From Acidobacteriota bacterium (GTDB lineage Bacteria > Acidobacteriota > Holophagae > Holophagales > Holophagaceae): a DNA stretch of 43,804 bases. A program made the translations under genes and the position numbers. Shown piece by piece: positions 1-43,804 of the stretch; the first letter of the stretch is position 1; each line of letters begins with the position of its first letter. Below the pieces are notes generated by a model, which had not been told where the DNA came from, made no database searches, and saw only the letters and a program-made list of their open reading frames with translations. Location: NCBI GenBank assembly GCA_021802985.1, contig JAJZQW010000011.1:5972-49775 (forward strand), given 5' to 3'.

Positions 1-408
1 GACCTCTTCAAGGCCGTGCACAGCGCCGTGCCTTTCGTCGACGTGATGAACACGATGATGGATGCCAGCCTGCCTCTGACCGTGGGCGAGTATCTCGAAT
101 GGGGCAATCCCAACGAGAAGGCGGCCTTCGACTACATGCGGGCCTACAGTCCCTACGACAACCTGGCGAAGCAGGCCTACCCGGCCATCCTCGTCACCAC
201 CAGCTTCAATGACAGCCAGGTGATGTACTGGGAACCCGCCAAGTACGTCGCCAAGTTGCGTACCCTCAAGACCGACGGCAACCCCCTGCTGCTGAAGATC
301 AAGATGGACCCGGCCGGCCATGGCGGTGCTTCGGGCCGCTACGACGCGCTGAAGGACAAGGCCTTCGAGACGGCGTGGATGCTGAGTCAAGTCGGCATCT
401 CCAAGTAG
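1..408 (+). CDS. S9 family peptidase (prolyl oligopeptidase / oligopeptidase B-like), C-terminal part, truncated by window start
   Basis: Frame open from base 1; AVPFVDVMNTMMDASLPLTVGEYLEWGNP and PAILVTTSFNDSQVMYWEPAKYVAKLR...DPAGHGG match the C-terminal catalytic region of oligopeptidase B (Asp and His motifs). Confidence 0.85.
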   Translation, partial: DLFKAVHSAVPFVDVMNTMMDASLPLTVGEYLEWGNPNEKAAFDYMRAYSPYDNLAKQAYPAILVTTSFNDSQVMYWEPAKYVAKLRTLKTDGNPLLLKIKMDPAGHGGASGRYDALKDKAFETAWMLSQVGISK

Positions 409-418
409 CCGTTCGTTG

Positions 419-447
419 CTCCAAAGGGCGCAAAGCGCCCTTTGGAG
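419..447. terminator. Hairpin, 13-bp stem (ctccaaagggcgc/gcgccctttggag), 3-nt loop, after the S9 peptidase
   Basis: Perfect inverted repeat read directly 10 nt after the stop codon; no strong T tract follows. Confidence 0.6.
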
Positions 448-470
448 ATAGGAAAAGCGTATTAGAATGA

Positions 471-496
471 AAAGGCGCGGCCTCTGCCGCGCCTTT
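471..496. promoter_or_regulatory. Second hairpin, 11-bp stem (aaaggcgcggc/gccgcgccttt), directly before the prfC start
   Basis: Perfect inverted repeat ending 2 nt before the ATG at 499; could be a terminator or a 5'UTR structure. Confidence 0.5.
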
Positions 497-498
497 CT

Positions 499-2082
499 AT
501 GTTCCGGGATTCCATGGGCCTTTCCGAAGAGATCCAGCGGCGGCGAACCTTCGCCATCATCAGCCACCCCGACGCGGGCAAGACCACGCTGACGGAGAAG
601 CTGCTGCTCTATGGCGGGGCCATCGATCGGGCGGGCTCGGTGAAGGCCCGCGAGGGCGGCGCGGCGGCCCATTCGGACTGGATGAGCATCGAGCAGGAGC
701 GCGGCATCAGCGTCACCAGCGCCGCCATGCAGTTCGAGTACCGGGGCCGGGCCATCAACCTGCTGGACACGCCAGGCCACCAGGACTTCAGCGAGGACAC
801 CTATCGGGCCCTCACGGCCGCGGACAGCGTGGTGATGCTGCTGGATTGCGCCAAGGGCGTGGAGGAGCAGACCAAGAAGCTGTTCCGCGTGGCCCGCGAG
901 CGCCGGCTGCCCATCTTCACCTTTGTGAACAAGCTGGACCGGCCCGGCCGGGAGCCCGTCGAACTCATCGACGAGGTGGAAGAACTGTTCGGCCTCCACG
1001 CCGTGCCCATGACCTGGCCCATCGGCTCGGGGCCCGACTTCAAGGGGGTCTACGTCCGGGCCACGGGCCAGATCCAGGTCTTCGAGCGCGCCAAGGCCGG
1101 CCAGAAGGCCCGCGTGGCGGGGAAGGGTGGGCTGAGTGACCCCGAGATCGCGGCCCTGCTCACGCCCGCGGAACTGCAGCAGCTCAGGGATGACGTGGAC
1201 CTGATGGACCATGTCCTGCCGGCCTTCGACCGTGAGGCCTTCCTGCGCGGCGAGCAGTCGCCGATGTTCTTCGGCTCGGCCGTGAACAATTTCGGTGTGG
1301 CCGAGTTCCTGGATGAGTTCCTGGACCTGGCCCCCGCCCCCGGATCGCGGCCCCTGGCGGACGGCGGCGAGGTGCGGGCCGAGCAGCCCTTCACGGCCTT
1401 CGTCTTCAAGGTGCAGGCCAACATGAACAAGGCCCACCGGGACCGCGTGGCCTTCGCCCGCATCGTCTCTGGTCACTTCGAGCGCGGCATGGATGCCCTC
1501 CATGTGCGGGAGAAGAAATCCATCAAGTTGAACTACCCCCACATGTTCTTCGGGCGGGAGCGGCAGATCGTGGACGAGGCCTATCCCGGCGACATCCTGG
1601 GCCTCATCAATCCGGGGCTCTTCCGGATCGGCGACGTGATCAGTGCGGCGGGGCCCGTGGAATTCCATGCGGTGCCGCGGTTCTCCCCCGAGCAGTTCGT
1701 CTCGGTCCGCCTGGCGGACCCCGGCGCAAGAAAGGGCTTCCTCAAGGGCCTTTCGCAGATCGCGGAGGAGGGCGTGGTGCAGGTCTTCTGGCCCAAGGGT
1801 GGGGCGCCCCTGCCCATCCTGGGCGCCGTGGGCCGCCTGCAGTTCGAGGTGCTCCAGCACCGCCTCAAGGGTGAGTACGCCTGCCCCGTGCTGCTGGAGC
1901 CCCGCGGCTTCCAGATGGCCCGCTGGCTGGAGGGCGGCTGGCCCGAACCCAGCCGCTACTGGGGCGAGCTGGTGGAGGACGGCGAGGGCCGCCCCGCCGT
2001 CCTCTTCGAAAACGACTGGCAGCGCCGGACCACGGCGGAGAAGAATCCCGACCTCCGGTTCCTGGAACATCCCGGCAAATAG
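499..2082 (+). CDS. prfC: Peptide chain release factor 3 (RF3)
   Basis: RRRTFAIISHPDAGKTTLTEKLLLYGGAI, DWMSIEQERGISVTSAAMQF, LDTPGHQDFSEDTYR, FVNKLDR: RF3 GTPase motifs. Start may be 514. Confidence 0.97.
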   Translation: MFRDSMGLSEEIQRRRTFAIISHPDAGKTTLTEKLLLYGGAIDRAGSVKAREGGAAAHSDWMSIEQERGISVTSAAMQFEYRGRAINLLDTPGHQDFSEDTYRALTAADSVVMLLDCAKGVEEQTKKLFRVARERRLPIFTFVNKLDRPGREPVELIDEVEELFGLHAVPMTWPIGSGPDFKGVYVRATGQIQVFERAKAGQKARVAGKGGLSDPEIAALLTPAELQQLRDDVDLMDHVLPAFDREAFLRGEQSPMFFGSAVNNFGVAEFLDEFLDLAPAPGSRPLADGGEVRAEQPFTAFVFKVQANMNKAHRDRVAFARIVSGHFERGMDALHVREKKSIKLNYPHMFFGRERQIVDEAYPGDILGLINPGLFRIGDVISAAGPVEFHAVPRFSPEQFVSVRLADPGARKGFLKGLSQIAEEGVVQVFWPKGGAPLPILGAVGRLQFEVLQHRLKGEYACPVLLEPRGFQMARWLEGGWPEPSRYWGELVEDGEGRPAVLFENDWQRRTTAEKNPDLRFLEHPGK

Positions 2083-2197
2083 CGCTGAATTGGAAGAATT
2101 CGGCAGCTGAATCTCTATCTCAATCTAATACTGGTTCAGCCTCTTAAGGCGAGGTAGGATCCAAGGCCATCCACGCATCCTTGCCGGAGGCCGCCGC

Positions 2198-4096
2198 ATG
2201 ATGAACCGAGTGCCGATCCTGACGTGCCTGCTCCTGGGCCTTCCGTTGGCCCTGCCCCTGGGGGCGCATGGGGCCATGGCTGGCCACCCGGCGATTGAGC
2301 TGGCCCTGGATGCCTCTGACGCCCCGAGGCACGTGCTGCATGCCACCCTCCGCATCCCTGCGGAGCCCGGTCCCCTGACCCTCTTCTACCCCAAGTGGAT
2401 TCCCGGTGAGCACGGACCCACGGGCCCCATCGCGGACCTGGTGAACCTTCGTTTCTCCGCCAATGGGCAGCGGCTTCCCTGGCGGCGGGATGACGTGGAG
2501 ATGTACGCCATCCACCTGCAGGTGCCCGCGGGCGTTCACGCCGTGGATGTGAAGCTGGATTTCCTCACGCCGTCGGGGGGGAAGTTCTCGGCCGGTCCCT
2601 CAGCCACAGACGCCCTCGCGCTGTTGAGCTGGAACCAGGTGCTGCTCTACCCCTACGGGAAGGCCTCGGACGATCTGACCTACCAGGCGAAGGTGACACT
2701 CCCGGCGGGATGGTCCTTCGGCACGGCCCTGCCCGTGGCCCGCCAGGACGGCGCCACCGTTACCTTCAAGCCGGTGACCCTGACCACCCTTGTGGATTCC
2801 CCGGTGCTGACTGGCAGCCACTTCAAGCGCGTGGATCTGGGCGAGAGCCTCGGCCGGCCCCATCACCTGGACATCGCTGCGGACGGCGAGGCGGCGCTGG
2901 CCATCACGCCCGCCACGGTCCAGCACTACCGGAACCTGGTGGCCGAAACGGGCGCGCTCTTCGGGGCGCGGCACTACCTCCATTACGATTTCCTGCTGAC
3001 CCTCAGCGACGATGTGGCCCACTTCGGGCTGGAGCATCACCAGTCCTCGGATGACCGGGTCGGGGAGGGTTCCCTGGTGGATCCCGTGCTGCTGAAGGCC
3101 ACGGCCGGCCTGCTTCCCCACGAGATGGTCCACTCCTGGAACGGCAAGTACCGCCGCCCCGCAGGACTGGCCACGGGCAACTACGACGCGCCCATGAAGG
3201 GCCAGCTCCTCTGGATCTACGAGGGCCTGACGGAGTATCTCGGCTCCATTCTCACCACGCGCAGCGGGCTGTGGACGCCGGAGGACTACCGGGAGAATCT
3301 GGCGATGGTCGCCGCGGAGCTCGACCAGGAGCCCGGCCGGGCCTGGCGGCCCCTGGAGGACACGGCCGTGGAGGCGCAGGTCCTCTACGACGCGCCGCCG
3401 ACCTGGGCGGCCTTCCGTCGGAGCGTGGACTTCTATCCGGAGGGTCTGCTGCTCTGGCTGGACGCGGATACGCTCATCCGTGAGCGCACCGGTGGCCGCA
3501 AGTCCCTGGATGATTTCTGCCAGGCCTTCGAGGGTGGCGCCAGCACCGCGCCCATGGTGAAGCCTTACACCCTGGACGACGTGATCGCCACGCTGAACCA
3601 CATCGTTCCCTACGATTGGGCGACCTTCTTCAGGGAGCGGGTGACGGACCTGGCGCCGCGGGCCCCCCTGGGTGGGGTGACACGGGGCGGTTGGCGGTTG
3701 GCCTTCAGCGACACGCCCACGGAGCTCTGGAAGGCCATGGAGCAGTCTGGGAAACGCCTGAACCTCTCGTTCTCCCTGGGGCTCCAGCTGACGACGGACG
3801 GGAACGTGCTGGACGTCCTTCCCGGCACACCGGCCTACCAGGCGGGGTTCATCCCAGGCATGAAGGTGGTTTCCGTGGATGGCACCCGCTTCACACCGAA
3901 GGTGGTCCAGGACGCGATCAAGGCCGGTCAGACCACGCGGGATCCCATGGCCTTCGTCGTCTCCAGTGGGGCCTTCGTGAAGACGCTCCGTGTCGACTAC
4001 CACGGCGGGGAACGCTATCCGCGCCTGGAGCGGATCACCGGAACGCCTGACCTCCTCGCTGCCATCCTCCAGCCCCATGCAGTGGCCTCCCGATAG
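2198..4096 (+). CDS. M61 family metallopeptidase (glycyl aminopeptidase-like) with C-terminal PDZ domain, secreted
   Basis: Signal peptide; HEMVHSWNGKYRRP zinc motif; C-terminal PDZ-like LGLQLTTDGNVLDVLPGTPAYQAGFIPGMKVVSVDG. Confidence 0.92.
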   Translation: MMNRVPILTCLLLGLPLALPLGAHGAMAGHPAIELALDASDAPRHVLHATLRIPAEPGPLTLFYPKWIPGEHGPTGPIADLVNLRFSANGQRLPWRRDDVEMYAIHLQVPAGVHAVDVKLDFLTPSGGKFSAGPSATDALALLSWNQVLLYPYGKASDDLTYQAKVTLPAGWSFGTALPVARQDGATVTFKPVTLTTLVDSPVLTGSHFKRVDLGESLGRPHHLDIAADGEAALAITPATVQHYRNLVAETGALFGARHYLHYDFLLTLSDDVAHFGLEHHQSSDDRVGEGSLVDPVLLKATAGLLPHEMVHSWNGKYRRPAGLATGNYDAPMKGQLLWIYEGLTEYLGSILTTRSGLWTPEDYRENLAMVAAELDQEPGRAWRPLEDTAVEAQVLYDAPPTWAAFRRSVDFYPEGLLLWLDADTLIRERTGGRKSLDDFCQAFEGGASTAPMVKPYTLDDVIATLNHIVPYDWATFFRERVTDLAPRAPLGGVTRGGWRLAFSDTPTELWKAMEQSGKRLNLSFSLGLQLTTDGNVLDVLPGTPAYQAGFIPGMKVVSVDGTRFTPKVVQDAIKAGQTTRDPMAFVVSSGAFVKTLRVDYHGGERYPRLERITGTPDLLAAILQPHAVASR

Positions 4097-4112
4097 CCCG
4101 CTGGAATCCAGG

Positions 4113-4150
4113 AAGCAGGAAGGGCCGCCCGAAGGCGACCCTTCCTGCTT
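4113..4150 (+). terminator. Terminator hairpin after the M61 peptidase (aagcaggaaggg...cccttcctgctt)
   Basis: 12-bp outer stem plus 4-bp inner stem with a CGAA loop; TTTTT follows about 10 nt downstream. Confidence 0.65.
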
Positions 4151-4169
4151 GAATCGCCGCTTTTTCTAA

Positions 4170-4192
4170 CTCGGAACGCGCAGCGTTCCGAG
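4170..4192. terminator. Hairpin (ctcggaacgc/gcgttccgag) at the 3' end of the aldolase gene
   Basis: 10-bp perfect inverted repeat, 3-nt loop, between convergent genes. Confidence 0.5.
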
Positions 4193-4199
4193 CAAAGAC

Positions 4200-5120
4200 C
4201 TACGCGTTCTTGTGGATGTCCATCACCGCATGCAGCAGCTCGATGGCCTCCTTCTTGGGGCGCTGGAAGGCGTTGCGGCCCATGATGCTGCCGAAGGCCC
4301 CACCGGCGGCGATCTCGGTGACTTCCTTCAGCACTTCCTCCGTGCCCTTGGCCTCGCCGCCGCTGAAGATGACGATGCGACGGCCGTTGAAGGCGCTCTG
4401 CACCACGTGGGCGATGCGCTGCTTCAGGGTCGCGACGGGGATGGCGTACTTCTCGTAGACCTTCTTGGCCTCGGCCAGCTCAATGAAGTCCGTGGGGGGC
4501 TTCACCTTGATGACGTGGGCGCCCAGCTGGGCAGCGGTCTGGGCGGCATAGGCCACCACATCCACGGCGGTCTCGCCCTGCTTGGAAAGGCCGGCGCCGC
4601 GGGGATAGGCCCACAGCACGGTGGGCAGGCCCACGGCCTTGGCTTCGAGAATCAGCTCACGCAGGTCTTCGTACTGCTCGTTGCGGGCGCCGCTGCCGGG
4701 ATAGATGGTGTAGCCGATGGCCGCGCACCCCAGGCGCAGGGCGTCTTCCACGCTGCCGGTGATGGCGCTGCACGGCTCGATGCCCTTGGTGAGACTGTCG
4801 CTGTTGTTGAGCTTGAGGATGAGGGGGATGTCGCCCGCGTAATCGGAAGCCACATGCTCGATGAAGCCCAGGGGCGCGGCGTAGGCGTTGCAGCCGGCCT
4901 CGATGGCCAGCTCGACGTGATAGCGGGGGTCGTAGCCGGCGGGATTGGGGGCGAAGCTGCGGGCGGGGCCATGCTCGAAGCCCTGGTCCACCGGCAGAAT
5001 CACGAACTTGCCGGTGCCGGCCAGGCGGCCCGTGTTCATGATCCGGGCCAGGTTGGCCTTCACACCCGGATTCTCCGAGGTGTACCAGGACAGGATTTCG
5101 CGCACGCGGGCGGTGGCCAT
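4200..5120 (-). CDS. Class I fructose-bisphosphate aldolase (DhnA/FbaB-type)
   Basis: GKFVILPVDQGFEHGPARSFAPNPAGYDPRYHVELAIEAGCNAYAAPLG, LIKVKPPTD region, IVIFSGGEAKGTEEVL. AAGGAG ribosome-binding site before the ATG at 5120. Confidence 0.93.
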   Translation of the reverse strand: MATARVREILSWYTSENPGVKANLARIMNTGRLAGTGKFVILPVDQGFEHGPARSFAPNPAGYDPRYHVELAIEAGCNAYAAPLGFIEHVASDYAGDIPLILKLNNSDSLTKGIEPCSAITGSVEDALRLGCAAIGYTIYPGSGARNEQYEDLRELILEAKAVGLPTVLWAYPRGAGLSKQGETAVDVVAYAAQTAAQLGAHVIKVKPPTDFIELAEAKKVYEKYAIPVATLKQRIAHVVQSAFNGRRIVIFSGGEAKGTEEVLKEVTEIAAGGAFGSIMGRNAFQRPKKEAIELLHAVMDIHKNA

Positions 5121-5166
5121 GGATGCTCCTTGCAAGGGTTCAGTGGGACATTCTACCGGGGCGCGC

Positions 5167-6240
5167 CTAGAAATGCGCCGTCAGGCTGGCACCGAGACCC
5201 ATGTCGGCCGTGTTGCCGTTATGGGTAATGTTGTTCATGTAGTGGAAGGTGAAGGTGGTGTGGGGCGTCCAGTGCCAGTGGATTCCCAGGTCGTGCTGGA
5301 GGCTGGGTTCGTCGAAGTGCTGGTAGGGCTGGGGGTGCAGGTAGCCACTCTGCCAGTAGAGCTGGAGGAAGGGCTGGACCGTCCGCCACTTCCAGTATTC
5401 CCAGGTGGCATGGAGCCCCACGCCGTCCCTGAAGCCGATGGCGGTGTACTCGGGACTTCCATGGGGACGCTGGACGAAGGCCCCGCCGAAGTAGAAGGCG
5501 TGGCGTGGCGCGGCCAGCCACCGGACTGTGACGCCATAGCTCTGGTCCCAGCCCGACTGGTACACATCGTAGGTGTGGGTCAGGGGTGGCTTCAGACTGA
5601 AGGTGGCGGAGAGGGTCCAGGCCGGGGTCTGGAGGAACCGGTGGGTCAAGCCCAGCACCGGGTCCTGCGTCTTGCCCAGGATTCGCTGATCGCTGTAGAA
5701 GACGAGCTTTCCGTACTGGGCCACCACCAGCGTCACCTGGTTCTGAAGCACCCGGTCCCGGCCGAACTGCTCGAAGCCGATCCTGTGGAAGTCCTCGATG
5801 AGCGGGTCCAGGAAACCGCCCGTGTGGTTCTGGATGGGCAGGAAGAACCAGAGGTCCGTATTGTCGGACAGGCCAAAGCGGCCCTGCAGCTCGAAGCGGG
5901 CGATTTCCTCATCGAAGAAATACAGCACCGGAACATCTTTCCATTTCGCGAGGTTCGCCTGGACGAAATCCCGCGTGATGACGAGGCGTCCGGTCGCATC
6001 CTTCATGGCGCCTTCCTGCGCCAGGATGTCCGAGAACTGGAAGGTGTTCGCTTCGATCCAGTTCAGGGCCCAGCGCCAGTGGCCCCGGCCCAGGGGCACG
6101 GGGTCCACCGGCTGGTAGGCCAGGGTCGGGAGGTACAGCGGGAACATCTCCCGGGTGGGGAAGGGGCCCATCTCATGGAGGGGCTCCTCCGCCGCCAGTC
6201 CCAGGACGGTCAGGAAGACCAGGGCCGCCCGACGCATCAC
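5167..6240 (-). CDS. Predicted outer-membrane beta-barrel protein (DUF3187-like)
   Basis: Signal peptide; GPFPTREMFPLYLPTLAYQP N-terminus; alternating aromatic/polar strands; C-terminal F. Confidence 0.6.
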   Translation of the reverse strand: MMRRAALVFLTVLGLAAEEPLHEMGPFPTREMFPLYLPTLAYQPVDPVPLGRGHWRWALNWIEANTFQFSDILAQEGAMKDATGRLVITRDFVQANLAKWKDVPVLYFFDEEIARFELQGRFGLSDNTDLWFFLPIQNHTGGFLDPLIEDFHRIGFEQFGRDRVLQNQVTLVVAQYGKLVFYSDQRILGKTQDPVLGLTHRFLQTPAWTLSATFSLKPPLTHTYDVYQSGWDQSYGVTVRWLAAPRHAFYFGGAFVQRPHGSPEYTAIGFRDGVGLHATWEYWKWRTVQPFLQLYWQSGYLHPQPYQHFDEPSLQHDLGIHWHWTPHTTFTFHYMNNITHNGNTADMGLGASLTAHF

Positions 6241-6252
6241 ATGGCCGGAAGA

Positions 6253-7113
6253 TCAGGCCTTGCTGTAGTCGTAGAAGCCGCGACCGCTCTTCTTGCCCAG
6301 CCAGCCAGCGTCCACGTACTTGATGAGCAGGGGGCAGGGGCGGTACTTGGGATCGCCCAGGCCCTCATGCAGGACGTTGAGGATGAACAGGCAGGTGTCC
6401 AGGCCAATGAAGTCAGCCAGGGTGAGGGGGCCCATGGGATGGTTCATGCCCAGCTTCATGATCCCGTCGATGCTTTCGACCGAGGCCACACCTTCGTAGA
6501 GGGCGTAGATGGCCTCGTTGATCATGGGCAGCAGCACGCGGTTGCTGACGAAACCAGGGAAGTCATTGCAGGGGATCGGGGTCTTGCCCAGTTTCTTCGA
6601 GAGATCCATGACGGCCTCGAAGGTGGCATCGCCGGTGGCCAGGCCGCGGATCACCTCGATGAGCTGCATGACCGGCACCGGGTTCATGAAGTGCATGCCG
6701 ATGAAGGCCTCAGGCCGCTTCGTGATGGCCGCCAGCTTGGTGATGGAGATGCTGCTGGTGTTGGAGGCGAGGATGACGCCGGGGCGGCAGACCTTGTCCA
6801 GGGTCTCGAAGATCTGCTTCTTGACCTCCCACTTCTCGGTGGCGGCCTCGATGACAATGTCGCAGGCGGCGAGATCCTCCAGCTTCGTGGTGGTGCGGAT
6901 GCGGCCGAGGACGGCGGCCTTCTCCTCGGCGGTCATATTGCCCTTGTCCACGCCCCGCTGCAGGTTCTTGTCGATGGTGGCCACGCCCTTGGCGGCGAAG
7001 GCCTCGCTGATGTCCTGCATGAGAACCGCGTAGCCCGCCTGGGCGAAGACATGGGCGATGCCGTTGCCCATCTGGCCTGCGCCGATGACGCCGATGGTCT
7101 TGATCTCAGTCAT
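6253..7113 (-). CDS. 3-hydroxybutyryl-CoA / 3-hydroxyacyl-CoA dehydrogenase
   Basis: [30 protein letters not shown] Rossmann motif; [49 protein letters not shown]. Confidence 0.96.
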
Positions 7114-7156
7114 GGGAAATCCTCCAGAACCTCCAGAATAGCGTCCGGCGGGTAGC

Positions 7157-7537
7157 ATGGAGGCATTCCCTGGAGGAACCTTGGCTGCCTCAAAGACGCG
7201 TGTCGACTGGTCGCTTCTGCTCCTGCGCCTGGCGGTGGGTGGCATGGCGCTCCTGCAAGGTTTCAGCATCCTCCGTCACGCCCATGCCGCGCCCACCTTC
7301 GGCAACGCGGCGGGCCTGGGGCTCGCCCTGCTGGAGCTGATCTGCGGGGCCCTGGTGCTCATCGGCCTCTGGACCTGGCTCGTGGCTGCGGTTCTGGTGG
7401 GACTGGTGGCCTGGCCCCTGGTGCACGGGTGGATGCATGGCGCGGGGGTTCTGTCCAACCCGGCCGGCCTGTTCCGGCTGCTGACGACCCTGGCCTGCGC
7501 CCTTGGCGGCGGCGGGAAGTGGGCCGTGGATCGCTAG
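7157..7537 (+). CDS. DoxX-like small membrane protein
   Basis: Hydrophobic 4-TM pattern: [54 protein letters not shown]. Confidence 0.65.
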
Positions 7538-7546
7538 GAGAACATC

Positions 7547-8377
7547 ATGCTGCGACCCCCGATGCACGAAACGCTGTGGGCCTTCGATGCCGAGTGGGTG
7601 CCGGATCCTGCCACGGGACGGCGGGTGCTGGATCTGCCGAAGGAGATGCCTGACGACGAGGTTACGGATCGCCTGTGGGCCTATGGTGGGGCCACCGAGG
7701 CCGACCCCCGGCCCTACCTGAAGACCATCCTCTGCCGGGTGGTGTCCGTGGCCGCCGTGATCCGGACGGTGAAGCATGGCGAGGTCCACCACCGGCTCTA
7801 TGCCCTGCCGGAAGGGCCGGAGGCCCTGCCCGAAGACGAGCTGCTCCGCCGGTTCCTCGTGGCCATGGGCGACAAGAAGCCTCAGCTGGTGGGATTCAAC
7901 AGTCGCGATGCCGACCTGCCCATCCTGGTCCAGCGCGCCATGGTCCATCGGCTGTCGATCCCGGGCCTGGGGCGTAGCGCCGACAAGTGGGCCAAGGACG
8001 ACTTCTTCGATCGCTACGGCAACCAGCATGTGGACCTGCGCGAGATCACCGGCGCCTGGGGCAAGGCCTCGTCCACCCTCCACGAGCTGGCCACGGCCTG
8101 CGGCATCCCCGGCAAGCTCGGCACGGATGGCAAGAGCGTCATCGACCTCTGGCGGGCAGGGGATGTGACGGGCATCGTCCGGTATAACCAGTTCGACGCC
8201 CTGACCACCTTCCTGGTCTGGCTGCGGGCCATGACCCTCTCCGGGCACCTGAGCCCCGAGCAGATGGCCGCCGAGGAGGCCTCCATCCGGGCCCTGGTCC
8301 AGCAGAAGGCGGCTCTGGACCCTGCCTTTGGCGTTTTCCTGGAAGGCTGGGACCGCCTGGGTGGCCTCCTGACTTGA
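7547..8377 (+). CDS. Predicted 3'-5' exonuclease related to the PolB exonuclease domain (DnaQ-like fold)
   Basis: LWAFDAEWVPD, LVGFNSRDADLPILVQRAM, HVDLREITGAWG, YNQFDALTTFLVWLR: acidic exonuclease motifs. AGGAGA ribosome-binding site before 7547. Confidence 0.85.
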   Translation: MLRPPMHETLWAFDAEWVPDPATGRRVLDLPKEMPDDEVTDRLWAYGGATEADPRPYLKTILCRVVSVAAVIRTVKHGEVHHRLYALPEGPEALPEDELLRRFLVAMGDKKPQLVGFNSRDADLPILVQRAMVHRLSIPGLGRSADKWAKDDFFDRYGNQHVDLREITGAWGKASSTLHELATACGIPGKLGTDGKSVIDLWRAGDVTGIVRYNQFDALTTFLVWLRAMTLSGHLSPEQMAAEEASIRALVQQKAALDPAFGVFLEGWDRLGGLLT

Positions 8378-8422
8378 GCGAATCCTCTCTCCGGCCGATA
8401 CACTCTTGATCCAGGAGCCGCC

Positions 8423-8725
8423 ATGACCCAGGAGATCCGCCCCGAGGACCTCATCGTCACCGAGCAGGACGGCACCCGCCGCATCAATCACGACGTGATC
8501 GAGAGCTACGGCCTGTTCAACCTGCCGCGGGCCACCATGCGGCAGGCCCTGATGGTCTACTACGACAATGCCAGCCGGCAGGGCCGTGGCGCCGCCCAGA
8601 CCGTGCGGACCTTCATCACCCTGGCCAGTTCCATCACCCGTTTCCCCCGCCAGGTGGCCATCAACTTCACCCGCGGTCATGCCTACCGGCGGAACATGCG
8701 GATGCTGAGGCGCTACAGCCGCTGA
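8423..8725 (+). CDS. Conserved hypothetical protein, 100 aa
   Basis: Complete ORF in an intergenic position with ribosome-binding site (caggagccgcc ATG); no recognised domain. Confidence 0.65.
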   Translation: MTQEIRPEDLIVTEQDGTRRINHDVIESYGLFNLPRATMRQALMVYYDNASRQGRGAAQTVRTFITLASSITRFPRQVAINFTRGHAYRRNMRMLRRYSR

Positions 8726-8760
8726 AATCGCTGCGCGATCTCAGATCGGGAGAGGCTCGA

Positions 8761-9531
8761 TCAGAGCGTGCGATAGATCCGCTCGATGCCCGTGGCTTTG
8801 CGGCCATCGGTGGTCACGAGAATGGCGTGGAGCTGGAGATCGCCTTCGGCCACTTCGTACCGGGGGCGCTGCACCTTGAGGAAGCGGCCCAGGCTGGCCT
8901 CCTTCTTCATGCCGATGACGCCGGCGTAGGGACCGGTCATGCCGATGTCCGAGACGTAGGCCGTGCCGCCGGGAAGGATCTTCGCATCGAGGGTGGGCAC
9001 ATGGGTGTGGGTGCCAAGCACGGCGGCGGCCCGGCCGTCCAGGTGGTGGCCCATGGCCTGGGCCTCGCTGGTGGCCTCGGCGTGCATGTCCACGATCACC
9101 AGGTCCGCGCGTTCCTTCTGCAGGAGGGCGTCCACGCAGCGGAAGGGGCACTCGCAGGGGGGCATGTGGACCCGGCCCATGAGGTTGACGACGAGGACCT
9201 CGGCCCCCGAGGGGGTGTGCAGCTTCACCCATCCGTTCCCGGGCGTATCCGGCGGGTGGTTGGCCGGGCGGAGCAGGCGCGGTTCCTGGCGGAAATAGGC
9301 GTCGATGCCCTTCACGTCGAAGGCGTGGTTGCCGGTGGTGATCACGTCCACCCCCAACCCGTCGAACCACTCCCGGGCGATGTTCTGGCTGATGCCGTGG
9401 CCGTGGGCGGCATTCTCGCCGTTCACCACCACGAAATCCGCAGACGTTTCCCGGCGCAGGTCCGGCAGGTGGGCTTCCACCAGTCGCCGCCCGGGTTCGC
9501 CCACCACATCGCCCAGCATGAGGATCTTCAT
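8761..9531 (-). CDS. TIGR00282/YmdB-type metallophosphoesterase
   Basis: MKILMLGDVVGEPGRRLVEAHLPDLR, VVNGENAAHGHGI, DVITTGNHAFD, DMHAEATSEAQAMGHHLDGRAAAVLGTHTHVPT. Confidence 0.95.
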   Translation of the reverse strand: MKILMLGDVVGEPGRRLVEAHLPDLRRETSADFVVVNGENAAHGHGISQNIAREWFDGLGVDVITTGNHAFDVKGIDAYFRQEPRLLRPANHPPDTPGNGWVKLHTPSGAEVLVVNLMGRVHMPPCECPFRCVDALLQKERADLVIVDMHAEATSEAQAMGHHLDGRAAAVLGTHTHVPTLDAKILPGGTAYVSDIGMTGPYAGVIGMKKEASLGRFLKVQRPRYEVAEGDLQLHAILVTTDGRKATGIERIYRTL

Positions 9532-9603
9532 CCCTCCAGCCTAAGACGCCCCATGCACTTTGGCCACCCGGCGACGCCGGAGGGGGGGTGGCCCCTAACA
9601 AAA

Positions 9604-9629
9604 ACCGGCGGCGCTGGTGCGCCGCCGGT
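9604..9629 (-). terminator. Intrinsic terminator for the TonB-dependent receptor gene
   Basis: accggcggcgc/gcgccgccggt 11-bp stem, 4-nt loop, T-rich tract on the minus strand (ttttgtt). Confidence 0.8.
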
Positions 9630-9649
9630 GGGTCGTTGCTGGGTTCAGA

Positions 9650-12577
9650 TCAGAAGGCGAATCGGGCGCCGATCTGGATCTGACGGGCCCCACCCTGCCA
9701 AATCTGGGACTGGTCCAGCCCGGGCGCGGCGTCGGTGCTGGCCGGCGCGGCTGTATGGATGCGGGTGGCCAGGTAGGTGTCCTGGCGGTTGAAGAGGTTG
9801 AACACATCCAGGGATGCGGTCATCTTCAGGCGCCGGGTGAGCAGGAAGTCCCGACGCAGCCCGAGGTCCAGATACAACTGAGAGCCTGTGCGGTAGGTGT
9901 TGCGACCCGAGTCCTGGCCGTTGGCGAAGAACCGGTCATTGCTATAGTTGCCATCCTTGTTCATGTCCTTGTTGTAGACCAGGCTGTACGGCGTGCCGGT
10001 CTGGTAATGGATGGACAGAGAGGTCAGGATGCCGGACAGGTTCCGATCGAGGTAGCTCATGTAGCCGGTGAGCACCTGGCGGCGATCCGTGTCGGCATAG
10101 CCCCACTGTCCGCCCAGGTTCCCGGCGTCCTGGATGGTGATGCCGGAGTAGTTGCGTTCGTTGGAGTCGCTGTCCTTGTTGATGGAGTAGGTGTAGTACA
10201 TCTGGGCATCGAAGTCGCTGCCGTCCTGGTGGTACTTCATGCTGAAGGTGTAGGCGTGGTAGAGGCTGGTGGCATCGGAGAAGTACATCCCCTCCGTGGC
10301 GTAGGCCGTATTGGGCCGGGCGGGATAGAGCAGGCGGCCGTAGGCGCCCATGGTGGGCGCGCCAATGTTCAGGTCTGCGGTGCGCTCGAGCTGGTTGCCC
10401 TTGGCGTAAGTGGCAGAAAGACCCAGGACCCACCCGCCGAAGAAGGGTCGCTCGGCGCCCACATTCACCCGGTCCGTGTAGGGATTCTTGAAGTTCGGAT
10501 TGAAGGACCAGACGCTGAACTTGGGAACCTTGGAACCGGCGCCACTTGGGAAGGAGGGGAACCAGAACGGCGTCGTGGCATTGAAGGCGGAGCCGATGGG
10601 AATGCCGAAGGTGGTGGCATCGGCGGGCTTGAAGTCCACCGAACCGGTCCGGGTGCCGTTGGCGGCATAGGCCTGGTAGAGGAAGACCGCCGGAGTGGTG
10701 CTGACGTAGCGGCCGACGCTGCCGCGGACCACGGTCCGGTCCTTGTCGAAGGCAGGCGTCCAGGTGAAGGAGAAGCGCGGGGAGAACTGGCTGTCGGTGG
10801 GAATCCTGGCCGTGGTGGCGAAGGTGGTCGCATGGCCGGCGACCCCGGCCTGGGGATCCGTCATGTCCAGGATCGGGAAGTCGGGGTTCTCCTGGCGGTC
10901 CCAGCGGAGGCCCAGGCCCAGCTTCAGGGTGTCCGTCACACGCCAATCAGCCTGGAGGTAGGCGGCTTCCTGCTTCTCGGTGGCGCTGAAGAGGCCCGCC
11001 TGCTTCACCGGGCTGTTCAATCCGAAGTTCTGCCGGTAGGTCGACCAGTTGCCGGCGCGGAAATCGGCCAGGTTGTTGAACATGTAGACACCCTGCCAGT
11101 TCCCGGCGAAGAACTCAGAGACATCGACGCTGTTGTAGTCGATGCCGCCCTTCACCTGGAAGGTGGGGGTGACGTAGCTGAGGTTCTCCTGGATCTGGGT
11201 GCGCTTGGTGGTGTAGGTGCGGTCGTAGGGGTAGGCGCCGTAGTAGCCGACGCCGCTGATGCTCACCTCGGGGACGCTGGAATACGTGGACCGGGGCATG
11301 TCGTCCTTGCTGTAGCTGACCCGGGCCTCGTTCAGCCAGTTGGCGTTGAGGACCCAGTTCCACTGCACGACATAGGCATCCGTGGTCACGTCATCGGAGG
11401 CCAGGTTCTCGTGGGCAGCCATGGTGCCCGCGCCGGTGTCGCCCGAGAACTTGGAGTGGTTGATCCGGAACTGGAGGGTCTGGTCGGTGGTGAGGTTCCA
11501 GTCGACACGGGCAAACATGGTGTCGGAATCGGCCTTGCTGGAGTAGTCGCCGCCCTTGGATAGAAGGATCGCATCGGCGGGATTGGTGGGATCGAGGATG
11601 GCCGGCCGGCTGCCACCCCAGACCTGGTGAATGGGCTTCGTGTACCGTTGGCCGTCATAGGCCACGAAGTAGAAGAGCTTGTCCTTGATGATGGGGCCGC
11701 CCGCGCTGAAGCCGAACTGCTCCTGCTTGAAGTCGCCGACGGGATTGGTGGTCGTGGAACCATTGGGCTGCTGGAGGGTGGGGCCCGCCTCGACCCAGCT
11801 CCGGGGGCGCATGTAGTAGAAGAGGCTGCCGCCGAAGTCGTTGGTGCCGTTCTTGGTGATGGCGTTCACGTAGCCGCCGCCCATGCGGCCGAATTCGGCC
11901 GAGGCGCCATCGGTGACCACCTGGTACTCGCGGATGGCTTCGATGGAGATGGTGAAGGGGGTCTTGCCCTCGGCGGCCCCGAGGGCGCCCCCGAAGAAGG
12001 GTTCGTTGTTGTCGGCGCCGTCGATGTTGATGGAGGTGTTCACACCGCGCTGGCCGGCGATGGCCAGGTTGCCGCGGCTGCTGTCCACCACCACCTGGGG
12101 GGCCAAGGTGGCCAGGTTGGTGAAGGAGCGGTTCAGGACGGGCAGGTTGGTAAGGTTGTCCGGGGAGATGAAGGCGGCGGCACTGGCGCGATCGGCATCC
12201 ACCTGGGCGGTGGCGGCCACCACCTCGACGACGGCGCCGGTTTCGGGGGCCAGTCGCACGGTCAGGGGGGCGGCATCGCCCAGGTTCAGATCGACCTTCA
12301 CGTTGCTGGCGGTCTGGAAGCCGGCCTTCGTGACAGTCACCTGATAGGGGCCCACGGGGAGGGTCGTCGCCAGGTAGCGGCCGTTGGCATCGGTCTGCAC
12401 CGTGCGCAGGAAGCCGGTTTCCATGTTCCGAATGGTCACGTTGGCGCCGGGAATCGCTGCGCCCTGCCGGTCGAGTACTCGACCGGCGAGCTGGGCCGTG
12501 ACGCCCTGCGCGATGAGGGGGGCCGCTGCGACCAGCAGAGCCAGGATGGATATGCCGCGTATATGCCTAGGACGCAT
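9650..12577 (-). CDS. TonB-dependent receptor with N-terminal carboxypeptidase-regulatory-like domain (Oar-like)
   Basis: Signal peptide; AGRVLDRQGAAIPGANVTIRNMETGFLRTVQTDANGRYLATTLPVGPYQVTV; plug-domain region; long beta-barrel ending in F. Confidence 0.93.
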   Translation of the reverse strand: MRPRHIRGISILALLVAAAPLIAQGVTAQLAGRVLDRQGAAIPGANVTIRNMETGFLRTVQTDANGRYLATTLPVGPYQVTVTKAGFQTASNVKVDLNLGDAAPLTVRLAPETGAVVEVVAATAQVDADRASAAAFISPDNLTNLPVLNRSFTNLATLAPQVVVDSSRGNLAIAGQRGVNTSINIDGADNNEPFFGGALGAAEGKTPFTISIEAIREYQVVTDGASAEFGRMGGGYVNAITKNGTNDFGGSLFYYMRPRSWVEAGPTLQQPNGSTTTNPVGDFKQEQFGFSAGGPIIKDKLFYFVAYDGQRYTKPIHQVWGGSRPAILDPTNPADAILLSKGGDYSSKADSDTMFARVDWNLTTDQTLQFRINHSKFSGDTGAGTMAAHENLASDDVTTDAYVVQWNWVLNANWLNEARVSYSKDDMPRSTYSSVPEVSISGVGYYGAYPYDRTYTTKRTQIQENLSYVTPTFQVKGGIDYNSVDVSEFFAGNWQGVYMFNNLADFRAGNWSTYRQNFGLNSPVKQAGLFSATEKQEAAYLQADWRVTDTLKLGLGLRWDRQENPDFPILDMTDPQAGVAGHATTFATTARIPTDSQFSPRFSFTWTPAFDKDRTVVRGSVGRYVSTTPAVFLYQAYAANGTRTGSVDFKPADATTFGIPIGSAFNATTPFWFPSFPSGAGSKVPKFSVWSFNPNFKNPYTDRVNVGAERPFFGGWVLGLSATYAKGNQLERTADLNIGAPTMGAYGRLLYPARPNTAYATEGMYFSDATSLYHAYTFSMKYHQDGSDFDAQMYYTYSINKDSDSNERNYSGITIQDAGNLGGQWGYADTDRRQVLTGYMSYLDRNLSGILTSLSIHYQTGTPYSLVYNKDMNKDGNYSNDRFFANGQDSGRNTYRTGSQLYLDLGLRRDFLLTRRLKMTASLDVFNLFNRQDTYLATRIHTAAPASTDAAPGLDQSQIWQGGARQIQIGARFAF

Positions 12578-12754
12578 GGAAAGTTCCTCCTGCGCCTAGG
12601 CTAGCGGAGAGGCCCCGTAAGCAAAAGGGACCATTCGGTCTGGGAACGAAAACATTACAATCGACATCCCAAGGTCACACGGGGCGTCACGCGTTGAGAC
12701 AGACTCTCTTCGGAGGCGGACCCTGATAGGCTTCAAGCTTCCCACGGGATCCGC

Positions 12755-14494
12755 ATGAAACTGGCCACCCTCGCCCTGGCACTCTTCCTCCCTCTCGCCG
12801 CCCAGGCTCCGGCCACCATGCCCCTTTCCGAGATCCGGGCCGGGATGAAGGGCTACGGGAAGACCGTCTTCCAGGGGGGCAAGATCGATCGGTTCGAGTT
12901 CGAGGTGGTCGGGGTTCAGCGGAACGCCTATCCGGGTCGGGGCCGGATCATGGTGAAGGCCAGCGGCGGCCCCCTGGCCCAGACCGGGATCCTGGCTGGC
13001 ATGAGCGGCAGCCCTTGTTATATCAACGGCAAGCTGATCGGGGCCCTCAGCACCGGCATCCAGTTCGAGAAGGACGCCATCGGGGGCGTCACGCCCATTG
13101 GCGAAATGCTGGACCAGCTGCGGGACATCCCGGACACCCCCCCCAGCCACACACCGCTCATCCTGCCGAAACTGGCGCCTCCCCAGGTTCTCAAGTCCGC
13201 CCTGATGGGAAAGATGATTCCCCTGGATGTCCTGATGGGCGGGTCGGAGGCCGAGGCCCTCCCCATGGCCGTGGCGGGCACGCCGCTGACCCCCGAGACC
13301 CAGAAGCTGTGGGAGGGGCTGCCCATCCGGTTTGTGGCGGGGCCCGCCCTGTCTCCTACCGTCGGCGGGGAGGAGGCCAGCCCCCTGGAACCCGGTGGCA
13401 TGGCGGCCATCTCCCTCATGCAGGGGGACCTGGACATGACAGCGGCGGGGACGATTACCTACGTCTCCGGGAAACGGGTGCTCCTCTTCGGCCACCAGCT
13501 ATTCAATCTGGGCGCCGTGGATCTGCCCCTGTGGTCGGCCACCGTGGCCACCGTGGTGCCGAGCTACTCCAGTTCCTTCAAGATGGCCATGCCCGTGGCC
13601 CAGGTAGGTGCCCTCCGGCTGGACCGCAGCTCCGGCGTGGCGGGCCTCCTGGGCGCCGTGCCCCACATGGTGCCCCTGCGCGTGGGGCTGAACCTGGGCG
13701 GGCGGAAGACCCTGAACTTCCGGTTCGAGATCATGGACAACCCGATCCTCACCCCCGTGCTGGCCGCCACCGCCGTGACCCAGGTGCTCGACAGCAACAT
13801 CCGGGGCGCGGGGTTCCAGAGCCTCTCCCTGCAGGGCAACATCAAGCTGGCCGGCCAGTCGCCCATCCAGGTGGAGAACGTCATCGCGGACTTGAACGCC
13901 AGCCGCATGGCCCAGTACGTCGGGGGCATGCTCCAGGCCGTGACCCTCAACCCCTTCGAGAAGCCGGTCATCGAAGGGATCTCCCTGAACATCAAGGCGG
14001 AGGAGCGCCTGGAACTCGCGGGCATCGCGGGGATCCGGCTGCTCAAGGCCCGGGCCAAGCGCGGGGAAGTGCTCCCCGTCCTGGTGACCCTGCAGAACAT
14101 CCAGGGGGTCCGGGAGACGGCCACCTTCAACATCCAGGTGCCCCCCTCCGCGGCCAAAGGCAAGGCCATCCTCATGGTGGGTGATGGCCTTAGCCTCATG
14201 GCCGCAGATCCCGACCAGCGGGCCATCGAGGTGGCCAGCCTGAGTGACGTGGTGCACCTCCTCAATGGCGCCATGCGGAACAACCATGCCTATGCCCTCC
14301 TGGTGCAGACCCAGCCCGGCGCGGGGTTGCGGGGCAGCCGCATCGAGGGCATTCCGCCCACCATCGCGACGCTGGTGAGTGGCGATGGCGCCAGCAGCGA
14401 TAACCGGCTGCAGCGGCGCATCATCGGACGGGCCGTGCTGCCCCTGGACCGCGAAGTCCGGGGCCTCAGCCAGATGGAAGTCGAAATCGAGTAG
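12755..14494 (+). CDS. Secreted SpoIVB-type peptidase S55 domain protein
   Basis: Signal peptide MKLATLALALFLPLAAQA; ILAGMSGSPCYINGKLIGALSTG (S55 Ser motif); AAGTITYVSGKRVLLFGHQLFNLG (S55 His motif). Confidence 0.85.
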   Translation: MKLATLALALFLPLAAQAPATMPLSEIRAGMKGYGKTVFQGGKIDRFEFEVVGVQRNAYPGRGRIMVKASGGPLAQTGILAGMSGSPCYINGKLIGALSTGIQFEKDAIGGVTPIGEMLDQLRDIPDTPPSHTPLILPKLAPPQVLKSALMGKMIPLDVLMGGSEAEALPMAVAGTPLTPETQKLWEGLPIRFVAGPALSPTVGGEEASPLEPGGMAAISLMQGDLDMTAAGTITYVSGKRVLLFGHQLFNLGAVDLPLWSATVATVVPSYSSSFKMAMPVAQVGALRLDRSSGVAGLLGAVPHMVPLRVGLNLGGRKTLNFRFEIMDNPILTPVLAATAVTQVLDSNIRGAGFQSLSLQGNIKLAGQSPIQVENVIADLNASRMAQYVGGMLQAVTLNPFEKPVIEGISLNIKAEERLELAGIAGIRLLKARAKRGEVLPVLVTLQNIQGVRETATFNIQVPPSAAKGKAILMVGDGLSLMAADPDQRAIEVASLSDVVHLLNGAMRNNHAYALLVQTQPGAGLRGSRIEGIPPTIATLVSGDGASSDNRLQRRIIGRAVLPLDREVRGLSQMEVEIE

Positions 14495-14550
14495 GCGGTC
14501 GTCCCGACCTGTTGGCAGTTGACCTTGCTGGGCATTCACGAAAGGGAACC

Positions 14551-16650
14551 ATGCGCTGGATGAAGCTCCTTCTCCCCGCGGTCCTGGGCATGACGCTGGC
14601 CGCGGATCAGCCCACTGCCACCTTCTCCTCCTTCAATGACTGGCTGGGCGCCGAGACCCGGGGCGTCCGCATCGGCGCAGACGGGACGCTGCGTCTCGCC
14701 CCCAGCCTGCGCCGGGTGGCGCAGATTCCCGAGGGGGTCATCTGGGCCGCGGTCCCTGACGGGGCCGGGGGCGCCTACCTGTCGGCGGGGACCGAAGGGA
14801 AGCTCTTCCACTACACCGGTGGCCAGGTCCGCCCAGTGGGCCAGGTCAAGGGCGGCATCGTGTTCGCGATGGCCCGGCTGGGGCAGGATCTCATCGTGGC
14901 GCCCACCGGCGAAGGGAAGCTGCTGCGCGTGGCCCCGAACGGTGATGTGAAGCCCTTCGCCGACATCGAGGCCAAGGTGGTTTGGGCCCTGGCGGTGGAT
15001 GGGGACAACGTGCTGGCCGCCGGCGGTGCCGAGCGCGGCGCGGTGCTGGTCCAGGCCCGGGCGGGATCGAGCCGGCTCCTGGCCAGCCTGCCGGACGAGA
15101 CGGCCTTCACGGCCCTGGTCGCGGACGGGCAGGGCGGCTGGTATCTGGGCAGCCATGGCCGCGGCCTGGTGCTGCGGTACAACCGCCAGGGGGACCACCT
15201 CGAGACCCTGATGGATACGCCCTTCGAAGAGGTGCGGGCCCTGGCGGTGGCGGATGGGCAGCTCTTCATCGGGGCCGACAACGGCCTCACGCCGAAGTTC
15301 AGCACCGGTCAGTTGGAGCGCCGGGAGGGCTACCTCCAGGCCTCGGAGCTGGGCACCGCCACCCGCTCCGCCGTGATCCGGATGGACCGGGACCGGGTTC
15401 CCGAGACGCTCTGGCAGAGTGCCCAGAGCCAGGTCTACGCCTTGACGGTCTGGAAGGGGCAGCTGCTGGTGGGAACGGGCAACCGTTCGCGGATCTTCGG
15501 GATCCCCCTCGGGGCGGACCGGCGGACCGATCCCTTCGCCTCGCTGCAGGAACTGGGCACGGCCCAGGCGACGGCTTTCCTGCCCTCGGGCGGGGATCTG
15601 CTGGTGGTGGGCTCCAACCCCGCCGAGTTGCACCTGCTGTCGGAGGCCCAGGCCACCGAGGGCACGCTGGAATCCCGCATCATCAAGGCCGCGCCCCTGG
15701 CCGACTGGGGCCGGGCCTACCTGACGGCCGAAACGCCGCAGGGCACCAAGGTCGAGCTTCAGTTCCGCACGGGCAGCACCGAGACGCCCGATGCCACCTG
15801 GAGCCCCTGGACGCCGCCGCTCCTCAGCGGGGAGCGGCCGGCCCTGCCACCCTCCCGGTTCGCCCAGTTCCGCCTGCGGCTGTCCAGCACCCGGGGAGGC
15901 GCCACGCCCCTGGTGGAAGGGGTCACCCTGCACTGGGCCCCGCGCAACCTGGCCCCGGTGTGGGAGGGCGTGGACATCATGCCGCCCGGGCTGATCATCA
16001 CCCGGAATGCGCCGCCGGAGGATATCGGCATCGAGCGCGTGCCCCTGGAGACACAGAAGCTCATCCCGGCCCTGGGCTATGCCGGTGCCGAAAAGCGGAG
16101 CTTCCGGCGGGGCGGCCAAAGCTTCGTGTTCCGCGTCAACGACCCCAATGGGGACACCCTGGCCTTCGACCTCCGGCTGATCCCCGACCATGGCGCTCCG
16201 CTGCCGCTGGAGAAGGGCTGGAAGGAGAAGTTCTTCAGCTTCGATACCCTGCCCGTGCCCGATGGCAGCTACCGGCTGGAGATCACCGCCACTGATGCGC
16301 CCACGGAGCCCTTCAATACCGCACTCACCAGCCTCTGGCTCACGCCGCCCTTCATCATCGACCACACCCCCCCGGCCATCTCCGAACTCTCTGCCACATC
16401 CGAGGGGGGCGGCGTGCGGATCCGCTTCACTGGAAAGGACGAGACCTCGATCCTGAAGGAGGCCGCGGTCAGCGCGGATGGCGAACACTGGCTACAGATC
16501 GTCCCCGATGACCGGGTGTTCGACCAGCAGCAGGAGCGCTTCGACGTCCTGGTGCCGCGGGACCTGGTGCGGGGCGACCGGATCCTGGTGAAGGTGGTGG
16601 ACCAGAACAACAACGAACAGACCGCCGCCGTCACGGTTGGAGCCAAGTGA
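14551..16650 (+). CDS. Secreted protein with propeller-like N-terminal region and Ig/FN3-like C-terminal region, function unknown
   Basis: Signal peptide MRWMKLLLPAVLGMTLAA; repeated G..Y/L.G...G.L.R blades; C-terminal VFRVNDPNGDTLAFDLRL...IDHTPPAISELSAT. Start 14551 preferred over 14512. Confidence 0.75.
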   Translation: MRWMKLLLPAVLGMTLAADQPTATFSSFNDWLGAETRGVRIGADGTLRLAPSLRRVAQIPEGVIWAAVPDGAGGAYLSAGTEGKLFHYTGGQVRPVGQVKGGIVFAMARLGQDLIVAPTGEGKLLRVAPNGDVKPFADIEAKVVWALAVDGDNVLAAGGAERGAVLVQARAGSSRLLASLPDETAFTALVADGQGGWYLGSHGRGLVLRYNRQGDHLETLMDTPFEEVRALAVADGQLFIGADNGLTPKFSTGQLERREGYLQASELGTATRSAVIRMDRDRVPETLWQSAQSQVYALTVWKGQLLVGTGNRSRIFGIPLGADRRTDPFASLQELGTAQATAFLPSGGDLLVVGSNPAELHLLSEAQATEGTLESRIIKAAPLADWGRAYLTAETPQGTKVELQFRTGSTETPDATWSPWTPPLLSGERPALPPSRFAQFRLRLSSTRGGATPLVEGVTLHWAPRNLAPVWEGVDIMPPGLIITRNAPPEDIGIERVPLETQKLIPALGYAGAEKRSFRRGGQSFVFRVNDPNGDTLAFDLRLIPDHGAPLPLEKGWKEKFFSFDTLPVPDGSYRLEITATDAPTEPFNTALTSLWLTPPFIIDHTPPAISELSATSEGGGVRIRFTGKDETSILKEAAVSADGEHWLQIVPDDRVFDQQQERFDVLVPRDLVRGDRILVKVVDQNNNEQTAAVTVGAK

Positions 16651-16664
16651 TCGGCATTCCAGCG

Positions 16665-16702
16665 CGCAGAAAAACGGGGCCTGCGGGCCCCGTTTTTCTG
16701 CG
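16665..16702. terminator. Bidirectional terminator between convergent genes
   Basis: 17-bp perfect inverted repeat cgcagaaaaacggggcc-tgcg-ggccccgtttttctgcg with A and T tracts inside the arms. Confidence 0.9.
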
Positions 16703-16714
16703 TCCCGGGGAAAC

Positions 16715-17491
16715 CTACAGCCCCTTGAACTGCGCGGCCCGCTTCTCCAGGAAGGCATCCATGCCTTCCTGCATGTCCTGGGTGGCGGCCAGCAGCCCGA
16801 AGAGGGCGGCCTCGTACTGCTGGCCCTGATCCTGGGGCATCTCGATGCCCTCGTTCACGGCGGCGAGGGCGCTGCGCAGGGCCAGTGGGCCACGGGAGAG
16901 GATGGTTCTCGCCAGCTTTTCGGCCCCTGCCTTCAGCTCGGCCAGGGGAAACACGCGGCTCACGAGGCCGGCCCGCAGGGCGTCGGCAGCGGGCAGCATC
17001 TCGCCGCTGAGGATGAGGTCCAGGGCCACGCCCTTGCCCACGAGGCGCGGCAGACGCTGGGTGCCCCCATAGCCCGGGATGATGCCGAGGCTCACCTCAG
17101 GCAGGCCGAAGCGGGCGTTCTCGCTGGCGATGCGGATGTGGCAGGCCAGGGCCAGCTCACAGCCGCCACCCAGCGCGAAGCCGTTGACGGCGGCGATGAC
17201 GGGTTTGGGCATGGACTCGATGCGCTGGAAGACGGCCTGGCCGCGCAGGGCCTGGATCCGGGCGCTGGCGGTGTCGAGGGACTTCAGTTCGGCGATGTCG
17301 GCGCCCGCCACGAAGGCCTTCTCGCCGGCGCCGGTGACGATCACCGCGCCCACCCGGTCGTCCTGTTCCAGATCCGCGAAGACCTGCTCCAGCTCCTTCA
17401 GCACGTCGTTGTTCAGGGCGTTGAGCTTCTCCGGGCGCTGGATGGTCACCCAGGCGAGGCGGTCGACGATATCGATGGTGAGGAAGGCCAT
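16715..17491 (-). CDS. Enoyl-CoA hydratase/isomerase family protein
   Basis: VTIQRPEKLNALN, GAGEKAFVAGADIAELK, AAVNGFALGGGCELALACHIRIASENARFGLPEVSLGIIPGYGGTQRLPRLVG. Confidence 0.96.
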   Translation of the reverse strand: MAFLTIDIVDRLAWVTIQRPEKLNALNNDVLKELEQVFADLEQDDRVGAVIVTGAGEKAFVAGADIAELKSLDTASARIQALRGQAVFQRIESMPKPVIAAVNGFALGGGCELALACHIRIASENARFGLPEVSLGIIPGYGGTQRLPRLVGKGVALDLILSGEMLPAADALRAGLVSRVFPLAELKAGAEKLARTILSRGPLALRSALAAVNEGIEMPQDQGQQYEAALFGLLAATQDMQEGMDAFLEKRAAQFKGL

Positions 17492-17581
17492 GGAAACTCC
17501 CGTGGAAAGGGTCAGTGTAGATGATGGCTATCCTGTATATCTCGATTCGTCCACCATGCCTATCCAGCAGGGGAACCCTCC

Positions 17582-18430
17582 ATGTTCCATCCGCCCCATC
17601 CCGAGACCTACCGCGACCAGCTTCGCGCCTTCCTGCGGGAGGACTGGGGCACCCAGGACTGGACCACGGCCGCCGTGCCGGACCATCCCATGACCGCCCG
17701 GGTGCTGGCCAAGGCGGATCTGGTGGTGGCGGGCCTGCCCATGGCCATGGAAGTGCTCCACCTCACCTGCCAGGGACTTCGCGCGGATCTGCCGGTGGCG
17801 GAGGGCCAGAAGATCGCCCGCGGCACGGAGGTGATGCGCATCCGCGGCTCCGGCCACGGCATCCTGCTGGCGGAACGGGTGATGCTCAACCTCCTGCAAC
17901 GGCTGTCGGGCACGGCCACCCTCACGCGGAAGTTCGTGGATGCCATCTCCGGCACCGGCGCCCGCATTCTGGACACCCGCAAGACCACGCCGGGCCTCAA
18001 GCTGCTGGAGAAGTACGCCGTGCGCTGCGGCGGCGGCATGAACCACCGCCTGACGCTGGGGGACGGTGTGCTGCTCAAAGAGAACCACCTGGCCGCCGCC
18101 GGCGGCATCCGTGCCGCGGTGGAGGCGGTCCGCCGCGTGTCACCGAACCTCCTGAAGATTGAGGTGGAGGTGGAAAGCCTGGGCCAGCTCAAGGCCTGCC
18201 TCGATCTGCCGGATGTGGATGGCGTCCTGCTGGACAACATGTCCCTGGACCAGCTGCGGGAAGCCGTGGCCCTGCGCGACCGCAGCGGGCGGCGCGTCTT
18301 CCTGGAGGCCAGCGGGAACATCACGCTGGAACGGGCGCGGGACGTGGCCGATACCGGCGTGGACTTCCTCAGCGTGGGCGCCCTCACCCACAGCGCCCCG
18401 GCGGCGGACCTCAGCCTGCGGATGGACTGA
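17582..18430 (+). CDS. nadC: Nicotinate-nucleotide pyrophosphorylase (carboxylating), quinolinate phosphoribosyltransferase
   Basis: ERVMLNLLQRLSGTATLTRKFVDAI, ILDTRKTTPGLKLLEKYAVRCGGGMNHR, LLKENHL, VDGVLLDNMS, LEASGNITLERARDVADTGVDFLSVGALTHS. Confidence 0.97.
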   Translation: MFHPPHPETYRDQLRAFLREDWGTQDWTTAAVPDHPMTARVLAKADLVVAGLPMAMEVLHLTCQGLRADLPVAEGQKIARGTEVMRIRGSGHGILLAERVMLNLLQRLSGTATLTRKFVDAISGTGARILDTRKTTPGLKLLEKYAVRCGGGMNHRLTLGDGVLLKENHLAAAGGIRAAVEAVRRVSPNLLKIEVEVESLGQLKACLDLPDVDGVLLDNMSLDQLREAVALRDRSGRRVFLEASGNITLERARDVADTGVDFLSVGALTHSAPAADLSLRMD

Positions 18431-18462
18431 ACCGGAGGCTCCGCCGCTTCGCGGCAGAGGTA

Positions 18463-18500
18463 GCTGCAAATCGGGCCCCGTTCGGGGCCCGATTTGCAGC
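18463..18500. terminator. Bidirectional terminator between nadC and the TolC-family gene
   Basis: 17-bp perfect inverted repeat gctgcaaatcgggcccc-gttc-ggggcccgatttgcagc. Confidence 0.85.
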
Positions 18501-18510
18501 AGGGGCGGAA

Positions 18511-20019
18511 CTACTTCACTTCGAGGTGGCGCGTCTGGAGAAGGCGTCCCAGCGCCTGCTCCAGGGCGGTGGTGGCCTTGGCGTAGTTGATCTGGGCCTG
18601 GAGTTCGTTGCCCTTGGCGGCATCGAGGGTGTTGAGCTTGGAGAGCACCAGGAAGTTGGTGCTCATGCCGTTCTCGAACTTCTTGCGTTCCGAGTCCAGA
18701 TCCTCCTGATCAAAGATCCGGGTCTTCTGTGCGGCCGTGACGCCCTTGGCGGAGGCATCCAGATTGCGGAAGGCCTGGCGGACCTGCAGGGTGATGCTCA
18801 GTTGCAGGTCATGGAGGGACAGCTCGCTGGTCAGGCGGTTGGCCCGGGCCAGGGCCTGGTTCCCCCGGGCGGCCCGGTTCTGGAGCGGCAGGGAGAACTG
18901 CAGGCCCACGGAGTAGCCGGGGTTCTTGGCCTGGGTGAGATCCGTGTTCACGGGGCTGAAGGTCTCGTAGTTCGAGCTGCTGCCGTTGTAGGCCACGGTG
19001 AGATCGAGCTGGGGCATGGTGCGGTTGCTGGCGGCCTTCTCGAGGATGCGCTTCGAGGCCAGGTCCAGCTCGGAGCTTTTCAGCTCCACGCGGTTGGCCA
19101 GGGCCAGCTTGATGGCGGAGGCCTCGTCCATCTCCAGCGGTTTCACGCTCGGGAGGTCCACGGTTTCGAGACTCTCCGGACGGTCTGCGGTGGGATAGAT
19201 GGTCCGGATGAGGGTGTCCTTCGCATTGAGGTACTGGGCCTCGGCCGTGATGATGTCCTGCTCGGCCTGGGCGACGGAGGCCTCGGAGGACGTCACCTCG
19301 ATGGGGGCCAGGGTGCCCACCTGCACGCGGATCTGGTTCTCCTTGAGCTGCTGCTGGGCCACCTGGAGCGCCTGCTGCTTGTTGGCCAGGTTCAGCTTGC
19401 CGTAGACCACATCCCAGTAGGCCGATTCCGTGCTGGCCACCTGGTTGATGAGCGCCAACTGGAAGGCATAGTCCGCGGCCTGAGCACCGTACCGGGACAC
19501 GATCAGCTGGCTGGCGGTGGTATCTCGGCCGAAGTTGCGCAGCAGGCTCTGGGTGTAGGACGCGGAGAAGAGGCCGGAGTAGGGCGTGAGGGTCGTCCGG
19601 CCGCCGTAGCCGCTGAGGTTGCTCGCGGTATAGCTGTAGGTGGGGTTGTAGTTCACCTGGAAGGTGCCACCCCACTCCACGGGCTTGCTCAGGCCCACGG
19701 TCCAGTTCCGGTAGTCCGTGCTGCTGCTGCCGCTCACCGGTGCGCTGCCCACGTTGAACTGCTTGTTCTCGAACACCGACTTGGAATGGCTGACGGTGAG
19801 GCCGCTGGTGAGCAGCCAGTCGAAGGTGCCCTCGTTGGACAGGAGGTTGGCCTTGGCGGTCTCGCGCGTCTGCGCCGAGATCTGTACCTGCAGGTTGTTC
19901 TTCAGGGAGGTCTCGATGGCGTCCTGCAGCGTCAGGTGGGACGCATCCGTCTTCGGGGTCGCCTGGGCCACCAGGGAGAAGGCCACGAGCAGGGCCGGAA
20001 AGATCTGGGGACGCATCAT
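18511..20019 (-). CDS. TolC family outer membrane efflux protein
   Basis: Signal peptide MMRPQIFPALLVAFSLVAQA; LTLQDAIETSLKNNLQVQISAQTRETAKANLL; coiled-coil repeats; AQINYAKATTALEQALGRLL. Confidence 0.92.
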   Translation of the reverse strand: MMRPQIFPALLVAFSLVAQATPKTDASHLTLQDAIETSLKNNLQVQISAQTRETAKANLLSNEGTFDWLLTSGLTVSHSKSVFENKQFNVGSAPVSGSSSTDYRNWTVGLSKPVEWGGTFQVNYNPTYSYTASNLSGYGGRTTLTPYSGLFSASYTQSLLRNFGRDTTASQLIVSRYGAQAADYAFQLALINQVASTESAYWDVVYGKLNLANKQQALQVAQQQLKENQIRVQVGTLAPIEVTSSEASVAQAEQDIITAEAQYLNAKDTLIRTIYPTADRPESLETVDLPSVKPLEMDEASAIKLALANRVELKSSELDLASKRILEKAASNRTMPQLDLTVAYNGSSSNYETFSPVNTDLTQAKNPGYSVGLQFSLPLQNRAARGNQALARANRLTSELSLHDLQLSITLQVRQAFRNLDASAKGVTAAQKTRIFDQEDLDSERKKFENGMSTNFLVLSKLNTLDAAKGNELQAQINYAKATTALEQALGRLLQTRHLEVK

Positions 20020-20181
20020 CACCACTCCTTGGAGATCGAAAAGAGCCGCCACGGGGACAGGCAGCCTACGGGCGAGTCCTGGGCCGGGTTTAGAGTGGCC
20101 ACGAAAAGCAGCATGCCGCCCTCGCAAGCTGAGGGCAAGGGGAATTTCATCAAGTGTTGAATACTTTCATATTCCAGGTGA

Positions 20182-21321
20182 CTACGCCAGCAGGGCCCGG
20201 GCAATGACCATGCGCTGGATCTCGCTGGTGCCTTCGTAGATGGTGGTGACCCGCACATCCCGGTAGAGGCGTTCGACCACGTATTCGCGGGAATAGCCAT
20301 AGCCGCCATGGATCTGGACGGCCCGATCGCAGACCCACATGGCATTTTCCGTGGTGAACAGCTTGGCGGTGGCGGCTTCGAGGGTGCAGGGCCGGCCGGC
20401 ACCCTTGAGGGTGGCGGCCTGGTAGACCAGCAGCCGGGCGGCCTGCACCCGGGCGGTCATCTCCGCCAGGTAGGTCTGGATGGCCGCGTGCTCGCCAAGG
20501 ATCTTGCCGAAGGTCTTCCGGGTCTTGGCGTAGGCCACGCTCTCATCCAGGGCCCGCTGGGCGATGCCCAGGGCCTGGGCGGCGATGCCGATGCGTCCTC
20601 CGTCCAGTCCGTGGAAGGCGATCTTGAGGCCGTCGCAGCCCTTGCCCAGCAGCGCGGAATCGGGCACAAAGGCGTCCTCCAGGGCGACCATGACGGTCTT
20701 GCTGGAGCGGAGCCCCATCTTCTCCTCGGGCTTGCCCATGTGGACGCCGGGGGTATCGGCGTCCAGCACGAAGGCGCTGATGCCCTTCTTGCCCTTCTCG
20801 GGATGGCTGATGGCCATGCAGACGAAGTACTTCCCCACGCCGCCGTTGGTGATCCAGGCTTTCGAGCCGCTCAGCTTCCAGCCACCGTCCACCTTGACGG
20901 CCCGGGTCTTCAGGGCCGCGGCGTCCGAACCCGCCTCCGGTTCCGTGAGCATGAAACCCCCGAGCACCTCGCCGCTGGCCAGGGGCTTCAGGTAGGTCTG
21001 CTTCTGGGCCTCGCTGCCGAAGTTGAGGATGGGTGCGCAGGCCACGGAGTTGTTGACGCTCATGGTGACGGCCACGGAGGCGTCCACGTAGGCGATCTGC
21101 TCCAGGGCCAGGATGTAGCTCAGGTAGTCCACGCCCGCGCCGCCGTACTGCTCGGGCACGTTCATGCCCATGAAGCCCATCTCGCCCAGCTGGTGGATGA
21201 TCGCCTTCGGGAACTCCCCGCTGGCGTCCCGGGCCATGGCGCCCGGCTCAATCTCGGCCTGGGCGAAGGTGCGGGCGGCGTCCCGGATGGCGATCTGGTC
21301 TTCGGTGAACTGGGGAAACAT
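20182..21321 (-). CDS. Acyl-CoA dehydrogenase
   Basis: MFPQFTEDQIAIRDAARTFAQAEI, GGFMLTEPEAGSDAAALKTRAVKVDGGWKLSGSKAWITNGG, QIHGGYGYSREYVVERLYRDVRVTTIYEGTSEIQRMVIARAL. Confidence 0.97.
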   Translation of the reverse strand: MFPQFTEDQIAIRDAARTFAQAEIEPGAMARDASGEFPKAIIHQLGEMGFMGMNVPEQYGGAGVDYLSYILALEQIAYVDASVAVTMSVNNSVACAPILNFGSEAQKQTYLKPLASGEVLGGFMLTEPEAGSDAAALKTRAVKVDGGWKLSGSKAWITNGGVGKYFVCMAISHPEKGKKGISAFVLDADTPGVHMGKPEEKMGLRSSKTVMVALEDAFVPDSALLGKGCDGLKIAFHGLDGGRIGIAAQALGIAQRALDESVAYAKTRKTFGKILGEHAAIQTYLAEMTARVQAARLLVYQAATLKGAGRPCTLEAATAKLFTTENAMWVCDRAVQIHGGYGYSREYVVERLYRDVRVTTIYEGTSEIQRMVIARALLA

Positions 21322-21434
21322 GGCGACTCCGACCCAAAGGCCCAGGGTAGCAAGGGCCCAGGGGCCCCCCAAGGATCTGCGGGACAGTTCAAGCAGGGAT
21401 CACAGACCGCAGTTCCGGGTGGACCCTCGGATTC

Positions 21435-23180
21435 CTAGACCCGGACCGGCAGCCGCAAGGTGAAGGTGGTGCCCTGTCCCGACCCGCTGACGAGCGAGAG
21501 GGTTCCGCGGAGGTCGGTCACCGTCTGGAGGACGGACGCGAGGCCGAGCCCGGTGCCACGTCCGGGGGCCTTGGTGGTGAAGAAAGGCTCGAAGATACGC
21601 GCATGGAGGGTTTCGGGGATGCCCACCCCGGTGTCGGAGACCGCCAATTCGACCAGGGAATCGTCCTCTTCCCGAATCAGGGCCACCCGGAGGCGCAGGG
21701 TGCCTCCCTCGGGCATGGCATCCCGGGCGTTGAGGACGAGGTTCACCACCAGCTGATCCAGCCGTCCCGCCTGGCAGTGGATGAACGCGGGCCGGGCCGG
21801 CAGGTCCACTTCGAAGTGGATCGAGGACGGCAGGGTGGCGCGGAGCAGGGCCCACAAGTGCCTGATCCGCTGGATCAGTTCCACATCATCCGGGGGATCC
21901 TCGTGGCCGCGGCCGATGGCCATGAGGTCCGAGGCCAGCCCCGAGGCTCGGGCGGCTGCGTCCTTGAGGTGCGCGGCGTGACGTTCGATGGCTGGATCGG
22001 GCGTGCCCATGGCTTCGGCCAGGAGTTCCGCATTGAGGCTCACGATGCCGAGGAGGTTCTTCAGGTCGTGGGCGATGCCCGCGCCCAGGCTGGCCATGCT
22101 GTTCAGGCGTTCGGTGCGGAGGAGGAGATCCTGGGCGGCCTCCAGGGCGCGAGTGCGCGCCTGGACCCGCGTCTCCAGCGTGGCCGACAGGCCCTGGAGG
22201 TCCCGGAGGACCAGCAGGCCGCGGAAGAGCCCCAGGGCGGCCAGCAGAATGCCCGTACCGATGACCGGTGGATCGAGTCGCTTCGGGGTCAGGAGGAGCG
22301 CTCCGAAGATGAAGGAGAGCGCCGTGGCCGCGGGCAGGATGGGCAGCAGGAGCGAGGGCATCGATCGATCCAGGGCCTCATCCCCGGGAATTCGCCCGGG
22401 TTCGAGGGGCTGGGGTGCCAGGGGCGCCAGAAGGATGACCAGTCCCGCGAGCAGCACCAGCAGATCCAGGGGATGGCCCGTGTAGTACCGTCCCACCAGG
22501 CCAAGCGGTATCTGTAAGATGACCCCGAACAGGGAGATGCAGAAGGTGGCGAGGATCCATCCCAGGGGCCCCCGGAACCGCGCGGGTTGGCGGGCACCCA
22601 GGTAGGCGCCGATGCCCAGGATCGTCGCAACCCCCAGGAAGAAGATCATCCAGAACAGCCGGATCAAGATGGGTGCGGCGCTGCTCTTGAAGAGGGGGCC
22701 CAGGGCAAAGAACCATGAGACGAAGAAGACGGAGACGGCGATTCCGAGACCGTCCAGGCCCTTCCGGAGGCGCTCGGAGCCCGAGGTCGAAGCCAGGGGC
22801 CAGGCGAGGAGGGAAGCGATCACCAGGCCCAGGGACAGGACGGAGAGGCTGTCCCCCCAGGAGGGAAACCTCGGGGCCGCACCCGCCACCAGGATCGAGA
22901 CGGTGGCCCAGCCCTGGGCGCAGGCCTGCGCGAACAGGCTCAGGCCCAGCAGACGCCAGCCCAGGGCGGCCGAGGGCTCCCGCTGCGACCGGGCCAGCAT
23001 GTAGAGGCCGGCCTGGAGGAAGACCGCCAGGTTCAAGGCGTTCAGGAAGAGGGCCCGAGGCCCCGGGGGGAAGGCCATCCCCCCCAGCCCGGCCGACAGG
23101 TAGCCGAGCAGGATCCACCGGACAGACCCCGGCCATGGCCGTGGCCCAGAAACAGGGGTTGGTGGGGGAGGCGTCGACAT
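21435..23180 (-). CDS. Membrane sensor histidine kinase, orphan (no adjacent response regulator)
   Basis: Multi-TM N-terminus; H-box [24 protein letters not shown]-box [15 protein letters not shown]-boxes DTGVGIP and [14 protein letters not shown] at 23180 ([10 protein letters not shown]) preferred over the ORF-track start. Confidence 0.88.
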
Positions 23181-23239
23181 GGCCGGTCCCAGACTGCATC
23201 GGCCCAATCCGGGAGGAACCTGAGCCGGTGGGCGGGGCA

Positions 23240-24367
23240 TCAGGCCTGGAGTTCGGCCCGGAGCAGGGCGAGGGCGGCCTTCGAGCCCTCCCACTTCATG
23301 AGGGCAAGGGCCTCGTCCAGGCCGCACCACTTGAATTCGCTGTGCTCCAGGGGCTCCAGGTCCACGGCGGCATCGGCCGGCACCTCCATGGCGAAGCAGG
23401 TCTCGGTGTTGAAGCGGGGCTCGGGATCCGGGAAGTGGACGATGGTGGGGTCCACCCAGAAGGTGTGGGAGAGGCCCAGGGGCCGCAGGATCCCGGTCAG
23501 ACCCGTCTCCTCCTTCAGTTCCCGGTGGGCGGTCGCCTCGGGCGTCTCGCCGGGCTCCATCATCCCGGTGACGCTCTGCCACCAGCAGCCGTGTTCAGGT
23601 TGGCGCAGCATCATGAGGATCTGGGGGCCCTCGGGATTCCGGCGCCAGGTGAGGGCGGACACGCTGCGGCTGGGGGCGCGAGTGGGTTGAAGGTCCAGGG
23701 CCAGGCTGTCCCTCAGATGGGTCTGGAGGCGATCCGCAGCCTCCGCCCAGGTGGGGGCGGCCCCGCCCAGGAGCGATGCCAGGCTGCACACGCCCTTGTC
23801 CGTGAAGCCGCAGGGGGTGATCCACCGGAAGTGGGCCAGGTTGGGGCAGACATTGAAGGCGATGCCATGCGTCGTGATCCAGCGGCTGAGGTGGAGGCCG
23901 ATGGCACCGAGCTTCTCCAGGCCCCGGGGTGTCTCCACCCATATGCCAGGTGCCCCCTTGAGGCGGTCCGCCACGACGCCGAAATCGGCCGCCGTGCGGA
24001 TCATGGCCTCCTCAAGGCCGCGCACCAGCCGACCCACGTCCTCGCGGCCACCCCGGAGGTTGCAGATGGGGTAGGCCACGATCTGGCCGGGGCCGTGGTA
24101 CGTCACCTCGCCGCCCCGGTCCGTCCGGTGGACGCTGACGCCCTGGGTGGCCAGGAAGTCGTCGCTCACGTGGATGTCGGCGGGCGTGGCATTCCGGCCG
24201 AGGGTGAACACGGGGTCATGCTCCAGGATCACCAGCTGGTCAGGCCGTTCGCCTTCGGCGATGTAGGACGAAAGCGCCTTCTGGAGCCGCAGCCCCGCCG
24301 GGTAGAACACCCGGCCGAAACGACGCAGCTGGGCGGGGCGGGGGATGCTGAAACCGTGTTCGGTCAT
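23240..24367 (-). CDS. lipB: Fusion of octanoyltransferase LipB (N-terminal) and Nudix hydrolase (C-terminal)
   Basis: LipB: RTDRGGEVTYHGPGQIVAYPI, KLGAIGLHLSRWITTHGIAFNV (Lys), ITPCGFTDKGVCSL (Cys). Nudix box GMMEPGETPEATAHRELKEETGL matches GX5EX7REUXEEXGU. Confidence 0.93.
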   Translation of the reverse strand: MTEHGFSIPRPAQLRRFGRVFYPAGLRLQKALSSYIAEGERPDQLVILEHDPVFTLGRNATPADIHVSDDFLATQGVSVHRTDRGGEVTYHGPGQIVAYPICNLRGGREDVGRLVRGLEEAMIRTAADFGVVADRLKGAPGIWVETPRGLEKLGAIGLHLSRWITTHGIAFNVCPNLAHFRWITPCGFTDKGVCSLASLLGGAAPTWAEAADRLQTHLRDSLALDLQPTRAPSRSVSALTWRRNPEGPQILMMLRQPEHGCWWQSVTGMMEPGETPEATAHRELKEETGLTGILRPLGLSHTFWVDPTIVHFPDPEPRFNTETCFAMEVPADAAVDLEPLEHSEFKWCGLDEALALMKWEGSKAALALLRAELQA

Positions 24368-24430
24368 GTCCCGAGTGTAGCTCAGGGGTCGGCCCCCATC
24401 CTGGAACGACTCCTGCCATGATCAGGTGAG

Positions 24431-25879
24431 ATGAGCCTGGATCCTTCCACCATCGGCCGCTACAAGGTCCTCGGCACCCTGGGTTCCGGGGCGATGGGGA
24501 CCGTCTACCTGGCGGAGGATCCCCTCCTGAAACGGGGGCTGGCCATCAAGGTGGTGCGGGAGGGCACCGGGGATGCGGGCGTGCTCCAGCGTTTCAAGCG
24601 CGAGGCGGAAATCTCGGCCCGGCTGAACCACCCCAATGCCATCACCGTTTTCGATGTGGGCGAGGAACCGGACCTGGGGCCCTACCTGGTCATGGAATAC
24701 GTGGAGGGCGAGTCCCTGGCGGCCCTCCTGAAGCGGGGCCCCCTGTCGCCCCCGGATGCGGTGGACCTCCTCCTGCAGGCGGCGGCGGCCCTGGAGGCGG
24801 TTCACGCCCTGGGGATCGTCCACCGCGACATCAAGCCCGAGAACTTCATGGTCACGAAGGACGGCAGCCTCAAGCTCATGGACTTCGGCATCGCGCGCGG
24901 GGATCAGGGCCGGTTCACCACCGCCTCGGTCTTCCTTGGTACGCCCGCCTATGCCGCGCCGGAAGTGCTGGGGGGAGCCCAGGCGATCGAGGCCACGGAT
25001 CGCTGGGCCTTCAGCCTTACGGCCTACGAGCTGCTGACGGGTACGCTGCCCTTTCCGGGGGACAGCGTGGGCGCGGTGCTCTACCGCATCGCCCACGAAC
25101 CACCGGTCTTCCCGGACACCCTGGCCCCTGCGCTGGTCGAGGTCTTTCAGCGGGCCCTGGACAAGGATCCCAAGGCCCGGTTCCCGGACCTGCGGGCCTT
25201 CCTGCACGCCCTCCTGGAGGCGCTGCCCCTTGAGGATGCTGTCCGACAGGCCTTTCTGGCCCAGCTGATCACCCCGGCGCGGGCCACGGGAACCCTGCGC
25301 CTGGAACGGACCGGGAAGCGCCGTCCGCGGCTCCACTGGGGGTGGGCTGTGGGCTTGGCGGTGGCGGTTCTGGCGGCCTGGGCCTTCCTGGCCCGCTCTG
25401 CGCCGAGCCGGATCCTTTCGATCGATTCCCGACCCAGCGGCGCCGAGGTCTTCCTGGATGGCACCTCCCTTGGCCGGACCCCCCTCCGCCAGGTGGTGGT
25501 GAAGGGAAAGGCGGATCGCCTGCGCCTTGAGAAGGCCGACTTCCTGCCTGCCGAGCACCGGATCCAGCCCGAAGATCGGGACCTGTCGCTGCGTCTCCAG
25601 CCCGCCCCCTTCGAGGTCCAGGTGATCAGCGATCCCCCGGGGGCCGAGGTGCTGCTGGACGCGGAAGCCAAGGGGCCCAGTCCCCTCACCCTCCAGGTTC
25701 CCGGAGAGGGCCTTCATGTGGTGCACCTGAAGCTGGACAACTACCAGCCCTGGAGCGCCACCCTGGAGCGCCACAAGCCCCTGCCCGACCCGGTGCGCCT
25801 CCAGAAACTCCGTGCCCACAAGGCCCCTGGGCCGGAAGGCAAGTTCAAGAAGTTCATCAAGGGGATCTTCACGAAGTAG
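24431..25879 (+). CDS. Serine/threonine protein kinase with TM helix and C-terminal PEGA-type repeats
   Basis: YKVLGTLGSGAMGTVYLAEDPLLKRGLAIKVV, IVHRDIKPENFMV, LMDFGIAR; TM segment; two PEGA-like repeats (SRPSGAEVFLDGTSLGRTPL, SDPPGAEVLLDAEAKGPSPL). Confidence 0.94.
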   Translation: MSLDPSTIGRYKVLGTLGSGAMGTVYLAEDPLLKRGLAIKVVREGTGDAGVLQRFKREAEISARLNHPNAITVFDVGEEPDLGPYLVMEYVEGESLAALLKRGPLSPPDAVDLLLQAAAALEAVHALGIVHRDIKPENFMVTKDGSLKLMDFGIARGDQGRFTTASVFLGTPAYAAPEVLGGAQAIEATDRWAFSLTAYELLTGTLPFPGDSVGAVLYRIAHEPPVFPDTLAPALVEVFQRALDKDPKARFPDLRAFLHALLEALPLEDAVRQAFLAQLITPARATGTLRLERTGKRRPRLHWGWAVGLAVAVLAAWAFLARSAPSRILSIDSRPSGAEVFLDGTSLGRTPLRQVVVKGKADRLRLEKADFLPAEHRIQPEDRDLSLRLQPAPFEVQVISDPPGAEVLLDAEAKGPSPLTLQVPGEGLHVVHLKLDNYQPWSATLERHKPLPDPVRLQKLRAHKAPGPEGKFKKFIKGIFTK

Positions 25880-25908
25880 GGAGCGGTTGCCGCCGCAGCC
25901 CATTCCTC

Positions 25909-26400
25909 CTAAGGCAGCCGGTCGTTCAGCAGCACCTTCTGGGTCTGGGCCTCGCGGTAGGCGCGGAGGCGGGCGTGGAGCGTGTCGTCGGTGCCGGCGA
26001 GGATGGCCGCGGCCAGGAGGGCCGCATTGATGGCTCCGGGTTTGCCGATGGCGAGGGTTCCGACCGGGATCCCAGCAGGCATCTGCACGATGGAGAGCAA
26101 GGAATCGAGGCCGTTCAGGGTCTTGCTCTGCACGGGGACGCCCAGGACAGGCAGGGCGGTCTTGGCCGCGGCCATGCCCGGCAGGTGGGCGGCCCCGCCC
26201 GCGCCGGCGATGATGACACGCAGGCCACGGCCCTCGGCCTTCTCGCAGTACTTGAACAATTTGTCCGGCGTCCGATGGGCACTGACCACCTCGGCTTCGA
26301 ACGGGATGCCCAGTTCCCGCAGCGTCTCCGCCGCGTGCTCCATCGTCTCCCAATCCGAGCGGCTGCCCATAATGAGGCCCACAAGCGGTTGATCAGCCAT
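25909..26400 (-). CDS. purE: N5-carboxyaminoimidazole ribonucleotide mutase
   Basis: [117 protein letters not shown]. Confidence 0.98.
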
Positions 26401-26410
26401 GGGTCACCTC
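26372..26410 (-). repeat. purE start-region duplication, copy A (contains the purE ATG)
   Basis: atgaggcccacaagcggttgatcagccatgggtcacctc; 35/39 identical to 26475..26513. Confidence 0.9.
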
Positions 26411-26474
26411 AACGGAAAGATCGGTCGAACGAACCTGGGGTCTGCGGTCTGAGCCAGCGAAGTCGGCGAAGAAG

Positions 26475-26513
26475 ATGAGGCCTACCAGCGGTTGATCAGC
26501 CAAGGGCCACCTC
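26475..26513 (-). repeat. purE start-region duplication, copy B (start codon position ATG->TTG)
   Basis: atgaggcctaccagcggttgatcagccaagggccacctc; 35/39 identical to 26372..26410. Confidence 0.9.
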
Positions 26514-26539
26514 CAGTCGTTCGACGAGAAAAGGATTAC

Positions 26540-26563
26540 CACCAAGACACCAAGGCACCAAGC
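26540..26563. repeat. Three tandem 8-mers CACCAAGA CACCAAGG CACCAAGC
   Basis: Read directly; a related, degraded stretch lies at about 38119..38151 in the opposite orientation. Confidence 0.85.
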
Positions 26564-26645
26564 AAGACCGGCGTCCGCCAAGGCGGGTTCGATGCTTTGT
26601 CTCTCGTGGTGGTGCCATGTACTGCCGATCGGCCATGATGATGGG

Positions 26646-27878
26646 ATGGCAAGGGTGATCGTGGTGGGAGGAGGCGCGGCGGGGCTGGTGGCGGCCTGGC
26701 GGGCGGCGTCCCTGGGCCACGCGGTCACGCTGCTGGAGGCCAATGGGCGCCTGGGCGTAAAGCTCCGCATCAGCGGTGGCGGCAAGTGCAACATCACCCA
26801 CGATGGACCGCCCAAGGCCCTGCTGGCGGCCTTTGCCCGGGAGCAGGCGAGGTTCCTCCGACCCGCGCTGCACGCCTTCGACAATGACGCGGTACTGGAC
26901 CTGCTCCATCGCGAGGGCGTGGCCACCTACACGCGGGAGAACGGTCGCGTGTTTCCCCTGGACCGACCCGGCAGCGCCATGGCCGTGGTGGCGGCCTTCG
27001 AGGCGCGGGTGCGCCGCGTCGGGGTGGACGTCCGCACGGGCGTCCGCGTGCTGGGGCTCCTGGGCCGTGCCCCCCGCCTGGCGGGCGTGCGGCTGGAGAT
27101 GGGCGAACTGGAGGCCGACCAGGTGATCCTGGCCACCGGCGGCGCGAGCTACCCCGAGACCGGCACGCGGGGGGAGGCGCTGGGCTGGCTCCAGGCCCTG
27201 GGGGTGCCGGCGCGGCCCTGGTTTCCAGCCCTGGCGCCCATCCCCCTGGAGGCACCGCGCCCCGCCTGGGAGGGCGTGGCCCTGCGGGATGGCGAGCTGC
27301 GGCTCTCCGCTGGGCGGGAGGGGCGGCGCCTGGCGGCCTTCGCGGGCGACCTGGTCTTCACCAAGGTCGGCATCAGCGGACCCGCGGCGCTGGAACTGAG
27401 CCAAGCGGTGGAACGGGCCCGCCGATCGGGGGAGGCCTGGCTGGCCTATGCCTCCACGCGGGAGACGCCCGAGGTTGTGGACGCGGCCCTGCTGGCCGAG
27501 GCCCGCACGAACCCCCGCCTGCGTGCCGCGAGCTGGCTCCAGCGGCATCTGCCCGAACGGCTGGTGGATCCGCTGCTGGACGCGGCCCGCGTGGGTATGG
27601 ACCTGTGTCTGAAGGACCTGACGCGGGAGGGGCGCCGCGCGCTGGTGGGCTTCGCCACCGCCCTGCCGTTGGGGGCCCCGCGTCCCGTGCCCCTGGCCCG
27701 GGGCGAAGTGGCCGCCGGCGGCGTGGACCTGGCTGCCGTGGATTCCGGCACCATGCTGGTTCGGGGCTGGGAGAACCTGCGCGTGTGCGGCGAGCTGCTG
27801 GACCTCGACGGTCCCGTGGGCGGCTACAACCTCCAGGCGGCCTTCAGCACCGGGTACGCCGCGGGCAGCCTGGCCTAA
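26646..27878 (+). CDS. NAD(P)/FAD-dependent oxidoreductase (HI0933/BaiN-like flavoprotein)
   Basis: MARVIVVGGGAAGLVAAWRAASLGHAVTLLEANGRLGVKLRISGGGKCNIT, GDLVFTKVGISGPAALELS, ARGEVAAGGVDL, GGYNLQAAFSTGYAAG. Confidence 0.93.
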   Translation: MARVIVVGGGAAGLVAAWRAASLGHAVTLLEANGRLGVKLRISGGGKCNITHDGPPKALLAAFAREQARFLRPALHAFDNDAVLDLLHREGVATYTRENGRVFPLDRPGSAMAVVAAFEARVRRVGVDVRTGVRVLGLLGRAPRLAGVRLEMGELEADQVILATGGASYPETGTRGEALGWLQALGVPARPWFPALAPIPLEAPRPAWEGVALRDGELRLSAGREGRRLAAFAGDLVFTKVGISGPAALELSQAVERARRSGEAWLAYASTRETPEVVDAALLAEARTNPRLRAASWLQRHLPERLVDPLLDAARVGMDLCLKDLTREGRRALVGFATALPLGAPRPVPLARGEVAAGGVDLAAVDSGTMLVRGWENLRVCGELLDLDGPVGGYNLQAAFSTGYAAGSLA

Positions 27879-28885
27879 ATCCGGCCTGCCAGGTCGATCA
27901 CCAGGTCGCACAGGCGGGCGGCGTAGCCCGTCTCGTTGTCGTGCCAGCCGAACACCTTCACGAAACGGGGGCCCAGCGTTAGGGTCAGGTCCAGATCCAT
28001 GACCACACTCTCGGACCGGCCGGTGAAATCGCAGCTGACAGCGTGCGGTTCCGCCACGCCCACGAGGCCCTTCCAGGGGCCTTCCGCGGCGGTCTGGAAG
28101 GCGGCTCGGATCCCCTCCGCGGCGACGTTCCGGCGCACGGTCGCCACCAGATCCACGAGGTTCACATTGAGGGTGGGCACGCGCAGCGCCACGCCGCCGA
28201 AGCCCTCGGGCAGGGTGGGCAGAACCCGGTGCAGGGCCCCGAAGGCGCTTGAGGTGGTGGGAATGATGCTCGTGAAGGCGGCCCGGGCCCGGCGCAGGTC
28301 CTTGTGCGGCAGATCCAGCAGCCGCTGGTCGTTGGTCACCACATGCACCGTACTCATGCCGGCGTGCTCAAGACCGAAGGCCTGATCGAGAATCCTCAGC
28401 ATCGGGGCGGTGGCGTGGGCCGTGCAGCTCGCGTTGGAGATGATCCGGTGGCGGTCTGGATCCAGCTCCGCGCCGTTGATCGGGGCGATGACCGTGAGAT
28501 CCGCGTCCGGACTGGGGGCGCTGATGACCACATGGGTCACGGCCCCCTTCAGGTGGCGCGCGGCGTCGGCCCGGCGGGTGAAGCGCCCGCTGGCTTCCAC
28601 CACCAGCCCCGCGCAGGCCGGGAAGGGGATCGCCGCGGGATCCGGCAGGTGGAAGAGGGGCACCTTCCGATCCCCGATGAGGAGATAGTCCTGGCTGCCC
28701 TCCCGGGCCCCGTGGATGGGCAGCCCGGGACGGCCATGCACCGAATCGAAGCGGAGGAGGTGGACCACCTGATCCAGGGGCGCCGGATCATTGAGCGCAC
28801 AGAGCAGGTCGGGCTGGCGTTGGGCGAGGATGCGGACGGCCAGACGGCCAATGCGGCCGAGGCCATTAAGGGCGATGCGGGTCAT
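27875..28885 (-). CDS. Glyceraldehyde-3-phosphate dehydrogenase family protein, divergent paralog
   Basis: MTRIALNGLGRIGRLAVRIL; SNASCTAHATAPML (altered CTTNC); STVHVVTNDQRLLDLPHKDLRRARAA; FGWHDNETGYAARL. Confidence 0.9.
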   Translation of the reverse strand: MTRIALNGLGRIGRLAVRILAQRQPDLLCALNDPAPLDQVVHLLRFDSVHGRPGLPIHGAREGSQDYLLIGDRKVPLFHLPDPAAIPFPACAGLVVEASGRFTRRADAARHLKGAVTHVVISAPSPDADLTVIAPINGAELDPDRHRIISNASCTAHATAPMLRILDQAFGLEHAGMSTVHVVTNDQRLLDLPHKDLRRARAAFTSIIPTTSSAFGALHRVLPTLPEGFGGVALRVPTLNVNLVDLVATVRRNVAAEGIRAAFQTAAEGPWKGLVGVAEPHAVSCDFTGRSESVVMDLDLTLTLGPRFVKVFGWHDNETGYAARLCDLVIDLAGRI

Positions 28886-28888
28886 GGG

Positions 28889-29893
28889 CTAGATGTGCTC
28901 CAGCACGTGGAGGCAGAGGTCCTTCAGGCGGGCGGCATACCCGTACTCGTTGTCGTACCAGGCGAAGACCTTCACGAGGCGGGGGCCCAGCACCTTGGTG
29001 AGGTAGGGATCGTAGAGGCTGCTGGCGGGGTTGCCCACCATGTCCACGCTCACCAGTTCCTCATCCAGCACCACCAGGTAGGGCGCCAGGGGGCCCTCCG
29101 ACGCGGCCTTGCGGAAGGCGGCCTGGACGGTCTCGAGGGTGGCGTCTGCCTTCAGGGAGGCGGTGAGGTCCACGATGCTGACATCCGGCGTGGGCACCCG
29201 CACGGCGAGGCCATCAAGCCGGCCCTTGAGGTGGGGCATCACGAGGCCGATGGCCTTGGCGGCGCCGGTGCTCGTGGGGATCATGCTCAGGGCGGCGGCC
29301 CGGGCCCGGCGCAGGTCCTTGTGGGGGAGGTCCAGGATGCGCTGGTCGTTGGTGTAGCTGTGGATGGTGGTCATGAGGCCGTATTCCAGCCCAAAGGTGT
29401 CGTCCAGCACCTTCACCACGGGGGCCAGGCAGTTGGTGGTGCAGCTGGCATTGGAGATGACGCGCTCCTTCGCCAGATCCAAGGTCTGCTCATTCACGCC
29501 CATGACCACGGTGCGGTCGGCATCGTCGGCAGGGGCGCTGATGAGCACGTGGCTCACGCCATTCTGGAGGTGCATGGCGGCCTTGGCGCGCTTCGTGAAA
29601 AGCCCGGTGCACTCCAGCACGACCTGGGCACCCAGGGGGCCGAAGGGGATCAGCTGCGGATCCTTCTCGGCGTAGACCCGGATGCGGTGTCCATCCAGGA
29701 CCAGGAAGTCCTCGTCCGCGGCCACGGAGAAGTCGGCGCGCCCATGCACGGAGTCGTACTTCATCAGGTGGGCCAGGGTGGCAGCGTCGGTGAGGTCATT
29801 GACGGCCACCACCTGCACATGGGGAACCTTCATCAAGTGCCGAAGCACCAGTCGGCCGATGCGGCCCAGCCCGTTGATCGCCACTTTCTTCAT
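28889..29893 (-). CDS. gap: Type I glyceraldehyde-3-phosphate dehydrogenase, canonical
   Basis: MKKVAINGLGRIGRLVLRHL; SNASCTTNCLAPVVKVLDDTFG; MTTIHSYTNDQ; PTSTGAAKAIG; WYDNEYGYAARL. Confidence 0.97.
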   Translation of the reverse strand: MKKVAINGLGRIGRLVLRHLMKVPHVQVVAVNDLTDAATLAHLMKYDSVHGRADFSVAADEDFLVLDGHRIRVYAEKDPQLIPFGPLGAQVVLECTGLFTKRAKAAMHLQNGVSHVLISAPADDADRTVVMGVNEQTLDLAKERVISNASCTTNCLAPVVKVLDDTFGLEYGLMTTIHSYTNDQRILDLPHKDLRRARAAALSMIPTSTGAAKAIGLVMPHLKGRLDGLAVRVPTPDVSIVDLTASLKADATLETVQAAFRKAASEGPLAPYLVVLDEELVSVDMVGNPASSLYDPYLTKVLGPRLVKVFAWYDNEYGYAARLKDLCLHVLEHI

Positions 29894-29968
29894 GGGATCC
29901 TCCCAACCCTGTTTTATCGGTCTCCGGCGGTCCTGTCGAAAGAAAACGGCGGACTTCAGACGGAATGA

Positions 29969-29990
29969 AAAAGCCCGGCATCGCCGGGCC
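29969..29990 (-). terminator. Intrinsic terminator downstream of the small Fis-type gene
   Basis: Minus strand: gcccggcgatgccgggc hairpin followed by a T tract (ctttttcatt). Confidence 0.8.
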
Positions 29991-30039
29991 TGGAAATTCG
30001 GACGGTTCGGGGTCCACCCGAGGCGGTGGGGAGGCCGGT

Positions 30040-30264
30040 CTAGCTGGCCAGACTGGCGCGACGGATGTGGCTCGGAGGGGCCTCGAGCTTTTTGGACAGC
30101 GTGTTGCGGTGGATGCCCAGCTCCCGGGCAGCGGCGCTCTGGTTGCCCTCGTGGGCCGCCAGGACCTCCTCCAGGAACAGGCGCTCAAACTCGCGGCAGG
30201 CCATGTCCAGTGGTACGCCGCCACGCACCATCTCGGCCACGAGACTTCGCAGCTTCTCGCGCAT
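30040..30264 (-). CDS. Small Fis-family HTH DNA-binding protein (74 aa)
   Basis: MREKLRSLVAEMVRGGVPLDMACREFERLFLEEVLAAHEGNQSAAARELGIHRNTLSKKL: Fis-type HTH. The ORF-track extension upstream of 30264 is probably not coding. Confidence 0.85.
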   Translation of the reverse strand: MREKLRSLVAEMVRGGVPLDMACREFERLFLEEVLAAHEGNQSAAARELGIHRNTLSKKLEAPPSHIRRASLAS

Positions 30265-30401
30265 CAGGTTCTCTCCAACAACGAATCGGGAGATCGAAGG
30301 TAGCACTCCGGTGACCCAGTGCAAAGCCCCTGTGACATCATGGGCACACAGGCCGGCTCTGTGGAAAACTGTGTGGACTGCCTGTGGACGTGGGGTGAAC
30401 C

Positions 30402-31826
30402 GTGACACGCAAGACCAAACTCGTGATGACCTTGGGGCCCGCGATGTTGCAGGGCGACCGGCTGCGGGAAGCCCTCCGCGAGGCGGATGCGGTGCGGCTG
30501 AATGCCAGCCATGGTGATCCCGAGACCCGGGAGGAGACCCTCCGCCGGGTGCGGGAGCTGGCCCTGGAACTGGGCCGCTTCATTCCCGTGTTCCTGGACC
30601 TGCAGGGCCCCAAGTGGCGCATCGGCGAACTGGCCGAACCCGCGGAGCTGGTAGACGGAAGCCAGGGCGCCTTTTACCGTCCCGGTACGACTCCCCCGGC
30701 AGGCCTGGCCTGGGCCGCGCCCTTGCCGCACCCCGAGCTGTTCGAAGGCGCGGAGGTGGGCCAGCACTGGCTGCTGGACGACGCGGCGCTGGAGGTGGAG
30801 ATCACGGCCGTCACCCTGGACGCCCTGCGGGCCAAGGTGCTGGTGGGGGGCCCCTTGAAGGGCCGCAAGGGCGTCCATCCCATCGGCATGGCCCTGAATG
30901 TGGATCCCCTCACCGAGAAGGATCACATCGACATCCGCTGGGGGGTGGAGCATCAGGTGGACCTGTTCGCCCAGAGCTTCGTGCGCCGGGCCTCGGATAT
31001 CCAGCAGCTCCAGGCCATCATCCAGCACCTGGGCGGCACTCAGCCCGTCATTGCGAAGATCGAGCATCCGGCGGCCCTGGCCTACCTGGACGAGATCCTC
31101 GAGGTCTCCTGGGGGGTCATGGTCGCCCGGGGAGATCTGGGCGTGGAACTGGGTGTCGAGCGCGTTCCAGGCCTCCAGAAGCAGATCATCAAGGCGGCGC
31201 GCCGGGCGCTGAAGCCGGTCATCACGGCCACTCAGATGCTGGAGAGTATGATCGAGCACCCCCAACCCACCCGGGCCGAGGCCAGCGACGTGGCCAACGC
31301 CATCTGGGACGGCACGGATGCGGTGATGCTCAGCGCCGAGAGCGCCACGGGGAAGTATCCAGTGGAGGCGGTCCAGTGGCTCGCCCGCATCGCCACGGAG
31401 GCCGACGCCAATGCCAAACAGCGGGCCAAGACCCTGCCGGAGGAGTTCGCCGAGAAGGTGCTGGCGCGCACGGACATCTCCGTGGCCTTCGCCGCCTGCC
31501 GCACGGCGGACGAGATCAACGCCCGCTGGATCGTGGCCTTCACCGAGGGCGGTGGCACGGCCCGCATGGTGAGCCGGCTGGCGGGGCGGACTCCGGTGCT
31601 GGGGGCCACGGTGGACGAAGGCACGGCCCGGCGCATGGGCCTGCTCCGGGGCGTCACGGCACTCATCATCCCCCGCGTCAGCAGCACGGACGAGATGGTG
31701 GAGGTGGTCCGCGATCTGCTCCAGGCCAAGCACAAACTCATGAGCCTCGACCGGGTGGTCATGACCATGGGGCTGCCCCTGTGGAAGAGCGGTACGACGA
31801 ACACCATGAAGGTGATGACGTTCTAG
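30402..31826 (+). CDS. pyk: Pyruvate kinase
   Basis: TKLVMTLGPA, VRLNASHGD, LDLQGPKWRIGEL, VIAKIEHPAAL, GVMVARGDLGVELG, KPVITATQMLESMIEHPQPTRAEASDVANAIWDGTDAVMLSAESATGKYPVEAV. GTG start. Confidence 0.96.
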   Translation: MTRKTKLVMTLGPAMLQGDRLREALREADAVRLNASHGDPETREETLRRVRELALELGRFIPVFLDLQGPKWRIGELAEPAELVDGSQGAFYRPGTTPPAGLAWAAPLPHPELFEGAEVGQHWLLDDAALEVEITAVTLDALRAKVLVGGPLKGRKGVHPIGMALNVDPLTEKDHIDIRWGVEHQVDLFAQSFVRRASDIQQLQAIIQHLGGTQPVIAKIEHPAALAYLDEILEVSWGVMVARGDLGVELGVERVPGLQKQIIKAARRALKPVITATQMLESMIEHPQPTRAEASDVANAIWDGTDAVMLSAESATGKYPVEAVQWLARIATEADANAKQRAKTLPEEFAEKVLARTDISVAFAACRTADEINARWIVAFTEGGGTARMVSRLAGRTPVLGATVDEGTARRMGLLRGVTALIIPRVSSTDEMVEVVRDLLQAKHKLMSLDRVVMTMGLPLWKSGTTNTMKVMTF

Positions 31827-31855
31827 GCTTCGGATCCTCTTCCAAGGAGCACGCC

Positions 31856-32383
31856 ATGATCCTGTCCAGGCCCACCCCCGGCGAGTTCCCGCCGGCCTAC
31901 GCCCCCTACCTGGCCGCAGTTCCAGAAGGGGATGTGTTCGCCTTCCTCCAGGCGCAGCTGGACGAGGTCCCGGCGCTCCTCGGCGGGCTGCGCGAGGACC
32001 AGGCCGGTTTCCGCTACGCCCCGGGGAAGTGGACGCTCAAGGATCTGCTCCAGCACCTGATCGATTCGGAGCGGGTGTTCAGCTATCGCGGAATGCGCAT
32101 CGGCCGGGGAGACACCACGCCCCTGCCGGGCTACGAGGAGAACGCCTTCGCCGCCGCCGCCCACGCGGACCGCCGGCCCTTGGCCGATCTCCTGGCGGAA
32201 TGGCGGGCCCTCCGGACCGGCAGTCTGGCCCTCTTCCGCGGCCTTCCCGACCCGGCCTGGACGAACACGGGCATCGCCAACGGCCTGCCCGTGACGGCCC
32301 GCTGCTTCCCCTTCTTCTGTGCCGGTCACACCGCCCACCACCTGGACATCGTCCAGAAGCGGTACCTTCCGGCCTTGAAGTAG
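31856..32383 (+). CDS. DinB family protein
   Basis: GGLREDQAGFRYAPGKWTLKDLLQHLIDSERVFSYRGMRIGRGD...AGHTAHHLDIVQKRYLP: DinB fold with three-His pattern. Confidence 0.9.
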   Translation: MILSRPTPGEFPPAYAPYLAAVPEGDVFAFLQAQLDEVPALLGGLREDQAGFRYAPGKWTLKDLLQHLIDSERVFSYRGMRIGRGDTTPLPGYEENAFAAAAHADRRPLADLLAEWRALRTGSLALFRGLPDPAWTNTGIANGLPVTARCFPFFCAGHTAHHLDIVQKRYLPALK

Positions 32384-32386
32384 GGG

Positions 32387-32674
32387 TCAGGCCTCCGTCA
32401 GCCCCCAGTCCTTCAGGGCGGCGAGAAGGCGGTGGAGCTGGTCGGTCTCGGTGGTGTGGAAGCGGCTCACCAGCTTCCAGCCTTGGGCCACCTTCTGGTA
32501 GCGGTGCAGCCAGAGGAAGGGGCCTTCCCAGCCGCCTTCGGGATCGGACCGGGTCTTCACCAGGAAAGCCACAGTGGTCCAGGGACCGCGGGACAGGAAG
32601 CGCCGGCCCACTTCCTGGATGCCGGTCTCCTCGTCGGAATCCAGCACCAGGTCGTCGAGATCATGGATGATCAT
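32387..32674 (-). CDS. Conserved hypothetical protein, 95 aa
   Basis: Complete ORF with ribosome-binding site (gcgaggtgttccc ATG) in a gene-free interval; no recognised domain. Confidence 0.6.
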   Translation of the reverse strand: MIIHDLDDLVLDSDEETGIQEVGRRFLSRGPWTTVAFLVKTRSDPEGGWEGPFLWLHRYQKVAQGWKLVSRFHTTETDQLHRLLAALKDWGLTEA

Positions 32675-32723
32675 GGGAACACCTCGCTCCGTTCAGCCAT
32701 CCTAATGCCTGGGAGGTCCATCC

Positions 32724-32885
32724 GTGGAAAAGCTCATGCGCTTCATCGGCGCCACCGTGGGCAGCATGGTGGGGTGGTGGCTGGGCATGTACATCGGCAT
32801 CGGCACCGCCGTGATCCTGAGCGTGGTGGGCACTGGCTTCGGGCTGTGGGCGGGCCACTGGGTACTCGATCGGTGGATGGACTAG
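32724..32885 (+). CDS. Small Gly-rich membrane protein, 53 aa (GTG start)
   Basis: GGAGG ribosome-binding site, then (M)EKLMRFIGATVGSMVGWWLGMYIGIGTAVILSVVGTGFGLWAGHWVLDRWMD*; not listed in the ORF track. Confidence 0.65.
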   Translation: MEKLMRFIGATVGSMVGWWLGMYIGIGTAVILSVVGTGFGLWAGHWVLDRWMD

Positions 32886-32901
32886 GCTGTTCCGTGGTTC
32901 G

Positions 32902-34143
32902 ATGGAACCCATGCGGATCGAATGCATTGCCATCGGGACCGAACTGCTCACCACGCGGCGCCTCGACACCAACTCGGTGTGGATCGCCGAGCGGCTGGCG
33001 GAGCTGGGGCTGGGCCTCCACCGCAAGACCGCCGTGGGTGACAGCCGGGAGGATCTGGCGGAGCTGTTGCGCGAGGCCCTCACGCGCTCGGACCTCATCC
33101 TCACCACCGGGGGGCTCGGGCCCACCTTCGATGACTTCACCAAGGAGCTCTTCGCGGAGATCCTCGGCGTTGGCCTGAAGGAGAATGCTCAGAGCCGGGC
33201 CGACATGCTGGCCTTCTACGAGGCCCGGAAGCGGGTGCCGCCCCCGGCCAACTTCAAGCAGGCCCTCATCCCCGAGGGGGCCGAAGCGCTGCGGAATGCG
33301 GTGGGCACGGCCCCTGGCGTCTACTGGCAGGACCCTCCCGGGCATCCCGGGAAGCGCATCCTGATGTTCCCGGGCGTGCCGCGGGAGATGAAGCGCATGT
33401 GGGAGGAGCATGCCGTTCCGCGTCTCCGCCCCCTGGCGGGCCGGCCCATGCACACGCTCCGCATGGTGGTGGGCGGCGTGCCCGAGAGCACCCTGGACCA
33501 GCGGACGCAGGAGGTCCGGGAGCAGCACGGGCATCTCGAATGGACCATCCTGGCGAGCCTCACCCAGGTTGAGCTGCTGGCCCGGGGCGTTGATCCGGAA
33601 GCGCTGGCCCGGGCCCGGGCGGCGTTCGAACCCATCCTGGGGCCGGATCTCGCCTGTGTGGGGGAGGGCAACCTGGAAGACGCCATCCTGGATCGTCTGA
33701 AGGCCCGCGGCGAGACCCTCGCCGTGGCCGAGAGCATGCCCGGTGGGCTGCTGGCCTCCCGCCTCACGGCCATTCCCGGTGCCAGCCAGGCCTTCCTCGG
33801 GGGTGCCACGGTCTACAGCGCCACCGCGAAGACGGCCCTGTTGGGGCTTGATCCGACCCTGCTGGCTGCGGAGGGCACCGTGTCCGAAGCCACCAGCCGC
33901 CGCCTGGCGGAGGCTGTCCGGGCCCGGCTGGGCGCCACCTGGGGTCTGGCCGTCACCGGCAACGCCGGACCCGGCGCCGAAGGCGATGCGCCCGTGGGCA
34001 CGGTCCACATCGCCCTGGTTGGACCCGGTGCGACCCAGGTACAGAGCCTGAATCTGCCGGGCGACCGCAACGAAGTGCAACTCCGCGGTGCGGCCTGGTC
34101 GCTGGACCTGCTCCGGCGGGCCCTGGGGGCGCAGGGCCGCTGA
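32902..34143 (+). CDS. cinA: CinA family protein (competence/damage-inducible; MoaB-like plus C-terminal amidase domain)
   Basis: IECIAIGTELLTTRRLDTNSVWIAERLAELG, LILTTGGLGPTFDDFTKE, MFPGVPREMKRMWEE; C-terminal AESMPGGLLASRLTAIPGASQAFLGGATVYS. Confidence 0.93.
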   Translation: MEPMRIECIAIGTELLTTRRLDTNSVWIAERLAELGLGLHRKTAVGDSREDLAELLREALTRSDLILTTGGLGPTFDDFTKELFAEILGVGLKENAQSRADMLAFYEARKRVPPPANFKQALIPEGAEALRNAVGTAPGVYWQDPPGHPGKRILMFPGVPREMKRMWEEHAVPRLRPLAGRPMHTLRMVVGGVPESTLDQRTQEVREQHGHLEWTILASLTQVELLARGVDPEALARARAAFEPILGPDLACVGEGNLEDAILDRLKARGETLAVAESMPGGLLASRLTAIPGASQAFLGGATVYSATAKTALLGLDPTLLAAEGTVSEATSRRLAEAVRARLGATWGLAVTGNAGPGAEGDAPVGTVHIALVGPGATQVQSLNLPGDRNEVQLRGAAWSLDLLRRALGAQGR

Positions 34144-34155
34144 TACACTGCCGCC

Positions 34156-34845
34156 ATGTCCTCCTCAGATCCGACATTCCTGATCCTCGCCTGCCTGGCG
34201 GCCTTTGCCTGCGGGAGCATCCCCTTCGGCCTTCTCGTCGTGAAGCTGGCCGGGAAGGGGGATGTCCGAGCCCATGGCAGCGGCAACATCGGCGCCACCA
34301 ACGTGAGCCGGGTGGGCGGCAAGGGCCTCGGGATCGTCACCCTGCTCCTGGACATTGCCAAGGGCTTCCTGCCGGTGTTCCTGGCCCGCCAGGCGGACTG
34401 GCCCCTCGACATGCAGGCAGCCATCGCCCTCTGTGCCACGGCGGGCCATGTGTTCACGCCCTGGCTCAAGTTCAGGGGCGGGAAGGGCGTGGCCACCGCC
34501 CTCGGTGCGGCCCTGGCCTACCGGGCCTTCGCGGTGCTGCCGAGCCTCGGGCTCTTCATCCTGCTGGTGGCGCTCACCCGCTTCGTGAGCCTGGGCAGCA
34601 TCGTCGGCGCCCTGACGCTGCCGGTTTCCATGGGCTGGGTGCGGGAGACGGTGCATCGGACCGAGGTGCTCGGGATCCAGCTCCAGGCCGGGATCCGCGA
34701 GCAGGATCCCTGGCAGGCCATCTTCCTGTGGGTGCTCATCGCCCTGCTGGTGGTGGCCAAGCACCACGAGAACATCGCCCGGCTTCTGAAGGGCACGGAG
34801 TCGCCGCTCTGGGGCGCGAAGAAGGATGAGGGAACCCATGCCTAG
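34156..34845 (+). CDS. plsY: Glycerol-3-phosphate acyltransferase PlsY
   Basis: AFACGSIPFGLLVVKLAGKGDVRAHGSGNIGATNVSRVGGKGLGI, FTPWLKFRGGKGVATALG, HHENIARLLKGTE. Confidence 0.97.
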   Translation: MSSSDPTFLILACLAAFACGSIPFGLLVVKLAGKGDVRAHGSGNIGATNVSRVGGKGLGIVTLLLDIAKGFLPVFLARQADWPLDMQAAIALCATAGHVFTPWLKFRGGKGVATALGAALAYRAFAVLPSLGLFILLVALTRFVSLGSIVGALTLPVSMGWVRETVHRTEVLGIQLQAGIREQDPWQAIFLWVLIALLVVAKHHENIARLLKGTESPLWGAKKDEGTHA

Positions 34846-35839
34846 CCGCGCGGACATCGGCATCTTCGGTTCGGGGGCCTGGGGCACGGCCTTGGCCATC
34901 ACCTGGGCGCGGGCGGGCGCGGACGTGGTGCTCTGGAGCGGCTTCCCCGAGGAGGTGGCCCTGCTCTCGGCCGGACGCTCCCACCCCCGGTTGAAGGATG
35001 CCCCCTTTCCCGATTCCCTGACGGTGACGGGTGACGCGGCCGCAGCTTTCTCCGCGCCGCTCTGGATCTCGGCCATGCCCACCCAGGTGACGCCCGATGC
35101 GTGGCGGAAACTCCGCCGGGAGGCCCCGACGCCGCCGGAGCTGGTCATCCACGTGAGCAAGGGCATCCTGCAGAGCACGCACCAGACCCTCACCCAGGCC
35201 CTGACCGGGGTGCTGGATGTGCCCGTGGGCGCGCTGTCGGGGCCCACCTTCGCGGACGAGGTGGCCCGCGGGGTGCCCTCGGCCATCGTGCTGGCGCTGC
35301 CGCCGACGGTGGCCGATGACCGCGCCCGCGAGTGGCAGGCCCGGTTGGCCTCGGAGCGCCTCCGCATCTACCTTAGCCGGGACGTGATCGGCACCGAGCT
35401 GTGCGGTGCCCTGAAGAACGTGCTGGCCATCGCCGCCGGCCTGGTGGACGGCCTGAAGCTGGGCTACAACGCCCGGGCCGCGCTCATCACCCGCGGCCTG
35501 GCGGAAATGGCACGGCTCGTCGAGGCCCTGGGTGGCCAGCCCGCCACGGTCATGGGGCTGGCGGGCATGGGCGACCTGCTGCTCACTGCCACGGGGCCCC
35601 AGAGCCGCAACCGCACCTTCGGCGAGCTGGTGGGGAAGGGGCAGACCGTGGAGGCCGCCCGGGATGCCCTGGGTGGGCAGATCATCGAGGGCATGTTCAC
35701 CACCCAGGCGGCCCTCGCCCTGGCGGCCGAGGTGGGCGTGGAACTGCCCATCGCCACCGAAGTGCAGCGCCTGCTGAACGGCGAGTCCGCCCAGGAAGCG
35801 GTCCGTCGCCTCATGACCCGGTCCCTGAAGTCGGAGTAG
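34838..35839 (+). CDS. gpsA: NAD(P)H-dependent glycerol-3-phosphate dehydrogenase
   Basis: IGIFGSGAWGTALAITWARAGADVVLWSG, GALSGPTFADEVARGVPSAIV, ELCGALKNVLAIAAGLVDGLKLGYNARAALITRGLAEM, GLAGMGDLLLTATGPQSRNRTFG. Start overlaps the plsY stop. Confidence 0.97.
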   Translation: MPSRADIGIFGSGAWGTALAITWARAGADVVLWSGFPEEVALLSAGRSHPRLKDAPFPDSLTVTGDAAAAFSAPLWISAMPTQVTPDAWRKLRREAPTPPELVIHVSKGILQSTHQTLTQALTGVLDVPVGALSGPTFADEVARGVPSAIVLALPPTVADDRAREWQARLASERLRIYLSRDVIGTELCGALKNVLAIAAGLVDGLKLGYNARAALITRGLAEMARLVEALGGQPATVMGLAGMGDLLLTATGPQSRNRTFGELVGKGQTVEAARDALGGQIIEGMFTTQAALALAAEVGVELPIATEVQRLLNGESAQEAVRRLMTRSLKSE

Positions 35840-35853
35840 TGGAGGAGTCCGCC

Positions 35854-36915
35854 ATGGCCCAGCCCTTCCGTTTCCGCGTGAATCAGCATGGCCCGGCGGG
35901 ATCGCCCGTCCGCGAGGCCTTTACGCCCGCCGCGCCGAAGCCCGGCTGGGTACGCATCGAACTCAAGGCCATGGCGCTCAACCACCTGGATCTCTGGACC
36001 ACGGTGGGCCTGCCGGGCTTCCCCCTGCCGCTGCCGCTGACGCCCGGTTGCGATGGCGCGGGGATCCTGGAGGCCGTGGGCGAGGGCACCGCCCTGCCGC
36101 CCGGCGTGGAGCCGGGGGGCAGCGTGATGATCGCGCCGGGGCTCAGCTGTGGGCTGTGTCCGGCCTGCTTCCGGGGCGATGACATGCTCTGCGCCTCCTA
36201 CGGCGTCCTGGGCCACGTCTCGGATGGCACGGCCGCCACCCACGTGCTGGTACCCGCGGCAAACCTGCTGCCCATCCCCGGCAACTGGAGTTTCGAGCAG
36301 GCGGCGGCCTTCCCCCTTGTGTTCCTCACGGCCTGGGAGATGCTCGTCCACAAGGTCAAGCTGCGCCCCGGCGAGACCGTGCTGGTCTGGGGTGGCGGCA
36401 GCGGCGTCGGCAGCGCGGCCATCCAGCTGGTGAAGGCCCTGGGGGGCCAGGCCATCGCCGTGGTGGGCAGCGAGGCCAAGGCCATGAAGTGCTGGGATCT
36501 GGGGGCGGAGCATGTGATCGTCCGGGGGGACATGAAGGCCCTGCCCGGCAAGGTGCGCGACCTGACCGGCAAGCGGGGCGTGGACGTGGTCTTCGAACAC
36601 ACGGGGGCACTGACCTGGGGAGCCAGCCTGGCCGCCTGCACCCGGGGTGGCCGCATCGTTACCTGCGGGGCCACGACGGGTCGGGAGACCTCCTTCGATC
36701 TGCGGGCCCTGTTCGCCAAGCAGATCCAGATCCATGGCTCGTACATGGGCCGCCGCGAGCACCTCTGGACCCAGCTGGCCCTGATCCAGCGGAACCCCAC
36801 CAATCCACCCTTCCGCCCGATCATCGACCGCGTCTTCGAACTGTCCGAGTACCCCGAGGCCCAGCGGTATCTGGAAAGCGGGCAGGGCTTCGGCAAGGTG
36901 GTGTGTCGGGTCTGA
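35854..36915 (+). CDS. Zinc-binding dehydrogenase / quinone oxidoreductase-like MDR protein
   Basis: MALNHLDLWTTVGLPGFPLPLPLTPGCDGAGILEAVGEG, CGLCPACFRGDDMLC, VLVWGGGSGVGSAAIQLVKALGGQAIAVVGSEAK. Confidence 0.94.
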   Translation: MAQPFRFRVNQHGPAGSPVREAFTPAAPKPGWVRIELKAMALNHLDLWTTVGLPGFPLPLPLTPGCDGAGILEAVGEGTALPPGVEPGGSVMIAPGLSCGLCPACFRGDDMLCASYGVLGHVSDGTAATHVLVPAANLLPIPGNWSFEQAAAFPLVFLTAWEMLVHKVKLRPGETVLVWGGGSGVGSAAIQLVKALGGQAIAVVGSEAKAMKCWDLGAEHVIVRGDMKALPGKVRDLTGKRGVDVVFEHTGALTWGASLAACTRGGRIVTCGATTGRETSFDLRALFAKQIQIHGSYMGRREHLWTQLALIQRNPTNPPFRPIIDRVFELSEYPEAQRYLESGQGFGKVVCRV

Positions 36916-36982
36916 GATGAGCTTCAGGGATCGGCCCCAGAGCTGGTAGACTCAACCGTTTGCGTTTGCCAACGGAGTCCCC

Positions 36983-38035
36983 GTGAAAGTCCTCATCCTC
37001 GGCGTCAACGGCTTCATCGGCTCCCACCTGGTGGGCCGCATCCTCCGCGACACGGACTGGGAGGTCTTCGGGCTGGACCTCGGCACCCACAAGGTGGAGG
37101 AGTATCTGGACAACCCCCGGTTCCACTTCGTGGAGGGCGACGTCACCATCTCCAAGGAGTGGATCGAGTACCACATCAAGAAGTGCGACGTGGTGCTGCC
37201 GCTGGTCGCCATCGCCACCCCGAAGGTCTACGTGACGGACCCCCTGCGGGTCTTCGAGCTGGACTTCGAGGAGAACCTCCGCGTGGTTCGGCAGTGCGTG
37301 AAGTACAAGAAGCGCGTGGTCTTCCCCAGCACCTCCGAGGTCTATGGCATGTGCCCCGACGCGGAGTTCGACGAGTACGAGTCCCCCCTGGTGACGGGCC
37401 CCATCCCCATGAACCGTTGGATCTACAGCACCAGCAAGCAGCTGCTGGACCGCGTGATCTGGGCTTACGGCTTCCAGCAGGGACTGAAGTTCACCCTCTT
37501 CCGGCCCTTCAACTGGATGGGCCCCAAACTCGATAGCCTGAACACCGCCAAGGAGGGCAGCTCGCGCCTGGTGACCCAGTTCAGCTGGAACCTCTTCAAC
37601 GGCGAGCCCCTGAACTTGGTGGATGGCGGCACAGCCCGCCGCTGCTTCATCGATGTGGAGGATGCCATGGATGGGCTGATGTCCGTCCTGCGCAACGAGG
37701 GCGGCAAGGCCGACGGCCAGATCTTCAACATCGGCAATCCGGTCAATGACTTCAGCGTCCGCGAGATCGCCGAAATGATGATCGCCATCTGGAAGGACCA
37801 CCCCTTCCGCAAGGAGCGGGGCATCCCCGAGGGCCGCATGGTCGAGACCGGCAGCGGCGACTTCTATGGCAAGGGCTACCAGGACGTGGCCCGGCGCACC
37901 CCCAGCATCAAGCGGATGCAGCAGACCTTCGGCTTCGAGCCCAAGGTGTCCATGACGGATTCGCTCCGCAAGGCCCTGGATTTCTTCGTCGAGGAGCATA
38001 AGGCGCTGGAGAAGGTCGTCGAGACCGAGAGCTAG
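36983..38035 (+). CDS. NAD-dependent epimerase/decarboxylase, stand-alone ArnA C-terminal-domain type (UDP-glucuronate decarboxylase)
   Basis: KVLILGVNGFIGSHLVGRILRDTDWEVFGLDLG, SKEWIEYHIKKCDVVLPLVAIATP, FPSTSEVYGMCPD, RWIYSTSKQLLDRVIWAYG, FTLFRPFNWMGPKLDSL: near motif-by-motif match to the E. coli ArnA dehydrogenase domain, with no formyltransferase domain. Confidence 0.92.
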   Translation: MKVLILGVNGFIGSHLVGRILRDTDWEVFGLDLGTHKVEEYLDNPRFHFVEGDVTISKEWIEYHIKKCDVVLPLVAIATPKVYVTDPLRVFELDFEENLRVVRQCVKYKKRVVFPSTSEVYGMCPDAEFDEYESPLVTGPIPMNRWIYSTSKQLLDRVIWAYGFQQGLKFTLFRPFNWMGPKLDSLNTAKEGSSRLVTQFSWNLFNGEPLNLVDGGTARRCFIDVEDAMDGLMSVLRNEGGKADGQIFNIGNPVNDFSVREIAEMMIAIWKDHPFRKERGIPEGRMVETGSGDFYGKGYQDVARRTPSIKRMQQTFGFEPKVSMTDSLRKALDFFVEEHKALEKVVETES

Positions 38036-38155
38036 GGCTTGAACGGCTCGGCGCGGTCAGTGGTGACGACTCATGGGATGGGTGCCGGGCTACGCTGAGG
38101 CAGAATCGCATCTCTTTTTTGGGTCTTCGTGGTGATTCTTTTTCTTTTCGATGAG

Positions 38156-39862
38156 ATGAAACCCATGACGCGCCGCGAACGCTGGACCCTGATTCTGATC
38201 TGGCTGGGGCTGGGCCTTTTCCCGCTGCTGGTCCGCCCGCTCTGGGAGCCGGACGAGGCGCGCTACGCGGAGATCCCCCGGGAGATGCTGGCCACCGGGG
38301 ACTGGCTCACGCCGCACCTGAACGGGGTGCTCTACTTCGAGAAACCACCGTTCCAGTACTGGCTGTCGGCCATCAGCCTGAGGCTCTTCGGGGTGAACGG
38401 TGCCGCGGCGCGGTTGCCCTTGGCGTTGGCTTCGGGGCTCATGATCTGGGCGGCCTGGCGCCTCGCGAAGCGGCTGGGGGCCCGGCAGCCGATGTGGGCG
38501 CCCTTCATGGCCGCGACCTGCCTCCTGGGCTTCCTGGTGGGGCAGATTCTCACCCTGGACGCCCTCTTCAGCGCCCTGGTGGTGGCCGCCCTCGTGGCCT
38601 CGGTGGAAGCGGTGGCTGCCCGCGTCGAAGCGCGGCCCGCCACGGCCTGGACCGTGGGGGCCTTCGTGCTGCTGTCCGCGGCCTTCCTGACCAAGGGGGT
38701 GGCGGCGTTGGCACTCCTGGGGCCGGCCCTGATCGGCTCGCTGGCCTTCGTGAGGGGCCGCCCAGCCTTGAAGAAGGCCGTGCTGGCCACGGCCTTCAGT
38801 CCCTGGGGCTGGCTGCTGGCGGCGGTCCTGACGGCCCCCTGGTTCGTGGCCGTGGAGCGCGCGAATCCGGGCTACGCCTGGTTCTTCTTCATCCATGAGC
38901 ACATCGCCCGCTTCACCACCCACGAGGCCCACCGGCAGGGCTCCAACAACTGGTTCCTGGACAAGCTCTACTTCGTGGGGATCCTGGCCGTCGGGTTGCT
39001 GCCCTGGCTGTCCGCCTCTGTGGTCGGCCTGCGCCGCGCCTGGGCCTACCTGTGGAGCCGCGGGCCCCGGGCCGAGGATGGCGGCTTCTCCCGCTGGGCC
39101 GTGGCCATGGTGCTCCTCGCCTTCGCCTGGCCGCTCCTCTTCTTCAGCGTCTCGGGTTCCAAGCTGCCACCCTACATCCTGCCCGTGGTGATCCCCCTGG
39201 CGGCCCTGGCCTGCACCTTCGAGCGGGAGGGCGAGGAGGGCAGGGCCCTGGCGCGCACGGGGAAGGAATTGGGGATCCTCTCCCTGCTCTTCCTGGCCGC
39301 GGGGCTGGCCTTCTCGAAGGATCTGAGCGGCGGTCTGGGCTGGCTCCTGGCGCTGGCCGTGTCGCTGGCGCTGCTGGCCTTCTGGGCGCATCGGCCTGGC
39401 AGCCTGACCGGACCGGGCTGGAAGGTGCTGACGGGCCCGCGCCTCATGGTACTGCTTGGGGCGGCCCTCTGGCTCCTGATCCTGGCCGCCCAGGCGACGG
39501 CGGGTCCGGGCAAGACCGTCGCCACCCTCGTCAGGGAATCGCCGGCTGAGGCCCAGTGGATCAGCTATGGCACCTACTTCCAGGGGCTCCCCTTCTACGG
39601 GCACACCCGCTGCGTGGTGGTGGCGGGCACCGGCGAACTGGCCTATGGCCGCGACCATCTCGGCACCGGGGCCGGCCGCTGGTTCAATGAAGACCCGACT
39701 GCCCTGGGGGCCGTGGCCGACCGCATGAAGGCCGAGGATCCGCGCCGACCCGTGCTGGTGCTGGCTCCGCCGCGCACCTGGGACCGCCTCGATCCCCGTG
39801 CCCGGGCGGGCTGGGAGGAGCTGCGGCGCAGTCCCGCAGGCGTGGTGGCCCGGCGCAGGTAG
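38156..39862 (+). CDS. ArnT/PMT-family membrane glycosyltransferase
   Basis: RPLWEPDEARYAEIPREMLATGDWLTPHLNGVLYFEKPPFQYWLSAISLRLFG: ArnT first-periplasmic-loop motif; many TM helices. Start 38156 or 38165. Confidence 0.9.
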   Translation: MKPMTRRERWTLILIWLGLGLFPLLVRPLWEPDEARYAEIPREMLATGDWLTPHLNGVLYFEKPPFQYWLSAISLRLFGVNGAAARLPLALASGLMIWAAWRLAKRLGARQPMWAPFMAATCLLGFLVGQILTLDALFSALVVAALVASVEAVAARVEARPATAWTVGAFVLLSAAFLTKGVAALALLGPALIGSLAFVRGRPALKKAVLATAFSPWGWLLAAVLTAPWFVAVERANPGYAWFFFIHEHIARFTTHEAHRQGSNNWFLDKLYFVGILAVGLLPWLSASVVGLRRAWAYLWSRGPRAEDGGFSRWAVAMVLLAFAWPLLFFSVSGSKLPPYILPVVIPLAALACTFEREGEEGRALARTGKELGILSLLFLAAGLAFSKDLSGGLGWLLALAVSLALLAFWAHRPGSLTGPGWKVLTGPRLMVLLGAALWLLILAAQATAGPGKTVATLVRESPAEAQWISYGTYFQGLPFYGHTRCVVVAGTGELAYGRDHLGTGAGRWFNEDPTALGAVADRMKAEDPRRPVLVLAPPRTWDRLDPRARAGWEELRRSPAGVVARRR

Positions 39863-39872
39863 CGTTCCGAGC

Positions 39873-40115
39873 CTACTTTTTGAAGGCCTTTTTTACGCCA
39901 TGCCCGGCTTCCTTGGCGCCCTTGGCGATGCCCTTGCCGGCGGTCTTGGCGCCGCGGCCCACGGCCTTCCCACCTTCCTTGGCGACATGGCCGATGGCCT
40001 TGCCACCCTCCTTCACGCCGTGGGCGATTTCCTTGCCAGCCTGCTTGAGGTCCTCCTTCAGGTGGGAGGGGCCGGGGGTGACAAGGAGGGCGAGGCTGAG
40101 CAGGGTGGGTAGCAT
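39873..40115 (-). CDS. Small secreted Lys/Gly/Ala-rich protein with 11-residue repeats
   Basis: Signal-like MLPTLLSLALLVTPG followed by KEIAHGVKEGG/KAIGHVAKEGG/KAVGRGAKTAG/KGIAKGAKEAG; complete ORF filling the gap between neighbouring genes. Confidence 0.75.
   Translation of the reverse strand: MLPTLLSLALLVTPGPSHLKEDLKQAGKEIAHGVKEGGKAIGHVAKEGGKAVGRGAKTAGKGIAKGAKEAGHGVKKAFKK
39903..40034 (-). repeat. Four 33-nt coding repeats (11-aa units) within the small secreted protein
   Basis: Residues 28-71 divide cleanly into four 11-mers of pattern K-x-[IV]-x-x-x-[AV]-K-[ET]-[GA]-G. Confidence 0.85.
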
Positions 40116-40167
40116 GGTTCCATTCTAGGCCGTTCCGGGATTCCCGCCCCTAGGGGAAGATGGAGGG

Positions 40168-41871
40168 ATGGAAGACTTCCAGGATCAAGCCATTCCGGGC
40201 GGGACCGCGGGCCGATGGGTCCGGCGGAACCTGCCCGTGCTCCTCTTCGCCCTGCTGCTGCTGGCGGTGCTGCCCATGCGGGACCTCTGGGCGCCGGATG
40301 AGCCGGACTTCGCCCAGTGCGTCAAGGAGATGCGCCACATGGGGAGTTGGCTGCTCCCCTACCTGAACGGCCAGCCCTACAGCGAGAAACCCATCCTCTA
40401 CTACTGGGTGATGAAGGTCTCGGCGATGGGGTTCGACCGGCTCACGGGGGGCTTCGGCTTCACCGAAGGCGTGGCGGCCTGGGCCCTGCGGCTGCCCTCC
40501 GTGGTGGCCTCGGTCGCCTTCATGGTCGCCTTCCGTCGCTGGATCCAGCGGTTCCTCGACCGGGGCACCGCGGACCTGGCGGTGATGGTGCTGGCGACCA
40601 CACCCCTCTGGTTCTGGCAGTCGGAGTTCATCCAGATCGACCTGCTCTTCGCCGCCCTGCTGGCCTGGAGCTGGTTCTGCTGGCTGGCGGGCTACCTGCT
40701 GTTGAGGGGGCACGCGGCGCCCCGGTCGGCGGGCGAGCATCGCCGGTGGTTCCTCCAGGCCTATGTCTGGCTGGCCCTGGCCTTCCTGGCCAAGGGACCA
40801 TTGGCGCCGGTGCTCTCCCTCCTCCTGGTGGGGACCTTCCTCCTCTGGCAGCGGGACCTGAAGGCCCTTCCGCGCACCGGCATCGTGGCCGGGCTGGCGA
40901 TCACGCTGGCCCTCGTGGCGCCCTGGTACGTGGCCGCCGGCGTGAAGGGCGGCGCGCACTACGCCTACGAGATGATCATCTTCCAGAATGTCCAGCGGGC
41001 CACCCATGCCTGGGACCACATCCAGCCCTGGTGGCAGTACGGCCAGTATCTGCTGGGCGACTTCTTCCCCTGGGTGCTGCTCCTGCCGGCCCTGGCCCTC
41101 TTCCTTCGGCGGAGCGGGGCCCTGGGCCGCCCGGCCACCCGGTTCATCCTGCTGGCCTTCGCCGTGCCTTTCGTCTTTCTCAGCGCCGTCCAGAGCAAGC
41201 AGGGCAAGTACCTGCTCATGAGCTATCCCTTTCTGGCCCTTCTGCTGGCGGGCCTGCTACGCGACCTGGCCTCGGGTGGGGCCCCCGCGCGCATCCGCCG
41301 CCTGGGTGGACTCCTGGCGGCAGGCCTGGCGCTCCCGGCCGGCGCCCTCGTGGCCGTCGCCCTGGGGGCGGGCGGCGCCAGGCTCCAGGCGCAGGTGAGT
41401 GCCTACCTGGGGCCCATCCGCCTCATGGCCGCGGTGATGACCGTAGGAACCCTGGTCGTGATTCTCGCGGCGATCAAGGGGCAGGGGCAACGGCTGGTGC
41501 CCGCGGCGGCCCTGAGCCTCGGCCTGCTCTACCTGGTGGGAGGCACCTGGGGCTTCCGCCGCCTCGATCCCGCCAAGAACTACCGTCGCTGGACCACCGC
41601 TGTGCAGCCCTTGATCGCCGGTCGGCAGGTGTTCTACTGGCAGACCATCCGCAGCGGCGTGATGGTCTACACCGATCACCTGATGCCTGAGCTGCGCACC
41701 GCCGCGGCCCTGGAGCGGCTCGACCCCGAGGCCCGGCTGGTGGCCCAGCGGGACGAATGGGAGCAGGACGCCTGGGGCATGACCCCGGCCCTGCGGGCCC
41801 GCTTCGACGTGCTGCTGTCCGTACCCACCGGGGGCGGCGACATCCTGCTGTTGAAGAAGAAGCCTGACTGA
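40168..41871 (+). CDS. Second ArnT/PMT-family membrane glycosyltransferase
   Basis: RDLWAPDEPDFAQCVKEMRHMGSWLLPYLNGQPYSEKPILYYWVMKVSAM; multi-TM; same loop motif as the upstream ArnT-like gene. Confidence 0.88.
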   Translation: MEDFQDQAIPGGTAGRWVRRNLPVLLFALLLLAVLPMRDLWAPDEPDFAQCVKEMRHMGSWLLPYLNGQPYSEKPILYYWVMKVSAMGFDRLTGGFGFTEGVAAWALRLPSVVASVAFMVAFRRWIQRFLDRGTADLAVMVLATTPLWFWQSEFIQIDLLFAALLAWSWFCWLAGYLLLRGHAAPRSAGEHRRWFLQAYVWLALAFLAKGPLAPVLSLLLVGTFLLWQRDLKALPRTGIVAGLAITLALVAPWYVAAGVKGGAHYAYEMIIFQNVQRATHAWDHIQPWWQYGQYLLGDFFPWVLLLPALALFLRRSGALGRPATRFILLAFAVPFVFLSAVQSKQGKYLLMSYPFLALLLAGLLRDLASGGAPARIRRLGGLLAAGLALPAGALVAVALGAGGARLQAQVSAYLGPIRLMAAVMTVGTLVVILAAIKGQGQRLVPAAALSLGLLYLVGGTWGFRRLDPAKNYRRWTTAVQPLIAGRQVFYWQTIRSGVMVYTDHLMPELRTAAALERLDPEARLVAQRDEWEQDAWGMTPALRARFDVLLSVPTGGGDILLLKKKPD

Positions 41872-41890
41872 TGCCCGAACTGGAGATCCC

Positions 41891-42268
41891 GTGAGTCCAA
41901 CCATGAAGGCCATTCCCCTCATCGTCATCGGCGTGCTGCTCAACGCCGTGGCCCAGATCTGCCTCAAGAAGGGCCTCCAGGCCGCCGGGGGCATGCAGCT
42001 GGCCGTGGGGCCGCTGTTCCGTCTGATGCTGGAGCCCTGGGTGCTGGCGGGCCTGGCCTGCTACGTCGTGAGCGTCGTGGTATGGCTCGGCGCCCTCAGC
42101 CTCGTCCAGGTGAACTTCGCCTACCCCTTCATCGCGCTGGGGTTCATCGCGAACGCTTTTCTTGCCCGCGCCTTCCTGGGCGAGGCCATGACCCCCATGC
42201 GCTGGGTCGCCCTGGCCATCATCGTCCTCGGCGTCAGCCTTCAGGCCTTGAGCGGCGGGGGCAAGTGA
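41891..42268 (+). CDS. EamA/SMR-type small transporter (ArnE/ArnF-like)
   Basis: Four TM helices; IPLIVIGVLLNAVAQICLKKGLQ...VVWLGALSLVQVNFAYPFIALGFIANAFLARAFLGEAMTPMRWVALAIIVLGVSLQAL. Confidence 0.85.
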   Translation: MSPTMKAIPLIVIGVLLNAVAQICLKKGLQAAGGMQLAVGPLFRLMLEPWVLAGLACYVVSVVVWLGALSLVQVNFAYPFIALGFIANAFLARAFLGEAMTPMRWVALAIIVLGVSLQALSGGGK

Positions 42269-42310
42269 ACGCAGCGCCCTTCCCCCGAAGGGGGTTGGGC
42301 TGGCGGTGGC

Positions 42311-43699
42311 TCAGACGGGCTTGGCCGTCAGCATCCGCGCCAGGGTGAACCGGCCCTGAGCCAGCCTCGGCAGGGCCCGGGCCAGGGCCTCGCGGCTGCA
42401 GGCCAGGGTCGCGCACCAGGTGTCCACGGGGAGCTCGCCGCCCTCGGGATGGTCCGCCACCCAGGCTTCCCAGAGCGCGGCCAGGGGTTCGGGCGCGGGC
42501 TCCTGGTGATCCCGCCAGCTGCGTTCCTGGGGCCGGCGCGGGGCGTGGAAGGCCGTGCCCTGCAGCTTCACCGGGAGGAAGGCCTGGGGGCGGTCGTAGT
42601 CGTCATGGGAGTAGTGGTAGCCCTCGCCGCGCCCGGCCTTGCGGGCGGTGGCGGTGTGGGCATCGCGGATGGCCTCGGGGATGGGGGCGTCCTCCGCGGC
42701 CAGGGCGGCGTCGATGGCCAGGACGGTGGCGTTGCTCTTGGCGGCGTTGGCCACGTAGATCACAGCCTGGGCCAGGGGGATGCGGGCCTCGGGCCAGCCG
42801 ATCTGCTCCACGGCGCGGCTGGCGGCCTCGGCCAGGAGGAAGGCCTGGGGATCGGCGTTGCCCACATCCTCGGCGGCGCAGACCATCAGCCGCCGGGCGA
42901 TGAAACGGGGATCCTCGCCGCCCCGGATCATGCGGCTCAGGTAGTAGAGCGCCGCATCGGCGTCGGAGCCCCGCAGGCTCTTCTGGAAGGCGCTGGCCAG
43001 GTCGTAGTGGCCGTCTGCGCGATCGAACATCATCCGCCCGCCCAGGGCGCCCTGGAGGGACTCCAGGTCCGGATCGGGCATCTCCATCCAGGTCTCCAGC
43101 CCCGAAAGGGCCGAGCGCAGGTCGCCCCCCGCCCACTGGGAGAGCCAGTCGAAGACCTCGGGAGGTTCGGGCGGGCCCGGCCGCTCCTTCGCCCAGGCCC
43201 GCTTCAGCACCTGCAGGATGTGCGCGGGCTCGAGGGCCTTCAGGGCGATGAGCTGGCAGCGGCTCCGCAGCGCAGGGTTCAGGTAGAAGGCCGGATTCTC
43301 CGTTGTCGCCCCGATGAGGATGGCCTCGCCGCGCTCCAGGAAGGGCAGCAGGATGTCCTGCTGGGCCCGGTTGAAGCGGTGGATCTCGTCCAGGAACACC
43401 ACGGGCGGCACGGCCCGGAAGAGGGGCATCTCCCGGCTGTCGGCCAGGAACTTCTTCAGTTCCGCCGCGCTGCCGCTGGCGCCGGAAAACTCCATGAACC
43501 CGTGGCCCGTGGCCTCGGCGAGGATGCGGGCCAGGGTGGTCTTCCCCGTACCGGGAGGCCCCCACATCACCATGGACGGCAGCCGTCCGCCCGCCGTGAG
43601 CCGCGTCAGCGCCCCCTTCGGCCCCAGCAGGTGCGCCTGGCCCACCACCTCATCCAGGGAGGCGGGGCGCAGACGCTCGGGCAGGGGGACGTGGGACAT
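42311..43699 (-). CDS. rarA: Replication-associated recombination protein A (AAA ATPase)
   Basis: PLPERLRPASLDEVVGQAHLLGPKGALTRL, MVMWGPPGTGKTTLARILAEAT, VVFLDEIHRFNRAQQDILLPFLERGEAILIGATTENPAFYLNPALRSRCQ. Confidence 0.97.
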   Translation of the reverse strand: MSHVPLPERLRPASLDEVVGQAHLLGPKGALTRLTAGGRLPSMVMWGPPGTGKTTLARILAEATGHGFMEFSGASGSAAELKKFLADSREMPLFRAVPPVVFLDEIHRFNRAQQDILLPFLERGEAILIGATTENPAFYLNPALRSRCQLIALKALEPAHILQVLKRAWAKERPGPPEPPEVFDWLSQWAGGDLRSALSGLETWMEMPDPDLESLQGALGGRMMFDRADGHYDLASAFQKSLRGSDADAALYYLSRMIRGGEDPRFIARRLMVCAAEDVGNADPQAFLLAEAASRAVEQIGWPEARIPLAQAVIYVANAAKSNATVLAIDAALAAEDAPIPEAIRDAHTATARKAGRGEGYHYSHDDYDRPQAFLPVKLQGTAFHAPRRPQERSWRDHQEPAPEPLAALWEAWVADHPEGGELPVDTWCATLACSREALARALPRLAQGRFTLARMLTAKPV

Positions 43700-43804
43700 G
43701 GTGGACCTAGGAGCGTGTCCAAGTAATGGGTGGGGGCTGCACTGGGGCGCCAGCCGAGGGAGGGAAGGAAGGCGACGAAGGCCTTGGTGGTTCCAAGGAC
43801 GAGG

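Follow-up and report, generated by a model that had tools for sequence, protein, structure and literature searches.

An S55-type serine protease family with apparently swapped barrels and a probable place at the outer membrane

What is a protein with the serine motif of SpoIVB doing in an acidobacterial genome, and why does its histidine motif follow the serine motif instead of preceding it? The question is raised by a single open frame of 579 aa (12755..14494, + strand) in the 43,804-nucleotide stretch of DNA analysed here (the window). Judging from the frame and its homologues, it encodes a permuted S55-type serine protease. A preliminary description of the sequence had placed GMSGSP (Ser84) ahead of the His motif (His247), and both are where it put them: AGMSGSPCYINGKLIGA occupies residues 81-97, with GMSGSP at residues 82-87 (12998..13015, +), and GTITYVSGKRVLLFGHQLFNLG starts at residue 232 and contains His247, so that the GTITY...FGH block spans residues 232-247. 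A second canonical His motif upstream of GMSGSP, which that description had named as telling against a swap, is excluded, because the residues ahead of Ser84 are without any His (a scan of the sequence found none before residue 132). Domain libraries recognise only the Ser half. Pfam PF05580 matches residues 36-99 at profile positions 126-191 of 210, scoring 26.5 bits (cut-off 25). TIGR02860 matches residues 37-110 at positions 313-387 of 402 only, and its 27 bits lie below the equivalog cut-off of 305 bits. A signal-peptide-like stretch, read off the sequence by eye, covers residues 1 to about 18 and agrees with the earlier view that the protein is secreted. The source assembly (Acidobacteriota, 2.3 Mb, 72% complete) holds one such gene.

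A one-genome oddity, frameshift or assembly error can be dismissed, because the order is constant: the Ser motif lies ahead of the His motif in 147 of 147 aligned relatives, which is the motif order across phyla that the preliminary description had proposed looking for. Homologues occur in 281 of 297 Acidobacteriota genomes, making the protease near-universal there, in single copy, with close relatives in records named Holophagaceae. Some nearly complete Acidobacteriota genomes have no match (e.g., G049, G217, G249, G130 and G273 (family f10)) and may represent losses. Relatives outside Acidobacteriota fall into more than a dozen groups, named here from record titles. When one genome per species was scanned, 80 loci came to light, in Acidobacteriota and in records carrying the labels Aminicenantes, Latescibacterota, Planctomycetota, Gemmatimonadota, Poribacteria, KSB1, Myxococcales, Hebobacteria, Armatimonadetes, WOR-3, Eisenbacteria, Wallbacteria and Bacillota/Firmicutes.

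Gly82, Ser84, Gly85, Pro87, Gly246, His247, Gly285 and Asp290 are invariant in the 147 aligned sequences, and Asp225 is nearly so. The distance from His to Asp is 43-44 residues in all of them, and that from Ser to His varies from 135 to 277. PF05580 is matched at E<=1 by all 79 members of alignment A2. In Acidobacteriota, the G307 group and the G309 group (119, 78 and 64 genomes in the three), every PF05580 match begins at profile position 94 or later, and thus only the swapped form is seen in these groups. In a tree of the Ser half, a single branch with full support divides the 147 swapped sequences from 25 canonical ones; the columns are few, and no other split of the tree is relied on. At two loci (L184 and L185, in G302 and G304), a second, diverged swapped paralogue lies beside the ordinary copy, and further matches to it occur in the G309 group. 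This paralogue is about 660-780 aa long, matches PF05580 at 156-205 only, and has a lipoprotein-like start with Cys and low-complexity tails.

The distribution of the family offers a clue to its function. Among 150 genomes of one phylum (that of G298, a Firmicutes-labelled record), Omp85 was found in 37 and the swapped His half in 37, with both in 35 and neither in 111; only Omp85 occurs in G352 and G394, and only the swapped protease in G422 and G457. The association has a Fisher P of 2e-29, with genomes of a single phylum counted as independent. Canonical SpoIVB is present in about 30 of the 37 genomes that have the swapped form (about 30 of the 150 thus hold both) and occurs alone in most of the others (hand count). 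The canonical and swapped forms are inherited separately in this sample.

In all 12 Firmicutes-labelled loci chosen for having both genes on one contig, BamA/Omp85 lies downstream of the protease on the same strand, and TamB, OmpH, LpxD, NAGPA, FlgH, FlgI and FlgA (flagellar P/L-ring) and MreB are among the neighbours. These are the genes of the conserved envelope locus described in Halanaerobiales and Negativicutes (PMC5007114). Vpar_0521 of Veillonella parvula, a protein of unknown function with an N-terminal SpoIVB domain according to its authors, is conserved in diderm Firmicutes and was listed among outer-membrane proteins (PMC5491611). Its authors reported no swapped order, His half or links to other phyla; we consider it a likely relative of the swapped family, its swapped order being assumed from its relatives. 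Vpar_0519, near Vpar_0521, is annotated as DUF2233, which we take to be the NAGPA-type gene found beside the permuted gene.

Given that, in the spore-forming phylum examined, the swapped form and the outer membrane occur in almost exactly the same genomes, it is probably an overlooked outer-membrane protease. The gene cluster and the co-occurrence with Omp85 both strengthen what had been a guess at an envelope role. An outer membrane does not in general require the protease, since E. coli, Caulobacter and Bacteroides have no PF05580 match; the match is absent from other didermal controls as well. None of the outer-membrane cluster genes was detected beside the protease in non-Firmicutes loci with models built from the Firmicutes loci, and the neighbours in the window include no outer-membrane assembly cluster. 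They do include an enoyl-CoA hydratase and, about 177 bases from the start of the protease, a divergent gene for a TonB-type outer-membrane barrel protein with a carboxypeptidase regulatory-like domain (9650-12577, -). A 496-aa frame at 7190-8680 (-) has no Pfam match at E<=1e-5.

These window neighbours, together with the inheritance of the Firmicutes cluster as a block, would suit a general secreted or surface protease that serves nutrition or predation, in which case the correlation with Omp85 would reflect one large ancestral cluster that was inherited. We regard this as possible but doubtful: unlike nutritional proteases, this one is near-universal and single copy in Acidobacteriota, its presence follows Omp85 genome by genome, and its likely relative Vpar_0521 was listed among outer-membrane proteins (PMC5491611).

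The conserved downstream neighbour of the protease (14551..16650, +) encodes a secreted beta-propeller protein whose C-terminal part is Ig-like. Its listed frame starts with TTG at 14512, and the ATG at 14551 opens a signal-peptide-like stretch; its relatives have recognisable propeller repeats and Ig-like domains. Of 70 Acidobacteriota loci, 67 have a relative of this gene next to the protease, and a strong match occurs in 69 of the 80 loci of the one-genome-per-species scan; the two genes mostly share a strand, with a short gap or none between them. The propeller gene is absent from both Firmicutes loci of that scan. In a Hebobacteria record the protease and the propeller are fused into one frame of 1344 aa (L126:16-4047, +). 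The same holds for an Armatimonadetes record (L140), but there the frame is still open where the locus ends, and it contains an ambiguous residue. Two frames opposite the protease and propeller genes, at 13499-14539 (-, 346 aa) and 14536-16488 (-, 650 aa), are probably shadow frames of high-GC coding DNA.

How the protein is built can be approached from its predicted structure. An AlphaFold2 model made with 79 sequences has a pLDDT of 89.6 and a pTM of 0.90. The first barrel (residues 22-123; 12818..13123, +) comprises elements at 32-38, 44-59, 62-70, Ser84, 87-90, 93-101 and 108-114 and ends in a helix at 115-123. It corresponds to the C-terminal half of the S55 domain of SpoIVB, as assigned from PF05580 positions 126-191, the 9LNF chain, profile comparison and the predicted strands. 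A linker or insert follows (residues 124-208; 13124..13378, +). It showed no similarity to the PDZ domain of SpoIVB when this was looked for, and the idea that residues 129-207 are a relocated PDZ domain was dropped. The second barrel (residues 214-313; 13394..13693, +), which would correspond to the N-terminal half of the S55 domain, has a pLDDT of 94.6 when folded alone. Its elements lie at 216-224, 228-238, 241-244, His247, 253-268, 275-291 (including Asp290) and 294-299, with His247 after strand 3 and Asp290 ending strand 5, ahead of strand 6. We take this strand pattern to be that of a chymotrypsin C-barrel with its C-terminal helix, followed by an N-barrel. Residues 331-579 (13745..14491, +) form a conserved region of mixed predicted strands and helices, for which no Pfam family common to the members was found.

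A Foldseek search of the PDB with the model finds SpoIVB (9LNF) with a probability of 1.00 and an rmsd of 2.9 over 108 columns of the Ser barrel. Rv3671c, trypsin and HtrA-type proteases are also matched. The good matches span about one barrel, which is to be expected if the barrel order differs. We compared each half of the family by profile with a canonical SpoIVB set, an alignment of 25 sequences from the Firmicutes-labelled phylum. The Ser halves match at a hhalign E of 1.5e-22, and mismatched pairings give E of at least 0.03. Between the His halves, E is 3.3e-4 across 77 columns, in which the GTxT...GH blocks fall on each other; a wider set gives E=1.4e-3 across 21 columns. In 150 column shuffles of the His-half pair the mean score was 12.4 against 24-27 observed, and one shuffle reached 27.6.

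Searches with the two His-half HMMs succeed in both directions. The canonical one finds a swapped Firmicutes sequence (L198) at residues 206-273, behind the Ser motif of that sequence (E=8e-6 in a small set and 7e-4 among 12,572 frames). The swapped one finds a canonical sequence (L164) in front of its Ser motif, at residues 168-266 (E=0.065 among 12,572 frames). Each outscores all decoys and is the sole member of its set to do so. The catalytic His falls on the catalytic His in all best stretches that cover the motif (63 and 22 cases; a PDZ control gave 0). Both families continue after the His with G-x4-[N/D]-x3-G-x2-G, in which the last two Gly are not strictly kept in the swapped family; an Asp precedes strand 6. 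From these alignments, we judge the kinship with SpoIVB to be strong for the Ser half and moderate for the His half, and a swap cut at the inter-barrel linker fits the matches of both. The S55 kinship and the exchange of halves claimed in the preliminary description are supported by these matches, and the predicted strand order fits the exchange.

It could be argued that only the Ser half comes from S55, and that domain shuffling brought in an unrelated barrel as the His region, with a convergent His or another task altogether. Pfam and NCBIfam recognise the Ser half alone in the window protease. A fold search of the PDB with the His barrel alone gives no convincing chymotrypsin or SpoIVB match (the best chymotrypsin-like one is 6SF7, at E 0.59 and a probability of 0.75), and a search of PDB sequences with the His-half profile (A3) returns nothing meaningful and misses 9LNF. 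Against this stand the reciprocal HMM matches at the correct reversed positions, the in-register GTxT...GH block, the shared spacing behind the His and the strand order with Asp ahead of strand 6, and we consider such an origin improbable.

We favour an S55-derived origin of both barrels and, within them, a predicted triad. Ser84 (codon 13004-13006, +) is the expected nucleophile; His247 (13493..13495, +), which aligns with the catalytic His of canonical SpoIVB, is the expected general base; and Asp290 (13622..13624, +), at a fixed spacing from His247, is proposed as the triad acid. Like the other two, it is present in every one of the 147 sequences. A fold of S55 descent that has ceased to cut substrates, whether as a scaffold or as a chaperone-like or self-processing surface protein with motifs of structural value, seems very improbable: SpoIVB has been described as zymogen-like in solution (PMC6581720) and Gly-rich motifs may be structural, but structure alone hardly demands that Ser84, His247 and Asp290 all be invariant across many phyla.

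The Asp at residue 290 of the window protease aligns with an invariant Asn of SpoIVB, which is also residue 290 in B. subtilis numbering (taken from the 9LNF chain with an offset of 96, from His236 and residue 378, counted by hand); the position is Asn in 25 of 25 canonical and Asp in 147 of 147 swapped sequences. The crystal structure of SpoIVB left its third catalytic residue open, with Asp363 lying 24 A away and Thr393 proposed (PMC12502668). Equivalents of either residue in the swapped family can be ruled out as its third catalytic residue, as they are not conserved: Ala, Ser or Gly stands in place of Thr393, and no acid is conserved in place of Asp363. Because these two positions are not kept and the one at 290 is an invariant Asp in the swapped family, the alignment makes Asn290 a candidate for the missing third residue of SpoIVB itself. 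Chain A of 9LNF reads GMAGAP, with Ala at both 378 and 380; the paper mentions S378A only. The phylum-wide order, the partner gene and Asp290 as a candidate third residue had escaped the preliminary description.

Taken together, the observations make it rather likely that the gene encodes a secreted, clan-PA-like protease of S55 ancestry with swapped barrels, the nucleophile barrel first and the His and Asp barrel second, which uses a Ser84-His247-Asp290 triad and works in the periplasm or at the outer membrane. If a single gene duplication was followed by the loss of both outer halves, the N-terminal barrel would come to lie behind the C-terminal one, with the cut falling in the old inter-barrel linker. 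The new linker of about 85 residues would then join the old C-terminal helix to the start of the old His barrel, at the place that the PDZ domain takes up in SpoIVB. In catalysis, Ser84 would attack, with His247 as the base and Asp290 orienting it. Secretion is suggested by the signal-peptide-like start. The co-encoded propeller protein could be a partner in most phyla, either as a regulator or as a substrate receptor, and the protease may serve outer-membrane assembly, quality control or remodelling.

From the perspective of protein evolution, it is worth considering which form came first. In clan PA the His precedes the Ser and the third residue is an Asp. Thus the swapped order is most simply derived, and so is the Asn of SpoIVB. 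If the Asn/Asp alignment is right, the two forms would be sisters and neither the parent of the other. More tentatively, the swapped protease could be an old component of the didermal envelope, a sister of SpoIVB that split off before the present forms arose. The swapped line would have lost the barrel order and retained the catalytic Asp; SpoIVB would have retained the order, changed Asp to Asn290 and moved between the two forespore membranes. Such a history, if true, would link outer membranes directly to endospores.

In the literature searched, no naturally permuted protease of the chymotrypsin type came up, which is no proof of absence, and a search for permuted S55 returned nothing relevant. 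With clan PA (chymotrypsin, HtrA, Rv3671c) the swapped protease shares the predicted barrel topology and the fold matches of its Ser half, whereas the barrel order is opposite. The His-Asp spacing of 43 in the window protease is similar to the 45 residues of chymotrypsin. Fold evolution would offer few parallels to a natural barrel swap in a chymotrypsin-type protease that has been kept across many phyla; the family stayed hidden because domain libraries see only half of the protein.

With SpoIVB (MEROPS S55; PF05580, TIGR02860; 9LNF) the family has in common the Ser half, GMSGSP, GTxT...GH and secretion. It differs in having its halves reversed, no recognisable PDZ domain ahead of the protease unit, an extra linker and a C-terminal region of about 250 residues, and an invariant Asp in place of Asn290. 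Most phyla that carry the swapped form are not endospore formers, and the family is present without sporulation, following the outer membrane and not the endospore; a role other than pro-sigmaK signalling, as suspected at the outset, is supported. By tracking Omp85 almost perfectly, and apart from SpoIVB, in one Firmicutes-labelled phylum, it points to an uncharacterised outer-membrane protease in bacteria where little envelope proteolysis is known. Given that it has neither the co-linear His-before-Ser order over the S55 profile nor the PDZ domain, and scores far below the equivalog cut-off, the protease should not be filed as SpoIVB; the comparison supports a new variant of S55.
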